Part shown: in pieces, positions 1 through 62,410 of the stretch
Position numbering within the stretch: the first letter of the stretch is position 1
Layout: each line of letters begins with the position of its first letter
Assembly (NCBI GenBank): GCA_003138815.1
Contig: PLHD01000039.1
Coordinates: 1 to 62,410 of the forward strand
Reading direction: 5' to 3'
Source of the DNA: Acidimicrobiaceae bacterium
GTDB lineage: Bacteria; Actinomycetota; Acidimicrobiia; Acidimicrobiales; RAAP-2
DNA: 62,410 nt
The notes under the pieces: model-generated
Seen by the model: only the letters and a program-made list of their open reading frames with translations
Told to the model about the DNA's origin: nothing
Databases searched by the model: none
Program-made: the position numbers and the translations under genes

Positions 1-116
1 CGCCGACAATGCGCCGTCGGTACCGTTGAACGCCATGCGCGCCGCAGCTACGAACGGCGTTTCATCGATTCGGGCCTACGCGGCCTCGTTGGCTTTGATT
101 GGTTCTCATCGTGAAC

Positions 117-1262
117 ATGAAGCGGCTCGGTCGCTGCGCGCGCGCGTTCGTCGTCCTGAACGTTGGCGTCCTCTTGGCTCCGCTGTCGAGTTCAGCTTCG
201 ACTCGCTTCGCGCACTCGGCTGAAGCTTCACACGCCGACGCCAAGGCGGTTGCGAGTTGCGCCTACGCGAGGTCTGATCCGAGCTTCACGCTCATCGACA
301 CGGCGCCAGAACTGAGCTTCGTCGTTCGCGTGGGCGGGAGCTTCCTCGTGAAGGTTCCGAACTGGGGCTCGTTCAAGGCCTCGGCGCTCAACATCACCGG
401 GCCCAAGATCGTCCACCAGGTTTGCTCGTTCGTGGAGTCTGACGGAGCAAGGGTGGTTGTCACCAGGGCCGCCGCAACTGGGACGTCGCAGCTTCTCGCC
501 ACGGTGACGCCGACGAGCGAGGCCTTCCAGCCTAGGTGGAGTGGTCTGGTCACCGTGGTCGCATCGCAGGGTTCGAAGAGCTCGGCGGTCCACGCATCGT
601 TCTGTTCGACGGCCAGCAAGATGCTGAGCGTGACCGAGACGAAGGCCGTGACCGAGATCGGATTACGAGTGCCGCTGGCGAAGAAGATGAGCACGTCGTT
701 GAGAGCCACCGTACGCGAACTCTCACTCGAGAGCCTCTCGGCCAGGGCGACATCGCCGTCGCACAAGCTTGCGTCGCTTTTCGAGAGGCTCGCGTCTGCG
801 GCGTCATTGGCCACGAGCCCCACCGGCGTACAGAACGCTATGGCCGGGTTCGCTTCCGGCTACTCGTTGGTGGATGCGGCGTGCCCCGCCGACTTTATTG
901 TCTCGGCGATCGAGACGGCGAAGGTTCAGTTCAACTCCTTCATCGGCACCGAGAAGTTCTGCTCAGCCAAGCCTCTGCGCGGCTGGATCTTCTACAGTGG
1001 CGCTGGCTCGGCTCTGGAAATTGACATGAACGTAGCGGTGTGGGATCTCCCGAGCACCCTGCGCCGCGTCATCATCGAGTGGGTCAACTCCTCCGGCGGA
1101 TCCGGCGTGCTCGGAGCCTTCGACGTCAGCAGGTACCGCCAGCCCGTGCCCGGTTCATTGAAGATCAGCGTCGTCCCCACGAAGCGCGCTGCCGCCCTTG
1201 AGCTCTTCGACCCGATTAGTTCGTCGCCGTTCGCCACTCTGGAGTCCTGCCCCGTTCACTAG
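117..1262 (+). CDS. Hypothetical secreted protein (381 aa)
   Basis: I do not recognise a family. From the ATG at 117 the N-terminus is basic (MKRLGRCAR) and is followed by a hydrophobic stretch ending in Ser/Ala residues, as in a Sec signal peptide with cleavage around residues 28-35. The rest is rich in Ser, Ala, Thr and Val with scattered Cys and no further membrane span, consistent with an exported protein. An in-frame GTG at 111 and a TTG at 99 are alternative starts; the ATG gives the best signal peptide. The gene converges with the NCS1 permease gene, with a long hairpin between them. Confidence 0.65.
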   Translation: MKRLGRCARAFVVLNVGVLLAPLSSSASTRFAHSAEASHADAKAVASCAYARSDPSFTLIDTAPELSFVVRVGGSFLVKVPNWGSFKASALNITGPKIVHQVCSFVESDGARVVVTRAAATGTSQLLATVTPTSEAFQPRWSGLVTVVASQGSKSSAVHASFCSTASKMLSVTETKAVTEIGLRVPLAKKMSTSLRATVRELSLESLSARATSPSHKLASLFERLASAASLATSPTGVQNAMAGFASGYSLVDAACPADFIVSAIETAKVQFNSFIGTEKFCSAKPLRGWIFYSGAGSALEIDMNVAVWDLPSTLRRVIIEWVNSSGGSGVLGAFDVSRYRQPVPGSLKISVVPTKRAAALELFDPISSSPFATLESCPVH

Positions 1263-1394
1263 ACGCGTCGCGAGGCGGTCCAATCGTTATAGGTGGGCGG
1301 GGCCTACTCGTAGCTCCGTCATGGAGTGAAGGCCCAAGAGCGTCCAGTGGAGGCGTCTCGGCCGTCGCAGACCTTGCTGTTACCCCGCTCGATT

Positions 1395-1438
1395 CAGGAA
1401 GAGCACCCGCGCAATTGATCGCGAGGGTGCTCTTCCTG
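1395..1438. terminator. Bidirectional hairpin between convergent genes
   Basis: Two perfect 14-base arms (1395-1408 and 1425-1438) flank a 16-base loop that contains a further GCG/CGC pair. It lies between the plus-strand secreted-protein gene and the 3' end of the minus-strand permease gene. No T-run follows, so it may be an actinobacterial-type terminator without a U-tract or an mRNA 3' stabiliser. Confidence 0.6.
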
Positions 1439-1486
1439 GGCGGGGCCTGCCTTCACGACAGCCCTATTGGTGGCCGTCCGCGGCCT

Positions 1487-3061
1487 CTAGAGGTTGGGCT
1501 CGAGTTCGTGCTGGCGCTTGATCTGACGTGCAACGTTGCCGGACAGCCTCTCGGCCACGAAGTAGACCAAGCCCGCGACGATGACGCCGGTCGGCACCGA
1601 GAAGTCCGCGCCGCCGAACCAACCCGCCGGGCCGCAGTTCGCGGCGGTCGAGCCCGCGCAGTAGAAGGCGCCGAAGTGGTTCGAGATCGGGGTCATCCAG
1701 TGTAGGGGGAAATTGACGGGCGGCGGCGCCTTGGAGTAGCACATCGTGGCCGCCACGAGCCCCACGACGAATGCCACGATGGCGCTCCAGTTGACACCGG
1801 AGCTGCCGCCGAAGTAGAGGCCTTCGTCATCGGTGCGCTGGAGTTCGCTGGCGTTGTAGCGGTACTTGCGCATCAGCCAGTCGGTGAGGAAGATCCCCAG
1901 CCAAGGCGCGATCCAGACGATGATGACGCCGACGAAGTCCTTCATGTAGATCGAGAAGGTGGACTGGAAGACCGCCCAGATGGTGAGCAGGCCCGCGAGC
2001 ACGCTGTCCAGCAGGACCGCCTGGTAGCGCCGGATGTGGATGCCCATGGCCTGGAGCGAGACGCCCGACGAGTAGAGGTCCAGCGAGTTGATGCCGAAGA
2101 GCTGCACGATGGCGAAGACCAGGAAAAGCACCACTACCCAGCTGGGAATCGTGTGCTGGTTGCGGAAGGCCTCGAACGGGTTGGCGCTGTTCCAGATCGT
2201 TCCGCTCGAGAGGAAGGTGTAGGTCAGCGCACCGAGGATCATCATGAGGATCTCGGGTATCGCGGTGCCGAGGAAGATCCAGCCGACGATGGCGCCCTTC
2301 TTCGCTTCACGCGGCACGTAGCGCGTGTAGTCGTTACCGCACTCGGTCCATCCAAGTCCCGAGAGCGCGAACACGAATGCGAGACCGGCGGTGTACAACT
2401 CCCAGCCGCCGCCGAAGCCCTTGAAGCTCGAACTGCCGTGCTTCACGTCGTAGATGGCCAGCAGCACGAATATCGCACCGAAGGGGATGATCAGCGCTCG
2501 CAGCACCTTGACCATCGTGGCGTGTCCCAGGTAGGGCACCACGGCCTGGATTGCCGCTGCGGCGATGATGAAGATGACCTTCAGCGTGCTGCTGACGTGG
2601 ACACCGGACATCTGGCACAGCACGATGGCGGCGCCGACGATGAGAATCAGGCCTTCGGTCTCGAAGCCCAACTGGGTGATCCAGTTGAAGAAGCTGACTA
2701 GCCGTGACCCACGCACGCCGAACGCGGCGCGGCTGATGGTGAATGCCGTGGTTCCGGTTTCGGGTCCCTGCAGCGAGGCGAGGCCCAGCAGGAAGAACGA
2801 GAGGTTGCCAATGATGATGAGGCTGAGAGCCGTGTAGAAGCTGAAGCCGAATCCCATGAGCAGGGCTCCGTAGACGAAGTACTCGACGTTTATCGCCGAT
2901 CCGGTCCATAGCGCGCCGATATTGCGGGCCGTGGCCCAGCGTTCGCCCTCGGGGATGAAGTCGATGCCCCTGCGTTCAAGGTGGAACGGCTGGTCCTCTG
3001 CTGATCCGTCGTGTGATTCCAAAATCGATGACACTGAATGGTCCTCCCTGATAGATGTCAT
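1487..3061 (-). CDS. NCS1-family nucleobase:cation symporter (cytosine/purine/uracil/allantoin permease-like)
   Basis: An integral membrane protein of 524 aa with about 12 hydrophobic spans. The N-terminal region (residues about 30-75) has the NCS1 arrangement of a short hydrophilic leader, an RN motif before TM1 (TARNIGALWTGSAINVEYF), then a Gly-rich first span. NCS1 proteins import nucleobases, hydantoins or related compounds with H+ or Na+. The substrate cannot be read from sequence. It is a single-gene unit with no purine or pyrimidine catabolic genes nearby. ATG at 3061 is used because the leader before TM1 has the usual length. Confidence 0.85.
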   Translation of the reverse strand: MTSIREDHSVSSILESHDGSAEDQPFHLERRGIDFIPEGERWATARNIGALWTGSAINVEYFVYGALLMGFGFSFYTALSLIIIGNLSFFLLGLASLQGPETGTTAFTISRAAFGVRGSRLVSFFNWITQLGFETEGLILIVGAAIVLCQMSGVHVSSTLKVIFIIAAAAIQAVVPYLGHATMVKVLRALIIPFGAIFVLLAIYDVKHGSSSFKGFGGGWELYTAGLAFVFALSGLGWTECGNDYTRYVPREAKKGAIVGWIFLGTAIPEILMMILGALTYTFLSSGTIWNSANPFEAFRNQHTIPSWVVVLFLVFAIVQLFGINSLDLYSSGVSLQAMGIHIRRYQAVLLDSVLAGLLTIWAVFQSTFSIYMKDFVGVIIVWIAPWLGIFLTDWLMRKYRYNASELQRTDDEGLYFGGSSGVNWSAIVAFVVGLVAATMCYSKAPPPVNFPLHWMTPISNHFGAFYCAGSTAANCGPAGWFGGADFSVPTGVIVAGLVYFVAERLSGNVARQIKRQHELEPNL

Positions 3062-3263
3062 TCACGTGATAGGACCCCGTGAGGTGCTCGTCGTACGCGA
3101 CATGTCTATCTGATTGGGAGCGGGTTGCGAGGAAATCGTGCCCGTTTGGTGACAAAACCCTAGATTTACCGTGTTCTTAGCCTCCCCCTACGGCCTCCTC
3201 ATCGTCATCTCGCAAGATGGTCACGTCTCGGCAGCAACCCGTTGGCCATCCGAAAGGAACTCC

Positions 3264-3527
3264 ATGTATCGCACCACGAAGAAGAAGGTAGTGAAGCGCG
3301 CGAGCCTCTCGATCGTCTTTTGCCTGGGGGCGCTCGTCACCGGAGTCGGAGTGGCGAACGCGTCAGCACCCGTGCACCACGGGGCGGTCGTCATCAGCCA
3401 AAGTGCCCAGGGCACGCCTCGCTCGCCGACCACGGCGAAGGAGTCTCGCGTGGTCGCCAACCTCGCGGTTGGCCCGCAATCGGCGGTCCTGGCAGACTCG
3501 CCGTCTCGACGAGAGCTCGGATCATGA
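3264..3527 (+). CDS. Small secreted protein (87 aa), unknown
   Basis: The ATG at 3264 is preceded by a good ribosome-binding site (AAAGGA, about 5 nt upstream). The N-terminus has several Lys residues, then a hydrophobic core (SLSIVFCLGALVTGVGVANA), which is a convincing Sec signal peptide ending near residue 34. The mature part of about 50 residues is polar and without Cys. An in-frame start at 3171 would add 31 residues before the signal peptide and is unlikely. The function is unknown. Confidence 0.55.
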   Translation: MYRTTKKKVVKRASLSIVFCLGALVTGVGVANASAPVHHGAVVISQSAQGTPRSPTTAKESRVVANLAVGPQSAVLADSPSRRELGS

Positions 3528-3832
3528 ACGAACGTGCCCCCATCCGAGTTCGAGCGACCGATGCAGGCCCACGTTGCGCGGCCGACCGTGGCGGTTACCG
3601 CCCGCACGTCGTCCTCGGCGAAACCCTCGAAACAGTGGATACGAACCGCACTCGCGACAAGGCGTTACTGGTGCCGGCACCCCGATTCCAAATTTGTTCT
3701 CAAGTTCGTGCAGGTCGGGACGGCTTCTAAGCCTACGGCCTGCCACAATTTCAGGGCCTAGGCGGTTCCTCCCTTCCGTCTAGGTCCTGAAACAATCCTT
3801 CGTGACGTCTTATGAATATTCGCATCCTGTCA
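3528..3832. other. Intergenic region without a convincing gene
   Basis: Open frames here are short, overlap one another and lack ribosome-binding sites. I see no RNA gene. The segment separates the small secreted protein from the promoter of the solute-binding protein. Confidence 0.5.
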
Positions 3833-3860
3833 TTGCAACCGGCGTAGTTCTTGATAAATT
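3833..3860 (+). promoter_or_regulatory. Candidate promoter for solute-binding protein
   Basis: TTGCAA (3833-3838), a 16-base spacer and TAAATT (3855-3860) resemble a sigma-70 type promoter. A 5' UTR of about 50 nt ending in GGGGGAAAGCGGGAC before the ATG at 3916 would follow. Confidence 0.4.
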
Positions 3861-3915
3861 GCCCCAAAGAGATGAACCGGCACCAGGCTGATTCACCGGG
3901 GGAAAGCGGGACAAG

Positions 3916-5817
3916 ATGTCTTCAGAATTCAATCGTCGGTCGTTTCTGACTCATTCGGCGGCGACGCTCGGCGGCGTTGCAATGGCCGGCACCGTTGTCG
4001 ACGGACTTCTCGCCAGCTCCGCGGGCGCGACCACCGGCGTCAGTACCAAGAAGCCCAAGCTAGGCGGAACGCTGACCGTGGGGCTTATCTCCGACGTGCC
4101 GGACTACCACGTCTTCAACGGCGCTCAGGGAAAGATGGACCAGTCGGGGTTCTGCGTCGCGAACGCCCTGTACGACGCGCTCTTCGTCTCAGCGGCCAGC
4201 GGCAAGGGCTGGCTACCGATGCTGGCTCTTTCGGCGACGCCCAACAGCAGCTACACGGTGTGGACCGTCGCGCTGCGCCATGGCGTGACCTTCACCAACG
4301 GAGACCCCTTCAACGCCGCCATCGTGGTGGCGAACTACCAGGCGGCGGCGGCCGACCCGACGGTCGGCCTCGCCATTCAGCCGATCATCAAGAGCTGCGT
4401 GGCTTCTGATACCTACACCGTGGTCTACACGTTGCAGATTCCGTACTCGTCATTCCCCTACGGTGCGCTGTCCGAGCAGCAGACGTCCTACATGTCCCAC
4501 CCGAGTTCCTTCTCGTCGACCTTCACGGGAAACCCGATCGGCACCGGTCCGTTCGAGATCGTCTCGTGGCAGGTGGGAGTGGAGTCGAAGTTCAAGAAGA
4601 ACAAGAAGTACTGGCGCCGCGACGCGGCCAACCGCCGGCTTCCTTACCTCGACGCGATCAACTTCAAGACCATCCCAGACCCCACGGCCCGCAACCAGGC
4701 GCTGCAGACGGGCGCCCTCGACATGATGCTCCAGCAGGATGCGTCGAGCATCAAGGCCCTGTCCAAGATCAAGGGCATCACCTACCGCACGGACCTGAAA
4801 GACCCGATCGACCCATCGGTCAACTGCCTGATCCTGAACACGACGGGAACGCTGAACCAGTACTTCTGCTGGGCCGGTGAATTCGCGTCGGCGCTCGGAA
4901 TCCCCGGTGGCCTCTCCTATATCGAAAAGGGACAAGCCATTCCAACGGCCGTCCAGATGGAAGACTACGAAGGCACCCTGGGGGCGGTGGATCCGTCGAC
5001 GCTGCAGTGGAACACCAAGTTGACGCCGGTAATGAACGACGTGTCGATCCGCAAGGCCCTGGCCATGGCGGTGAACAACACGACGTACTTCAAGGTGCTC
5101 GACAGCGGAGTCGGCGCGGTGGCCGACGGCGTGTACCGACACAACTCGCCGAACTACAAGAACCCCCACTACCCGGCCTACAACCCCACCGCGGCCAAGG
5201 CGCTGGTTGAGGCCTACAAGACGGCCAACAGCGTGTCGTCGGTCGGATTCGTGCTCGACTTCGTGTCGGGCGACTCCTCGGCGCAGCGCGCGTTCTCGTA
5301 CTTCGAGCAGCAGTTCGGGAAGATTGGCGTCACCGTGACGCCACGTCCGCTGGTGCAGAGCCTGCTGATCAACAACGTGATCTACGGCGAGTACGATTGC
5401 GCGACGTGGAACCAGTTCGGCGGCGCGGACCCGGCACTGAACTACGTGTGGTTCAACTCGTTTCCCGCAACCACGTTGCCCGCAACGGGCGGTCTCGGCA
5501 TGACGGCGCTGCCCGCCAATACGTTCATTGCCGGCGCCGTGAACTTCGCGCACCAGGCCGACCCGGTAGTCGAGGAGTCGATGCTGAAGGCCATGGCGCT
5601 GAAGAACGGTTCCGCCGCCCAGCACACGGCGTGGGCGCAGGTGAACACGCAGTTCGCCAAGGACATCCCGTACCTGTTCCTTGACCTCCTGGTCACGGCG
5701 TGGGCGGCTCGCTCGGACGTGCAGAACTGGGCCTACGCCACGGCCGGCGACGGCCGCACCCGCTGCCTGAACCCCGACGGCGGATCGACTCGTTGGGACC
5801 AGATCTGGAAGTCGTAG
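3916..5817 (+). CDS. ABC transporter substrate-binding protein, family 5 (oligopeptide/dipeptide type)
   Basis: A 633-aa extracytoplasmic binding protein. The N-terminus carries a Tat motif (NRRSFLTHSA) followed by a hydrophobic segment and a Ser/Ala cleavage region near residue 40. The mature protein has the SBP_bac_5 layout: a GGTLTVG-like strand at about residue 52, a large central domain, and a C-terminal region where residues near 610-630 close the fold. Family members bind peptides, nickel or other solutes for an ABC importer. No permease or ATPase gene is adjacent, so this is an orphan receptor. A strong purine-rich site (GGGGGAAAGCGGGAC) precedes the ATG. Confidence 0.88.
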   Translation: MSSEFNRRSFLTHSAATLGGVAMAGTVVDGLLASSAGATTGVSTKKPKLGGTLTVGLISDVPDYHVFNGAQGKMDQSGFCVANALYDALFVSAASGKGWLPMLALSATPNSSYTVWTVALRHGVTFTNGDPFNAAIVVANYQAAAADPTVGLAIQPIIKSCVASDTYTVVYTLQIPYSSFPYGALSEQQTSYMSHPSSFSSTFTGNPIGTGPFEIVSWQVGVESKFKKNKKYWRRDAANRRLPYLDAINFKTIPDPTARNQALQTGALDMMLQQDASSIKALSKIKGITYRTDLKDPIDPSVNCLILNTTGTLNQYFCWAGEFASALGIPGGLSYIEKGQAIPTAVQMEDYEGTLGAVDPSTLQWNTKLTPVMNDVSIRKALAMAVNNTTYFKVLDSGVGAVADGVYRHNSPNYKNPHYPAYNPTAAKALVEAYKTANSVSSVGFVLDFVSGDSSAQRAFSYFEQQFGKIGVTVTPRPLVQSLLINNVIYGEYDCATWNQFGGADPALNYVWFNSFPATTLPATGGLGMTALPANTFIAGAVNFAHQADPVVEESMLKAMALKNGSAAQHTAWAQVNTQFAKDIPYLFLDLLVTAWAARSDVQNWAYATAGDGRTRCLNPDGGSTRWDQIWKS

Positions 5818-5823
5818 TTGGAT

Positions 5824-5875
5824 CGGTAGCTGGTACGAGAGCGGGGCCCGGGCGCCGCTCTCGTACCAGCTACCG
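5824..5875. terminator. 21-bp perfect inverted repeat between convergent genes
   Basis: Arms of 21 bases (5824-5844 and 5855-5875) are fully complementary around a 10-base GC-rich loop. It begins 7 bases after the binding-protein stop and ends 2 bases before the stop of the convergent MFS gene, so it can act as a shared terminator on both strands. No U-tract is present. Confidence 0.75.
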
Positions 5876-5876
5876 C

Positions 5877-7034
5877 CTAGGCCTGGTGGGAGATGTTGCC
5901 CTGGACGTTGCGCCACCACCACAGGGTCGAGGCCGCCAGCAAGAGTGAGACCACGGCGATGAGGGTGAACGGCAGCGCCGAGTTTATGGTGAAGAGCACC
6001 CCCGAAACGCCCGCGCTTATCGCCAGGGACGCCGTGTTGGACGTTGCGTAGAGGCCCTGTCGGCGGCTGAGCTCGCGGCTCGCCGCTCCTTGGGTGAGCA
6101 GCGACGCTATCGACGGCACCGAGAGCGCCGCCCCAATCGACTCGAGTGATCCCACGAACAGCATGATGACGTTGTTGTGGATGTGCGGGTAGATCGACAT
6201 GAAGAGGGCACCGTTGCACAGTCCCGCGAGCGCGATGAAGCGGCGATTGGCGCGGTCGGCCAGCCACCCCCCGACCCGGCTCAGCGCCACCCACGGCAGA
6301 CAGAACATCGTCCAGCTGAGGCGGATCTCGAGGGTGGTGGCGTGGTGGGCGTTCATCAGCAGGCTCCAGCATGTCTCGTAGACGCCGATCAGGAGACCCG
6401 ACGCGGCTGCGGCGATGAGCGCTCCCACCAGCTGGGTGTTCCACTGCATCCTCGGCAGCGGTGTCGGATCGTACGCCTTGTCGCCGACGTTGGTCCGCAT
6501 GGTCTGGACCGCCGCGAGCAGGCTGATGATCCCGGTCGCGAAGAAGGCCCAGCCGAGGTCCCGCACCGACGCCACGACACCGGCGATCGGGCCCAGGGCG
6601 ATGCCGAGGAGCTGTGCCGCGAGGATTCTCGAGATTGCCCGCCCGCGCTCCGCCTCGGCGAAGAGTGCTGCGACCGCCGAAAGCGACGCCACCTCGATGG
6701 CGCCGGCCGACGCTCCTTGGACGGCGCGAGTGAGCGCGAACCAGGGCGCCGTGACGGGCAGGAGATAGGTCATGCTCGCCACGCCGTAGGTCACGAGGCT
6801 GACCATGAGGATGAGTCGCCGGCCGAACTTGTCGGCTAGACGGCCGAGGAAGAACTGTGTCGCCACCCCGGCTATGAAGAACGCCGACATGATGAAGCCG
6901 ATGATCGTCGGGGTGCCACCACGGTGCTCGAGGAAGAGCGGGAGCAGGGGCAGACCGAGCGTAGCGCCCATCCACTGGACGGCGACGATGACCGTGAGAC
7001 GTCGCAGGGTCTGCTGAGGCGACGAAGTGGGCAC
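5877..7034 (-). CDS. MFS transporter
   Basis: A 385-aa protein with about 12 hydrophobic segments. The MFS loop 2-3 signature appears as GRLADKFGRRLIL near residue 65, and a second copy (GGWLADRANRRFI) follows the sixth span, as expected for a two-times-six-helix facilitator. Substrate unknown; the shape fits a multidrug or sugar exporter. GTG is the start: TAGCGT lies exactly 6 nt upstream, indicating a leaderless transcript. It converges with the solute-binding protein gene across a 21-bp hairpin. Confidence 0.85.
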   Translation of the reverse strand: MPTSSPQQTLRRLTVIVAVQWMGATLGLPLLPLFLEHRGGTPTIIGFIMSAFFIAGVATQFFLGRLADKFGRRLILMVSLVTYGVASMTYLLPVTAPWFALTRAVQGASAGAIEVASLSAVAALFAEAERGRAISRILAAQLLGIALGPIAGVVASVRDLGWAFFATGIISLLAAVQTMRTNVGDKAYDPTPLPRMQWNTQLVGALIAAAASGLLIGVYETCWSLLMNAHHATTLEIRLSWTMFCLPWVALSRVGGWLADRANRRFIALAGLCNGALFMSIYPHIHNNVIMLFVGSLESIGAALSVPSIASLLTQGAASRELSRRQGLYATSNTASLAISAGVSGVLFTINSALPFTLIAVVSLLLAASTLWWWRNVQGNISHQA

Positions 7035-7040
7035 GGGTCA

Positions 7041-7046
7041 ACGCTA
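7041..7046 (-). promoter_or_regulatory. -10 box for leaderless MFS mRNA
   Basis: TAGCGT on the minus strand, 6 nt upstream of the GTG at 7034, matches TANNNT-N6-start. Confidence 0.5.
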
Positions 7047-7077
7047 GCGGCACACCTCTTGGGCCCGAGGGGAGTTC

Positions 7078-7647
7078 TTAACGGAAGGTCCCGCACTCAA
7101 CGAGTACGAGGACCCCGAGGGCCAGGTAGATCCACGGGATGAAAGCCCTGGCGTGAGCGGCGCCCCACGTCACGATTCGCGGATGGCTCACGATCCTCTG
7201 CGCGGTGCCAATGAAGATGATCTCCCAGACGAAGAACACGACGATGGTCCCCGCCGACGCCACGGTCCCGCTGGCCCGCAGGAGCGGAATCCAGACCGCG
7301 AGGTTGTCACCCCCCAGCGCGAGGGTGACCGTGAACGTGGTGAACGCCCCGCGACGGAACTGCTCGTGCACCGGACCTGAACGATGACGCCAGGCGTGCA
7401 GGGCCAGCGCCCACGGCGCGATCGCCAGTAGGCCGACCCATCTGGTGGGGATGGGGGCGAGCAGCGAACCAACGCCGGAGGAGATCAGCAGGAGCATCGC
7501 GATGCCCAAGGCCTGAGCCCAACTTACCCTTCGGTAACGTCCACGGTCGGTGACGAGAAGCTGGGCGGCGAAGGCGAAGAAGTTGTCGAACATCGTGCCG
7601 ACGAACGCCAGCGAGGCGACGACGATGACGGCGACGATGGAGTGCAC
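7078..7647 (-). CDS. CadD-like cadmium resistance/efflux membrane protein
   Basis: A 189-aa integral membrane protein with five or six spans. It resembles the CadD (cadmium resistance transporter) family: an N-terminal VASLAFVGTMFDNFF segment with the conserved Asp in TM1 and a second acidic motif LALGGDNLAVWIPL near residue 112. Family members export cadmium or other cations, but the substrate here is untested. The GTG start at 7647 is supported by TATTGT located 6 nt upstream. The MFS gene lies 43 bp downstream on the same strand but has its own -10 box. Confidence 0.75.
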   Translation of the reverse strand: MHSIVAVIVVASLAFVGTMFDNFFAFAAQLLVTDRGRYRRVSWAQALGIAMLLLISSGVGSLLAPIPTRWVGLLAIAPWALALHAWRHRSGPVHEQFRRGAFTTFTVTLALGGDNLAVWIPLLRASGTVASAGTIVVFFVWEIIFIGTAQRIVSHPRIVTWGAAHARAFIPWIYLALGVLVLVECGTFR

Positions 7648-7653
7648 GTGCCG

Positions 7654-7659
7654 ACAATA
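7654..7659 (-). promoter_or_regulatory. -10 box for leaderless cadD-like mRNA
   Basis: TATTGT on the minus strand followed by 6 nt and the GTG start at 7647. Confidence 0.5.
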
Positions 7660-7715
7660 CTTGGCGGTACGTGGAGGAGAAAAGGTGACACGGTAGTGTT
7701 CCTTTGGAGGTTTTG

Positions 7716-8690
7716 ATGATTCGCAACACTGTGGAACCGACGTCCGAGCAGCTCGAGGCGGCCCGCCGCGTCATCGGCGACCATCTCGTTCCCACTCCCA
7801 CGGTCACGATCTCGTTGCGGGGACGAGGGGTGCTGGCCAAGCTGGAGAGCCTCCAGCCGACCGGTTCGTTCAAGGTCCGCGGTGCCCTGAGCGCCATCGA
7901 CGCGGCCCGCCGCGATGATCCATATGGCGCGGTGATCACTTCCTCGGCCGGGAATCACGGACTCGGGATCGCCCACGCGTCGTCGCTGCTGGGCGTACGC
8001 GCCACGGTCGTGGTGCCCCAGAACGCCTCGGTGGCGAAGGTGAAGAAACTTCTCCAGTACGACATTGAACTGATTCAGTTCGGCTCGTCCTATGACGACG
8101 CCCAGGTCCACGCGCTCGAACTGGCCGCCAGCCGGTCCATTCGCTACATCTCGCCGTTCAACGACGCGAACGTGATTGCGGGCCAGGCGACCGCGTTCGA
8201 CGAGATGCTGATGCAGGCCCCCGAGCTCGAGCACATCGTCGTCTCGGTGGGCGGCGGCGGACTGATCTCGGGCGTGCTGTTGTCGCGCGAGGACCGTGAA
8301 CGCGGCGACGTCCGCGTCACGGGAGTCCAGCCGAGCGAGAGCGCCGCCCTGTACTACGTCTTGCGCGGCGCGTCGATGAACGAGATCGTCCATCACCCGA
8401 CCATCGCCGACGGCCTCGCGGGCGGCGGCGACGACGGCGCCATCACGAACGAACTGGTCGCCAAGCATGGCGTGCCGCTCGTGCTCGTGCCCGAGAAGGA
8501 GATTCGCCGCGCGGTGCGCGAAGTGGCCGACAGCAACGGCCTGGTATTGGAAGGTTCGGCCGCCGCGTCCTACGCCGCCATTACCAACGACCTCGTCGAC
8601 GACACCAGCACTCGAATCGGCTTCATCGCCACGGGGCGCAATATCGCTCACGAGCTCTTCGTGGAGCTGATGAACGAGCCCCCCGACTGA
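7716..8690 (+). CDS. Threonine/serine dehydratase (PLP-dependent ammonia-lyase)
   Basis: A 324-aa fold-type II PLP enzyme. The lysine motif SFKVRGAL lies near residue 50, the asparagine loop SSAGNHG near residue 77, and the phosphate-binding glycine loop SVGGGGLISGV near residue 180. It would deaminate threonine and/or serine to 2-oxobutyrate or pyruvate. There is no C-terminal ACT regulatory domain, so it resembles the short catabolic enzymes rather than feedback-controlled IlvA, although the ilv genes lie further along the window. The ATG at 7716 follows TTTGGAGG by 5 nt and is preferred over a TTG at 7704. A TAGTGT box lies about 20 nt upstream. Confidence 0.87.
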   Translation: MIRNTVEPTSEQLEAARRVIGDHLVPTPTVTISLRGRGVLAKLESLQPTGSFKVRGALSAIDAARRDDPYGAVITSSAGNHGLGIAHASSLLGVRATVVVPQNASVAKVKKLLQYDIELIQFGSSYDDAQVHALELAASRSIRYISPFNDANVIAGQATAFDEMLMQAPELEHIVVSVGGGGLISGVLLSREDRERGDVRVTGVQPSESAALYYVLRGASMNEIVHHPTIADGLAGGGDDGAITNELVAKHGVPLVLVPEKEIRRAVREVADSNGLVLEGSAAASYAAITNDLVDDTSTRIGFIATGRNIAHELFVELMNEPPD

Positions 8691-8719
8691 GGCCAGCCGC
8701 GACCCGCGGGGACGCCCGG

Positions 8720-8725
8720 TAGGGT
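8720..8725 (+). promoter_or_regulatory. -10 box for leaderless mRNA of 8732 gene
   Basis: TAGGGT, then exactly 6 nt, then the ATG at 8732. Confidence 0.5.
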
Positions 8726-8731
8726 GGTGTC

Positions 8732-9538
8732 ATGAAGGCACCGAAACGTCTGCCGGCGATGGTCCTCGCCTTTGTGGCGGTGGCTCTCACGATTACCGGC
8801 GTTGTTCTGGCCGCCAGTGACTCGAACCCGTCGCAAACGCTCAAGGATCCGCTGGTCCTCAACGGCTACCCCCCCAGGTCGGCCGACATCCAGCTGGTGA
8901 TATCCACCGGCCAGGCGTACAGCATTGACGCCAACGTGAACATCAACTTCGTCACCAACGCGCTGGAGGCGGATTTTCGCGTCCCGATGTTCTTCTCGGC
9001 CGCGGCCGTGAACCTTCGCCTGGTGAACAACCAACTCTACGCCGGCTCCCCGAACTTCTCGTCGATCATCGGAGCGAACTGGATCGGCGCCAAGGCGAGC
9101 CTGCCGTCGCTCTACGGGCTATCGCTCGAGATGACGAAGCCGGACATTCCGCTCATCACGGGATTCACGAGCGAGAGCGTCTCGACGGTCGGCTATTCCA
9201 AGACCTACACCTTCCAGCGCGACAACTTCATCCTAAACTCACCTAGCTCCCTGCCGGTGAAGATGCCGGTCGGCGCGAGGTTGCGCATCAGCATCACGGT
9301 GGGGATACAGGGGGAAGTCACCGCCAGCGCGTTGTCGGTTGTGTCGAAGACGACGAACTTCTCGATCACCGCAACGGTGCTCTCCTACAATCAGCCGGCC
9401 AAGATCGTGGCGCCGCCCGCGGCTCAGGTGAAGCAGGAGAATACGTCGCTACTGCACGAACTCCTGGGAACTTCCTCGTTGGCGAAACTTCTATCACCCC
9501 AGAACCTGGCCAACCTTGGAAAGGTTCAAGTCAGCTGA
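8732..9538 (+). CDS. Hypothetical membrane-anchored or secreted protein (268 aa)
   Basis: No family recognised. The N-terminus has a basic start (MKAPKRLP) followed by one hydrophobic segment (AMVLAFVAVALTITGVVLAA) that serves as a signal peptide or signal anchor. The remainder is a soluble, strand-rich region with many Ser, Asn and Thr residues and no Cys, and it could form a beta-sandwich outside the membrane. It is monocistronic, with the preceding dehydratase ending 41 bp upstream. Confidence 0.65.
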   Translation: MKAPKRLPAMVLAFVAVALTITGVVLAASDSNPSQTLKDPLVLNGYPPRSADIQLVISTGQAYSIDANVNINFVTNALEADFRVPMFFSAAAVNLRLVNNQLYAGSPNFSSIIGANWIGAKASLPSLYGLSLEMTKPDIPLITGFTSESVSTVGYSKTYTFQRDNFILNSPSSLPVKMPVGARLRISITVGIQGEVTASALSVVSKTTNFSITATVLSYNQPAKIVAPPAAQVKQENTSLLHELLGTSSLAKLLSPQNLANLGKVQVS

Positions 9539-9715
9539 ATCGAGCGAGGGGCCGTCACCCGGCTCTGGTTCCCGCCTCGGGTTCGAACGAGCGCCGGATT
9601 CGGTCGTCGAACTCGACACCATCTTCGGGTCCAGCTGCCTCGTCCGGGCCGCTCGTGGCACCAGCGCCTACGTTACGGCGTCGGCCCTCGCGGCCCCACG
9701 CCTCGGGACGACGTC

Positions 9716-11104
9716 CTAACGCGAGAGGCGGTCGAGCAGTCCGCTCGCGCGGCTTTCCGTGCCGTGGCGCCTCTCGGCGCGATCGGCGTAGGCCGCGAGG
9801 GCCAGTCCGACGTTGATGCCGAGCCAGCGCAGCGGCTCGGGCTCCCAGCGCCTCGAGCGGTGCTGCACGAAGGGCAGGCGCGTGTGGGCGGTCTCGGTGT
9901 CGGGCGCGGTCAGCAGGTCTGCGAGTGCGGTCGCCGCGACGTGGCTGAGAACCACTCCATCGCCGGTGTAGCCGCCAGCCGACGCCATGCCGGTCTCGAA
10001 GTCCACAAGCACCGAGGGGGAGTGGTCTCGTGGCATCGCCAGTGGCCCTCCCCATTGGTGGGTGATGGCGCCGTTCATCGGGGGGAACAGCTCGTGGAGC
10101 TCCGCCTCGAGGTCCCTGAAGACCTTGGCGTCGTTGTCGAAACGCTCCTCCGCGGTCGAGCCGAAGTGGTACGGCGCCCCCCGGCCCCCGAAGGCGATGC
10201 GGTTGTCGGCGGTGCGCTGTCCGTAGATGACCATATGGCGGTTGTCGGCGAATGTCTCGTACTTGGCGAATCCGACCTCCTCCCAGAACGAGTTCGCGAG
10301 AGGTTCGGTCGCGATCATGAGCGAGTAGACGGGCACGACCGTGCGACGTTCGCCGGGCAGGGTCGGCGTGAAGCCCTCGGTGGCCCGCACGACGAAGTCG
10401 GCGTGGACCGACCCGCCGACCGTGACGGCTTGAGGCTGGCGCCCGCGTCGGCCGGGCAGGATCCGCGTCACCGCGCTGTCCTCGAAGATCGCCACGCCCA
10501 GAGCTTCGTTGACCTCGCTCAGACCCCGCACGAGCCGTGCGGGGTTGATCCGCGCGCAGTGGGGCGAGTACGTGGCACCGACCGCGTCGGCCATCGAACC
10601 GCGCTGGCGCATCGCCTGCTCGTCGAGCCAAGCCAGATCGGTCTCGCCCAGCCCGTGTTCACGCGACTCCGCGACCGCGGCTCGAAGCCTCTTGGCCTGG
10701 ACCTGGTTGCGGGCGAAGGCGAGGGTGCCTCCCCGGACGAAGTTGGCGTCAATGTTGTCGGCCTTCGCCGCGTCGCCGAGGGCGCCGACCGCGTCTTGGA
10801 GAACGTGACGCTGGTGGGTGAACGCCTCGATCCCGTGGCGCTGGACCATGTCCTTGTCGTGCACCGGGAAGATCGCCGAAGCCCAGCCGCCGTTGCGACC
10901 GGATGCGCCGAACCCGCACACCGACTTCTCGAGCACGCAGACTCGCAGGTCGGGGTCGCGGCGCTTGAGCTCGCGCGCCGTCCACAGTCCGGTGAACCCG
11001 CCGCCCACGACCGCCACGTCAACGTCAAGGTGACGTTGGAGCGGCGGTCGTGGCGCGACGGGACCGTCCAGGGTGGACCACCACAGTGAGTCCGGTGGGC
11101 GCAC
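9716..11104 (-). CDS. FAD-dependent oxidoreductase, DAO family (PuuB/OrdL-like amine oxidase)
   Basis: A 462-aa protein with an N-terminal Rossmann FAD site (AVVGGGFTGLWTARELKRR, residues about 29-48) and the GASGRNGG segment near residue 67 typical of gamma-glutamylputrescine oxidase-like members of the D-amino-acid oxidase family. It would oxidise an amine or N-substituted amino acid to an imine or aldehyde. Its GTG start overlaps the stop of the upstream aminotransferase by one base (TAGTG), so the two are translationally coupled. The pairing suggests oxidation and transamination of the same amine substrate. The 177 bp downstream of the stop contain no gene that I can support. Confidence 0.85.
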   Translation of the reverse strand: MRPPDSLWWSTLDGPVAPRPPLQRHLDVDVAVVGGGFTGLWTARELKRRDPDLRVCVLEKSVCGFGASGRNGGWASAIFPVHDKDMVQRHGIEAFTHQRHVLQDAVGALGDAAKADNIDANFVRGGTLAFARNQVQAKRLRAAVAESREHGLGETDLAWLDEQAMRQRGSMADAVGATYSPHCARINPARLVRGLSEVNEALGVAIFEDSAVTRILPGRRGRQPQAVTVGGSVHADFVVRATEGFTPTLPGERRTVVPVYSLMIATEPLANSFWEEVGFAKYETFADNRHMVIYGQRTADNRIAFGGRGAPYHFGSTAEERFDNDAKVFRDLEAELHELFPPMNGAITHQWGGPLAMPRDHSPSVLVDFETGMASAGGYTGDGVVLSHVAATALADLLTAPDTETAHTRLPFVQHRSRRWEPEPLRWLGINVGLALAAYADRAERRHGTESRASGLLDRLSR

Positions 11105-12525
11105 TAGATGTGGAGTGCAGCGGCTCCGGTGAAGACCTCGCGAAGCGTGCCGACCATGAAGTCGATGTCGTCACGAGTGGAGATCAGCGGGGGAGCGAGC
11201 TGGACAACGGGGTCGCCTCGGTCGTCTGAACGGCAGATGAGTCCGCGTCGGAACATCTCCGGTGAGACGTAGCCACGCAGGAGCCGCTCGGCATCCTCGC
11301 CGGCCCAGGTCTCCTTGGAGGTCTGGTCCTTGACCAGCTCGATCCCCCAGAAGTAGCCCGTTCCTCGAACGTCGCCGACGATGGGAATCTCCTTCAGTGA
11401 CTCCAGGCTGTCGCGGAAGTAGTCCTCGTTCGCCAGGACATTCTCGAGGACGTGCTCGTCTTCGATGATCTCGATGCTCTTGAGGGCGATGGCGCACGAG
11501 ACCGGGTGTCCGGCCCACGTGAAGCCGTGGATGAACGAGGTGTCACCGTGCTGGAACGGTTCGGCGATTCGGTCCGAGACGATCATGGCACCGATGGGCG
11601 CGTAGCCCGAGCTGAGGCCCTTGGCGCAGCAGATGATGTCGGGCACGAAGTCGTACTTCTGGCCACCGAACCAAGTCCCAAGTCGTCCGAAGGCGCAGAT
11701 GACCTCGTCCGAGACGAGCAAGACCCCGTAGCGGTCGCAGATCTCGCGCACCGACTGCCAGTAGCCACGCGGCGGCGTGAAGCAGCCGCCGGCGTTCTGG
11801 ACCGGCTCGAGGAACACCGCGGCGATGGTCTCGGGCCCCTCGCGCAGGATCGCCTCTTCGATGTGCTTGGCCGACCAGAGGCCGAAGGCCTCGAAATCGT
11901 CGGCGAACTTCTCCGCCCGGTAGAAGTTCACGGCCGGCACCTTCACGGCTCCGGGAACGAGGGGCTCGAACGGCGTGCGGTAATCCTCGAGCGAGGTGAT
12001 CGTCAGCGCGCCGAGCGTTGTTCCGTGGTACGCGACGTCACGGCTGATCACCTTGTAGCGATCGGTGTCGCCGCGCAGCTTGTGGTACTGGCGAGCTAGC
12101 TTCCAGGCGCTCTCGACCGCTTCGCCCCCACCGGTGGTGAAGAAGACTCGATTGAGGTCGCCGGGGGCCAAACTGGCGATCTTCTCGGCCAGCTCGATGG
12201 CCTTGGGGTGCGCGTAGGTCCACAGCGGGAAGTACGCCATGGTGCTGATCTGCTCGGCGGCGGCGGCACCGATGTCGCTGCGGCCGTGGCCGAGCATGTT
12301 GGTGAAGAGACCCGAGAGGCCATCGAAGTACTTCTTGCCGTTGGCGTCCCAGACGTGCGTGCCCTCGCCGCGCACCATGATCGGAACCTCATTGGTCTCC
12401 GAGTAGGCGCCCATGCGCGACATCTGCAGCCACAGGTGGCGTCGTGCGCGCTCGGAGTAGCCGTAACTGGCGTGGTCCGGACTCGACACGGTGATGCCGT
12501 CCGAGATGATTTCATTGATTGTCAT
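11104..12525 (-). CDS. Class III aminotransferase (omega-amino acid/putrescine:pyruvate type)
   Basis: A 473-aa PLP aminotransferase of the acetylornithine/omega-aminotransferase class. Visible signatures are TTGGGEAVESAWKLARQY (phosphate-binding region, about residue 125), YHGTTLGA, LLVSDEVICAFGRLG with the cofactor-contacting Asp, and the Schiff-base lysine in CAKGLSSGYAPIGA. It would move an omega-amino group, for example from putrescine, cadaverine or beta-alanine, to pyruvate. The ATG at 12525 forms an ATGA overlap with the Lrp regulator stop and has GGGGGA upstream, so it is preferred over the ATG at 12537. It is the middle gene of a three-gene operon. Confidence 0.88.
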   Translation of the reverse strand: MTINEIISDGITVSSPDHASYGYSERARRHLWLQMSRMGAYSETNEVPIMVRGEGTHVWDANGKKYFDGLSGLFTNMLGHGRSDIGAAAAEQISTMAYFPLWTYAHPKAIELAEKIASLAPGDLNRVFFTTGGGEAVESAWKLARQYHKLRGDTDRYKVISRDVAYHGTTLGALTITSLEDYRTPFEPLVPGAVKVPAVNFYRAEKFADDFEAFGLWSAKHIEEAILREGPETIAAVFLEPVQNAGGCFTPPRGYWQSVREICDRYGVLLVSDEVICAFGRLGTWFGGQKYDFVPDIICCAKGLSSGYAPIGAMIVSDRIAEPFQHGDTSFIHGFTWAGHPVSCAIALKSIEIIEDEHVLENVLANEDYFRDSLESLKEIPIVGDVRGTGYFWGIELVKDQTSKETWAGEDAERLLRGYVSPEMFRRGLICRSDDRGDPVVQLAPPLISTRDDIDFMVGTLREVFTGAAALHI

Positions 12526-13043
12526 TTTGTCCCCCATGCATAGGTTTGTTTCGATAACTGCAGATACAGAAAGGTCTCAACCTCGGTCACACCGGGAATA
12601 CTGCGGATTGAATCATTGAGAAGGTGAACTAACGCCGCGTCGTCAACGGCGATGACTTCGGCGATGATGTCGAAGCTGCCGGCGGTCATGACGACGTAGT
12701 TGGCCTCTTCGATGGCGGCGATCCTGTCGGCGACCGTACGGACGTCTCCGTGCACGCGAATGCCGACGAGCGCCTCACGGCCGTAGCCGAGCTGCAGCGG
12801 GTCGGTGATGGCGACGATCTGCATCACTCCGGAATCCCTGAGACGTTGGACGCGCCGACGCACGGCGGTTTCGGAGAGTCCTACCTCTTCGGCGATGGCT
12901 CCGTAGGAACGACGACCGTCGACCTGCAGAAGTCCGATGATGTGGCGGTCGGTTGCGTCGAGCGCGTTGGGGGTAGGGAGCAGTTCCAGGTTCGTACGCT
13001 CTGCGCTCTTCGAACTCTTGATTTTGGGTGTGTTGGCTGGCAT
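12522..13043 (-). CDS. Lrp/AsnC-family transcriptional regulator
   Basis: A 173-aa protein with an N-terminal AsnC-type helix-turn-helix (LDATDRHIIGLLQVDGRRSY then AIAEEVGLSETAVRRRVQRL, about residues 28-67) and a C-terminal RAM/ligand domain (about 80-165). The family senses amino acids or related amines and forms octamers or dimers. It is the first gene of the operon with the aminotransferase and FAD oxidase and probably controls it together with itself. The first about 25 residues are a polar, Lys/Ser-rich extension. Confidence 0.9.
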   Translation of the reverse strand: MPANTPKIKSSKSAERTNLELLPTPNALDATDRHIIGLLQVDGRRSYGAIAEEVGLSETAVRRRVQRLRDSGVMQIVAITDPLQLGYGREALVGIRVHGDVRTVADRIAAIEEANYVVMTAGSFDIIAEVIAVDDAALVHLLNDSIRSIPGVTEVETFLYLQLSKQTYAWGTK

Positions 13044-13547
13044 TGGTTTGCTCCTGCACGGTGGCCCCCCGGGACCCGTGCTGCGGATAAAGGCACTATA
13101 GCGTCTTATGGCGCCTGAATACGTCGCAAATAGCCGTAAGGGGGACTAATTCCTGCCCCTCAGCTCCCAAAACCCTTGCAATCTCTGGTAAGGGAGCAGA
13201 GAAGGACTTGAGGTATATCCACGGAGGCGGGGGTGGGCCAAGCGCGTCTCGCGGCGTCTTTGTTCGAGGGCGGGTCGTTGCCTGGGGGTGCCAGGTGCCT
13301 CGAACTGATGGCCTTGCTCGCCGCCAAGCGCTTCGGAGAAATGCCGATCGGCGACGGGGTGGATATCGCCGATTCGGTCCAACAATGCGAAACTGGCCTC
13401 ACCTCGAGAGGCGCAGTGCGCCTGGGAGGGCTGCAACCATTTTGATGACGTGCGGGGCTTCGGGCCGCGCGTCTCGAGTGCGACCGCGCTGCCCCCGCAA
13501 GCGCCCAAGGTAAGACGGTGTTCGCGGGACCGTTCACCGGACCTGGC
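13044..13547. other. Intergenic region: Lrp promoter side and usp 3' side
   Basis: About 500 bases with no convincing gene. The part next to the Lrp gene is AT-richer and contains TATAGT on the minus strand near 13096-13101, a candidate -10. The remainder, downstream of the universal stress protein, is GC-rich with a few short open frames lacking ribosome-binding sites. Confidence 0.45.
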
Positions 13548-13988
13548 CTAGTGCTCTTCGCGGATGACCAGCACCGGGCAGTGCGAGTAGTGAACGCACT
13601 GGGTTGAAACTGAGCCCATCAGCAGCCCCATGAATCCCCCGACGCCTCTTGAGCCAACGACAAGCAGAGCCGCGCCGCGGCTGGCCTCGATCAAGACCTC
13701 CGATGGGTTTCCCGGGACCGCCGACCATTCGACTTTGACGCCGTCGACGGAGGGGGCTGCGGCGATTATGCGCTGCATGAACTCCTTGGCCTCGGCCTCG
13801 ACCTGCTCGTAGTAGTCCTTGCCCGTAGACCCCGTCAGCGGCGAGGCCATGACGGGGTAGGCGTACGTCACGTGAAGGTCGGCGTGGCGAATACGGGCCT
13901 CCTCGATCGCGTACTGGAGCGCAGTCTCAGCGAGTGGCGAGCCGTCGACTCCGACAACGATGAGTGATGGTGATTTGGCGTCGGTCAT
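13548..13988 (-). CDS. Universal stress protein (UspA domain)
   Basis: A single UspA domain of 146 aa. It starts with SLIVVGVDGSPLAETALQYA (strand 1 with the ATP-contacting Asp) and has the nucleotide-binding signature G-x2-G-x9-G-S as GSRGVGGFMGLLMGSVS near residue 114, so it is of the ATP-binding type. It lies 54 bp downstream of the APC permease on the same strand and is probably in the same transcript. Usp proteins near permeases are often thought to modulate transport under stress; that is inference here. Confidence 0.88.
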   Translation of the reverse strand: MTDAKSPSLIVVGVDGSPLAETALQYAIEEARIRHADLHVTYAYPVMASPLTGSTGKDYYEQVEAEAKEFMQRIIAAAPSVDGVKVEWSAVPGNPSEVLIEASRGAALLVVGSRGVGGFMGLLMGSVSTQCVHYSHCPVLVIREEH

Positions 13989-14042
13989 TTGGCTTGGTCT
14001 CCTTGATTTGACTGTTGTGCGGCGGGTCGACGATGGCTCGGG

Positions 14043-15611
14043 CTAATGCGATTCCACTTGTTTGGATCCGTACTCCTCGGTAACGAGGGTCGGAGTGTTG
14101 CGGTTGAGAACCTCGCCCCGGAAGAAGGCTGGGCGAACGCTCTGCATCGCGAACATCAGTATGAGTCCAATCAAAAGTCCGCCCACATCGAGGATGAAGG
14201 TGCCGCCGAACACGTGGCCGAAGATGTCCAAGGTCGTGTAGCTATTCCCAGGGTTCCAGTAGTACCAGAAGGACCAGCCCAGGATGAAGTAGAGGATGAG
14301 GGCACCTATCAGCGGCATCACGCCCTTGACGAAGAAACTTCGAACGCTCTGGGTGAGGGTCTTGCGGAAGTACCAGACGCAAGAGAAGCCGGTGAGGCCG
14401 TAGTAGAAGGCGATCATCACACCAAGGGCGTCGACCGAGTCGGAGATCACTTGCCCCGCGGACAGGGAGTTCATGATCACGTAGAGTCCAATCGACACGA
14501 GCCCGAAAGCCACCGTCGCGACCGTCGGCGTCAGGAAACGCTTGTGCATCCTCTCGAAGATCTTCGGAACCGCCTTGTGAACCGCCATGGAGAGGACGGT
14601 TCGAGCCGTCGGCAGTATTGTCGTCTGGGTCGAGGCCGCTGCCGACGACAACACCATCAGCAACAAGAGGTGCGACAGTATCGAGGCGAACGTGGAGTGT
14701 CCGAATATGGCCGGTCCGAGAATCGAGAGCACGTCATTGGTGTGGGCAGGATTGCCCAGCCCGATTCCCGACGTGCCGATCCCGGCGAATGACTGGACCG
14801 AGAGGATGACGAGGGCGTAGATGCCGAGTAGGACGAACGTGGAGATGATGCCCGCCTTGCCGGGCGTTGTTTCGGCGTCCTTGGTCTCCTCGTTGAGGTT
14901 GAGCGCCGTGTCCCATCCCCAGTAGATGAAGAGCATGTCCGCCAGGCCTATTACGAAGTCGTTGAAGTGCTTCACGGCGAAGGGGTTGAACCACGAGAGC
15001 CCGGGCGCTAGGTGCCCCACGGGAGCACTGCCGTTGCCCACCCTGATGAGTGCCCAGACGGACAGCACAATCAGCATCGTGAGCTCGATGCTGAGCAGCG
15101 CCTTCTGGAAGTTGGCCGAGACCTCGATGCCCACGTAGCAGATCCAGGTCATGAAGATGATCCACGCAATGCCGACGAGCAGCACCCAAGGACTCGAGGC
15201 GTCGCCGCCGATTCCTTTGGCGTTGAACAGAAGGAAGACGTATTGACCGGCGATCTGGGCGAGGCTCGCCATGACGATGATGTCGGCCGCGAGGACTCCC
15301 CAGCCACCCATCCAGCCAACACGCGGTCCGAATGACCGCGTTGCCCACGTGAACGTCGCGCCGCAGTCCGGGTCGACACGGTTCATCTGCTGGAACGCAA
15401 TGGAGATGAAGAACATGGGCACGAAGGCGAGAATCGTGACGATCGGGGCTTGAACGCCGATTGCCACGACGACGAATCCGAGCGTCGCTGCCAGACTGTA
15501 CGCCGGGGCCGTGGAGGCGATGCCGATGACGGTGCTCGAGATGAGTCCGAGGGCTCCGCTCTTGAGTCCTTTCTCGTGCGCCCGATTGGCTGGTTCTACG
15601 ATCAAATCCAC
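14043..15611 (-). CDS. APC-family amino acid permease
   Basis: A 522-aa membrane protein with about 12-14 hydrophobic spans. The unwound TM1 motif of the APC superfamily is visible as ALGLISSTVIGIASTAPAYS (residues about 21-40), and the conserved Pro/Cys-rich segment DPDCGATFTWATRSFGPRVG follows TM2. These features fit amino acid or polyamine permeases. The GTG start has GGGGGA about 6 nt upstream. With the downstream universal stress protein it forms a two-gene unit diverging from alanine dehydrogenase. Confidence 0.87.
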   Translation of the reverse strand: MDLIVEPANRAHEKGLKSGALGLISSTVIGIASTAPAYSLAATLGFVVVAIGVQAPIVTILAFVPMFFISIAFQQMNRVDPDCGATFTWATRSFGPRVGWMGGWGVLAADIIVMASLAQIAGQYVFLLFNAKGIGGDASSPWVLLVGIAWIIFMTWICYVGIEVSANFQKALLSIELTMLIVLSVWALIRVGNGSAPVGHLAPGLSWFNPFAVKHFNDFVIGLADMLFIYWGWDTALNLNEETKDAETTPGKAGIISTFVLLGIYALVILSVQSFAGIGTSGIGLGNPAHTNDVLSILGPAIFGHSTFASILSHLLLLMVLSSAAASTQTTILPTARTVLSMAVHKAVPKIFERMHKRFLTPTVATVAFGLVSIGLYVIMNSLSAGQVISDSVDALGVMIAFYYGLTGFSCVWYFRKTLTQSVRSFFVKGVMPLIGALILYFILGWSFWYYWNPGNSYTTLDIFGHVFGGTFILDVGGLLIGLILMFAMQSVRPAFFRGEVLNRNTPTLVTEEYGSKQVESH

Positions 15612-16144
15612 AATGTCCCCCTCGTGACGGTCGCTTTGGCGATCGACGATGTCAATACCCAGTCCAGAACCTGCCAGACACTATGGCACGAAAGAACCGG
15701 CGCTACAACTTGTTCAGTGATTGGTGAATTCGCATCGCTGTGGCGCCGCCCTCGTTGCATATGAAGTCCAGACGATTGGAAACCTGCGACTCGAATCGGC
15801 ACGCTCGCCGTCATCGGATATCGGCCGTCGACCAACCATGCTCGCAGTGACAATGTCCTTCTCGGGGCCGGGCCACGCCAGCGAACCGGTCCTGGCGCGG
15901 CCTCTCTGGCACTGTCACCTCCCAAGATTCCCAGCCACTGGCGATGACGGCCATTGTTCGAACGTCCTCGTCCGATCGAGTTCGGTGGCTGGCCGTCACG
16001 CTCGAGCGCGCGCTCGCGCACGTGGGGCGGCGACCGACGTTCGATGAAGAGTAGGGAACGTCTGGAAAAGTCGTTGCGTTCGCTGGCCCCTCACCACGTA
16101 TGGCACAATCGAGGAAACCTCCACGAAAGAAAGGATGATCAACG
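15612..16144. other. Divergent promoter region, no gene seen
   Basis: About 530 bases between the divergent APC permease and alanine dehydrogenase genes. Short frames on both strands overlap and lack start signals. Composition is somewhat AT-richer than the flanks. It presumably holds promoters for both genes; I could not assign -35/-10 boxes with confidence. Confidence 0.4.
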
Positions 16145-17263
16145 ATGATCATCGGCGTACCAAAGGAAATCAAGACAGACGAGCATCGCGTGGCGCTCAC
16201 TCCAGCTGGAGTGCGTGAGTTAACGAACGCTGGCCATCAGGTCCTCATCGAGCGCGGGGCCGGTGTGGGCTCGTCAATTAGTGACGCGGACTACGTCGCC
16301 ACCGGGGCGACCATCATCGACACCGCCGACGACGTTTGGGCCGGCTCGGACATGGTCTTGAAGGTAAAGGAACCGATCGCCGACGAGTACCACCGTCTCT
16401 CGGCGCGCAAGGACCAGGTGCTCTTCACCTACCTTCACCTCGCAGCGGGCAAGGATTGCACCGACGCGCTCATTGGCGCTGGAAACGTGGCGATCGCGTA
16501 CGAGACGGTGCGGCTTGCCGACAACTCGCTCCCGCTGCTCACGCCGATGAGCGAGGTCGCCGGTCGCATGGCGCCCCTGGTGGGTGCCTACCATCTCATG
16601 CGTCCAGGTGGAGGTAGAGGTGCCCTTATCAGCGGCGTGCCCGGTGTCGAAGCCGCCAACGTGGTGGTCATCGGCGCGGGCGTCGCGGGCCTGGCCGCGG
16701 CTACCCTCGCGGTGGGACTGCACGCCAACGTGAAGATCCTCGACCGCAACCTCGACCGCCTGCGGATGGTCGATCACCATTTTGATGGGCGTCTCCAGAC
16801 GATCGCCTCGTCGACCCACGCCCTCGAAGAGGCGTGCATCGAAGCCGACCTGGTGGTCGGAGCAGTGCTCGTCGTCGGGGCCAAGGCACCCAAGCTCGTC
16901 AGCAACGATCTCGTGTCGCGCATGCGCGAGGGCTCGGTGCTGGTGGACATCTCCGTGGACCAGGGTGGCTGCTTCGAGGCCACGCGCCCGACGACTCACT
17001 CGGATCCGGTATTCGAGGTCAACGGGTCGATCTTCTACTGCGTGGCGAACATGCCGGGCGCAGTGCCCAACACCTCGACCTACGCCCTGGCGAACGCGAC
17101 CCTGCCCTACACCCTGGATCTCGCCCGCCACGGCTGGCGTGAGGCGGTGATGTCGGACGAAGCACTGGCCGAAGGTGTCAACATCGTCAATGGTGCGGTT
17201 ACCTACGGTCCCGTCGCCGAAGCACTCGCAATGACGTACACTCCGCTGCGCTCGCTGCTGTAG
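16145..17263 (+). CDS. ald: Alanine dehydrogenase
   Basis: A 372-aa enzyme of the AlaDH/PNT family that interconverts L-alanine and pyruvate plus ammonia with NAD. The N-terminus MIIGVPKEIKTDEHRVAL is the family signature. The substrate-binding region YLHLAAG is near residue 99. The NAD-binding Rossmann loop VIGAGVAGLAAATLAVGL is near residue 177, and GAVPNTSTYAL near residue 305 completes the active site. The length equals the usual 370-375 aa. AAGGATGATCAACG precedes the ATG. It likely supports alanine catabolism or nitrogen assimilation and is transcribed divergently from the amino acid permease. Confidence 0.95.
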   Translation: MIIGVPKEIKTDEHRVALTPAGVRELTNAGHQVLIERGAGVGSSISDADYVATGATIIDTADDVWAGSDMVLKVKEPIADEYHRLSARKDQVLFTYLHLAAGKDCTDALIGAGNVAIAYETVRLADNSLPLLTPMSEVAGRMAPLVGAYHLMRPGGGRGALISGVPGVEAANVVVIGAGVAGLAAATLAVGLHANVKILDRNLDRLRMVDHHFDGRLQTIASSTHALEEACIEADLVVGAVLVVGAKAPKLVSNDLVSRMREGSVLVDISVDQGGCFEATRPTTHSDPVFEVNGSIFYCVANMPGAVPNTSTYALANATLPYTLDLARHGWREAVMSDEALAEGVNIVNGAVTYGPVAEALAMTYTPLRSLL

Positions 17264-17266
17264 GTC

Positions 17267-17488
17267 TCAGGCAGTCAGGTAGGGGCAGTGGCGGCAGCCG
17301 CTGTCACAACACGTGCCCCGCTCGAGGTGCGTGGCGGCCGTGAGTACGAGGAGGTCCGTCGATGGATCGCGGTAGCACGGTCGGCCGAGCGCCACGGCCT
17401 CCTCGTGGGCCTGGATGATCGCGCCATAGTCCGCCCGCGACGGTGCGCACCTGGACGGGTGGGGCCTAGGGACGGACTCGGAACTCAC
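17267..17488 (-). CDS. DUF5522-like small Cys-rich protein (73 aa)
   Basis: A small protein ending in GTCCDSGCRHCPYL, a cluster of four Cys with one His that could bind a metal or iron-sulfur centre. The upstream block GRPCYRDPSTDLLVLTAATH matches the family I know as DUF5522, found in actinobacteria and other phyla; function unknown. It lies 20 bp downstream of the quinone oxidoreductase on the same strand. A second GTG at 17491 is possible, but TAGTTT sits exactly 6 nt before the GTG at 17488, so its own leaderless promoter favours that start. Confidence 0.75.
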   Translation of the reverse strand: MSSESVPRPHPSRCAPSRADYGAIIQAHEEAVALGRPCYRDPSTDLLVLTAATHLERGTCCDSGCRHCPYLTA

Positions 17489-17494
17489 CACTGC

Positions 17495-17500
17495 AAACTA
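17495..17500 (-). promoter_or_regulatory. -10 box for leaderless DUF5522 mRNA
   Basis: TAGTTT on the minus strand, 6 nt before the GTG at 17488. Confidence 0.4.
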
Positions 17501-17508
17501 ATGTTCGT

Positions 17509-18456
17509 CTACTGCTCGACGAGCAGCACGATCTTTCCGAACTTGCCCGGACGGGCGAAGTGCTCGTACGCCGCCGCGGCGTCGGCCAGCTCGAAGGTCT
17601 GGGCCAGCGGCACGCGAAGCTGGTCGCTGGCCCACAGTGGCACGAGCTCCTCGTTCACCCGGGCGATCACCTCCGCCTTCTCCTGACGCGAGCGCGAGCG
17701 CAAGGTGGAACCGGTCAACGTGGCTCGGGTGGCCATGAGGTTCAAGAGGTCGAGGTCCATACGGCTTCCGCCGCCGACCCCGATGATGACCACGCGAGCG
17801 AACGGCGCGAGCACCTTCTGGGCCAGGGCCAGGTGCGCGGCTCCGACCAGTTCGAGCACGACGTCCACGTGACCGATGCCCGCCACCTCGCCAAGGGTGA
17901 TGGTCTCGTCGGCCCCGAGTGCCCTCAAGGCCTCGTGGTGTACGTCGCTGCGCGTGACCGCCGTGATGTGCGCTCCGAGACGATTGGCGATCTGGACCGC
18001 GGCGGTTCCGACGCCGCCTGACGCACCGGAAACGAGGACCCGTTCCCCTTCGCGGAGTCCCGCTTGGGTGACGAGCCCGTCGTGGGCGGTCGTGAACGCC
18101 TCGGCGAATCCTCCGGCTTCGCTCCAACCGACCTGCTCGGGAACGAACGTCAGATGCTCGGCCGGCACCAGGCAGTGCGTGGCCTGCGCTCCGCCGCCGA
18201 CGACGGCGCAGACCCGCCGCCCCAGTAGTGCCTCGTGGACGTCTCGGCCCACCGCGCTCACGATTCCCGCCATTTCGAGTCCCGGAATGTCGACCGGCCA
18301 GCCAGGTGGTGCCGGGTAGATGCCCTGGAGCTGGAGAAGGTCGGCGGCGTTGATCCCGGCCGCGCGCACCGCGACGACCACCTCGTCGGGTCCGGGCACC
18401 GGGGCGTCGCGCTCGACAATCTGGAGTTTCCCTTCCTGGATTACGACGGCTTGCAC
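17509..18456 (-). CDS. NADPH:quinone oxidoreductase-like zinc-independent MDR protein
   Basis: A 315-aa medium-chain dehydrogenase/reductase. An N-terminal GroES-like domain (PGPDEVVVAVRAAGINAADL, about residues 22-41) is followed by a Rossmann domain with the nucleotide loop VSGASGGVGTAAVQIANRLG near residue 143. The catalytic-zinc Cys/His pattern is not evident, so it fits the quinone oxidoreductase subfamily that reduces quinones or enones with NADPH. The GTG start has TAGGCT 7 nt upstream, indicating a leaderless mRNA. It diverges from the glutathione peroxidase gene, and both could serve oxidative stress. Confidence 0.87.
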   Translation of the reverse strand: MQAVVIQEGKLQIVERDAPVPGPDEVVVAVRAAGINAADLLQLQGIYPAPPGWPVDIPGLEMAGIVSAVGRDVHEALLGRRVCAVVGGGAQATHCLVPAEHLTFVPEQVGWSEAGGFAEAFTTAHDGLVTQAGLREGERVLVSGASGGVGTAAVQIANRLGAHITAVTRSDVHHEALRALGADETITLGEVAGIGHVDVVLELVGAAHLALAQKVLAPFARVVIIGVGGGSRMDLDLLNLMATRATLTGSTLRSRSRQEKAEVIARVNEELVPLWASDQLRVPLAQTFELADAAAAYEHFARPGKFGKIVLLVEQ

Positions 18457-18463
18457 GGTGTTC

Positions 18464-18469
18464 AGCCTA
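18464..18469 (-). promoter_or_regulatory. -10 box for quinone oxidoreductase
   Basis: TAGGCT on the minus strand, 7 nt before the GTG at 18456. Confidence 0.45.
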
Positions 18470-18497
18470 CGGCCGACGACGTCCGGGAAATCGCCGT

Positions 18498-18503
18498 TAG
18501 GGT
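18498..18503 (+). promoter_or_regulatory. -10 box for glutathione peroxidase
   Basis: TAGGGT followed by 6 nt and the ATG at 18510; leaderless arrangement. It lies 28 bp from the opposing -10 box of the quinone reductase, so the two promoters overlap back to back. Confidence 0.5.
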
Positions 18504-18509
18504 CGAGCC

Positions 18510-18992
18510 ATGAAACTTTATGACATCCCCGTCCATACCCTTTCGGGCGAGGAGGGTTCGCTCGCCCCGTTCGAGGGCAAGACCATCCTCGTGGTAAACG
18601 TGGCGTCCAAGTGCGGGCTCACCCCGCAGTACGCCGGGCTCGAAGAGCTCCAGAAAAGCTACGAGAGCCGCGGCTTCAGCGTGGTGGGCTTCCCCTGCAA
18701 CCAGTTCATGGGCCAGGAGCCCGGCTCGGCCGAGGAGATCCAAACCTTCTGTTCCACGACCTACGGAGTCACCTTTCCTCTCTTCGAGAAGATTGACGTC
18801 AACGGCGACGCGCGCAGTCCGATCTACGAGCTGCTGACGGCGACCACCGACGCCGAGGGCTACTCCGGCGACATCCGCTGGAACTTCGAGAAGTTCCTGG
18901 TCGGTCCCGACGGCTCGGTGCAGCGTTTCGCCCCGCAGGTCGAGCCGCAGGACCCGGCCCTCGTGGGAGCGATCGAGGAGTTGCTGGGCTAG
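18510..18992 (+). CDS. Glutathione peroxidase family (probably thioredoxin-dependent)
   Basis: A 160-aa GPx-family peroxidase that reduces hydroperoxides. The peroxidatic Cys is in NVASKCGLTPQY (about residue 36), the Gln and second Cys region is FPCNQFMGQEPGS (about residue 70), and the Trp/Asn of the catalytic tetrad is in IRWNFEKFLV (about residue 130). All tetrad positions are present. As actinobacteria usually lack glutathione, thioredoxin or mycothiol systems are the likely reductants; that is inference. Its stop shares a CTAG with the stop of the convergent acetyltransferase. Confidence 0.9.
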   Translation: MKLYDIPVHTLSGEEGSLAPFEGKTILVVNVASKCGLTPQYAGLEELQKSYESRGFSVVGFPCNQFMGQEPGSAEEIQTFCSTTYGVTFPLFEKIDVNGDARSPIYELLTATTDAEGYSGDIRWNFEKFLVGPDGSVQRFAPQVEPQDPALVGAIEELLG

Positions 18993-19918
18993 CCAGCACC
19001 GATCGTGCGATGGAGCCGCACGTACGTAGTTCCAAAGCCGTACCCGGTCCAGAACCGCGACGCCTGGCGATTGGTGACGCGCCAGTTCGCCTCGGCGTAC
19101 TCGAAGCCGGCCGCGCGCGCCTCATCGAGCGCGCAGCTGATCATCGACGTCGCGACACCCAGTCCTCGGTGCTTCTCGCGCACGACGACTGCGCTCAGGT
19201 GCAGCGTCGAATCGAACGATCCGCGGCGGGGCGGCAGCGCGAAGGTGATGCACTGTGCGACGGCTTCGTCCCCGTGTTCGATGATGAAGAGCGTGACGTC
19301 GGGGTCGTCGAGCGTCTCGGCGAGCTCGTCGCGCTGCGAGTCGGCCGGGAGGTCGAGCGCGAAGCTCGGCCCTCGAGCCTGGGCCTCGTCCAGTTCGGTG
19401 GTGAGCGCGACGCAGACGTCGAGGTCGTGCGCCGATCCCTTGCGCAGGCGGTAGCCGTCGGGCAGTGGTGAGGAGCGGGGACGATCCAGCGCCAGAACAC
19501 CACGCAGGTGCATCCGCGCGAAGCCCAGTTCGTACCACGCGTCGGTGGCGGACCAGTGGTCGAGGACCCAGGCGTAGTGCTCGCGGGCGCCGGCGTCGAT
19601 CCACTCCTGGCCGGCCTCGGCGTAGAGGTCGGCCAGGACGTCGTCGTTGTCGTACGAGACCCCATCGGGACCGATCCAGACACCCGGTCCGTACACGGCG
19701 TTCTCGAGCAGGGCCCCGTAGAGATGGCCCACGAGACGATCGTCTTCGAGCGCGACCCATGTGGAGGCGGTGGCCGCGCGCAGCGCGTCGCCGAGCGCTT
19801 CGAGCGAGATCTCGGGATTCACGAGGGGCTGGAGGGCGGCGTCATCGCCCAGGCGCTGGTCGATGCGTCCAACCACCTGGTCGACATCGCCTGGGAGGAG
19901 TTTTCGCACGAGCGCCAC
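18989..19918 (-). CDS. GNAT acetyltransferase with tandem GNAT-like halves
   Basis: A 309-aa protein. The C-terminal half has a clear GNAT acetyl-CoA motif (VVVREKHRGLGVATSMISCA, about residues 240-259) followed by a WRVTNRQASRFWTGYGF segment typical of motif B. The N-terminal half (residues 1-145) has the fold pattern of a degenerate GNAT domain, including WVALEDDRLVGHLYGA, but no clear acetyl-CoA loop. The substrate is unknown. The GTG start is supported by TAGCGT 6 nt upstream. It overlaps the convergent peroxidase gene by four bases. Confidence 0.8.
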   Translation of the reverse strand: MALVRKLLPGDVDQVVGRIDQRLGDDAALQPLVNPEISLEALGDALRAATASTWVALEDDRLVGHLYGALLENAVYGPGVWIGPDGVSYDNDDVLADLYAEAGQEWIDAGAREHYAWVLDHWSATDAWYELGFARMHLRGVLALDRPRSSPLPDGYRLRKGSAHDLDVCVALTTELDEAQARGPSFALDLPADSQRDELAETLDDPDVTLFIIEHGDEAVAQCITFALPPRRGSFDSTLHLSAVVVREKHRGLGVATSMISCALDEARAAGFEYAEANWRVTNRQASRFWTGYGFGTTYVRLHRTIGAG

Positions 19919-19924
19919 GTCGCA

Positions 19925-19930
19925 ACGCTA
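19925..19930 (-). promoter_or_regulatory. -10 box for leaderless tandem-GNAT mRNA
   Basis: TAGCGT on the minus strand with 6 nt to the GTG at 19918. Confidence 0.5.
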
Positions 19931-19958
19931 GTGAGTGGCGGTGTGTCAGAGTTGCGGG

Positions 19959-20615
19959 GTGACCTTGCAGGCGACGCTCTTCGACATGGACGGGCTCTTG
20001 ATTGACTCGGAGATTCTGTGGCACAAGGCCGAGGTGGAGATCTTCGGACGACTCGGAGTGCCGATCTCCGAGTCGAAGGACCGCGCCACGAAGGGCATGT
20101 TCGTCGTCGAGGTCGTGAACTACTGGTACGAGCGCTACCCCTGGAGCGGCCCGAGCGGCGAAGAGGTCGTGATGATGCTCCTCGAGCGGGTCGGGGACCT
20201 GGTCGAGCAGGAGGGTCGGCTGCTGCCGGGCGCGCACCGCGCCCTCGATCTCACGAGCGCCCGGGGGCCGATCGCGCTGGCCAGCTCTACTCCGCTGGCC
20301 CTGATCTACCGTTGCCTCGATCACTTCGGCCTGCGTGAGCGCTTCGCGTCGGTTCACTCGGCGGAGTTCGAGCTCTACGGCAAGCCCCATCCCGGCGTCT
20401 TCCTCACGGCGGCGCAGTCCCTGGGCGTGCGGCCCCAGAGCTGCTTGGTCGTGGAGGACTCCGCCGCCGGGGTGCTGGCGGCCAAGGCCGGCTCCATGAG
20501 CGTGGTGGCGGTGCCGACGCACGACGACCGCCTCCAGCCCGCGTTCGCGCTCGCCGACCTGGTGCTCGAGTCTCTCGAGGAGCTCTCGCCGGACTGGCTC
20601 GACGTGCGCTTCTAG
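19959..20615 (+). CDS. HAD-family sugar-phosphate phosphatase/phosphoglucomutase-like (YniC/HxpB type)
   Basis: A 218-aa HAD hydrolase. Motif I is TLFDMDGLLIDSE with both Asp residues, motif II is ALASSTP (about residue 107), motif III Lys is in YGKPHPGVF (about 140), and motif IV is VVEDSAAGVLAAKAG (about 165). The helical cap inserted after motif I fits the beta-phosphoglucomutase/2-deoxyglucose-6-phosphate phosphatase subgroup. The start is uncertain: GTG at 19959 has CAGAGT 6 nt upstream and places motif I at the usual distance, whereas GTG at 19935 would add eight residues. Its stop overlaps the next convergent gene in a CTAG. Confidence 0.85.
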   Translation: MTLQATLFDMDGLLIDSEILWHKAEVEIFGRLGVPISESKDRATKGMFVVEVVNYWYERYPWSGPSGEEVVMMLLERVGDLVEQEGRLLPGAHRALDLTSARGPIALASSTPLALIYRCLDHFGLRERFASVHSAEFELYGKPHPGVFLTAAQSLGVRPQSCLVVEDSAAGVLAAKAGSMSVVAVPTHDDRLQPAFALADLVLESLEELSPDWLDVRF

Positions 20616-21085
20616 ACCGCTTTGGTGAAGAGGCAGGCCTCGTGATGGTTGAAGGCCCCTGGCGGGTACTCGTCGACCGGCGTCCAGCCGAGTTTGGGAT
20701 AGAGCGCCTGGGCTTCCGGCTGGGCCCATCCGGTCTCTAGGAAGAGCCGCTGATAGTCGCCTTGCCGGGCCCGGTTCTCGATCTCGGCCATCAGGGCCGC
20801 CGCCACGCCGGCCCGTCGAAGATCGGGCCGGACCCAGAGCCGCTTCACCTCGGCCACGCGTAGCGCGGGGTCGCCGATCGACCGCAGTCCCACGCCCCCA
20901 ATGGGGTGGGCGTCCAGCCGGGCCACGAGGAAGAATCCGCGGGGTGGCGCGAGTTCATCGAGGCTGAAGTGGGGAGCGTCGTCGGCGCCCCCGTAGCGGC
21001 GATTGAGCTCGTCGACGGCCGCGTGGAAGATGCAGAGCGCACCGCTCGAGTCGACAGGCTCAACGTCAATGGTCAGATTCGTCAC
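20612..21085 (-). CDS. GNAT-family N-acetyltransferase
   Basis: A 157-aa single-domain acetyltransferase. The acetyl-CoA binding motif is VAEVKRLWVRPDLRRAGVAA (about residues 76-95) followed by ALMAEIENRAR, and the C-terminal LFLETGWAQPEAQALYPKLG segment is typical of small GNATs acting on amines or small molecules. The substrate is unknown. The GTG start has TACTGT exactly 6 nt upstream; the intervening GGAGAG could also serve as a ribosome-binding site. Confidence 0.85.
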   Translation of the reverse strand: MTNLTIDVEPVDSSGALCIFHAAVDELNRRYGGADDAPHFSLDELAPPRGFFLVARLDAHPIGGVGLRSIGDPALRVAEVKRLWVRPDLRRAGVAAALMAEIENRARQGDYQRLFLETGWAQPEAQALYPKLGWTPVDEYPPGAFNHHEACLFTKAV

Positions 21086-21091
21086 CTCTCC

Positions 21092-21097
21092 ACAGTA
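21092..21097 (-). promoter_or_regulatory. -10 box for GNAT gene at 21085
   Basis: TACTGT on the minus strand, 6 nt before the GTG start. Confidence 0.5.
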
Positions 21098-21158
21098 GGG
21101 GTCGGGCCTGGTCGAGCCACTGGTTAAGTACGATGAGAGGACTTATTGAAGGAGACCA

Positions 21159-24289
<3,131 letters not shown>

Positions 24290-24293
<4 letters not shown>

Positions 24294-24748
24294 TTCGCCG
24301 CATTCAGCTTGGTGAGCAGCGTCGCAAGCTCGCCTCGTTCGGTTTCGCTGAGCCGGGAGGTGAGGTTCTCCTCGAGATACTCCAGGTGCACGTCCAGCGC
24401 AACGTCGAGCTTGGCGTTGCCCTGCGCGGTGATGGCCACGTGAATGGCCCGGCGGTCGCTCGGGCAGAGCTGGCGCTCGACGAGGCCCGCTTCCTCGAGG
24501 CGGTCGACGAGCCGGGTGGTGCCCCCCGTCGAGTGGACGATGGCGTCGGCGACCTGGTTCATCTTGAGCCGTCCATCGGGCGACGTTCGAAGCTGCAGGA
24601 GGACCTCAAACCAGGCGAGCGGCAGCTCGCAGGTCTCTTCGAGTCGCAGGCCCAGGCGCCGCGAAAGACGGGCGTTGGTCTCGAGCAGGAGACCGAAAAG
24701 TTGGACCCTCTCGTCACCGGAAGGACAGGCGGATGACTGGATCGACAT
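24290..24748 (-). CDS. MarR-family transcriptional regulator
   Basis: A 152-aa winged-helix regulator. The DNA-binding part spans about residues 40-105, with LKMNQVADAIVHSTGGTTRLVDRLEEAGLV (recognition helix within the TTRLVDRLEEAGL segment) and the wing CPSDRRAIHVAIT. It sits divergently from yceI, whose promoter contains an inverted repeat, so it probably represses yceI and itself. TATAAT lies 6 nt upstream of its ATG, so its mRNA should be leaderless. Its stop shares a CTAG with the stop of the convergent ileS. Confidence 0.9.
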
Positions 24749-24754
24749 GGGCTA

Positions 24755-24760
24755 ATTATA
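24755..24760 (-). promoter_or_regulatory. -10 box for leaderless marR mRNA
   Basis: Perfect TATAAT on the minus strand, then 6 nt and the ATG at 24748. Confidence 0.65.
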
Positions 24761-24787
24761 ACATATAGTTCGTTGTGCAATTGTTGC

Positions 24788-24817
24788 TTGACAAGTTGTT
24801 GCATAAGCAACTATACT
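24788..24817 (+). promoter_or_regulatory. yceI promoter with embedded operator
   Basis: TTGACA (24788-24793), an 18-base spacer and TATACT (24812-24817) form a near-consensus promoter. The inverted repeat GTTGC-ATAA-GCAAC (24798-24811) fills the spacer exactly, a placement expected for repression by the divergently encoded MarR protein. A second, shorter repeat (GCAA-TTG-TTGC) lies just upstream. Confidence 0.7.
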
Positions 24818-24859
24818 GAGAACGGCACAGAAAGTGCCCAGAGATCTAGGAGAATCAAA

Positions 24860-25405
24860 ATGAGCAACCTTCCCGCTCCCGGCGTTTACACCGTCGACAC
24901 CGTCCACTCATCCGTCAGTTTCATCGCACGCCACCTCGTGGCTTCCAAGGTTCGCGGTAATTTCACGGACTTCTCGGGCACAATCACCGTTGGTGACACC
25001 CCTGAGACCTCCAAGGTCGAAGCGACCGTCCAGGCCGCCAGCATCACCACGAACAACGAGATGCGCGACGGCCACCTCAAGAGTGGTGACTTCCTCGACC
25101 AGGAGAACTACCCGACGCTCAACCTGAAGTCGACCAAGATCACTTCGACTGGCAGCGGCGATTTCGAGATGGTCGGTGACCTGACCATCAAGGGAATCAC
25201 CAAGTCGGTTCCCTTCACCCTGGAGTTCCTGGGCGAGGGCCCGAGCATGGCCCCCGGCGTATCGGTCGCGGGCTTCGAGGCTCGCGCCGAGGTCGACCGT
25301 CGTGATTTCGGCGTCAACTTCGAGGGGGCCCTCGAGAACGGCAGCCTGGTCGTCGGCAACAAGATCGTCCTGGAGCTCGCCGTCGAGGTTTCCAAGCAGG
25401 GCTAA
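24860..25405 (+). CDS. YceI-family polyisoprenoid-binding-like protein
   Basis: A 181-aa YceI lipocalin-like protein. It begins with GVYTVDTVHSSVSFIARHL (conserved HS and RH residues) and contains DFSGTITVGD, the DGHLKSGDFLDQENYPTL block (about residues 72-90) and the C-terminal DRRDFGVNF segment. The family binds long isoprenoid or fatty chains. Unlike many members it lacks a signal peptide, so it is probably cytoplasmic. The ATG at 24860 has TAGGAG about 7 nt upstream. It is controlled by the promoter-embedded operator and ends before a strong terminator. Confidence 0.92.
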   Translation: MSNLPAPGVYTVDTVHSSVSFIARHLVASKVRGNFTDFSGTITVGDTPETSKVEATVQAASITTNNEMRDGHLKSGDFLDQENYPTLNLKSTKITSTGSGDFEMVGDLTIKGITKSVPFTLEFLGEGPSMAPGVSVAGFEARAEVDRRDFGVNFEGALENGSLVVGNKIVLELAVEVSKQG

Positions 25406-25423
25406 GCAGTCCTTAGCTCGTGA

Positions 25424-25453
25424 AATGCCGGGGGCCTTGGCCCCCGGCATTTT
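25424..25453 (+). terminator. Rho-independent terminator after yceI
   Basis: A 13-bp perfect GC-rich stem (arms 25424-25436 and 25439-25451) with a two-base TT loop, running into a short T-run (ATTTTG). It is 18 bp after the yceI stop. Confidence 0.85.
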
Positions 25454-25459
25454 GCTCGT

Positions 25460-25465
25460 TACGAT
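25460..25465 (+). promoter_or_regulatory. -10 box for leaderless small-ORF mRNA
   Basis: TACGAT, 6 nt, then the ATG at 25472. Confidence 0.45.
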
Positions 25466-25471
25466 GGTTGC

Positions 25472-25594
25472 ATGACGGAGAACATGAAGGGCAAGGGTGT
25501 CAAGTCCGGGATCGGCATTGTCGGCGCCTTGGCCACGATCGTGTCGGTGTGGTGGTTCGCCCTGCGTCCTCGGTTCAAGAAGCGCGGCGAGTAG
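25472..25594 (+). CDS. Small single-span membrane protein (40 aa)
   Basis: A 40-codon frame with a basic head (MTENMKGKGVKSG), one hydrophobic span (IGIVGALATIVSVWWFAL) and a basic tail (RPRFKKRGE). This is the layout of a genuine bitopic small protein with positive charges on both sides. TACGAT 6 nt before the ATG supports a leaderless transcript starting just after the yceI terminator. The function is unknown. Confidence 0.6.
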   Translation: MTENMKGKGVKSGIGIVGALATIVSVWWFALRPRFKKRGE

Positions 25595-25645
25595 CGGCGT
25601 CGCTCGGCGCGGGCGGCGATGAGCACTGACGAGCCCGTGGGCCGT

Positions 25646-25651
25646 TAGCGT
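25646..25651 (+). promoter_or_regulatory. -10 box for leaderless MFS mRNA
   Basis: TAGCGT, 6 nt, then the ATG at 25658. Confidence 0.5.
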
Positions 25652-25657
25652 CGTTGG

Positions 25658-26914
25658 ATGGCCTCCGCTTCCTTTTCACCGCTGCGCCATCGAAGTTTCG
25701 CCCTGGCCCTTACGTCGTCGTTCGTGTCCTCGACGGGCACCTGGATGCAGACGGTGGCGCTGGGGGTGTACTTGACCGAGACGACCCACGACCCCGTCTG
25801 GCTGGGCCTGATCACCGTCGCGGCGTGGACTCCCGCCATCATTGGCTCGCCGCTCGGCGGGGTGATCGCCGATCGATGGAGTCGTCAGCGATGGATCCAG
25901 GCCAACAACTTCATGATGGCCCTGAGTGCGAGCGCGCTGGCGACCGCCGAGATCACCCACCACCTCACCCCGGAACTGGCCTGCTACCTGGCGGTGGTCG
26001 AGGGATTCTGCAGCGCCGCCTCCTGGGCGGCGTGGCAATCGTTGCTGCCCGACCTCGTCGAGCGTGACGAGGTGCTGGCGGCGGTGTCGCTCTCGTCGGC
26101 GCAGTTCAATCTGGGCCGGATCATCGGACCGATGCTGGCCGCGTTGGCGCTGGCCGTCGGGTCGCCCGGGCTCTGCTTCGCGTTGAACGCCGCGTCCTTC
26201 ATCTTCGTCGTCGTCATCTTCTCCTTCGTGCGCTGCGCGCTGCGGCCCAAGCCCACGACGACGATGCGCCTCTGGGGCGAGACGGTGGCCGGAGCGAGGC
26301 GGGCGTGGGGGGTCAAGGGGTGCCGCTATCCGATCCTCGCCATCGCCACCGTCGGGGTGATTGCGAGCCCGTTCATCGCCCTCGTCCCGGCCATGGCGAT
26401 CGAGGTGCTGCACGCCGGCCAGACCGGCACGGCCCTGCTGGTCGGCGCCCAGGGCGTCGGCGCCGTGACTGGCGCCGTGACGTTGCCGGCACTCGCCAAA
26501 CGGACCTCACGCGTGTTCGTGCTTCGCGCGTCGCTCGCGACATTGGTCGTCGCCGAGGTGCTCTACGGGCTCTCGCCGAACCTCACCTGCGCCGCGTTGG
26601 CGCTCGCGGTGCTCGGGGGGGCGTACCTGGGCACGCTGACCGGACTCAACACTTCGGTGCAGATCCACGCGCCGGTAAGGGAGCGGGCGCGGATCCTGGC
26701 GCTCTACACGCTCTCGCTCTCGCTCTCGTATCCGCTTGGCACCCTCGTGCAGTCCGCCTTCGCCAAGACCTGGGGAGTGCGCCCGGTGACCATCGTCGCG
26801 GCCGGTCTCGTGGCCGTCGTGCTGCTCGCGGTCTCGTGGGCGCGTCCGCAGTTCTGGGGTGAGATGGGTTCGGTCCCCGCCGAAACGACGAAGCTGAATT
26901 TGCTGGCAGACTAG
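25658..26914 (+). CDS. MFS transporter, enterobactin-exporter-like (EntS/MFS_3)
   Basis: A 418-aa transporter with about 12 spans. The N-terminal LRHRSFALALTSSFVSSTGTWMQTVALG and the loop GGVIADRWSRQRWI (about residue 67) fit the EntS-like MFS_3 group, which exports siderophores, drugs or macrolides. No siderophore genes are adjacent. The aldehyde dehydrogenase gene starts four bases after its stop, so the following genes may be co-transcribed with it. Confidence 0.85.
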   Translation: MASASFSPLRHRSFALALTSSFVSSTGTWMQTVALGVYLTETTHDPVWLGLITVAAWTPAIIGSPLGGVIADRWSRQRWIQANNFMMALSASALATAEITHHLTPELACYLAVVEGFCSAASWAAWQSLLPDLVERDEVLAAVSLSSAQFNLGRIIGPMLAALALAVGSPGLCFALNAASFIFVVVIFSFVRCALRPKPTTTMRLWGETVAGARRAWGVKGCRYPILAIATVGVIASPFIALVPAMAIEVLHAGQTGTALLVGAQGVGAVTGAVTLPALAKRTSRVFVLRASLATLVVAEVLYGLSPNLTCAALALAVLGGAYLGTLTGLNTSVQIHAPVRERARILALYTLSLSLSYPLGTLVQSAFAKTWGVRPVTIVAAGLVAVVLLAVSWARPQFWGEMGSVPAETTKLNLLAD

Positions 26915-26918
26915 ACGG

Positions 26919-28283
26919 GTGTCCTTCACCGCTATCAACCCCGCTACTGAGGAAGTAATCGCGCAGTACCCGACCCATTCGCCGGCCCAGATCGACGCGG
27001 TGCTCGCTTCGGCGAGCGTGGCGTTCACCTCGTGGAGCGAGGTGCCGATCGAGGACCGCGCGCTGCTGATGGTGCGCGCCGCTGAACTCCTCGAAGGTGA
27101 GATTCCGGTCATCGCCCAGCTGATGACCAGCGAGATGGGCAAGACCTTCAACGCCTCCAGGGGCGAAGCCGGCAAGAGCGCCATGGCCATGCGCTACTAC
27201 GCCGAGCACGCGTCAGAGATCCTCGCTCCCGAGAGCATCGCGACGCGCGGCTCGCGCAGCGGGGTGCGCTACGAGCCGATCGGCGCCGTCTTGGCCATCA
27301 TGCCGTGGAACTTCCCGCTGTGGCAGGTCCTGCGGTTTGCCGCGCCGAGCCTCATGGCCGGCAACGTGGTCGTGGTCAAGCACGCGCCCAACGTTCCGGG
27401 GTGCGCCGCGTACATCGAGGACCTCTTCACCCGGGCGGGTTTTCCCCGGGGCGTGTACACCAACCTCTTCGCCTCGGTCGAGGACGCCGCTGGGATCATC
27501 GCCGATCCGCGTATCGCGGGCGTGACGCTGACCGGATCGGAGAAGGCCGGGCGGGCCGTGGCCGAGCTGGCGGGCCGAAACCTCAAGAAGTGCGTGCTGG
27601 AGCTCGGCGGGTCCGACGCCTTCATCGTGGGCGCCGACGCGGACCTCGATCTCGTCGTGCCGATGGCCGTCACCGCCCGCGTGCAGAACAACGGCCAGGC
27701 GTGCGTCGCCGCGAAGCGGTTCATCGTGCTGAGCGCGCGAGCCGACGAGTTCATCGAGCGCTTCAGCCACGCCATGGCCACCGTGCCGACCGGCGACCCG
27801 ATGGATCCCGAGTCCGTCATGGGGCCGCTGGTCTCGAGGGCCCAGCGCGACCTGCTGGCGGGACAGGTGTCGTCGTCGATCGCAGCCGGCGCGGTCGCGC
27901 GCACGGGCGGTGCGCCGCTCGAGGGTCGGGGCTACTACTACCCCGCGACGGTGCTGACCGACGTGCCGGCTGATTCGCGGGCGGCGCGCGAGGAGCTCTT
28001 CGGCCCGGTGGCGGTGGTGCACGTCGTCGAGGACCTCGAGGCGGCCATCGACCTCGCGAACCAGACCCCCTGGGGACTGGGCGGGTCGATATGGTCGAAC
28101 GACCAGGGCGAGATCGACACCGCCATTGCCGGACTCGACGTGGGCATGGTCTTCGCCAACGCGATCGTGGCCTCGATGCCCGAACTGCCCTTCGGTGGCA
28201 CGAAGAACTCGGGAATAGGGCGCGAGCTCTCGCATTACGGCGTGCGCGAGTTCACCAACGTTAAGTCGTTCTTCGTCGCATGA
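26919..28283 (+). CDS. NAD(P)-dependent aldehyde dehydrogenase (succinate-semialdehyde dehydrogenase-like)
   Basis: A 454-aa ALDH. The oxyanion Asn is in IMPWNFPLWQ (about residue 130), the cofactor loop is TLTGSEKAGRAVAE (about 205), the general base Glu is in LELGGSDAFIV (about 228) and the catalytic Cys is in NNGQACVAAKRF (about 262). All key residues are present. The sequence is closest in character to GabD-type semialdehyde dehydrogenases. GTG start; CAGACT lies 6 nt upstream, a possible -10 variant. Its stop overlaps the next start (ATGA), coupling it to the desulfurase. Confidence 0.9.
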   Translation: MSFTAINPATEEVIAQYPTHSPAQIDAVLASASVAFTSWSEVPIEDRALLMVRAAELLEGEIPVIAQLMTSEMGKTFNASRGEAGKSAMAMRYYAEHASEILAPESIATRGSRSGVRYEPIGAVLAIMPWNFPLWQVLRFAAPSLMAGNVVVVKHAPNVPGCAAYIEDLFTRAGFPRGVYTNLFASVEDAAGIIADPRIAGVTLTGSEKAGRAVAELAGRNLKKCVLELGGSDAFIVGADADLDLVVPMAVTARVQNNGQACVAAKRFIVLSARADEFIERFSHAMATVPTGDPMDPESVMGPLVSRAQRDLLAGQVSSSIAAGAVARTGGAPLEGRGYYYPATVLTDVPADSRAAREELFGPVAVVHVVEDLEAAIDLANQTPWGLGGSIWSNDQGEIDTAIAGLDVGMVFANAIVASMPELPFGGTKNSGIGRELSHYGVREFTNVKSFFVA

Positions 28284-29446
28284 CTCGCCAGTACTACTTC
28301 GACCACGCCGCGTCGGCGCCACGACGTGACGAGGTCATCGATGCCATGGAGCGCTGGCAGCGCGGTGTGGTGGGCAATCCCTCGGGTTCGCACCGTGCGG
28401 CGCGCGAGGCCCGCCGGGCAATCGAAGAGGCCCGCGACGAGGTCGCCAGCTTCGTCGGGGCCAAGCCAGGCGGTGTCATCTTCACCGCGGGGGGCACGGA
28501 GTCGTGCCACCTGGCGGTGGTCGGAGTCGCGAACCACCACCGACGTCACCACGAGTCCACCTCGATTGTGCTGTCGAGGATCGAGCATCACGCCGTGCTA
28601 GACGCGGCCGCGATGATGGAGCGCGACTACCCGAGCGTGAGCGTGCGCCACGTCGACGTCGACGCCGAAGGCGTCGTGGACCTCGACTCCCTGCGCGCAG
28701 CGCTCGGACCCGACACGGCGATCGTCAGCGTGATGACCGCGAACAATGAGACGGGCGTGACCCAGCCAATGGACGGCATCAGCTCGATCGCGAAGGGCAC
28801 CCATTCCGGCGGCACGACGGTGCACACCGACGCGGTGGCCGCGGCGCCGTGGCTGTACCTGCCGATGGTCACCGCGTCGATCGACATGATCTCGATCTGC
28901 GCCCACAAGCTCGGCGGCCCGGTCAACAGCGGCGCGCTCATCGTGCGCAACGACGTCCCGCTCGACGCGGTCGTGCCCGGTGGTGGGCAGGAGCGCGGTC
29001 GTCGAGGGGGCACGGTGGACGTGGCGGCGGCGGTGGGCCTGGCCGCCGCGGTGCGCGCGACCGCCCGCGAGCTGACCGAGGTGAACGACCGGGTCATTGA
29101 CTTCCAGGAGAAGTTGGAGGCCGCCTTGAGCTTCCTGCCGCGCTGCGTGGTCACCGCACCGGACGCGAGTCGTCTCGCGGGCACGGTGCACGTGACCTTC
29201 GAGGGACTGGCCAGCGACGAGCTGCTCTTCTTGTTGGACCAGGAGGGCGTGTGCGTCTCGGCGGCGGCGAGCTGCTCGAGCGGAGCCGCCGAGCCGAGCC
29301 ACGTGCTGGCGGCGATGGGAGTCGCGACGGCCCGGGCGCGCGGAGCGCTGCGGATCTCGATGGGCGCTGAGACCACGGAGGAAGAGGTCGACGCCTTGAT
29401 CGGAATCCTGTCGTCAGTGGTGTACCGCCTGCGTGGCGAGGCGTAG
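28280..29446 (+). CDS. Cysteine desulfurase (IscS/NifS-like)
   Basis: A 388-aa PLP enzyme that takes sulfur from cysteine. The start is MTRQYYFDHAASAP, the PLP His is in SRIEHHAVLDAA, the Schiff-base Lys is in ISICAHKLGGP (about residue 211), and the persulfide Cys loop is SAAASCSSGAAEPSHVL (about 328-344). The adjacent mnmA suggests that this enzyme feeds sulfur to tRNA 2-thiouridine, as in YrvO/MnmA pairs. It overlaps the preceding gene by four bases. Confidence 0.93.
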   Translation: MTRQYYFDHAASAPRRDEVIDAMERWQRGVVGNPSGSHRAAREARRAIEEARDEVASFVGAKPGGVIFTAGGTESCHLAVVGVANHHRRHHESTSIVLSRIEHHAVLDAAAMMERDYPSVSVRHVDVDAEGVVDLDSLRAALGPDTAIVSVMTANNETGVTQPMDGISSIAKGTHSGGTTVHTDAVAAAPWLYLPMVTASIDMISICAHKLGGPVNSGALIVRNDVPLDAVVPGGGQERGRRGGTVDVAAAVGLAAAVRATARELTEVNDRVIDFQEKLEAALSFLPRCVVTAPDASRLAGTVHVTFEGLASDELLFLLDQEGVCVSAAASCSSGAAEPSHVLAAMGVATARARGALRISMGAETTEEEVDALIGILSSVVYRLRGEA

Positions 29447-29473
29447 GGTCCGACCGGCTGGCAGACTGGGAGC

Positions 29474-32562
<3,089 letters not shown>

Positions 32563-32589
32563 CGATCATTTCACTAGGGTTGAAGTGTC

Positions 32590-34671
32590 ATGGCGCCCAC
32601 CTTCAATCCCGGACACGATCTCGCTGGTCGTTATCAGATCATCGAACTGCTCGGCGTGGGCCATACGGCCGAGGTGTACCGAGCCGAGGACGTCTCCCTG
32701 CACCGCACGGTGGTGGTGAAGGTCCTCTTATCGCACCTGGCGGCGCACGAAGAAGTTCGTCGGACCTTCCGCAACCAGATCGTGCGCAGCGCCACGCTGA
32801 GCCACCCTCATCTGGCGCGGGTGTTCGACGGCGGGCAGGAATCCGGATCGATCTTCATGATCAGCGAGTACCTGGGCGGTGGGTCCCTCGAGGACGTGCT
32901 GGCGAGCGGACGGCGCCTCAGCGTCGACGACGGCGCTCGACTGGGACGTGACGTCACCAGCGCGCTGGCCTACGTCCACGCCAACGGTTTCGTCCACGGC
33001 GGCCTCTCACCGTCCAAGCTGCTGTTCGATGAAGAGGGTCGCGTGCGCGTCAGCGACATCGCCCTCGCCGGTCTGGGCGCGCAGTACCGCGAACGGCTCA
33101 CGCTGGACGACGTGCGCTACCTCAGTCCCGAGCAGGTGCTCGGTGAACCGGTGGGGCCCAAGACCGACGTCTACACCCTGGCCCTCATCCTCTTCGAGGC
33201 GGTGACGGGCACGACGCCATTCGAGGGGATGAGCGCCGAGGTCGTCCTGCGCAGCCGCATCAACCAGCCCCTCCCGATCCGGCCGGAACTCGGCACGCTC
33301 GACATGCTGCTCGCCCAGGCGGCCGTGCCCGACCCGGTGCTGCGCCTCGACGCCGAGCAGTTCAACAACCGGCTCAGTGCGGTCGTGACCGACGGAGCGC
33401 CGCTCGTGGTTACCCCCGCGTCGGCCGCCATCCCGCTCTTGGGACAGCTGACCCCGCTCGAGCCGAGAACGTCCATTGGATTTCACACCCCGTCGCCGGA
33501 CGAGATCGTGGGCGCGACCGCCCCGGTGCCGTCGGTGCTCAACCAGTTCCCGACGGCCCAGCCTCCCCGGCGGGTCGTGAGCAGTCCCATCGCCCGCGAG
33601 CACGAGTTCCGGGAACTGCGCTCCAGCGGGGCGCGCGGCTACGACGACCTGCCGGTGAATCGTCCCGACCGCAAGCGCCGCCTGGGCTTCATCCTCGCCG
33701 CCCTGCTGATCCTCATCGTCGGGGTCGGTGGCGCCGCGGCGTGGAAGTTCGGACTCCTGACGTCCAAGCACACCGTTCCTTCGCTGGAGGGACTCACCTT
33801 GACCCAAGCGGCCCCGGTGCTGAAGGAGGACGGCTTCACCCTGACGGTCGACCACGAAGTCAATTCGTCGACCGTGCCGGCGAACACGATCATCTCGCAG
33901 GACCCCGCGAAGGGGACGAACGCCAAGTCGGGTCTCGATATCGTCGTGACCGTCTCCAAAGGATCGGCGCTGGTGACGCTGCCGACATCCCTGATCGGCG
34001 AGACCTGCGCGACCGCCACGGCCAAGCTGCACACGCTGAAGGTCACCGCGAAGTGCCCGGCGTCGTCCGAAGTCGCGAGCACCCGCACACCGGCCGGTCT
34101 GGTGGCCGAGGTGGTCTACGGGAACACGAAGAATCCGCTTTCGGTGCCGGTCGACTCGACCGTCGTCCTGGCCCTGAGCACCGGGGCTTCCTCCGGCGCT
34201 CCCACCACCACGACCACGGTCGCGAGCGCCGCACTTCGGACCGTTCCCAACTTCGTCGGGATGAGCCCGGCCCAGGTGAGCGCCGCCGTGAAGAGCGCCA
34301 CGCTGTACTACACGACGACCGGACCCGGCGCCGGCACGACGAAGTGGACGACGGTGCTCTCCCAGACCCCGGCCGCGGGCACCAAGGTGAAGGCGGGCTC
34401 CACGGTCACCTTGCAGGTGACGACCTCGGCCTCCGGCACTCCCACCACCACCACTACGACCACGGTCGCGAGCGCCGCACTTCGGACCGTGCCCAACGTC
34501 GTGGGCATGGACTCCGCCCAGGTGGACGCCGCCATGAAGAGCGCCACGCTGTACTACACGACGACCGGACCCGGCGCCGGCACGACCAAGTGGACGACGG
34601 TGCTCTCCCAGACCCCGGCCGCGGGCACCAAGGTGAAGGCGGGCTCCACGGTCACCTTGCAGGTGAAGTGA
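32590..34671 (+). CDS. PASTA-domain protein kinase homologue, probable pseudokinase
   Basis: A 693-aa protein with a cytoplasmic kinase fold (residues about 14-275), a Pro/basic linker, one transmembrane span (about 362-385) and four extracellular PASTA-like repeats, the layout of PknB-type cell-wall sensors. The ATP-site Lys (VVVKVLL, residue 44) is kept, but the glycine loop is altered (LGVGHTAEV). The catalytic HRDxKxxN motif reads HGGLSPSKLLF, which removes the base Asp and the following Lys and Asn. The DFG position reads SDIAL. Catalysis is therefore unlikely, and a scaffold or sensing role is more probable. PASTA repeats 3 and 4 are nearly identical at DNA level. Confidence 0.88.
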   Translation: MAPTFNPGHDLAGRYQIIELLGVGHTAEVYRAEDVSLHRTVVVKVLLSHLAAHEEVRRTFRNQIVRSATLSHPHLARVFDGGQESGSIFMISEYLGGGSLEDVLASGRRLSVDDGARLGRDVTSALAYVHANGFVHGGLSPSKLLFDEEGRVRVSDIALAGLGAQYRERLTLDDVRYLSPEQVLGEPVGPKTDVYTLALILFEAVTGTTPFEGMSAEVVLRSRINQPLPIRPELGTLDMLLAQAAVPDPVLRLDAEQFNNRLSAVVTDGAPLVVTPASAAIPLLGQLTPLEPRTSIGFHTPSPDEIVGATAPVPSVLNQFPTAQPPRRVVSSPIAREHEFRELRSSGARGYDDLPVNRPDRKRRLGFILAALLILIVGVGGAAAWKFGLLTSKHTVPSLEGLTLTQAAPVLKEDGFTLTVDHEVNSSTVPANTIISQDPAKGTNAKSGLDIVVTVSKGSALVTLPTSLIGETCATATAKLHTLKVTAKCPASSEVASTRTPAGLVAEVVYGNTKNPLSVPVDSTVVLALSTGASSGAPTTTTTVASAALRTVPNFVGMSPAQVSAAVKSATLYYTTTGPGAGTTKWTTVLSQTPAAGTKVKAGSTVTLQVTTSASGTPTTTTTTTVASAALRTVPNVVGMDSAQVDAAMKSATLYYTTTGPGAGTTKWTTVLSQTPAAGTKVKAGSTVTLQVK
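34211..34671 (+). repeat. Direct duplication of a PASTA-encoding segment (246-bp period)
   Basis: The segment starting at 34211 is repeated from 34457 with very few differences over about 215 bp, including identical runs through the ALYYTTTGPGAGTTKW-coding part. Linker Thr codons before each copy differ in number. This points to a recent duplication or ongoing gene conversion. Confidence 0.85.
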
Positions 34672-34964
34672 CCGACGCCTGCGATCTCTGCGAGGCCGCG
34701 ATCGTCACCACCCGCTACCTCGACAACGATCTGTGCTGGATAGGCGACTGCGAGATCTGCGTGGTGCCGATGGTGGTGTGGCGCACGCACAGCCCCTCGC
34801 CGCCCGATGAACTGAAGAACCAGATGCTCGGATTGCTCGTCATGGTGGCCAACGAGGTGCTGGGCGAGGACAACTGGAAGATCGACGATCACATGCGAAA
34901 CATCCCCGGCCACTACCACGCGCACGCCCGACCACCGTTCTCCCTGCATCGCGCGCAGGGCTGA
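34668..34964 (+). CDS. Small HIT-like/metal-binding protein (98 aa)
   Basis: The GTG start overlaps the stop of the pseudokinase (GTGA). The protein has CDLC near the N-terminus, GDCEICVVPMVVWRTH in the middle and a C-terminal IPGHYHAHARPP block. Paired Cys and the HxHxH-like tail suggest metal binding and resemble HIT-superfamily sequences, although the canonical HIT triad spacing is not complete. It may be a diverged HIT-like protein; the function is unknown. Translational coupling suggests a link with the pseudokinase. Confidence 0.7.
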   Translation: MTDACDLCEAAIVTTRYLDNDLCWIGDCEICVVPMVVWRTHSPSPPDELKNQMLGLLVMVANEVLGEDNWKIDDHMRNIPGHYHAHARPPFSLHRAQG

Positions 34965-34983
34965 GCCGCCCGCGTTTCGTCGT

Positions 34984-34989
34984 TACAAT
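34984..34989 (+). promoter_or_regulatory. -10 box upstream of SDR gene
   Basis: TACAAT, with a 5' UTR of about 25 nt containing AAGGGG before the GTG at 35021. Confidence 0.4.
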
Positions 34990-35020
34990 CGGTTCACCAG
35001 GAACTTTCTAAGGGGTCACA

Positions 35021-35899
35021 GTGGGTACTCTCGACGGCCGCATCGCCATCATCACCGGAGCGGGACGCGGCATCGGCCGCGAGCACGCGCTGCTCTTCGC
35101 CGCCGAGGGGGCCAAGGTCGTCGTGAACGACCTGGGCGGCGCGCTCGACGGATCGAGCGAGGCCGCGTCGCCGGCCGAGGAAGTGGTCGCCGAGATCCAG
35201 GCCATGGGCGGCGAGGCCGTGGCCAACCATGACAACGTCGCGGACTGGGAGGGCGGCGCGCGCCTGGTGCAGTGCGCCCTGGAGGCGTTCGGCGACCTGC
35301 ACGTGCTGGTCAACAACGCCGGGATCCTCCGGGACCGGGTCCTCGTGAACCTCAGCGAGCAGGACTGGGACTCGGTCATCAACGTGCACCTGAAGGGCCA
35401 CTTCGTGCCCACCCGTCACGCCGCCACCTACTGGCGCGAGCAGGCCAAGGCCGGCAAGACCGTGAAGGCCTCCATCATCAACACCTCCTCCACGTCGGGG
35501 CTGCTGGGCAACGTGGGTCAGTCCAACTACGGCGCCGCCAAGGCGGGCATCGCGGCCTTCACGGTCATCATCGCCGAGGAGCTCTCGCGTTACGGCGTGC
35601 GCGCCAACGCCATCGCGCCCGCGGCGCGAACGCGAATGACCGAGTCGACGCCAGGCCTGTCGGACTACGTGGTCAAGCCCAGTGACGCCGCGGTGTTCGA
35701 CGTATGGGACCCCGCCAACATTTCCCCGTTGGTGGCAACGCTGGCGATGCAGGACTGCGAGGCCAGCGGGCAGGTCTTCTTCGTCCAGGGCGGCACGGTG
35801 CGCCGGTTCCAGAACTGGACGATGATGGAGACCCTCGAGAAGAACGACCGCTGGTCGGTAGCCGAGCTCGCCGGCGAACTCCCCACTCTGTTGAAGTGA
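35021..35899 (+). CDS. SDR-family dehydrogenase (3-hydroxyacyl-CoA dehydrogenase-like)
   Basis: A 292-aa short-chain dehydrogenase. The NAD(P) loop [20 protein letters not shown] is at residues about 11-30. The long insertion VVNDLGGALDGSSEAASPAE is typical of the hydroxyacyl-CoA/multifunctional-enzyme-2-like SDR branch. NNAG is present, and the catalytic Ser/Tyr/Lys are in NTSSTSGLLGNVGQSNYGAAKAG (Tyr at about residue 170). It probably oxidises a hydroxyacyl-CoA or similar alcohol. GTG start with AAGGGG upstream. It overlaps the following MFS gene by four bases. Confidence 0.88.
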   Translation: MGTLDGRIAIITGAGRGIGREHALLFAAEGAKVVVNDLGGALDGSSEAASPAEEVVAEIQAMGGEAVANHDNVADWEGGARLVQCALEAFGDLHVLVNNAGILRDRVLVNLSEQDWDSVINVHLKGHFVPTRHAATYWREQAKAGKTVKASIINTSSTSGLLGNVGQSNYGAAKAGIAAFTVIIAEELSRYGVRANAIAPAARTRMTESTPGLSDYVVKPSDAAVFDVWDPANISPLVATLAMQDCEASGQVFFVQGGTVRRFQNWTMMETLEKNDRWSVAELAGELPTLLK

Positions 35900-37518
35900 C
35901 CGACCCGCACCCTCGGGTGCACCTCGACCGTGACGATCCCGACGGGCTGCTCAACGCGCGCACGGATCCGGGCAGCGCGGCCTTCGGCACAATGGGCGCC
36001 GAGGCGGGCAGCGACCTTAACTGGTTCGCGCTGCTGCGCCAGCGGGTCCAAGACCGCGCCGCCGGCTCCTCGCGCTACCAGTGGTGGGTGCTCTGGTCGC
36101 TGCTGGCCGGTCTCTTCGCGCTCAACTTCACCTTCACGGTCTTCATAGTCGCGCTGCCCACGGTCGCCACGCAATTCCACACCTCGGTGACGGTACTCAC
36201 CTGGACCATGGTCGGGCCACTCCTGGCCTACGGCCTGGCCGCGCCCATCTTCGGCAAGACCGGCGACATCTTCGGTCACCGCCGGCTCTACCTCTTCGGG
36301 CTGGCGGGCGCGATGGTCGCGGCGCTGCTCACGGCGCTCTCGCACAACGTGGACATGCTGCTCTTCGCGCGCACGCTCGACGGCGTCCAGGGCGCCGCGA
36401 CGGGTACCGCGTCCGGCGCCCTCATCAGCCGGGCCTTCAGTCCCCGTGAACGGGTCAAGGCCATGGGCTGGTGGTCGCTCGTGGGAGCGGGCGGGCCCGT
36501 CATCGGACTTTCGCTCGGATCACCGATCATTGCGGCCTTCGGCTGGCGCGCCCTCTTCTGGTTCCAGCTGGGGCTGGTCGTCCTCGCGTTCGCAGTGGTC
36601 TCGATTGTGCTTCCTCGCAGCAGGGGCTTCGACGTCGAGGACGCTGAGCAGAAGGCACTGGCTCGCCGTGAGTTCAGGCGGATGGACTGGATCGGCTCCT
36701 GGGCCCTGTCGCTGGGCATTACCGCGCTGATGCTCGGTCTCTCCATTGGACCGTCCAAGGGATTCTCGAGTGTGTGGTGCCGGGGGCTCCTCGTGCTCAG
36801 CGCGGTGCTGCTGATCGCCTTTGTCCACCGGCTGCGCCACGCCGCGAATCCGCTCATCCCGCCGCACTACTTCGCCCGACGGAACTTCGTGATGCCGTTG
36901 GTCCTTCGCACGGCGGCCAACTTCGCGTACTTCGGCGCCTTCTTCCTCTTCCCGCTGCTCATGGAGAGGGGCTACGGCTTCTCGATCTCTCAGGTGGGCG
37001 CGCTCGCCATAGCCCGGCCGATCGTCTTCGCGATCTCTTCGCCGATCGCTGGCTACGTGACGATGCGTATCGGTGAACGGGTGAGCGTGATCGCGGGCGC
37101 GGCCTTCCTGACGACGTCGCTCTGCCTCTTCGCGCTCTTGGAGCCGTCGACGGGGGTGTGGGTGATCGTTATCGCCCTTGCGCTGTCGGGACTCGGCATG
37201 GGAGTCGCGATGCCGTCGACGAGTTCGGTGATGGCCAACGAGGTGCTGCCCAGCGAGTTCGGCGTCATGTCAGCCGCGCAGCTCCTGACCACCCAGCTCG
37301 GCGAGGTGGCCGGCATCGAGGTGCTCGAGACGATCCAGCAGTCTCTGACGCGCCAGCGCGGACTCGTGTCGGCGAAGTCGGGACCGGAGCTGCTGGCGAC
37401 GTTCCACCTGCCCTTCCTTGTCGGGGCCGGTGTCGGCGCCGTGGGCCTGCTGTCGGCTCTCTTCTTTCGATCCGTGCCCCGGGAACAGCCGCACCGGCGC
37501 TCGAATCGCGCCCGGTAG
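35896..37518 (+). CDS. MFS transporter, DHA2/EmrB-QacA type
   Basis: A 540-aa exporter with an N-terminal polar region of about 65 residues and about 14 hydrophobic spans. The motif-A loop reads GKTGDIFGHRRLYLFGL near residue 122 and motif C is present in the fifth span, as in drug:H+ antiporter-2 proteins. The GTG start at 35896 overlaps the SDR stop (GTGA). An internal ATG at 35992 would still precede the first span. Coupling with the SDR gene hints at export of a modified compound, which is speculative. Confidence 0.85.
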   Translation: MTDPHPRVHLDRDDPDGLLNARTDPGSAAFGTMGAEAGSDLNWFALLRQRVQDRAAGSSRYQWWVLWSLLAGLFALNFTFTVFIVALPTVATQFHTSVTVLTWTMVGPLLAYGLAAPIFGKTGDIFGHRRLYLFGLAGAMVAALLTALSHNVDMLLFARTLDGVQGAATGTASGALISRAFSPRERVKAMGWWSLVGAGGPVIGLSLGSPIIAAFGWRALFWFQLGLVVLAFAVVSIVLPRSRGFDVEDAEQKALARREFRRMDWIGSWALSLGITALMLGLSIGPSKGFSSVWCRGLLVLSAVLLIAFVHRLRHAANPLIPPHYFARRNFVMPLVLRTAANFAYFGAFFLFPLLMERGYGFSISQVGALAIARPIVFAISSPIAGYVTMRIGERVSVIAGAAFLTTSLCLFALLEPSTGVWVIVIALALSGLGMGVAMPSTSSVMANEVLPSEFGVMSAAQLLTTQLGEVAGIEVLETIQQSLTRQRGLVSAKSGPELLATFHLPFLVGAGVGAVGLLSALFFRSVPREQPHRRSNRAR

Positions 37519-37529
37519 TCTTGGGTCCT

Positions 37530-38285
37530 ATGACTAGCGACATCATGCCGGGTTGTGAGCCGTTTTCCGCCCAGAATGGTCCCCTCGGCGTGCTCGTGCT
37601 GCACGGCTTCACCGGGAATCCCGCCTCCCTGCGCCAGCTCGCCGAAGCGTGCGCGGGCGCAGGGTTCAGCGTCGAGCTTCCTCGCCTGCCCGGACATGGC
37701 ACGACGGTCGCGGACATGATGGCGACCGGCTGGGCCGACTGGGCGGGTGTCGCTCTCGAGGCCTACGACGAGCTGGCGAGCCGGTGCGGCCGCGTGGGCG
37801 TCGTGGGGCTCTCCATGGGCGGCGGGCTGGCCGCCTACGTCGGCGAGGTCCGCCCTGACGTGGCCGCCTTCGTGTTCATCAACCCGCTCGTGAAGCCGCC
37901 CGCCGACGAAATGATCGACGGCCTGGGTCAGCTGGTCGACGCCGGCATCGAGACCGTCGACTCGATCGGCTCGGACATCAAGAAGGAGGGGTCCGTCGAA
38001 GCGTCGTATCCCGCGACGCCGCTCGCGTGCGCGAGGAGTCTCTTCGAGGGCGTCGGTGCCGTGCACGCGAATCTCGGTTCGATCGTCGCTCCGAGCTTGC
38101 TGCTCTCGAGCCGCGAGGACCACGTGGTGACCTCCGACAACGGGGACGACCTGGTGGCGATGGTGGGTGGTCCGATTGAACGCGTCTGGCTGGAGAACTC
38201 GTATCACGTCGCGACGATGGACAACGACGCCGAGCTGGTGGAGAGCCTGACAATTGCGTTCCTGGAAAAGGAGCTCGGCCGATGA
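37530..38285 (+). CDS. Alpha/beta hydrolase (carboxylesterase/monoacylglycerol lipase-like)
   Basis: A 251-aa alpha/beta-hydrolase. The oxyanion region is [14 protein letters not shown] (about residue 26), the nucleophile elbow GLSMGGG carries the Ser (about 92), the acid is in SSREDHVV (about 198) and the His is in [12 protein letters not shown] (about 228). The pattern matches the Est30/YvaK-like carboxylesterases. The ATG at 37530 follows the MFS stop by 11 bp; TAGTCT lies 8 nt upstream. Its stop overlaps gatC (ATGA), which links it to the gat operon. Confidence 0.88.
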
Positions 38286-38584
38286 GCTCGTCGCTTCGTC
38301 GCGAGGACGTCGCCAAGGTCGCCCAGCTGGCTCGGCTGTCGCTGAGCGACGACGAGCTCGACAAGTTCACCGAGCAGCTCGGACAGGTGCTCGAGCACGC
38401 CAACGACATGGGCACGCTGAACCTGGAGAACGTCGTTGCCACGGCCCACCCCTTCGGCCTGATCAACGTGGTTCGCGACGACGTGGTGCGACCGAGCCTC
38501 GATCGCAGCGAGGTTCTCGCCATGGCGCCCGACGCCCGCGACGGCCGATTCGCGGTGCCGCGCATCATGGGCGAGGCGCCGTGA
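38282..38584 (+). CDS. gatC: Aspartyl/glutamyl-tRNA amidotransferase subunit C
   Basis: A 100-aa GatC with the N-terminal [20 protein letters not shown] helix and the C-terminal belt that wraps GatA and GatB. It is the first of three overlapping gat genes; GatCAB converts Glu-tRNA-Gln and Asp-tRNA-Asn to the cognate aminoacyl-tRNAs. It overlaps both the preceding hydrolase and gatA by four bases. Confidence 0.93.
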
Positions 38585-40005
38585 AGAGCGCCTTTCAGAT
38601 CGTCGACGAGGTCCGCCGCGGCGCCACCACGGCCGCGGCCGAGCTCGCGACGTGCCTCGACGCTGTTCGCGCGCGCAACGAGGAGCTGAATGTCTTTCTC
38701 TACGTCGACGAAGAGGGCGCCGCGGCGGCCGCGTCGCGCGTGGACGGGATTCTCGCGAGCGGCGGCGATGGCGGTGCGCTGGCCGGAGTGCCCATCGCCA
38801 TCAAGGACAACATGTGCCAGCGGGGCATCCCGACGACCTGCTCGTCCAAGATCCTCGAGGGCTGGCGCCCGCCCTACAACGCCACGGTCCTCGACCGGTT
38901 GCTCGCGGCCGGGGCGGTCCCGGTGGGCAAGACGAACCTCGACGAGTTCGCCATGGGTTCCTCGACGGAGAACTCGGCCTTCGGCCCCACGCGCAATCCG
39001 CTCGATCCCTCGCGCGTGCCAGGCGGCTCGTCGGGCGGCTCGGCGGCCGCGGTGGCGGCGGGCATGACGCCCCTGGCCCTCGGCAGCGACACCGGCGGAT
39101 CGATCCGCCAGCCCGCCGCGTTGTGCGGCCTGGTGGGAGTGAAGCCCACCTACGGCCTGGTCTCTCGCTACGGACTGATCGCCTTCGCCAGTTCGCTCGA
39201 CCAGATCGGCCCGTTCGCCAAGACCGTCAGGGACGCGGCGATGCTCCTCGAGGTGATTGCCGGCCACGACCCGATGGACTCGACGTCGCTGCCCGAGCAG
39301 TCGCCGTCGCTCGTCGCCCACGTGGGTGACGGCGTGGCGGGCAAGCGCGTGGGAGTGGTGCGCGAGCTGATCGAGGGCGCCGACCAGGACGTGGTGGACG
39401 CAGTGGACCGCGCGACCCGGGTGCTGGCCGACGCCGGTGCGACGCTCGTCGAGCTCTCGATCCCCGAGCTGCGCCTGGGCCTCAGCGCGTACTACCTCAT
39501 CGCACCGGCCGAGGCGTCGAGCAACCTCGCGCGCTACGATGGCGTGCGCTTCGGGCTGCGGGTGAACGCTGAGGACGTCTCGGCGATGAACGAGGCGACC
39601 CGGACCGCCGGCTTCGGCGCCGAGGTCAAGCGCCGGATCATGCTCGGCACGTACGCGCTGTCGGCCGGCTACTACGACGCCTACTACGGCCAGGCGCTCA
39701 AGGTCCGCACGCAGATGATCGACGCCTTCCGGCGCGCCTACCGCGAGGTCGATCTGCTCATCGGCGCCACGGCGCCCTCGGTGGCCTTCGAGTTCGGATC
39801 CAAGACGAGCAACCCCATGTCGATGTACCTGTCGGACGTCTTCACGATCCCCACCAACCTGGCGGGCGAGGCGGCGCTCTCGGTGCCCTTCGGCACCGGC
39901 GAGGCGGGTCTGCCGGTCGGCGTCCAGCTGCTGGGACCGGGACGCAGCGAGGGCCTGCTCTTGGCGGGCGCGCGCGTGCTCGAGATCGCCGACGGCCGAC
40001 CATGA
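38581..40005 (+). CDS. gatA: Aspartyl/glutamyl-tRNA amidotransferase subunit A
   Basis: A 474-aa amidase-signature subunit that releases ammonia from glutamine. The Ser-cisSer-Lys triad is visible: Lys in [10 protein letters not shown] (about residue 75), cis-Ser in [11 protein letters not shown] (about 149) and the nucleophile Ser in [10 protein letters not shown] (about 174). GTG start overlapping gatC (GTGA); its stop overlaps gatB (ATGA). Confidence 0.95.
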
Positions 40006-41429
40006 CGCTGCCCAACGGCTGGGAGATCGTCGTCGGACTCGAAGTCCACACCGAGCTGAAGACCGCGACCAAGATGTTCTGCGGCTGCGCGAACCGGTTT
40101 GGCGCCGAACCCAACACCAATGTCTGCCCGGTCTGCCTCGGGCTGCCCGGCTCGCTGCCGGTGCTCAACGTTCGCGCCGTGGACCTGGCCATGGCGATCG
40201 GGATGGCGCTGCACTGCACCATCGCGCCCTCCACGTTCCACCGAAAGAACTACTTCTACCCCGACATGCCCAAGGACTTCCAGATCAGCCAGTACGACCT
40301 GCCGATCAACAAGGGCGGGTACCTCGACCTGCCCGACGCCAGCCGGGTCTCGATCGAGCGCGCGCACCTCGAAGAGGACACCGGCAAGTCCACGCACCTC
40401 GGCGGCTCGGGGCGCATCCACGGCGCCGACCGCTCGCTGGTGGACTACAACCGCTCCGGTGTGCCGCTCGTCGAGATCGTGTCGGGACCTGACATCCGCT
40501 CTTCGTCCCAGGCGCGCGCCTACGCGTCCGAGCTGCGCGGCATTCTGATCGCGACCGGGGCTTCGGACGGACGCATGGAAGAGGGCTCGATGCGCATCGA
40601 CGCCAACGTCTCGGTGCGCCAGGCGGACGCCGAGTTCGGCACCCGATGTGAGATAAAGAACCTGAACTCCCTGCGCAGCCTTCAGCGCGCGATTGACTAC
40701 GAGGCGATGCGCCAGGTCGAGCTCATCGAGGCCGGCGGCACCGTGCGCCAGGAGACCCGCCACTGGGACGAGATCCTGGGCGCGACCTCGACCATGCGGA
40801 TCAAGGAGGAGGCGGACGACTACCGGTACTTCCGCGAGCCCGACCTCGTCGATCTCGCGCCGGACCAGGCGTGGCAGGATCGGATTCGAAGCCAGTTGGG
40901 GCCGATGCCCGCCCAGCGCCGCCGTGAGCTGACCGCTCGCCTGACCAGTGCGACCCAGGCGCAGTTGGACGCCGTCGAAGTGGTCATCGATCTCGGTCTC
41001 GACCGGCTGGTGAACTACGCGGCCGACGGCGGCGCCGACGTGTCCCTGGCGCTCTCGCGGGCGGCGAACGAACTCGCCGGGGGAATCGAAGGCGTCGACC
41101 GATTGACGCCCGAGGCCTTCTGCGCCACGGTCTTGATGGAGCAGCGCGGCGAACTCTCGTCCACCCAGGCCAAGACCGTGCTGGGCGAGCTCTTGGCCAG
41201 CGGCGGCGACCCCCACGCGATCGCCGGTACGATGGGCTTCGAGCAGCTTTCGTCGGACTCGCTCGGCGAGACCGTCGACGAACTGATCGAACGCCACCCC
41301 GACGAGTGGACCCGGTACCGCGAGGGGGACGAGAAGCTGGCCCAGTTCTTCATCGGACAGGTCATGAAGGCCACCAAGGGCCGGGCCAACGGCAAGGCGG
41401 TCATCGCCGAACTGCAGGCCCGTCGCTAG
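40002..41429 (+). CDS. gatB: Aspartyl/glutamyl-tRNA amidotransferase subunit B
   Basis: A 475-aa kinase-like subunit that activates the tRNA-bound Glu or Asp. It shows [16 protein letters not shown] at the N-terminus, the metal and tRNA site region [10 protein letters not shown] and [14 protein letters not shown] (about residue 147), and the C-terminal YqeY-like tail. It is the last gene of the gat cluster. The 115 bp after its stop hold no further gene. Confidence 0.95.
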
Positions 41430-41544
41430 GCGGCCCGCCGAGGACCGCCCGCGACTCCTCGAAGGCGCCGGGACCGGGTGCTCGGCCCTGCTCATCTTCG
41501 AACCGGCTCGGGCTCGGCTCGCGACCACCGGCCACCGCGATGTC

Positions 41545-42228
41545 ATGAACTACAGTGTCGGACGAGGACCGCTCGGACCGGATTCGGTCGTCCTACGGGG
41601 GGGAGCCGTGTCGGAAGCACTAGGGCCTGACGATGGTCATCGGCGCGCCGTCCTGGCCGGCCAGCGGCGAATCCAGCGAGCGAAACTCCTGAGCGGACTT
41701 ACCAAGATCCTCGTCGGCGTGATGATCTGCGGCGGGCTCTTTGCCGCGGTGGCCTCGGGCGGTGCGTTCAATACGGCGACCAAAGGCGCGTCGTCCGCCG
41801 ACTCCTCCGGAGCGGCAATCGGTGGGGCTCTCACGGCCGTGGCGATCGGGATCCTGCTGGCGCTCTGGGTCGTCCTTCGCTACCGGAGGAACCTGGGCAA
41901 GGCGACGCGCGACTACGAGAGCAAGCAGCGGTTGAGCGATGCGGGCCCTGGTGATCGAGCGTCCGGTCCAGGCAGCGCCGGGGCGAACAAGTCGCTCCTT
42001 GGCAAGGTGGACCACGAGATCTCGGACCACGTCAGCCGGTTCGTGGCCGAGGGGCAGCTGTCGGGCGGACCCGGCCTGCGACCCGGCCCGTCCGTGCCGG
42101 ACGAGGATCCGCCCTCTTCGCAGCCCGATTACTCGGCACTCGCCGAAGTGGAGTACGGCGGCCAGAAGGGCACCAGCCCCGACGGGGTCAATCGCTCGGG
42201 CGACCCGAGGCTTGGGCCGATTCAGTAG
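41545..42228 (+). CDS. Hypothetical membrane protein (227 aa)
   Basis: No family recognised. Two hydrophobic spans (ILVGVMICGGLFAAVASGGAF and AIGGALTAVAIGILLALWVVL, about residues 54-110) are followed by a Gly/Pro/Ser-rich, acidic cytoplasmic tail of about 115 residues. Start uncertain: a GTG at 41608 preceded by GGGGGGAG is an alternative. Its 3' end overlaps the convergent MMPL gene by 41 bp. Confidence 0.6.
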   Translation: MNYSVGRGPLGPDSVVLRGGAVSEALGPDDGHRRAVLAGQRRIQRAKLLSGLTKILVGVMICGGLFAAVASGGAFNTATKGASSADSSGAAIGGALTAVAIGILLALWVVLRYRRNLGKATRDYESKQRLSDAGPGDRASGPGSAGANKSLLGKVDHEISDHVSRFVAEGQLSGGPGLRPGPSVPDEDPPSSQPDYSALAEVEYGGQKGTSPDGVNRSGDPRLGPIQ

Positions 42229-44440
42229 TGTCCTCGACGTGAAGTGAGGACACGTTCGAGCACGTCGCCGAGGAGACCAGGTCGCTGGCGTCGCCTCGGC
42301 CCGGGAGCCCGAGAGGCGAGGGCTTGACGCCGATGAGTCGCGCGAGCGACGGCGGAAGCCACCAGTTCCAGCGTCCGGCCATCGCCATCAGGCTCGGCAT
42401 CAGGAGTCCGCGCACGATGGTTGCGTCGACCAGCACGCCCAGCGCGAGGCCGACCCCCAGCTCCTGGAGCCCCGCGACCCGACCGAGGATGAGCCCCAAC
42501 AAGGCCCCGATCATGATCAGCGCCGCGGCGCTGACGACACGCCCCGTGTGGGTCATGCCTTCGATGATCGCGCCCGTCGTGTCGGCACCGTGGTCCCACG
42601 CCTCTCGCATGCGCGTGACGAAGAAGACCTCGTAGTCCATCGAGAGCCCGAAGAGCATCGCGAAGAGGAACACCGGCACCCAGCCCTCGATCTGCGAGAC
42701 GCGGTACAGACCCAGCGTGTCGGCGCCGACGCCGAAGCGGAAGACCACCACCAGCAGCCCGTAGGTCGCCGCAATCGAGAGAAGGTTGAGCAGCACGGCC
42801 ATCGTGGCCAGCAGCAGCGACCGGAAGGCCCGCAGCAGCACGAGGTAGGCCAGCAGCAGGATGATCAGGATGATCCACACGAAGTTGCCGTAGACGCGGT
42901 TCAGGAAGTCGACACCCTGCGCGGGGGCACCGCCCACCGACACGCGGACGCCGGAGGGGAAGCGGGCGCTGGCGACGTCGTGCTGACGGATTCGCTCGAC
43001 CAGATGCTGGGAGGCCTCGGCGCCGAAGTCGTCACGCCCGATGACGATGATCTGGCGATAGCGATCCGCGTCGGCCACGTAGGGCGCGTAGGCGCTGATG
43101 GCCACGAGGAAGACCTCGGGGTCTTGGGTCAGCTTGATCGCGAGGCGCAGGGACGCCGCGGACACCGCCTTGTCCACGGCCTTATGGGGCCCGCCGGCGT
43201 CGATGACTATCTGGGTCGGCGTCAGGATCCCGGGCCCTCCGCGGTCGCGCAGCATCGCCAGACCCTTGGCGGCCTGGCTGTTCTGCGGAATGGCGCTGAG
43301 CGATCCGGGCGTGAGCTGGAACCACGCCAGGGCCGACGCCGCGACGAGCAGCACCACCGTCGCCACCAGCGCGATCGAGCGAGGGCGCCGCGTGACGACG
43401 TGGGCGAGGCGCGACCAGAGGCCGGCCTTCGGGCCCCGCCGTGCGCCGAACGGCGCCACGGCCGAGCGCACACCGCGCCTTCCGAGCAGCGAGAGCAGCA
43501 CGGGTTGGAGGGTCAGCGCTGACGCCAGGGACACCAGCGGAACCACCAGTCCGGCGAAGCCGAGCGAGCGCACGAACGGCACGGGAATCAAGAAAAGGAC
43601 CGATAGCCCGAGCGTCACGGCGAGCCCGGAGAAGAGCACCGTGCGCCCGGCCGACGCCATGGTGGCCACGATCGCGTCGGTGGGTCCGCTCACGTCCCTG
43701 GCGATCTCCTGCTCGTACCGGTGCACGATGAGCAGCGAGTAGTCGATGGCGAGTCCCAGTCCGATGAGCTCGACGAGGTTCGGGATGTAGAGGACCATCA
43801 GGAAGTGGTGGGCGAGGGCGTAGATGATGCTGAGCGCCCCGGCCATCGTGCACCCGGCCACGACGAGCGGCACCAGCATCGACCACGAGAGGCCGAGCAC
43901 CAGGGCCAGCACCACGAGCGCCAAGAGAACGGCCAGCACCTCGCCGCGGTGAAGATCGGTGGTGAGCACCGGCGTGATGTCGTGCTGCAGGGCCGGAGCG
44001 CCGGTTACTACGGCCGTGGTCAGTCCGGCGCGGGCCAGGGCCTGGCGCAGCCTGGTGGTGTGCGCGGAGGCCTGGGCCAGGTCGAGGGTCGTGGTGACGG
44101 TGCCGTAGAGGACGCCCTCGGTGGAGGCGATGGGGATCACCCGTGCGGTCGGCACCGAACGGGCGGCGGCCCTGAACTCGGCGTTGAGCGTGGCCAGCTC
44201 GCTCTTGGTCGGACTGGTCTCGGGCAGCACGACGGTGTAGCTTCCCTCGACGTTCTCGGCGAAGTCGTGCTTGAGGACCTGGTTGGCCTGGGCCGAGCTG
44301 GTCCCGGGAACGCTGAGCGAGGTGGTCAGCAGCGCAGGCAGCTTCGCGACCGAGAGTGCCCCGAGCAGCAGAATCGCGACCCAGCCCGCGATGACCAGGA
44401 CGCGCCAACGAATGACGCCGCGAATCCAGCGTTCGAGCAC
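42188..44440 (-). CDS. MMPL/RND-family transporter
   Basis: A 750-aa membrane protein with two halves, each made of one span, a large extracytoplasmic loop and five further spans, as in MmpL lipid or drug exporters. Clear landmarks are GLGLAIDYSLLIVHRYEQE in the first half and LFGLSMDYEVFFVTRMREA in the second, carrying the conserved Asp-Tyr pairs of proton relay. The GTG at 44440 is chosen because TACGCT lies exactly 6 nt upstream and the transmembrane start VLERWIRGVIRWR follows; the longer frame to 44575 would overlap the divergent ilvD start. Substrate unknown. Confidence 0.87.
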   Translation of the reverse strand: MLERWIRGVIRWRVLVIAGWVAILLLGALSVAKLPALLTTSLSVPGTSSAQANQVLKHDFAENVEGSYTVVLPETSPTKSELATLNAEFRAAARSVPTARVIPIASTEGVLYGTVTTTLDLAQASAHTTRLRQALARAGLTTAVVTGAPALQHDITPVLTTDLHRGEVLAVLLALVVLALVLGLSWSMLVPLVVAGCTMAGALSIIYALAHHFLMVLYIPNLVELIGLGLAIDYSLLIVHRYEQEIARDVSGPTDAIVATMASAGRTVLFSGLAVTLGLSVLFLIPVPFVRSLGFAGLVVPLVSLASALTLQPVLLSLLGRRGVRSAVAPFGARRGPKAGLWSRLAHVVTRRPRSIALVATVVLLVAASALAWFQLTPGSLSAIPQNSQAAKGLAMLRDRGGPGILTPTQIVIDAGGPHKAVDKAVSAASLRLAIKLTQDPEVFLVAISAYAPYVADADRYRQIIVIGRDDFGAEASQHLVERIRQHDVASARFPSGVRVSVGGAPAQGVDFLNRVYGNFVWIILIILLLAYLVLLRAFRSLLLATMAVLLNLLSIAATYGLLVVVFRFGVGADTLGLYRVSQIEGWVPVFLFAMLFGLSMDYEVFFVTRMREAWDHGADTTGAIIEGMTHTGRVVSAAALIMIGALLGLILGRVAGLQELGVGLALGVLVDATIVRGLLMPSLMAMAGRWNWWLPPSLARLIGVKPSPLGLPGRGDASDLVSSATCSNVSSLHVEDTTESAQASGRPSD

Positions 44441-44446
44441 CTCGCC

Positions 44447-44452
44447 AGCGTA
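44447..44452 (-). promoter_or_regulatory. -10 box for leaderless mmpl mRNA
   Basis: TACGCT on the minus strand, 6 nt before the GTG at 44440. It decides the start of this gene. Confidence 0.5.
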
Positions 44453-44556
44453 CCGTTGCCCCACGAGGGCCCGGTTGGCCCCGCGGGGCCCCCAACCCCA
44501 ACCCGACCGCGGCGGACGCGGTCGCCGATCGGTGGGCCGCGCCTCGGCACGTTTCG

Positions 44557-44562
44557 TAGACT
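44557..44562 (+). promoter_or_regulatory. -10 box for leaderless ilvD mRNA
   Basis: TAGACT, 6 nt, then the ilvD ATG at 44569. A GC-rich imperfect hairpin lies about 70 bp upstream in the divergent promoter region. Confidence 0.5.
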
Positions 44563-44568
44563 TCTCCC

Positions 44569-46248
44569 ATGACACAGCACCCGACCCCGCGAAGCTCCGA
44601 CGTCACCCTGGGCAAGGGCCGTGCGCCCGCGCGAGCGATGCTGCGCGCGATGGGGCTGAGCGACGACGACATGACCAAGCCCCAGATCGGCGTGGCGTCG
44701 AGCTGGAACGAGGTGACGCCGTGCAACCTCCCGCTCAACCGGTTGGCCAAGCGCGCCAAGGTCGCGGTGCGCGACGGGGGCGGGGTGCCGTTCGAGTTCG
44801 TGACGATCGCGGTGTCGGACGGAATATCCATGGGCCACGAGGGCATGCGCGCCTCGCTGGTCTCTCGCGAGGTGATCGCCGACTCGGTCGAGACCGTGAT
44901 GCACGCCGAGTGCTTCGACGCCATGGTCACCTTCGCGGGATGCGACAAGTCGCTGCCGGGGATGTTGATGGCCGCCGCGCGCCTCGACGTGCCGAGCGTC
45001 TTCCTCTACGGCGGGACCATCCTGCCGGGCCAGCTCCACGGCGAGGCCCTGGACATCGTCTCGGTCTTCGAGGCCGTCGGCGCCAACGCGGTGGGCGCGA
45101 TGAGTGACGAGGAGCTCTACGCCATCGAGTGCGCCGCCTGTCCCGGCGAGGGAAGCTGCGCGGGGATGTTCACGGCCAACACCATGGCGAGCGTGGGCGA
45201 GGCGCTCGGGATGTCCCTGCTCGGCAGCGCGTCGGTCCCCTCGGTCGATCCCCGTCGCGACCAGTTCGCCTACGACTCGGGCCTGGCGGTGCTGAACCTG
45301 CTCGACCACGGCATCACCGCGCGCAAGATCATGACCAAGCCGGCCTTCGAGAACGCCATCGCCGTCGTGATGGCGCTCGGCGGCTCGACGAACGCGGTGC
45401 TGCACCTGCTCGCCATTGCCCACGAGGCGCGTGTCGAGCTGGAACTCGAGGACTTCAACCGGATTGCTCGGCGCGTGCCCCATCTCGCCGACACCAAGCC
45501 CCACGGCAAGTTCCACATGAGCGATCTCGACGAGATCGGTGGCGTGCCGGTCGTGCTGGCGCACCTGCTGGAGAACGACCTGCTGAACGGTGACGTCATG
45601 ACCGTCAGCGGTCGCACGATGGCCCAGAACCTGGAGGCGCGCAGTGCGCCCAAGCCCGACGGTCGCGTGGTCTACGACCTGCGTCACCCCATCAACGACC
45701 GGGGCGGGATCGCGATCTTGACCGGATCGCTCGCGCCCAAGGGATCGGTGGTGAAGGTCGCCGGGCTCGACAGCCTGGCCTTCACCGGCACGGCAAGGGT
45801 GTTCGACGGCGAGGACGCGGCGATGGCCGCGATCATGGCTGACGAGATCAAGCCCCAGACCGTGGTGGTCATCCGCTACGAAGGGCCCAAGGCCGGTCCG
45901 GGGATGCGCGAGATGCTCGCCGTGACCGGAGCGATGAAGGGCGTGGGCCGCGGCGGCGACTGCGCACTCGTGACCGACGGTCGTTTCAGCGGCGGAACCC
46001 ACGGCTTCTGCGTCGGCCACGTCGCCCCCGAGGCCCTCGACGGCGGACCGATCGGACTCGTCCAGGACGGCGACGAGATCCAGATCGACGTCACTACCGA
46101 CTCCATCAACCTGATGGTCGAGCCCGCCGAGCTCAGCCTGCGCGCCTCTCGCGTGAAGCCCTTCGTGCCGCGCTACACCACGGGAGTATTGGAGAAGTTC
46201 GCCCGATTGGTCCAGGGCGCCGAGAAGGGGGCGGTGACCTCCGCCTAG
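44569..46248 (+). CDS. ilvD: Dihydroxy-acid dehydratase
   Basis: A 559-aa Fe-S dehydratase for valine, leucine and isoleucine synthesis, converting dihydroxy acids to 2-oxo acids. Cluster ligands are visible in [14 protein letters not shown] (about residue 125) and [19 protein letters not shown] (about 188-206), and the C-terminal [20 protein letters not shown] block (about 470) is conserved. It begins the ilv gene group and has its own leaderless promoter. Confidence 0.96.
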
Positions 46249-46253
46249 CGCTC

Positions 46254-46283
46254 TTGTGCTCGCGACCGACCTGTGCTTAAACT
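46254..46283 (+). promoter_or_regulatory. Promoter of the ilvBNC attenuator leader
   Basis: TTGTGC (46254-46259), an 18-base spacer and TAAACT (46278-46283), followed by 6 nt and the leader-peptide GTG at 46290, so the leader mRNA begins at its start codon. Confidence 0.6.
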
Positions 46284-46289
46284 GAACGT

Positions 46290-46340
46290 GTGACGACCTT
46301 CAGCGAGATTCCGGTAGTAGTAGGCAACAGCCGCCGGTAG
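46290..46340 (+). CDS. ilv leader peptide (16 aa, Val-rich)
   Basis: A 16-codon frame reading MTTFSEIPVVVGNSRR with three consecutive Val (GTA) codons and one Ile codon, placed between a promoter and a terminator in front of ilvB. This is the expected design of a branched-chain amino acid attenuation peptide: scarcity of charged tRNA-Val would stall the ribosome on the Val codons. It starts at the predicted transcription start (leaderless). Confidence 0.8.
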   Translation: MTTFSEIPVVVGNSRR

Positions 46341-46365
46341 TCACGTATTCTTGAACACCGGAGGC
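46330..46365 (+). promoter_or_regulatory. Antiterminator pairing of ilv attenuator
   Basis: GCCGCCGGT (46330-46338, end of the leader peptide) can pair with ACCGGAGGC (46357-46365) at 8 of 9 positions. The second element overlaps the 5' arm of the terminator, so the two structures exclude each other. Confidence 0.65.
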
Positions 46366-46389
46366 CTCCCAGGACAGGGAGGCCTTTTT
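46362..46389 (+). terminator. Attenuator terminator before ilvB
   Basis: A 9-bp perfect stem (46362-46370 with 46377-46385), a six-base loop, then TTTTCTTT. It lies 25 bp before the ilvB start and after the leader peptide. Confidence 0.85.
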
Positions 46390-46414
46390 CTTTACCCAAC
46401 GACAAAGGAACATC

Positions 46415-48124
46415 GTGCAACTCACTGGAGCCCAAGCACTGATCAAGAGTCTCGAGCAGCAGGGCGTCGACACGGTCTTCGGCCTGCCTGGCGGCGCCAT
46501 CCTTCCGGTCTACGACCCGTTGCTCGACTCCAGCATCCGCCATATCCTCGTTCGCCACGAGCAGGGTGCCGGCCACATGGCCGAGGGATACGCCCTGGCG
46601 ACCGGTCGCCCCGGCGTCGCCATCGTCACCAGCGGGCCCGGCGCGACCAACATCGTCACTCCGATCGCCAACGCCCACATGGACTCGACCCCACTGGTGG
46701 TGATCACCGGACAGGTGGCGACCGCGTCGATCGGCACCGACGCGTTCCAGGAGTGCGACATCACGGGCATCACGATGGGCATCACGAAGCACAACTTCCT
46801 GGTCCAGTCGGCCCAGGAGCTCCCGCGGGCGGTGGCGGCCGCGTTCCACCTGGCCACGACCGGCCGCCCCGGACCGGTGCTGATCGACGTGCCCAAGGAC
46901 GTGAGCCAGTCGATGATGGACTGGTGGTACCCGTCGACGGTCGACGAGTACGACCTGCCCGGCTACCGTCCCGAGGTCGACCTTGACGAGGACGCCATCG
47001 CGGGCGCGGTGGCGCTGATCGCCGCCTCGCAGCGCCCGGTACTCTACGTCGGCGGCGGCACCCTGAAGTCGCACGCGTCCAAGGAGCTCCTGGCCTTCGC
47101 CGAGCGAACCAAGATGCCCGTCGTCACGACGCTGATGGCCCGCGGTGCCTTCCCGGACTCGCACGACCAGCACCTCGGCATGCCCGGCATGCACGGCATG
47201 TACGCGGCGGTGACCGCAATCCAGCGCTGCGACCTGCTGATCTCGCTCGGCGCGCGATTCGACGATCGCGTCACCGGTCGCATCAGCGCCTTCGCGGCCG
47301 GGGCCAAGGTCATCCACGTGGACATCGACCGCGCGGAGTTCAACAAGGTCCGCCAGGCCGACGTCGCCATCCAGAGCAACGTCGCCGCGGCGCTGGTGGC
47401 GCTCGACGCGTCGAGCGCCACCCCGCGGTCGCTCGACGCCTGGTGGGAGGAGATCCGCTCCTGGCAGGAGAAGTATCCACTCACCTACGACGAGCCCACC
47501 GACGACGAGCTGCTTCGCCCCCAGTTCGTCATCGAATCGATCGCCCGGAGGGCCGAGCCCGGCACGATCGTCACCTCCGGTGTGGGTCAGCACCAGATGT
47601 GGGCGGCCCAGCACTGGAAGTTCGAGGAGCCCGGCACCTGGATCAACTCCGGTGGAGCCGGCACCATGGGATTCGGCCTGCCCGCGGCCATCGGCGCCAA
47701 GGTGGGCCGGCCCGACCGCACCGTGTGGTGCATCGACGGGGACGGGTGCTTCCAGATGACGGCCCAGGAACTCGTGACCGCACGAATCGAAGGCATCCCC
47801 ATCAAGGTCGCGATCCTCAACAACGCGTACCTCGGCATGGTGCGCCAGTGGCAGGAGATGTTCTACGACGAGCGCTACTCCGAGGTCTACCTCTCGGCCG
47901 AGCTGCCGGACTACGTCAAGTGGGCCGAGGCGATGGGCTGCGTGGGGATGCGCGCCACGAACCTGAAGGAGATGGCCGACGTGATCGACGAGGCGAACAA
48001 GATCAACGACGTGCCGGTCGTGATCGATTTCCGCACAGACTCCTCGGAGAAGGTCTTCCCGATGGTCGCCGCGGGAGCGAGCAACGACGACATCATGGTC
48101 CACCCCTCACAGCGAGGCGCGTAG
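46415..48124 (+). CDS. ilvB: Acetolactate synthase large (catalytic) subunit
   Basis: A 569-aa ThDP enzyme that condenses pyruvate to acetolactate or, with 2-oxobutyrate, to acetohydroxybutyrate. It shows the N-terminal FGLPGGAILPVYD and catalytic Glu region RHEQGAGHMAEGYA (about residue 48), the FAD-binding middle domain, and the C-terminal ThDP/Mg motif GDGCFQMTAQELVTA...NN (about 446-475). GTG start with AAAGGA upstream. Expression is likely controlled by the leader attenuator. Its TAG overlaps the ilvN GTG by one base. Confidence 0.96.
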   Translation: MQLTGAQALIKSLEQQGVDTVFGLPGGAILPVYDPLLDSSIRHILVRHEQGAGHMAEGYALATGRPGVAIVTSGPGATNIVTPIANAHMDSTPLVVITGQVATASIGTDAFQECDITGITMGITKHNFLVQSAQELPRAVAAAFHLATTGRPGPVLIDVPKDVSQSMMDWWYPSTVDEYDLPGYRPEVDLDEDAIAGAVALIAASQRPVLYVGGGTLKSHASKELLAFAERTKMPVVTTLMARGAFPDSHDQHLGMPGMHGMYAAVTAIQRCDLLISLGARFDDRVTGRISAFAAGAKVIHVDIDRAEFNKVRQADVAIQSNVAAALVALDASSATPRSLDAWWEEIRSWQEKYPLTYDEPTDDELLRPQFVIESIARRAEPGTIVTSGVGQHQMWAAQHWKFEEPGTWINSGGAGTMGFGLPAAIGAKVGRPDRTVWCIDGDGCFQMTAQELVTARIEGIPIKVAILNNAYLGMVRQWQEMFYDERYSEVYLSAELPDYVKWAEAMGCVGMRATNLKEMADVIDEANKINDVPVVIDFRTDSSEKVFPMVAAGASNDDIMVHPSQRGA

Positions 48125-48666
48125 TGGCCCCCCCCGAGCCGTATCTCGGCAAGACCGACCACACGCCCGTACACCACCACATCCTCTCGGTGCTGGTGGA
48201 GAATAAGGCCGGCGTGCTCGCGCGCATCGCGGGACTCTTCGCGCGCCGCGGATTCAACATCTACTCGCTGGCCGTGGCGCCCGCGGAGAGTCACGCGCGC
48301 TTCTCGCGCGTGACCATCGTGGTGGACGCCGAATCGGCCCCCCTCGAGCAGATCGTCGGCCAATTGGACAAACTGGTGAACGTCGTGGCGATCACCGACC
48401 TCGCGCCGCGCGACGCCGTCGAGCGTGAACTGCTGCTGGCCACGATCCAAACCGACGTGGCCAACCGGACCCCGCTCCTGGACACCCTGGGCAACGCCGG
48501 TGCCGCGATCGTGGACGTGGACCCCGGCGCGGTGACGGTGATGCTGGCCGGGACCCCCGCGGCGTGCGACGCGCTGGAGCGTGCCCTCGAGAGCTTCGCG
48601 GACGTCGAACTGCACCGGACCGGGCGCGTGGCACTCCCTAGACTTGGCCACGAGCCAGGCACTTGA
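48124..48666 (+). CDS. ilvN: Acetolactate synthase small (regulatory) subunit
   Basis: A 180-aa regulatory subunit with an N-terminal ACT domain (HHILSVLVENKAGVLARIAG and FNIYSLAVAPAE, about residues 18-58) that binds valine for feedback inhibition, and the C-terminal ALS_ss_C domain. The GTG start shares a base with the ilvB stop (TAGTG), so stoichiometric coupled translation is expected. Confidence 0.95.
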   Translation: MAPPEPYLGKTDHTPVHHHILSVLVENKAGVLARIAGLFARRGFNIYSLAVAPAESHARFSRVTIVVDAESAPLEQIVGQLDKLVNVVAITDLAPRDAVERELLLATIQTDVANRTPLLDTLGNAGAAIVDVDPGAVTVMLAGTPAACDALERALESFADVELHRTGRVALPRLGHEPGT

Positions 48667-48693
48667 CCTCTCGACGAAAGAAAGAAACCACTC

Positions 48694-49728
48694 ATGACCA
48701 CGATGTACTACGAAAAAGACGCGAACCCTGAGCTGCTGAAGGGCAAGAAGATCGCAATCCTGGGCTACGGCTCGCAGGGTCACGCCCACGCGCTGAACCT
48801 CCACGACAGCGGTTACGACGTACGCGTGGGTCTGCGTCCCGAGTCGGCGTCGATCCTGAAGGCCGAGGACGCCGGACTTCGCGTGCTCAGCATCGCCGAC
48901 GCGTGCGCCGAGGCGGACGTCATCATGGTGCTGGTGCCCGATACCGAGCAGAAGCGCACCTACGACGCCGACATCGCGCCGCACCTCACGGCGGGCAAGT
49001 GCCTGCTGTTCGCGCACGGCTTCAACATCCGCTTCAATCTCATCACGCCCCCGGCGGACGTGGACGTGGCCATGGTCGCTCCCAAGGGCCCGGGCCACCT
49101 CGTGCGGCGCACGTACATCGAAGGTGGCGGGGTGCCGGCGCTCATCGCCGTACACCAGGACGCCACGGGCCACGCGCACGACATCGCGCTGGCCTACGCC
49201 CACGGAATCGGCGCCACTCGCGCCGGCGTGCTCGAGACCACGTTCACCGAGGAGACCGAGACGGACCTCTTCGGCGAGCAGGCCGTGCTCTGCGGCGGCG
49301 TGTCGGCGCTGGTGAAGGCCGGCTACGAGACCCTCGTGGAGGCGGGCTATCAGCCCGAGAGCGCGTACTTCGAGTGCCTGCACGAGCTGAAGCTGATCGT
49401 GGACCTCATGTACGAGGAGGGAATCACCGGCATGCGATTCAGCGTCTCGGACACCGCCGAGTACGGCGACCTCACCCGTGGACCGCGCATCATCACCGAC
49501 ACGGTCAAGGCCGAGATGAAGAAGATCCTGACCGAGATTCAGGACGGCACGTTCGCGGCCGAATGGGTGAGGGAAAACGAGATCGGCCGCCCGCGCTACC
49601 GCGAGCTGCGCGAGAGCGGAAAGAAGCACCCCATCGAGGACATCGGCAAGAAGCTTCGCGCCATGATGCCCTTCGTGTCGGCCGGTAAGCAGAAGGTCGG
49701 CGACGTCTCGGGCGGCGACACGGACTAG
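48694..49728 (+). CDS. ilvC: Ketol-acid reductoisomerase (class I)
   Basis: A 344-aa enzyme that isomerises and reduces acetolactate. The cofactor loop is [19 protein letters not shown] (about residues 23-41), followed by the VGLRPES segment that sets NAD(P) preference. The conserved metal-binding block [19 protein letters not shown] is near residue 128, and [14 protein letters not shown] near 190 carries Mg-ligand acids. The length fits class I KARI. ATG with GAAAGAAAG upstream. Confidence 0.96.
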
Positions 49729-49787
49729 CGGGGAAGCCTGGCGCGATTGGCTCTGCCATCGGGCCTCGGCCCACGCCCATCGGCAGG

Positions 49788-49793
49788 GCTACA
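49788..49793 (+). promoter_or_regulatory. -10 box upstream of fusion gene
   Basis: TACATT followed, about 45 nt on, by AGGGA and the ATG at 49845. It lies only 3 bases before an in-frame ATG at 49797, which makes that earlier start unlikely to be within the transcript. Confidence 0.4.
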
Positions 49794-49844
49794 TTGATGG
49801 ACGAGGACTGGACTCCGTCCGGTACGTCAGGGATGGTGACATCA

Positions 49845-51986
49845 ATGGAGTTGACGATCATCGGTGCCGGCGCGATCGGCGGCACCATTGGTGCTCACAT
49901 GGCCAGGGGCGGCCATGACGTCGTCCTGTGCGACGCCGACACCGATCACGTTGCTGCGATCAATCGCGACGGGCTGACCATAGAAGGACCGGTCGAGAAC
50001 TTCAACGTCCGCGTGAAGGCCATCACCCCCGATCAGCTGCCCGCGCGGACCGAGCACCTCGCCGTCGCGGTCAAGAGCCACCACACCCAGGCGGCGGCGG
50101 ATCTGATGCGCGGTCGGATCGCTCCTGGGGGGTACTGCGTGAGCTTTCAGAACGGCTTCACCGCCGACATCCTCGCCGAGGCCGTCGGTCGCGACAACCT
50201 GATTGTCAGCTTCGTGAACTTCGGAGCCGACGTGGTGGGTCCCGGGCGGATCATGCAGGGCAACGTCGGAACGTTCCGCGTCGGCGAGCCCTTCGCCAAC
50301 GTGGTCACCACTAGGGTGGCCGAGCTGGCGGCGGCCCTGCCCTACGCCGTGGCGACGGACAACATCATGGGATTCCTCTGGGGCAAGGAGGCCTACGGGG
50401 CGATGCTCTACGCGGGCGCGGTCTCGGACCTGTCGATCGCCGACTCGTTGGGGCATCCGCGTTACCGGACGCTGATGATGGCAATCGCGTCGGAGGTCCT
50501 GGCCCAGTCGCCGGTGACGCCCGAGGGCTTCGATGGATTCGAGCCTGACGATCTTGAAGGCTCGCTGGACCGTCTGGTCGCCTTCAACCGCGCCAGCGCG
50601 AAGTCCCACAGCGGCATCTACCAGGACCTGATGGTGCGAAAGCGCAAGACCGAGGTCGATGACGTGCTGCGCGGCCTGAAGGGGCCGCTGACGACGTACG
50701 TGGGCGAGCTGATACATGCCATCGAGCGCGGCGAGCGGACGTGCGAGGTCGCGAACCTCGACCTGCTGTGCGCGTACGAGCGCACCGAGCGCCTAGGACG
50801 CAAGCTCAACGCCGTGGTGCACACGCTCCCGGCGCCCCTTCGCCGTCAGGACGGTCCGCTGCACGGCGTCGCCGTCGCCGTGAAGGACCTGGTCGACGTG
50901 GAGGGCGTTCCACGCGGCAACGGCAATCCCAACGCCATGGCCGGCCCACCGTCGTCGAGCGACGCTCCGGTCGTCGCATCGCTGCGCGAAGCTGGCGCCG
51001 ACGTCTTCGCGGTCACCTCGCTGCTCGAGTACGCGGCCGGGGCGCTGCACCCCGACGTTCCCGAGGCCATGAACCCCCATGGTCCCTCGCGCACCGCCGG
51101 CGGGTCGAGCGGCGGCTCAGCGGCGCTGGTGGGGGTGGGCGCGTGCGAGGTGGCAATCGGTACCGATACGGGCGGATCCATCAGGATCCCCGCGCACTAC
51201 TGCGGCATCGTCGGCTTCAAGCCGAGCTACGGCTCCATCGACCTGGCAGGCGTGCAGCCGCTCTCCCCGTCGCTCGACCACGTGGGGCTGCTCGCCAAGG
51301 ACGTCGCGATCACCGAGCGGGTCTTCTCGGCGATGACCGGTTCCGCCGTGCACGACGCCCCGCACCGCCGGCTGCGCATCGGGGTCGTCTCGGGCCAACT
51401 CGACGATCCGATCAGCTCCGACGATGTCCGCGGGGCTCTCGCCGTGGCCGTCGGGCGGATTTCCGCCGGGGCGGACATCGTTCAGGTGGACGGCGGCGCG
51501 CTCGACGAGATGCGCTCGACGTTCGAGGTCATCATCTTGTACGAAGCGTGGCGGGTGCACCGCGAACAGGTCGAGCGCGACCCGGGCCACTACGGCCCCG
51601 AGACCTTGCGCCTCTTCCTCGCGGGCTCGAAGATCACGCGCGAGGCCTACGACGTGGCGATGGTCACGCGCACGCGCGTCGCGTCGTCGATGGAAGCCCT
51701 GTACGAGGGCCTCGACGCCTTGCTGACGCCCGCGGCACCCTACGTGGCCCCGGCCACGACCCCGCCGATCGACACGCCCGACGGCGAGGTCGAGGCGTAC
51801 TTCACGAGCCCCTTCAACCTGAGCGGGGACCCCGCCCTGGTGCTGCCGTGCGGATTCGGCGGGGAGGGCCTGCCGATCGGCCTGCAGCTTTCGGCGCCAC
51901 GCGGCGCCGACATGGACCTGCTCGCCGTCGCGCGAGTGATCGAAGGGCTTCTGGACGTCGATCATCGTGCGCCCGTCGTCACCTGA
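49845..51986 (+). CDS. Fusion: ketopantoate-reductase-like domain + amidase-signature domain (713 aa)
   Basis: Residues 1-330 are a 2-dehydropantoate 2-reductase (PanE/ApbA-like) protein: Rossmann loop TIIGAGAIGGTIGAHMARGG, then the Lys/Glu-containing helical domain with KSHSGIYQDLMVRKRKTEVDD. Residues about 336-705 are an amidase-signature enzyme with an intact triad: Lys in HGVAVAVKDLVD, Ser in [11 protein letters not shown], Ser in DTGGSIRIPAHYC. The amidase part lacks roughly the first 60-70 residues normally found before its Lys motif, so the junction replaces its N-terminus. The reading frame is open throughout. The neighbouring gene fragments suggest deletion-born fusion, but a functional two-domain enzyme is possible. 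ATG at 49845 has AGGGA upstream. Confidence 0.8.
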   Translation: MELTIIGAGAIGGTIGAHMARGGHDVVLCDADTDHVAAINRDGLTIEGPVENFNVRVKAITPDQLPARTEHLAVAVKSHHTQAAADLMRGRIAPGGYCVSFQNGFTADILAEAVGRDNLIVSFVNFGADVVGPGRIMQGNVGTFRVGEPFANVVTTRVAELAAALPYAVATDNIMGFLWGKEAYGAMLYAGAVSDLSIADSLGHPRYRTLMMAIASEVLAQSPVTPEGFDGFEPDDLEGSLDRLVAFNRASAKSHSGIYQDLMVRKRKTEVDDVLRGLKGPLTTYVGELIHAIERGERTCEVANLDLLCAYERTERLGRKLNAVVHTLPAPLRRQDGPLHGVAVAVKDLVDVEGVPRGNGNPNAMAGPPSSSDAPVVASLREAGADVFAVTSLLEYAAGALHPDVPEAMNPHGPSRTAGGSSGGSAALVGVGACEVAIGTDTGGSIRIPAHYCGIVGFKPSYGSIDLAGVQPLSPSLDHVGLLAKDVAITERVFSAMTGSAVHDAPHRRLRIGVVSGQLDDPISSDDVRGALAVAVGRISAGADIVQVDGGALDEMRSTFEVIILYEAWRVHREQVERDPGHYGPETLRLFLAGSKITREAYDVAMVTRTRVASSMEALYEGLDALLTPAAPYVAPATTPPIDTPDGEVEAYFTSPFNLSGDPALVLPCGFGGEGLPIGLQLSAPRGADMDLLAVARVIEGLLDVDHRAPVVT

Positions 51987-51989
51987 CCA

Positions 51990-52332
51990 ATCAGCCGGAC
52001 GTCGGTGACTCGGCGCTGCCCGGGGCCGGCAACTACTGCGACCTGCGCTACGGCGGCGCGGCGTGCACGGGACGCGGCGAGATGAGCATGCGCGCCGTCG
52101 GAGCGCGCTCGGTCGTCGAGGCGCTCGGCCGTGGCGAGGACCCCGCCGAGGCGTGTCGCTCGATGCTCGCCGACGCGGCCACGCTGCTCGACGCCTTCCG
52201 GGCCGAGTTGCGCACCCTCTGCCTGACACCCGACGGGCGCCACGGCGCCGCGGCCGGGCAGGCGGGTTCGACCTACAACGTGATGACCGCATCCAGCGCC
52301 GCACCGAGGTGTTCGCGAGGGTCGTGCTATGA
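51990..52332 (+). pseudogene. Fragment of an isoaspartyl peptidase/asparaginase-family (Ntn) gene
   Basis: In the frame starting near 51990 the translation reads DVGDSALPGAGNYCDLRYGG then ACTGRGEMSMRAVGARSVVE and TPDGRHGAAAGQAGSTYNVM, which matches the C-terminal part of the asparaginase-2/N-acetylglucosaminyl-asparaginase family. The N-terminal half with the catalytic Thr is missing. Near 52305-52312 the frame changes by one base: SSAAP in one frame continues as EVFARVVL and a stop in the next. That stop overlaps the start of the M55 fragment (ATGA), an operon arrangement left from the intact state. Confidence 0.75.
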
Positions 52333-52697
52333 AGATCCTCATCTCGTCGGACATGGAGGGCACGGTGGGCGTCGTCGACTGGGACCAGGTCACCGCGGGC
52401 GGTCACCAGTTTGACTACTACACCGGGCTGCTGACCAAGGAGATCATCGCCGCCATCGAAGGGGCCATGCGCGCGGGCGCCACGGAGTTCCTGGTGAACG
52501 ACTCCCACTCGAAGATGGCGAACCTTCGCCCCGACGCCCTCTCGGGTTCGGCGCGCTACCTCTCGGGTCGCTTCAAGCCCATGTACATGATGCAAGGCCC
52601 ACGTCGGGTTCCTCACGGCGCCCCGCCCACGCCGCTGATGACCTTCGGCCCTTGCGAACGGCTCGCGCGACGCACAGAATTATTTTGTGACGGCTAA
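52329..52697 (+). pseudogene. 3'-truncated M55 family D-aminopeptidase (DppA-like)
   Basis: The first 88 residues (to about 52592) match M55 peptidases: MKILISSDMEGTVGVVDW carries the metal-binding Asp/Glu, then AGATEFLVNDSHSKMANLRP and GRFKPMYMMQG. After that the sequence no longer resembles the family and stops at residue 122, while intact members are about 270 aa and need later His and Glu ligands. The gene is therefore broken. The break coincides with an AT-rich stretch and the start of the pncB segment. Confidence 0.8.
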
Positions 52698-52742
52698 CAA
52701 TCACGGTGTACGAGGCGCGGAGCGAGCAAGGAGCGTCCGGCG

Positions 52743-54086
52743 GTGCCCGGGGCGCTTCTGACCGACCTCTACGAGCTCAACATGGCGGCGAGCTACCTAC
52801 GCCATGGCATGCTTGCGCCCGCGACGTTCAGCCTTTTCGTCCGCAACCTACCGCCGAGCCGCGGCTTTCTCGTCGCCGCCGGCGTAGAGAGTTGTTGTGA
52901 GTGGCTGGAGCAGTTCGGTTTCGAAGACGAAGACCTCGCCTATCTCGCGCACCTCGGCTTTGACGACGGGACGCTCGAGTCGTTTTCGACGCTGCGCTTC
53001 ACCGGGGAGGTCGTGGCCGTTCCCGAAGGTCGGATCATCTTCGCTAACGAGCCCATCATCGAGATCACCGCTCCTCTCGCCGAGGCGCAGCTCGTCGAGA
53101 CTTACCTGCTCAATCAAGTCAGTCTGCAGACGATGCTCGCTACGAAGGCCGCGCGCTGCCGTCTGGCCGCGGCGGGAAAGATTGATCTCGTCGAGTTCGG
53201 GTTCCGCCGGACCCAGGGTATCGAGGCAGGGATCGCCGCAGCACGCCTTTCGGCGATGGCGGGGTTCTCCGCAACCAGCAACGTCGAGGCGGCCCGACGC
53301 TACGGGCTCGTCGCGGCCGGGACGATGGCGCACTCCTACATCGAAGCCTTCGAACACGAAGTTGACGCCTTCTCGACCTTCGCGAGCGACTTTCCCGACC
53401 AGACCACCTTCCTCGTCGACACCTACGACACTCTTGCCGGCGTCGCCCGGGCGATCGAAGTCATCAAGAGCCGCGACCTTGCGCACCACTCCGGCATCCG
53501 TCTCGACAGCGGTGACCTCGCGGAACTTTCCGTCGCTGCCCGCCTCCTCCTCGACGCGGCGGGTCTCTTCGACGTCCGCATCTTTGTCTCCGGAGGTCTG
53601 GACGAGTACGACCTCGCGCGTTTCGTCACCGTCGGTGCCCCGATCGACGCGGCGGGTATCGGGACCCAGCTGGGCGTCTCGGCAGACGCCCCGTACCTCG
53701 ACTCCGCCTACAAGCTCGTTGCCTACGACGGACGCCAGGTAGTCAAGCTCTCGGAGGGGAAGGCCACCCTTCCCGGCCCGAAGCAGGTCTTCCGGGGTGC
53801 TCACCTCCAAGATGAGATTGGCTGTCGGGACGAGGCGGCCCCGTCCGGCGCGGCCCCTTTGCTCGAGCAGATGATGCGGTCCGGTCGGCGACTAGGGCGT
53901 CTGGACACGCTTTCGGCCGCGCACGTTCGCTTCGAGGCCGACCTCCGCGACCTGCCTGAAGCCGCGCGCCGCCTGACTCATCCGGTCGCGCCGATCTCCC
54001 AAATCACGCCGAGACTCTCACGCCTTACCGAAGAGGTCCGAGCCACAGCCCGCCAACGAGCCGGGCTCGGAACTGGACCGTCATAG
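52743..54086 (+). CDS. pncB: Nicotinate phosphoribosyltransferase
   Basis: A 447-aa enzyme of NAD salvage that joins nicotinate to PRPP. Visible blocks are ALLTDLYELNMAASYLRHGM at the start, VEFGFRRTQGIEAGIAAARL (about residue 150), GTMAHSYIEAFEHEVDAF with the active His, and the phosphate-binding HHSGIRLDSGDLAELS (about 250). GTG start with AAGGAG upstream. It uses more TTC/CTT-type codons than its left neighbours and directly follows the broken M55 gene, so it may have arrived by rearrangement or transfer; this is inference. Confidence 0.92.
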   Translation: MPGALLTDLYELNMAASYLRHGMLAPATFSLFVRNLPPSRGFLVAAGVESCCEWLEQFGFEDEDLAYLAHLGFDDGTLESFSTLRFTGEVVAVPEGRIIFANEPIIEITAPLAEAQLVETYLLNQVSLQTMLATKAARCRLAAAGKIDLVEFGFRRTQGIEAGIAAARLSAMAGFSATSNVEAARRYGLVAAGTMAHSYIEAFEHEVDAFSTFASDFPDQTTFLVDTYDTLAGVARAIEVIKSRDLAHHSGIRLDSGDLAELSVAARLLLDAAGLFDVRIFVSGGLDEYDLARFVTVGAPIDAAGIGTQLGVSADAPYLDSAYKLVAYDGRQVVKLSEGKATLPGPKQVFRGAHLQDEIGCRDEAAPSGAAPLLEQMMRSGRRLGRLDTLSAAHVRFEADLRDLPEAARRLTHPVAPISQITPRLSRLTEEVRATARQRAGLGTGPS

Positions 54087-54299
54087 AGCTGCTCGGCGAT
54101 GGCGTCGGACTTGATCGTCGCGTGACCCGATGGTCTCGGATAGTAGGCGTACAGTTCATTAAATCGAGACCAGAGTCTTGATCCATCGGATGATCACGAT
54201 CGCCGCGCCGGACCCGGCAATCGGGGCTGGCGAAGCGCCAATCGGGATAAGTGGAACTCCCCGACGACGGACTGAGTCTGCCAGTCCCGGTCGCAAAAC
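54087..54299. other. Intergenic, no gene seen
   Basis: About 210 bases after pncB without a supported gene. Frames on both strands overlap and lack start signals. Confidence 0.4.
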
Positions 54300-54374
54300 T
54301 CAGACTCGCCGAACGAACCAAACAATGACAAAGATGACCAAGATAAGCACAACGGTTCCCATTCCGATGTACAT
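54300..54374 (-). CDS. Very small single-span membrane protein (24 aa)
   Basis: A 24-codon frame on the minus strand reading MYIGMGTVVLILVIFVIVWF followed by VRRV and a TGA stop. It is almost one continuous hydrophobic helix with a basic C-terminal anchor, a common form of small bacterial membrane protein. AGAGAGGTGG lies about 7 nt upstream of the ATG as a ribosome-binding site. Such composition is unlikely by chance, but nothing else confirms expression. Confidence 0.55.
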   Translation of the reverse strand: MYIGMGTVVLILVIFVIVWFVRRV

Positions 54375-54468
54375 GTGGACCCACCTCTCTAGCTAATTCG
54401 AAACGCTATAGATCCATGAGTTTGTAATCACGGGCCAAAAGGCCCTTAATCGTGCCACTGGGTTCGGA

Positions 54469-54516
54469 ACTCGGAGGCCCGACGTAACAGGAGTGCAACC
54501 TTCCATTGGCGGCTGA
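54469..54516 (+). repeat. Dispersed double-hairpin repeat, copy 1
   Basis: Matches the family consensus (TCGGAGGCCCGACG, then ACAGG, GTGCAACCTT, CATTGGCGGCTGA). Stem 1 pairs TCGG with CCGA around AGGC; stem 2 pairs AGG with CCT around AGTGCAA. Intergenic, 181 bp before the cupredoxin gene. Confidence 0.85.
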
Positions 54517-54697
54517 TCGAGCATTCCTCCCTCAATCTGACGAAGCTTGTGGTGAGGGCCGATTTCCAAATCTAAGGTACGTTCACTCTCATTTGCTGGC
54601 ATTAGTGCAGTCCACGGTGTGATTAGGGCACGAATACCCTGACCAGTAATTCTTTGACGAACTTTCCGCAATTAGGTTGGAAGTTGAGGGAGATTTC

Positions 54698-55519
54698 ATG
54701 AAGCGTAAGTTTCTGACAGTGATCATTGGCGTTGTCGGCCTTGGCGCACTTGGGATTAGTGCAGGGGTGGCTAACGGCCAGGGTTCTGGGTCTCAGACAA
54801 CCACGACAACGACCCAGGTCGGCTCGATGTACTCGTACTACCGCTCCATGATGGGCCGTTTCGATACCGGCTCGATGATGGGTGAGTCGATGAACTCAAT
54901 GATGGCCGAGTACCCCTATCGATGGATGCTCGGAGGTGCGCGCGCGCCGGGCTGGATGGACGGCGCTACGCTGCCGAAGTTCATGATGGGCACGAACACC
55001 GATCCAGGCATTGCCGTGGGATCACTCTTCGCCGACGCCCCCGGTCCGCGGGTCAGCTCCTCCGATGCCACCAAGCTCGGCAACCAACTTCCCAACGGCG
55101 CCACCGTGAGCACGAAGAATCACCGGATCACGTTCTCGGGCTCGACCGTCCATCTGGTCGTTCTCGCCAGCCCGTCCAGCAGGGACGAAACGTTTCGCGC
55201 GGCCGGAATGGTGAACCCCACCATCGTCGTATCCAAGGGTGCCCGGGTCAGTATCGAGATCATCAACGCCGACCCCGACATGGCCCAGGGACTCGTCGTC
55301 ACTAACGGGACGTCGGCATCCTCGCGGGCGCCCATGATGACTACCGCTCGGGCCTTCCCGGGATCGGCGTTGTGGTTCCTCGGCGAACCGACGTCGACGG
55401 GCATGCACTCGGGCACTCTCACTTTCACGGCGTCTGCGTCGGGGACCTACCAGTACCTGTGCGCCGTCCCGGGCTACGCCCGAAACGGCATGTTTGGAAA
55501 GTTCCTGGTCGTCGGCTGA
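54698..55519 (+). CDS. Rusticyanin/sulfocyanin-like cupredoxin-fold protein lacking His copper ligands
   Basis: A 273-aa exported protein. The ATG at 54698 follows GAGGGAG and begins a Sec signal peptide (MKRKFLTVIIGVVGLGALGI). A Met-rich region follows (residues about 40-80, with repeated SMM/MM motifs). The C-terminal about 100 residues resemble rusticyanin: the copper loop reads YQYLCAVPGYARNGMFGKFL, keeping Cys and Met but with Tyr where His is expected, and the first-ligand strand reads DMAQGLVVT with Gln in place of His. A normal type-1 site is therefore unlikely. The protein could bind Cu(I) through Met/Cys or be structural. Rusticyanins act in periplasmic electron transfer in iron oxidisers. 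Confidence 0.8.
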   Translation: MKRKFLTVIIGVVGLGALGISAGVANGQGSGSQTTTTTTQVGSMYSYYRSMMGRFDTGSMMGESMNSMMAEYPYRWMLGGARAPGWMDGATLPKFMMGTNTDPGIAVGSLFADAPGPRVSSSDATKLGNQLPNGATVSTKNHRITFSGSTVHLVVLASPSSRDETFRAAGMVNPTIVVSKGARVSIEIINADPDMAQGLVVTNGTSASSRAPMMTTARAFPGSALWFLGEPTSTGMHSGTLTFTASASGTYQYLCAVPGYARNGMFGKFLVVG

Positions 55520-55685
55520 CAAGGCCTGAGATGTCTCATGATGTCCGGCTAAGACCCCTGACAGTTTGCCTCGAGGTGTCGGACTTGGATAATCAACGGT
55601 AGCCGGCAATCAAGTCTGCACGGCGATATCAGAGAGCCACACCACCGGGTGAGGTCTGTACCCTCCCAACTCTTAGAATCCGGAT

Positions 55686-55901
55686 GTGAGTGTTTCGTCC
55701 GTCTTCAAGGTCGTCTTGAAGGTCCTTGGTCCGGCCCTACTTGGCTTCGGTACAATCTTTCAGCCCAAAGCCAACTTGACCGACCACTGGTCGACCAATC
55801 CCAAGATCTCAATCCAAGTCGAAGTGTCGGTAGACGAGTCCGGTGACCCTCCGAGACCGGACGAGGACCGTTGGTTAAGACCCAAAACGACTGCCGCTTG
55901 A
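55686..55901 (+). CDS. Possible small protein (71 aa), unknown
   Basis: A GTG-started frame with an amphipathic or hydrophobic N-terminal helix (SVFKVVLKVLGPALLGFGTIF) and a polar C-terminal half (ISIQVEVSVDESGDPPRPDE). The pattern looks protein-like and it is the only good frame between the cupredoxin gene and the paired repeats. No clear ribosome-binding site precedes the GTG, so the call is tentative. Confidence 0.4.
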   Translation: MSVSSVFKVVLKVLGPALLGFGTIFQPKANLTDHWSTNPKISIQVEVSVDESGDPPRPDEDRWLRPKTTAA

Positions 55902-55941
55902 AAGAAGTCCTGGTCGAGGTGTGAATTGAGCGCAACTACAA

Positions 55942-55991
55942 GTGTCGGAGGCCCGACGCAACAGGAACGCAACCTTGCACTGGAGGCTTGA
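55942..55991 (+). repeat. Dispersed double-hairpin repeat, copy 2
   Basis: Full-length copy beginning GTGTCGGAGGCCCGACGC and ending ACTGGAGGCTTGA. The first stem extends to 7 bp with a T-G wobble. Confidence 0.9.
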
Positions 55992-56010
55992 GGGAAGTGA
56001 GTTCTGATTG

Positions 56011-56060
56011 GTGTCGGAAGCCCGACGTAGCGGGTCTGCAACCAGGCACTGGCGGCTTGA
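56011..56060 (+). repeat. Dispersed double-hairpin repeat, copy 3
   Basis: Full-length copy 69 bp from the start of copy 2 and in the same orientation. Stem 2 pairs GGT with ACC around CTGCA, a compensated change relative to copies with AGG/CCT. Confidence 0.9.
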
Positions 56061-56141
56061 GCACGCACCCCCGGATAAAAATTATGGTCGGGATGGTCGA
56101 CTTAGGTCCTCACAACGGTACGCTCCGGCCTGATTCCGAGC

Positions 56142-56975
56142 TCAGGGTCGATTCCAGACGGACGCATTGTGCGACACGAACTGAAGGAACGTCACGGGTG
56201 GTTCATCAACGAGCTGCGCCAATCCGTCTGTGATTAGATCCTCGGCGCCATCGGCGATGATGAGATCCATGAAGGCAAGCGTCTGAGCGTATGGCTCACT
56301 CAATCCATTCGCGATATGGCGAGCCACGAGCTCGTCGAAAGTGAGCGAGTGGTGGGTGATGGTCTCGCCGATGACAGCGCTGATGCGCTGGGCAACCTCG
56401 TCATAGCTGAGCAACTCAGGCCCGGTCAGCACATAGTCCGCGTGAGGAGGAACGGGTGCGGTCAGCGCGGTTGCTGCAGCTGCAGCGATGTCGTGAGCAC
56501 TGATGAAAGGGACTCGTCCGTGTGCGGTTGCGGAGTAGATGGCGCGTTCGTCGCGAATGGTGGCACAGTGCGGCCCTTCGGAGAAGTTCTCCATGAACCA
56601 CGAAGGCCGGAGTACCGCCCACTCGACGCCGGAAGCTTGAAGCCACTGGTGGACCTGGCCCATCGCTGGACCCCCCGCATCGAGGGACGATGCGCTGAGC
56701 AGCACGAATCGAGCCACACCACGGTCGATCGCCATTTCGATGAACTCGGTCATGAGGGACACCGCATCGCTCGCCCCCATTGGCGCAACCAGATAGGTCG
56801 CACTGACTCCGTCCAGCACAGCGTCCCAGGTCGTGCGATCCGTCCAGTCGAAACGGATCCCACCGGTCGGCGGCTCACGGCAAGCGGCCATAGCTGGAAC
56901 GCTGCGCTGATCAAGAAGCGTCAGCAGCCGGCGCCCGGTCTTGCCGGTAGCCCCGGTGACCAGAACCCTCCCCAT
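56142..56975 (-). CDS. NmrA-like NAD(P)-binding oxidoreductase (atypical SDR)
   Basis: A 277-aa atypical short-chain dehydrogenase with the N-terminal loop GRVLVTGATGKTGRRLLTLL and no catalytic YxxxK. It fits the NmrA/azoreductase/agroclavine-dehydrogenase-like group, which includes redox sensors and NAD(P)H-dependent reductases. The ATG at 56975 overlaps the stop of the SnoaL-like gene (TGATG), so the longer frame to 57011 is rejected. It forms an operon with that gene opposite a TetR regulator and is probably induced by the regulator's ligand. Confidence 0.85.
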   Translation of the reverse strand: MGRVLVTGATGKTGRRLLTLLDQRSVPAMAACREPPTGGIRFDWTDRTTWDAVLDGVSATYLVAPMGASDAVSLMTEFIEMAIDRGVARFVLLSASSLDAGGPAMGQVHQWLQASGVEWAVLRPSWFMENFSEGPHCATIRDERAIYSATAHGRVPFISAHDIAAAAATALTAPVPPHADYVLTGPELLSYDEVAQRISAVIGETITHHSLTFDELVARHIANGLSEPYAQTLAFMDLIIADGAEDLITDGLAQLVDEPPVTFLQFVSHNASVWNRP

Positions 56976-57391
56976 CACGACAGGGCCTCGGCCGACACGA
57001 GCGGATTCCAATATTCCCGGTAATGGGTCAGTTTGCCGTCACGCGTCTCGGCCACTATGACGTATTGCTGGTTGTAGGGCTTGTCCGTCTCGACGGCCCG
57101 TCCCTTGATTGTCATCTCGACGACCACGACGTTCGGGTCAAGAGCCGGGTGGACGCGTAGTTTGTCCACCCCTTCAATGAAGATGCGAGAGGGATAGGCC
57201 GTCATGTAGGCGAGTATTTGCTCTTTGCCCTGAAGAAGTCTCGGGCGTCCAGGACTCGCGAAGGGAAACTCGCAGACTCCGTCATCAGCCCACAGTTCGA
57301 TCCACTCACCAAAGCGCGCCTCGGTGAGAAGTCTTTGGTACTGCTGCATCAAGCTGAGGGTCTCAAGTCGAATACTTTCGTCGTCGGTCAT
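56975..57391 (-). CDS. SnoaL-like (NTF2-fold) protein, 138 aa
   Basis: A single SnoaL/NTF2-like domain with the typical LMQQYQRLLTEARFGEWIEL helix and WADDGVCEF turn near the start and the conserved LTHYREYWNP end. Such proteins act as cyclases, isomerases, dehydratases or binding proteins on small hydrophobic compounds. The ATG at 57391 has AAAGGTGA upstream; the frame extends further to 57700 but would then cover the TetR operators. It is co-translated with the downstream NmrA-like gene. Confidence 0.82.
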   Translation of the reverse strand: MTDDESIRLETLSLMQQYQRLLTEARFGEWIELWADDGVCEFPFASPGRPRLLQGKEQILAYMTAYPSRIFIEGVDKLRVHPALDPNVVVVEMTIKGRAVETDKPYNQQYVIVAETRDGKLTHYREYWNPLVSAEALS

Positions 57392-57413
57392 CGGCCCGTC
57401 ACCTTTCGAGTGC

Positions 57414-57434
57414 GACGACAAGAAGCTTGTCGTC
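57414..57434. promoter_or_regulatory. Perfect 9-bp inverted repeat upstream of SnoaL-like gene
   Basis: GACGACAAG-AAG-CTTGTCGTC (57414-57434), 22 bp before the SnoaL-like ATG. It could be an operator or a hairpin in the 5' UTR. Confidence 0.5.
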
Positions 57435-57457
57435 AAGTTGAGACTGTCGATAGTATT

Positions 57458-57472
57458 CGGACCAGCGGTCCG
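57458..57472. promoter_or_regulatory. TetR operator candidate 1
   Basis: CGGACC-AGC-GGTCCG, a perfect 6-bp inverted repeat in the divergent promoter region, close in sequence to the site at 57489-57503. Confidence 0.65.
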
Positions 57473-57488
57473 GTTAGTGTTCAGAATA

Positions 57489-57503
57489 CGGACTGATAGT
57501 CCG
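57489..57503. promoter_or_regulatory. TetR operator candidate 2
   Basis: CGGACT-GAT-AGTCCG, a perfect 6-bp inverted repeat sharing CGGAC/GTCCG with operator 1. The two centres are 31 bp apart, about three helical turns. Confidence 0.65.
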
Positions 57504-57530
57504 CTTGTCAAGAGGAGACGCTGGCACGTC

Positions 57531-58109
57531 ATGCAAGAAGAACGAGCCGATGCAGCGCGGAACCGCAAGGCGATCCTGGAGGCCGCCGATAACCTCTTCG
57601 CGATCTCGGACAGTCCTAGCGAGGTGTCCATGGACGACATTGCCCATGCCGCGGGGGTAGGCAAGGGCACGCTTTTTCGGCGCTTCGGTGACCGGCGCAA
57701 CCTGATCCAACAGGTCTATGCCGTTCGGCTGGCGCCACTCCGGGAGCAGATCGAGTCAGGGCCGCCGCCGCTCGGGCCTGACACCCCGCCCCGGGAACGC
57801 GTCTCAGCAATTATCGATGCAATCGCTGTCGTCAAACTCGATAATGCCCATCTCATGTTGGCCCTCGAAGAAGGCACCGGACCAACGAATGGCCTCTACG
57901 AGTCAGCCGATTACGTGGCCGTCCATGGTCTCTTGCGTGACCTCGTCGCTGGCAAGTTCGGAAAGAGCCGAGCGAGTTGGATCGCCCATTCACTCCTGGC
58001 GAATGTTCGGGCCGACCTCCTTGGCCACTTGGTCAAAGGAGAAGGCATGAGCCACAGCAACATTCGCTCGAACCTCAGGGACTTCGTTGCACACACGCTG
58101 GATTACTAA
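57531..58109 (+). CDS. TetR-family transcriptional regulator
   Basis: A 192-aa regulator with the N-terminal helix-turn-helix RKAILEAADNLFAISDSPSE and VSMDDIAHAAGVGKGTLFRR (residues about 12-55) and a helical ligand domain. It diverges from the SnoaL/NmrA operon across a region holding two similar palindromes, and is the obvious candidate to bind them. The ATG at 57531 is preceded by AAGAGGAG at a rather long distance (about 13 nt). The longer frame from 57324 would run through the operators and is rejected. Confidence 0.9.
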   Translation: MQEERADAARNRKAILEAADNLFAISDSPSEVSMDDIAHAAGVGKGTLFRRFGDRRNLIQQVYAVRLAPLREQIESGPPPLGPDTPPRERVSAIIDAIAVVKLDNAHLMLALEEGTGPTNGLYESADYVAVHGLLRDLVAGKFGKSRASWIAHSLLANVRADLLGHLVKGEGMSHSNIRSNLRDFVAHTLDY

Positions 58110-58164
58110 CCGGTTCGCCGGCTGACGCTTACATCCTGTCCTGCAGGTTCAGGTTCCAGTTTTC

Positions 58165-58214
58165 GTGTCGGAGGCCCGACGCGACAGGAGTGCAACCTTC
58201 AATTGGCGGTTGGC
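58165..58214 (+). repeat. Dispersed double-hairpin repeat, copy 4
   Basis: Full-length copy between the TetR gene and the next small gene, ending 45 bp before the ATG at 58259. Confidence 0.9.
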
Positions 58215-58258
58215 TTAGTGAAATTGAGCTGCCGCGAACGTACCGATACGATTCGTGC

Positions 58259-58591
58259 ATGAATGATGGAGCACGGACCCCGATTTCCGACAAGAGACGT
58301 GCCCTTAGTAAGTCCGTCTACGATCGACGACTCGCAACCCTTCGACGTGGTCGACTGTATGCGTATCCCTTATTTTTCCTTGGCTTGGCGGTGTTCCTCT
58401 TTGCTGAGTTGGAGGTCAAAAGTGCCGGTGTGGGGTCCAATCCTGGACGGCAATTACTCCTGATTATCGTCGGTTTGGTCATAGCGTCTCTTGGCATTGA
58501 ATTCTTCATGGGGAGAACGATCACCTTAGGAAGGTTCAAGAGGAAATATCAGATTGGCGATCACTTGGTCTCGGAGGAAAAGCCGGAATGA
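58259..58591 (+). CDS. Small membrane protein with two spans (110 aa)
   Basis: A basic N-terminal region (RRALSKSVYDRRLATLRRGR) precedes two hydrophobic spans (LYAYPLFFLGLAVFLFAEL and LLLIIVGLVIASLGIEFFM), with a charged tail. The family is not recognised. Base composition is AT-richer than the core region. The open frame extends upstream to 57977 but passes through repeat copy 4 and overlaps the TetR gene; the ATG at 58259 is therefore chosen, although no clear ribosome-binding site is seen. Confidence 0.6.
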   Translation: MNDGARTPISDKRRALSKSVYDRRLATLRRGRLYAYPLFFLGLAVFLFAELEVKSAGVGSNPGRQLLLIIVGLVIASLGIEFFMGRTITLGRFKRKYQIGDHLVSEEKPE

Positions 58592-58661
58592 GAGAAAGGT
58601 GTAGAGGGGGCTTAGCGAGTTTCGATTACCGTCGAAACTGTCAAGCGGCCATTCATCGCGA

Positions 58662-58709
58662 ATTGTCGGAGGCCCGACGCGACAGGTTTGCAACCTAATG
58701 GGGCTGGCC
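58662..58709 (+). repeat. Dispersed double-hairpin repeat, copy 5
   Basis: Conserved first hairpin. The second stem is a perfect 5-bp AGGTT/AACCT, a compensated variant. The 3' part is diverged (TAATGGGGCTGGCC). Confidence 0.8.
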
Positions 58710-58801
58710 ATCTTTCTGGCTGGGATGAACGTCACCCACTAGCTTTACGGCCGCTCGAGGTTTGCAAGCGAATCAAACTCTCAAAGGGATATGATGCGCA
58801 A

Positions 58802-59326
58802 ATGAAACTGCTCCGCATAGCCAGCCTGACCGTTGCCTTGATATTTGTAGGTGGTGGATTAGCGCAGGCGACCCCTCGAGTTGTTCGCTCCGCCCCTCCC
58901 TTTGTCGCGGGCTTCTACTCTGAGCAGGGCACTGCTAAGGGAGTTGCCTTCATTGAGTTCTTCGTGAGCGGCAACGGAAAGGAGATTCTGGGAGGGCATA
59001 AGTCAGGAGGTAGTTGCGATGCAAGCTCAGCTCTCGTGGCCGAAGGCGTCCAGGGTACTGCAGGCATCACCTTTTTCTTTCCCCAATCGATACCCATCTC
59101 ACCGAGCGGTGCGTTTTCCGGCACGGAAACTGTCACGATGACTCCCTACGAGACACAGTCGACCGTCGGCGGTAGCGGCACGATTACCATTAGCGGTCAT
59201 TTCATTAAGGGGAAAATAGTTTCGTACCGTACCAATGCGGTGGTTGGTACGTTCAACGCTCCTAGCATCTGCGCAACAACGACTCCGAAGCGCTTGGTGA
59301 TGCAGTGGGACATTAACGACCTTTAG
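58802..59326 (+). CDS. Hypothetical secreted protein (174 aa)
   Basis: The ATG at 58802 has AAAGGGAT about 13 nt upstream and begins a signal peptide (MKLLRIASLTVALIFVGGGL, Ala-rich cleavage site). The mature part is a small strand-rich domain with Gly/Ser/Thr repeats and two Cys (GGSCDASS and APSICATT) that could form a disulfide. No family recognised. It lies between repeat copies 5 and 6 as the only gene of its module. Confidence 0.6.
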   Translation: MKLLRIASLTVALIFVGGGLAQATPRVVRSAPPFVAGFYSEQGTAKGVAFIEFFVSGNGKEILGGHKSGGSCDASSALVAEGVQGTAGITFFFPQSIPISPSGAFSGTETVTMTPYETQSTVGGSGTITISGHFIKGKIVSYRTNAVVGTFNAPSICATTTPKRLVMQWDINDL

Positions 59327-59441
59327 ACGACCAAGTCTCCTCGATCATGGTCTTCACGGATCACCTGGAGGTGAAAGATTCCGGAACCCCCATTCAATGT
59401 CTTTCTGGGCGAAATCGGCCTCAAGGCACAGGAGATTGTTG

Positions 59442-59468
59442 GTCTCGGAGGCCCGACGTGAACCCGCA
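59442..59468 (+). repeat. Dispersed repeat, partial copy 6
   Basis: Only the first hairpin half (TCTCGGAGGCCCGACGTG) is present; the GCAACCTT half is missing. Confidence 0.65.
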
Positions 59469-59494
59469 CGCTGAACGTCTTGACAGAATTGAAA

Positions 59495-59526
59495 ATCCCA
59501 CATTTCATCCCACATTTCATCCCACA
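59495..59526 (+). repeat. 12-bp tandem repeat, 2.7 units
   Basis: ATCCCACATTTC occurs twice in succession, followed by ATCCCACA. Confidence 0.85.
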
Positions 59527-60233
59527 GACCAATCCGACACCACCGGACAGATTCTCTTTGATTCTCGGACAATTCCGAGACCACCGGACGAATCCGACCA
59601 TCCGCCTCCCTCTTGTGATCCTCAGGCGCTGGGATCGAAACCCAGGTGGCCCACTGAGAAGAAGTGAAAGTTCACGCTCGTGGATCCCAACGGTTACGGT
59701 GCTCTGGAAGGAAAGTCGAAGATTTTCGAATTACTTACCGTTTCGCAAAACACACCTGCTTTGGTTCTGTAATACGTCGTGCACGGCTACAGGCCTCATT
59801 TTAGGTCTCCGTCTTCTGCAACACTGCGAAACCAGACCGACAACACCGTCTTGGAAGTTGCGCGGTCTCCCGCTTTCCCGGCGCCATTCAAGCTAGGACT
59901 GTCAAAGGGGCTGAGGGTCAAATATGGGATTTGACGCCCTTCGAGAGACGGAAACGCGCATTCCAAGACCGAGCTACCTGACAGGCGATGAAGGTTGGCC
60001 TCGATCGGTTGAGTTTTTCATGTGTAATTCCCAGGGCTGCTGTAGGTTTTGCAGTTGAAGGAAAGTAGATTGAAGACTGTCGTTTCTCAATTCATGAGCA
60101 ACGGAATCTTCAATATAAAAGTAGCTCGCGGGCTCGCCGAAAGATTATTCGCCAATTGGTGCTGGCCCGAAACATACTGGCGCCGGAGGCTCGACGTACT
60201 CGAGTCGGTCAGGTGGGCAGATCGCTCGTACCC

Positions 60234-61022
60234 TTACAGGTCGGGCAGGCCAAAATCCAGAGCAGGCACGTCTGTGCCGCCGTCAACCTCCAGGACCTTG
60301 CCGGTGAGGAAGGCGCCCGCGGGCGACGCCAGGTAGACCACTGCGGCCGCTATTTCCTCGGGGTCGGCAATCCGGTGTAGCGGAGTCAGCTCCTCCATCA
60401 TCGACTTGAGTTCAGGTGTTGACGTGACTATCTCGAGGGCCGACGTCGCCGTCGATCCGGCGGCAATGGCGTTCACCCGGATCCTCGGCGCGAGGTCCTT
60501 GCTGATTAGGCGGGTGTAGTGCGAGAGGGCGGCCTTCGTGGCGCCGTAAGCGGAGTACCCCCGACCCGCCACGTGTCCCATCGCCGAAGAAATGTTGATA
60601 ATCGACCCGCCGCCGTGCTCCAGCATCAACGGAACGGCCACCAGATTCAGAGCGTGCGCGGTGGAGACATTGAAGTGGAATGCCTCCTCGAGGTACTCGA
60701 CCGTCGTGTCAAGAAATGGTAGGGGAATTGCGCCCCCCACGTTGTTCACCACTACGTCGAGCCGCCCGAACTCGCTCCGCGCAACCTCAGCCAGTCGGCG
60801 CATCGCGTCGAGATCCGAGAGGTCCGCGGCCACAGTGAAGACCCGGCGACCGGTGGCGGTGACTAGCTCGGCGACCCGATCTAGGTCACTCTGAGTCCTG
60901 GAGGAAATGACGACATCGGCGCCGCACTCGGCGAGGGCGAGCGCGCTAGCTGCCCCGATCCCGCGACCCGCCCCGGTCACCACTGCAACTTTGCCATTGA
61001 GTCGGAAGAGATCGAGAATCAT
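60234..61022 (-). CDS. SDR-family oxidoreductase (FabG-like)
   Basis: A 262-aa classical short-chain dehydrogenase. NAD(P) loop [20 protein letters not shown] (about residues 14-33), NNVGG, the catalytic Ser in [25 protein letters not shown] with Tyr and Lys (about 155-159), and a C-terminal [15 protein letters not shown] block. The cofactor-binding and catalytic residues are intact. The start at 61022 follows GGAGG by 8 nt and is preferred over 61049. Substrate unknown. The 5' flank is the remnant of a HAD hydrolase on the same strand. Confidence 0.9.
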
Positions 61023-61116
61023 GTACTTCGCCTCCAGGTTCGCGTTCACACAGGCTAAGCGAATGGACTCGCCGCGCGCACCACATTGCGCGCCGCGACG
61101 CCGCGAGGCGTAGTAG

Positions 61117-61287
61117 CTCTATTTCGGGCGTTTGCCAAGGAAAATCGACTCGCAAGATTAGACGAATGTCGTCAGCCGTGACAACGTTGCCTGGTATGAG
61201 TTCATCAAGAACTCCGACTATGCATCCGCCCCACCTGCCAGGTCGTTGGGCGAGGGTTCCGTCGAAACCGAAGATTGCCTTTCGCAT
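61117..61287 (-). pseudogene. Truncated HAD-family hydrolase remnant
   Basis: The first 57 codons (MRKAIFGFDGTLAQRPGRWG through FPWQTPEIE) match the N-terminus of a HAD phosphatase, including the cap region GVLDELIPGNVVTADDIRLI. The first Asp of the DxDGT nucleophile motif is Gly (GFDGT). After about 61117 the similarity ends and the frame runs on through unrelated sequence into the SDR gene. Intact members are about 220 aa. Confidence 0.65.
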
Positions 61288-61354
61288 TCGATTGAGAGTA
61301 CCGCCTCAAGTCAACTATGAGTTCAACGAACAGATCTAATGCTTGGTCTTCCCA

Positions 61355-61406
61355 GTGTCGGGGGCCCGACGTCCCATTAGGTCTGCAACCCTGCATTGGA
61401 GGCTGA
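61355..61406 (+). repeat. Dispersed double-hairpin repeat, copy 7
   Basis: Full copy with a slightly longer middle (GTCCCATTAGGTCTGCAACC). Stem 2 is GGT/ACC around CTGCA, as in copy 3. Confidence 0.85.
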
Positions 61407-61563
61407 CACGGCTTAACGGCTAATTGGAGGTGAACTTGGCGCAGCGGGGTGCTTTCGAAAAGCCCCTGAAGCCGCACGGCGTTTGGGATCAGAAAAGAGC
61501 GGCAGAAATCCTGCTGCTCCTTCCTTGACCTGCAAGTCGTTCACTTCAAATTGCTAACGCTGC
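61407..61563. other. Short intergenic stretch, no gene seen
   Basis: About 160 bases between repeat copy 7 and the 3' end of the next minus-strand gene, without signals that I recognise. Confidence 0.4.
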
Positions 61564-61953
61564 TCACCCAACAAATTTCTTCAGATCGACGATAATCTTG
61601 TCCTCGACCTCAAGGCTCCACGCCGAGTCAGCGATGTCGACGACCAAGAAAAGGTCAGAGATGAGCAACGTTTCGATGGCGGCAACGCCGAGGTGCTGGA
61701 GCCATTTGCCAACGCCAAATCGCACCGTGAAGTCAGCCGGATCGCCAGCAATCGTAATCGTGAAGGCGCGGTCGGCGTCAACGACGTCGCGCAGAAAGCC
61801 TTCCTTCTTTGCTTGAATTACCGTTCCTTTGTCGCTTGCGGCCGACGACTGGACCTTGAAGCCATCGTCAGTGAGGTACTTCTCGATATGGGCCTGGAGC
61901 TTACCGAGGTCCGTGCCTTTTCCCTGGAAGTGTTCTGTCTTGTCACCGAGCAT
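61564..61953 (-). CDS. Conserved hypothetical protein (129 aa)
   Basis: A small soluble alpha/beta protein with no membrane span. It has an N-terminal helix (LGKLQAHIEKYLTDDGFKVQ), a strand pattern (GTVIQAKKEGFLRDVVDADR, FTITIAGDPADFTVRFGVG) and a C-terminal WSLEVEDKIIVDLKKFVG segment. The sequence looks like a conserved bacterial family, but I cannot name it. GAGGAGGG lies 5 nt upstream of the ATG, a strong ribosome-binding site. Confidence 0.7.
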   Translation of the reverse strand: MLGDKTEHFQGKGTDLGKLQAHIEKYLTDDGFKVQSSAASDKGTVIQAKKEGFLRDVVDADRAFTITIAGDPADFTVRFGVGKWLQHLGVAAIETLLISDLFLVVDIADSAWSLEVEDKIIVDLKKFVG

Positions 61954-62048
61954 GGTTCCCTCCTCATTGAAGCATCGAAAGACGATTCAATGTGAGTGTA
62001 GTGGGCCACTTACGAAATATCACTCTGCCCGCCATACACTCGTGACGC

Positions 62049-62410
62049 ATGCAACCGATGCCACGGCCCGATTCGCTCACCGATGGATCGATAGCCCTGA
62101 GGCCCTTCACCTTGGATGATGTGCCAGCGGTGACAGCCGCGTGCCAGGATCCCGAGATAAGCAAGTGGAGGGCGAGCATTCCTTGGCCCTACAACGAATC
62201 AAACGCTCGCGACTGGATTGCGACTCATGCTCACAAGTGGGCGCATGGCGAGTCGGCGCAGTTCGCGGTCGTCTTAGCCGGAGGAGACCGGTTCTGGGAT
62301 CATTCGGATTCCACAAGTTTGATTGGAGTCAAGGAACGGCGGTGGGTCAATACTGGATCGCTGGTCCAGAGCGGGAGCGAGGATTTGCCACTCGTGCTCT
62401 TTGCCTAGGA
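62049..62410 (+). pseudogene. GNAT acetyltransferase (RimJ/RimL-like), frameshifted and cut by the window end
   Basis: From the ATG at 62049 the N-terminal GNAT part reads SLTDGSIALRPFTLDDVPAV then DPEISKWRASIPWPYNESNA. The frame breaks near 62289-62294: after AGGDRF the family-like continuation lies in another frame as LGSFGFHKFDWSQGTAVGQY and WIAGPERERGFATRALCLG, which contains the acetyl-CoA motif. One base appears to be missing. The first frame stops at 62408, whereas the second is still open at the window edge. It is either a true mutation or an assembly error. Confidence 0.8.

What the first reader, a model, noticed from the sequence alone, without database searches (positions are those of the whole stretch)
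49845..51986. In-frame fusion of a ketopantoate-reductase-like domain with an amidase
A single 713-codon frame joins a complete PanE-like domain to an amidase-signature domain with an intact Ser-cisSer-Lys triad but without its usual N-terminal 60-70 residues. I know no standard enzyme with this order. It may be a new bifunctional catabolic enzyme (reduce an oxo acid, hydrolyse an amide) or a deletion product.
Basis: partly seen in the sequence, partly recalled or inferred. Interest (0 to 1): 0.6.

Follow-up and report, generated by a model that had tools for sequence, protein, structure and literature searches.

The report
Conserved dehydrogenase–amidase fusion enzyme
Two enzymes that some bacteria make as separate members of a gene cluster for breaking down peptide-like compounds have here become one protein, and the same joined gene occurs in related and distant bacteria, so it looks like a real two-part enzyme of still unknown substrate and not a sequencing accident.

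Summary
The 713-codon frame at 49845-51986 is real: a complete ketopantoate-reductase-like (KPR) domain joined to an amidase-signature domain with intact Lys-Ser-Ser triad. It is not a deletion product or assembly artefact. I found it in 18 genomes: 17 in one uninterrupted frame, one broken by a 10-N scaffold gap; they include an isolate (Streptosporangium subroseum) and a bin named Dormiibacterota. In separate trees of the halves the 17 fused rows form one clade (100/100). The KPR half is nearest to stand-alone KPRs found, in 11 of 12 regions examined, behind a creatininase-like gene in a cluster with a peptide ABC transporter, GntR, an SDR and usually an M20 dipeptidase; 3 of the 12 also hold a related separate amidase. 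Orthologues of cluster genes flank the fusion. Best reading: a bifunctional enzyme of peptide/amide catabolism, cleaving an amide and interconverting a 2-hydroxy/2-oxo acid. Substrate and direction are inferred. PanE's substrate-contacting Asn180 and Asn184 are replaced, so it is probably no ketopantoate reductase. In the window's genome the neighbouring Asparaginase_2 and M55 genes are truncated, yet the fusion evolves at its relatives' rate. My searches of open-licence papers listed none describing it.

The parts
49845..51986 (+). fused KPR-like dehydrogenase / amidase-signature gene, 713 codons plus stop
   Evidence: 17 of 18 fused genomes have it in one uninterrupted frame
49845..50777 (+). 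KPR-like domain, residues 1-311: GxGxxG; N103, K181, S256, E270 at PanE catalytic/substrate positions; G185 and Y189 where E. coli PanE has Asn180 and Asn184
   Evidence: HMM of 12 stand-alone KPRs matches residues 2-311 (columns 5-338 of 344), 308.8 bits; residue counts
50703..50846 (+). junction, residues 287-334: last KPR helices 'GELIHAIERGERTCEVANLDLL' plus 23 residues that stand in for the amidase N-terminus; 16 of 48 columns invariant in 17 fused rows
   Evidence: the wider junction alignment A2 (residues 250-365, 11 rows) has 80% mean column identity
50847..51983 (+). amidase-signature core, residues 335-713; Lys347, Ser421 (cis-Ser by recalled numbering), Ser445
   Evidence: HMM of 6 stand-alone amidases 355.2 bits from residue 335; triad invariant
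52001..52285 (+). remnant of an Asparaginase_2 (Ntn isoaspartyl-peptidase-like) gene, only residues 207-301 of 316, 80% identical to the L047 copy
   Evidence: a near full-length copy lies near the fusion in 12 of 17 stretches
52329..52697 (+). remnant of an M55 D-aminopeptidase gene, only residues 1-90 of 274 (52329-52598), then unrelated codons
   Evidence: near full-length in 7 of 17 stretches
48694..49728 (+). ilvC (ketol-acid reductoisomerase), upstream syntenic anchor shared with G007 and G714, not part of the enzyme

Best explanation
A bifunctional catabolic enzyme made by one fusion of two genes of a peptide/amide-utilisation cluster. Shown: one protein with both sets of catalytic positions, found as one frame in 17 genomes (an 18th is broken by Ns), one clade in both half-trees, kept by purifying selection; its nearest stand-alone KPRs sit in a cluster with a peptide ABC transporter, GntR regulator, creatininase-like amidohydrolase, SDR and (in 8 of 12 regions) M20 dipeptidase, in 3 of 12 with a separate related amidase. 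Inferred: the amidase domain hydrolyses an amide or isopeptide bond of an imported peptide-like compound by the Ser-cisSer-Lys mechanism, and the KPR domain converts the 2-hydroxy acid so released into the 2-oxo acid with a nicotinamide cofactor (or first reduces a 2-oxo amide that is then cleaved), fusion keeping two consecutive steps on one chain. Order, direction and substrate are not shown.
For: Fused frame in relatives. 17 fused rows one clade in both half-trees, 100/100. Separate KPR and amidase genes in one cluster of Deinococcus deserti and in one region of D. peraridilitoris and Rhizobium sp. BG4. Orthologues of cluster genes near the fusion: SDR 50-63%, creatininase 47-51%, M20 45-49%, ABC permeases/ATPases 46-52% identical to D. 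deserti. Catalytic positions invariant in both halves. NG86 dN/dS window vs G007: KPR 0.08, junction 0.10, amidase 0.19. Asp at position 30, the end of the second strand, in 17 of 17 fused and 12 of 12 split KPRs; by a recalled rule this favours NAD(H), which would fit oxidation.
Against: In 9 of 12 split-KPR regions no related amidase was found within the fetched flanks (up to 14 kb) by tblastn, so the activities are not obligatorily paired. No activity, substrate or structure was determined; the AlphaFold model is poor in the amidase half (mean pLDDT 65.5, pTM 0.48). The fusion is rare: 7 of 99 genus genomes; in the phylum sample of 396 only the own genome matches along the junction. In the window's genome the cluster has decayed. 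D30 is Asp in 8 of 10 other KPR-like proteins too. One unfused KPR of the same order (L099) also has the Gly/Phe pair and its place relative to fused and split rows is unresolved, so the split-cluster KPRs are not shown to be the sole closest relatives. Only 3 of the 6 stand-alone amidases used are known to lie near a KPR.
Confidence: 0.66

Rival explanations
1. Only one half works as a catalyst; the other is a structural or regulatory (for example cofactor-sensing) domain.
For: No activity data; the amidase half varies more than the KPR half (mean majority identity 0.675 against 0.799) and has higher dN/dS.
Against: Catalytic positions of both halves invariant in 17 of 17 rows; both halves under purifying selection.
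Confidence: 0.18
2. In this genome the gene is a relic of a decayed cluster and no longer useful, although the family is functional elsewhere.
For: Neighbouring Asparaginase_2 and M55 genes truncated; no creatininase or DUF885 orthologue found in the window's genome at E 1e-10.
Against: Frame intact, catalytic residues kept; 51 residues changed on the window lineage against 51 on the G007 lineage with G022 as outgroup, G007 having the neighbours. The truncations could also be assembly faults, and the genome is 96% complete, not whole.
Confidence: 0.12
3. Pantothenate degradation: the amidase is a pantothenate hydrolase and the KPR domain oxidises the pantoate released to ketopantoate.
For: Chemistry fits both families: pantothenate is the amide of a 2-hydroxy acid and KPR interconverts pantoate and ketopantoate (established knowledge); the protein behind pantothenase activity is called currently unknown in PMC10393543 (passage). 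The stand-alone D. deserti KPR passes the PanE model TIGR00745.
Against: Asn180 and Asn184 of E. coli PanE are Gly (29 of 29) and aromatic (29 of 29) in fused plus split proteins; the neighbours named by Pfam are mostly peptidases, amidohydrolases and oxidoreductases.
Confidence: 0.05
4. Recent deletion product or assembly chimera of two separate genes.
For: Neighbouring genes in the same window really are truncated.
Against: Same one-frame fusion in 16 other genomes incl. an isolate; the one split copy (G034 = L048) is caused by 10 Ns of a scaffold gap.
Confidence: 0.01

Closest known systems
2-dehydropantoate 2-reductase (PanE/ApbA, KPR) family
   Same: Rossmann domain with GxGxxG; residues aligned with Asn98, Lys176, Ser244, Glu256 of E. 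coli PanE kept; profile matches along the whole domain
   Different: TIGR00745 score 108.3, below its cut-off 141.35; Asn180 -> Gly, Asn184 -> Tyr/Phe/Trp; fused to an amidase; no pantothenate gene seen among the neighbours named
Amidase signature family (PF01425; malonamidase E2, 'probable amidase' 2dc0)
   Same: Lys-Ser-Ser triad, GTDTGGS(I/V)R motif, whole core, 228.5 bits against cut-off 27
   Different: Own N-terminal ~70 columns not recognisable, replaced by the KPR C-terminus plus 23 residues; none of the 25 NCBIfam models listed (of 44 matched) reaches its cut-off, best PRK08310 237.3 against 391
Deinococcus deserti cluster NC_012528 96.6-112.5 kb with separate '2-dehydropantoate 2-reductase' and 'amidase' genes
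   Same: Both enzymes related (39% and 41% identity to the two halves) and in one cluster; SDR, creatininase, M20, AstE-like and ABC orthologues shared with fused loci
   Different: Two genes, not adjacent to each other (RraA, M32 and SDR genes between them)

Membership tests
PanE/KPR (ketopantoate reductase) | GxGxxG dinucleotide motif | tested here: met
   G7, G9, G12 in 17 of 17 fused rows
PanE/KPR (ketopantoate reductase) | catalytic Lys176, Asn98, Glu256 (roles from passages of PMC3478992) | tested here: met
   K181, N103, E270 invariant in 17 fused, 12 split, 10 other rows
PanE/KPR (ketopantoate reductase) | substrate-contacting Asn180 and Asn184 (passages of PMC3478992 and PMC10127515) | tested here: not met
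   Gly in 29 of 29 and aromatic in 29 of 29 fused plus split rows; Asn in 8 and 5 of 10 other KPR-like rows; one of the 10, L099, also has Gly and Phe
PanE/KPR (ketopantoate reductase) | NCBIfam TIGR00745 cut-off | tested here: not met
   108.3 against 141.35; the stand-alone D. deserti KPR passes with 158.2
PanE/KPR (ketopantoate reductase) | reduces ketopantoate | not testable with these tools
   needs assay
Amidase signature family | Ser-cisSer-Lys triad in the GGSS/GTDTGGS motifs | tested here: met
   K347, S421, S422, S445 invariant in 17 fused, 6 stand-alone relatives, 17 other rows; which Ser is the cis-Ser is recalled
Amidase signature family | Pfam PF01425 gathering score | tested here: met
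   228.5 against 27
Amidase signature family | N-terminal helices | tested here: inconclusive
   not recognised by an HMM of 6 relatives (confident from column 70), weak envelope from residue 288; phmmer aligns malonamidase E2 from its residue 9
Fused KPR-amidase family (defined here) | same order and junction in one frame | tested here: met
   17 of 18 genomes; the 18th is interrupted by 10 Ns
Creatininase-KPR-SDR catabolic cluster | neighbouring creatininase, SDR, M20, peptide ABC genes | tested here: inconclusive
   met in several relatives, most completely in Streptosporangium (L129); in the window's genome creatininase and DUF885 orthologues were not found; SDR, M20 and ABC were looked for only within the window

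The most novel reading that the evidence does not exclude
The fusion is the core two-step enzyme of an undescribed, patchily spread pathway that imports a peptide-like amide of a 2-hydroxy acid, cleaves it and oxidises the acid on one polypeptide, with a junction in which one helical segment ends the dehydrogenase and begins the amidase. In its boldest form the substrate is pantothenate or a pantetheine-like compound, and this gene is a pantothenase joined to a pantoate dehydrogenase.
Probability: 0.3. Interest if true: 0.6.

Novelty: new variant of a known kind. Interest (0 to 1): 0.42.

Why it matters
A fusion of two members of one gene cluster is a strong hint that the two enzymes act together. 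This one ties a subfamily annotated '2-dehydropantoate 2-reductase' to amide cleavage, suggests that the annotation is wrong for that subfamily, and makes an apparently undescribed catabolic cluster (seen here in Deinococcus, Rhizobium, roseobacters, Acidimicrobiaceae-named MAGs and Streptosporangium) testable through one enzyme.

Tried and rejected
Deletion or assembly artefact: rejected by relatives and by the N gap in G034. Malonamidase-like specificity: considered because malonamidase E2 aligns well, set aside because the usual amidase GTDTGGSIRIPA motif is present; the special Arg of malonamidase is recalled, not tested. Pantothenate degradation: kept only as an unlikely rival. An aldolase next to the KPR as a sign of a 4-hydroxy-2-oxo acid: RraA was found in 5 of the 12 split regions and HpcH/HpaI beside one fused gene, too patchy to use. 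Structure: the AlphaFold model from 11 fused rows is good only for most of the KPR half, so no fold search was run. NAD preference from D30 rests on a recalled rule. A short operator-like DNA pattern in the window gave no match.

Limits. The amidase outgroups are 17 of the 32 unfused amidase loci that brought in. The KPR outgroups are 10 rows: I tried 11 of the 27 unfused loci plus L008, and two (L115, L116) gave no hit in the script and dropped out. Five of the 6 stand-alone amidases were taken from the best BLAST hits (H1, H2, H5, H7, H12), which favours their closeness to the fusion; one (D. peraridilitoris) came by its place in a cluster. H1, H7 and H12 are not known to lie near a KPR. The 12 split regions are 12 of the 94 plasmid records, picked from the 20 best. 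The class, order and phylum samples were drawn evenly from larger groups, and only part of the first-look candidates was scored, so the rarity figures are lower bounds. The gene calls are home-made.

Full report
Observation. Pfam finds ApbA at residues 4-148 and Amidase at 333-693. The window is one contig (C8) of a 2.53 Mb, 96% complete genome in 75 contigs; besides the fused protein it gave matches to several unfused amidases and two unfused KPR-like proteins.

Is the fusion real? Yes. Among 61 genomes (own and relatives), G007 (79% identity) and G022 (74%) have the whole protein in one frame, and G034 has it in two pieces. A scan of species genomes found 11 loci at 58-68% identity, among them the isolate Streptosporangium subroseum and bins named Acidimicrobiaceae, Actinomycetes and Candidatus Dormiibacterota. 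Further searches added G714, G720 (same contig and position as L047) and G742, G316 and G902. The total is 18 distinct genomes, 17 with one uninterrupted frame. It is uncommon: 7 of 99 genomes of the genus, own included. In the class sample 31 of 296 genomes matched the junction query, but only two (own, G316) along its whole length at high identity. In the phylum sample 4 of 396 matched, only the own genome along the whole junction. In the order sample 35 of 248 matched the KPR half, three of them (own, G316, G902) at 62-100% identity and fused. Each of the 10 genomes behind L038-L047 gave one match to the junction.

Anatomy. Eleven fused proteins align with 74% mean column identity. Positions aligned with E. 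coli PanE Asn98, Lys176, Ser244 and Glu256 (N103, K181, S256, E270) and the amidase triad (K347, S421, S445) are invariant in 17 of 17 rows; the roles of the PanE residues come from passages of PMC3478992 and PMC10127515, and the placing rests on the alignment to solved KPRs. Asn180 is replaced by Gly and Asn184 by Tyr, Phe or Trp in all 17 fused and all 12 stand-alone KPRs of the regions described below, whereas 8 and 5 of 10 other KPR-like proteins of the order keep Asn there. One of those ten, L099, has Gly and Phe as well, and may belong to the same subfamily. An HMM of 12 stand-alone KPRs covers residues 2-311; an HMM of 6 stand-alone amidases is confident from residue 335, its column 70 of 447, with an envelope from 288. 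So the dehydrogenase is complete to near its last residue and the amidase's own start is replaced. In the alignment the segment 'GELIHAIERGERTCEVANLDLL' matches the end of stand-alone KPRs ('DLIHEIEDGRRPLSRENLDDL') and, more weakly, lies where stand-alone amidases have their start. That one segment serves both domains is an inference; the structure prediction is too weak at the amidase to test it (mean pLDDT 65.5).

The separate counterparts. In the plasmid collection no record has one place covering at least 80% of the fused query (0 of 1317 matching records). It does have stand-alone amidases up to 41% identical to the second half and 94 records with KPRs up to 43% identical to the first. 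In Deinococcus deserti both lie in one cluster: ABC transporter (5 genes), GntR, creatininase, KPR, RraA, M32, SDR, amidase, SDR, M20 dipeptidase, M14/AstE. I examined 12 regions around such KPRs, picked from the 20 best of the 94 records. By tblastn 11 of 12 have a creatininase-like gene, directly before the KPR; Roseomonas marmotae has none. An amidase related to the fused one was found in 3 of 12: D. deserti, D. peraridilitoris and Rhizobium sp. BG4; in BG4 it lies about 17 kb from the KPR with other genes, ABC transporter genes among them, between. In trees of each half (39 KPR rows, 40 amidase rows) the 17 fused rows are one clade with support 100/100. In the KPR tree the 12 split rows form a group (92/93) near the fused clade; whether they or L099 stand closest is unresolved. 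In the amidase tree the 6 stand-alone relatives join the fused clade with 96/91, but five of the six were chosen as best BLAST hits and only three are known to lie near a KPR. One fusion event is enough to explain the data.

Neighbourhood of the fusion. In 17 stretches holding a fused gene (window included; G902 was fetched later and not included) tblastn found near full-length Asparaginase_2 in 12, the cluster SDR at 50% or more in 11, DUF885 in 10 (some cut), M55 in 7, M20 in 5, creatininase in 4 and peptide ABC genes in 4. Several stretches are short contigs, so these are lower bounds. Streptosporangium has ABC transporter, Asparaginase_2, M55, creatininase, SDR, M20, M19, ADH and HpcH/HpaI genes around the fusion within 20 kb. 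Names of the families rest on Pfam for representatives and on the annotation of the Deinococcus record.

The window's own copy. G007 and G714 read ilvC, fusion, Asparaginase_2, M55. The window has ilvC, fusion, then only residues 207-301 of Asparaginase_2 and 1-90 of M55, and no creatininase or DUF885 orthologue was found in its genome at E 1e-10. Creatininase gave no match in 5 of the 9 fused genomes searched (own, G720, G742, G316, G902), so that gene is not a constant partner. The window's fusion is intact and under purifying selection (NG86 dN/dS 0.08, 0.10 and 0.19 for KPR, junction and amidase against G007; synonymous changes near saturation), and 51 residues changed on its lineage against 51 on that of G007 with G022 as outgroup.

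What it does. The neighbours suggest import and cutting of peptide-like compounds: the D. deserti binding protein is nearest GsiB, far below its cut-off, and its M20 enzyme passes the dipeptidase model PRK08201. The fusion adds amide cleavage and a 2-oxo/2-hydroxy acid redox step. I infer two consecutive steps on one imported amide or isopeptide. Substrate, cofactor and direction are open.

Literature. Searches for a KPR-amidase fusion and for the cluster listed no paper that names either, as far as titles and abstract beginnings show; of the listed papers two were checked by passages and do not concern it (PMC2615216, PMC6957218), the others were seen as listings only. The library holds open-licence papers only.

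Verdict. A real, conserved, apparently undescribed fusion of two known families, most likely bifunctional: new variant of a known kind, moderate interest.

Noticed in passing
window 52001-52285 and 52329-52697: Truncated remnants of an Asparaginase_2 gene and an M55 D-aminopeptidase gene directly after the fusion; near full-length in relatives G007 and G714. Real decay or an assembly fault.
   Followed up: partly
L134 (Deinococcus deserti), L135, L137-L145: A cluster of peptide ABC transporter, GntR, creatininase-like, KPR-like and SDR genes, often with M20, M32, RraA or isoaspartyl peptidase genes, in Deinococcus, Rhizobium and roseobacters; my paper searches listed no description of it.
   Followed up: partly
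L134 11793-12821 and relatives: Stand-alone cluster KPRs carry the name 2-dehydropantoate 2-reductase although the positions of PanE Asn180 and Asn184 are Gly and Phe in 12 of 12; the name may be wrong for this subfamily.
   Followed up: partly
window 38665-40002: A second, unfused amidase-signature gene in the same window (37% to the D. peraridilitoris amidase).
   Followed up: no
L043 4398-5126: The M19 dipeptidase gene is matched only by two end pieces (residues 1-43 and 242-408), unlike in L042, L045 and L046.
   Followed up: no
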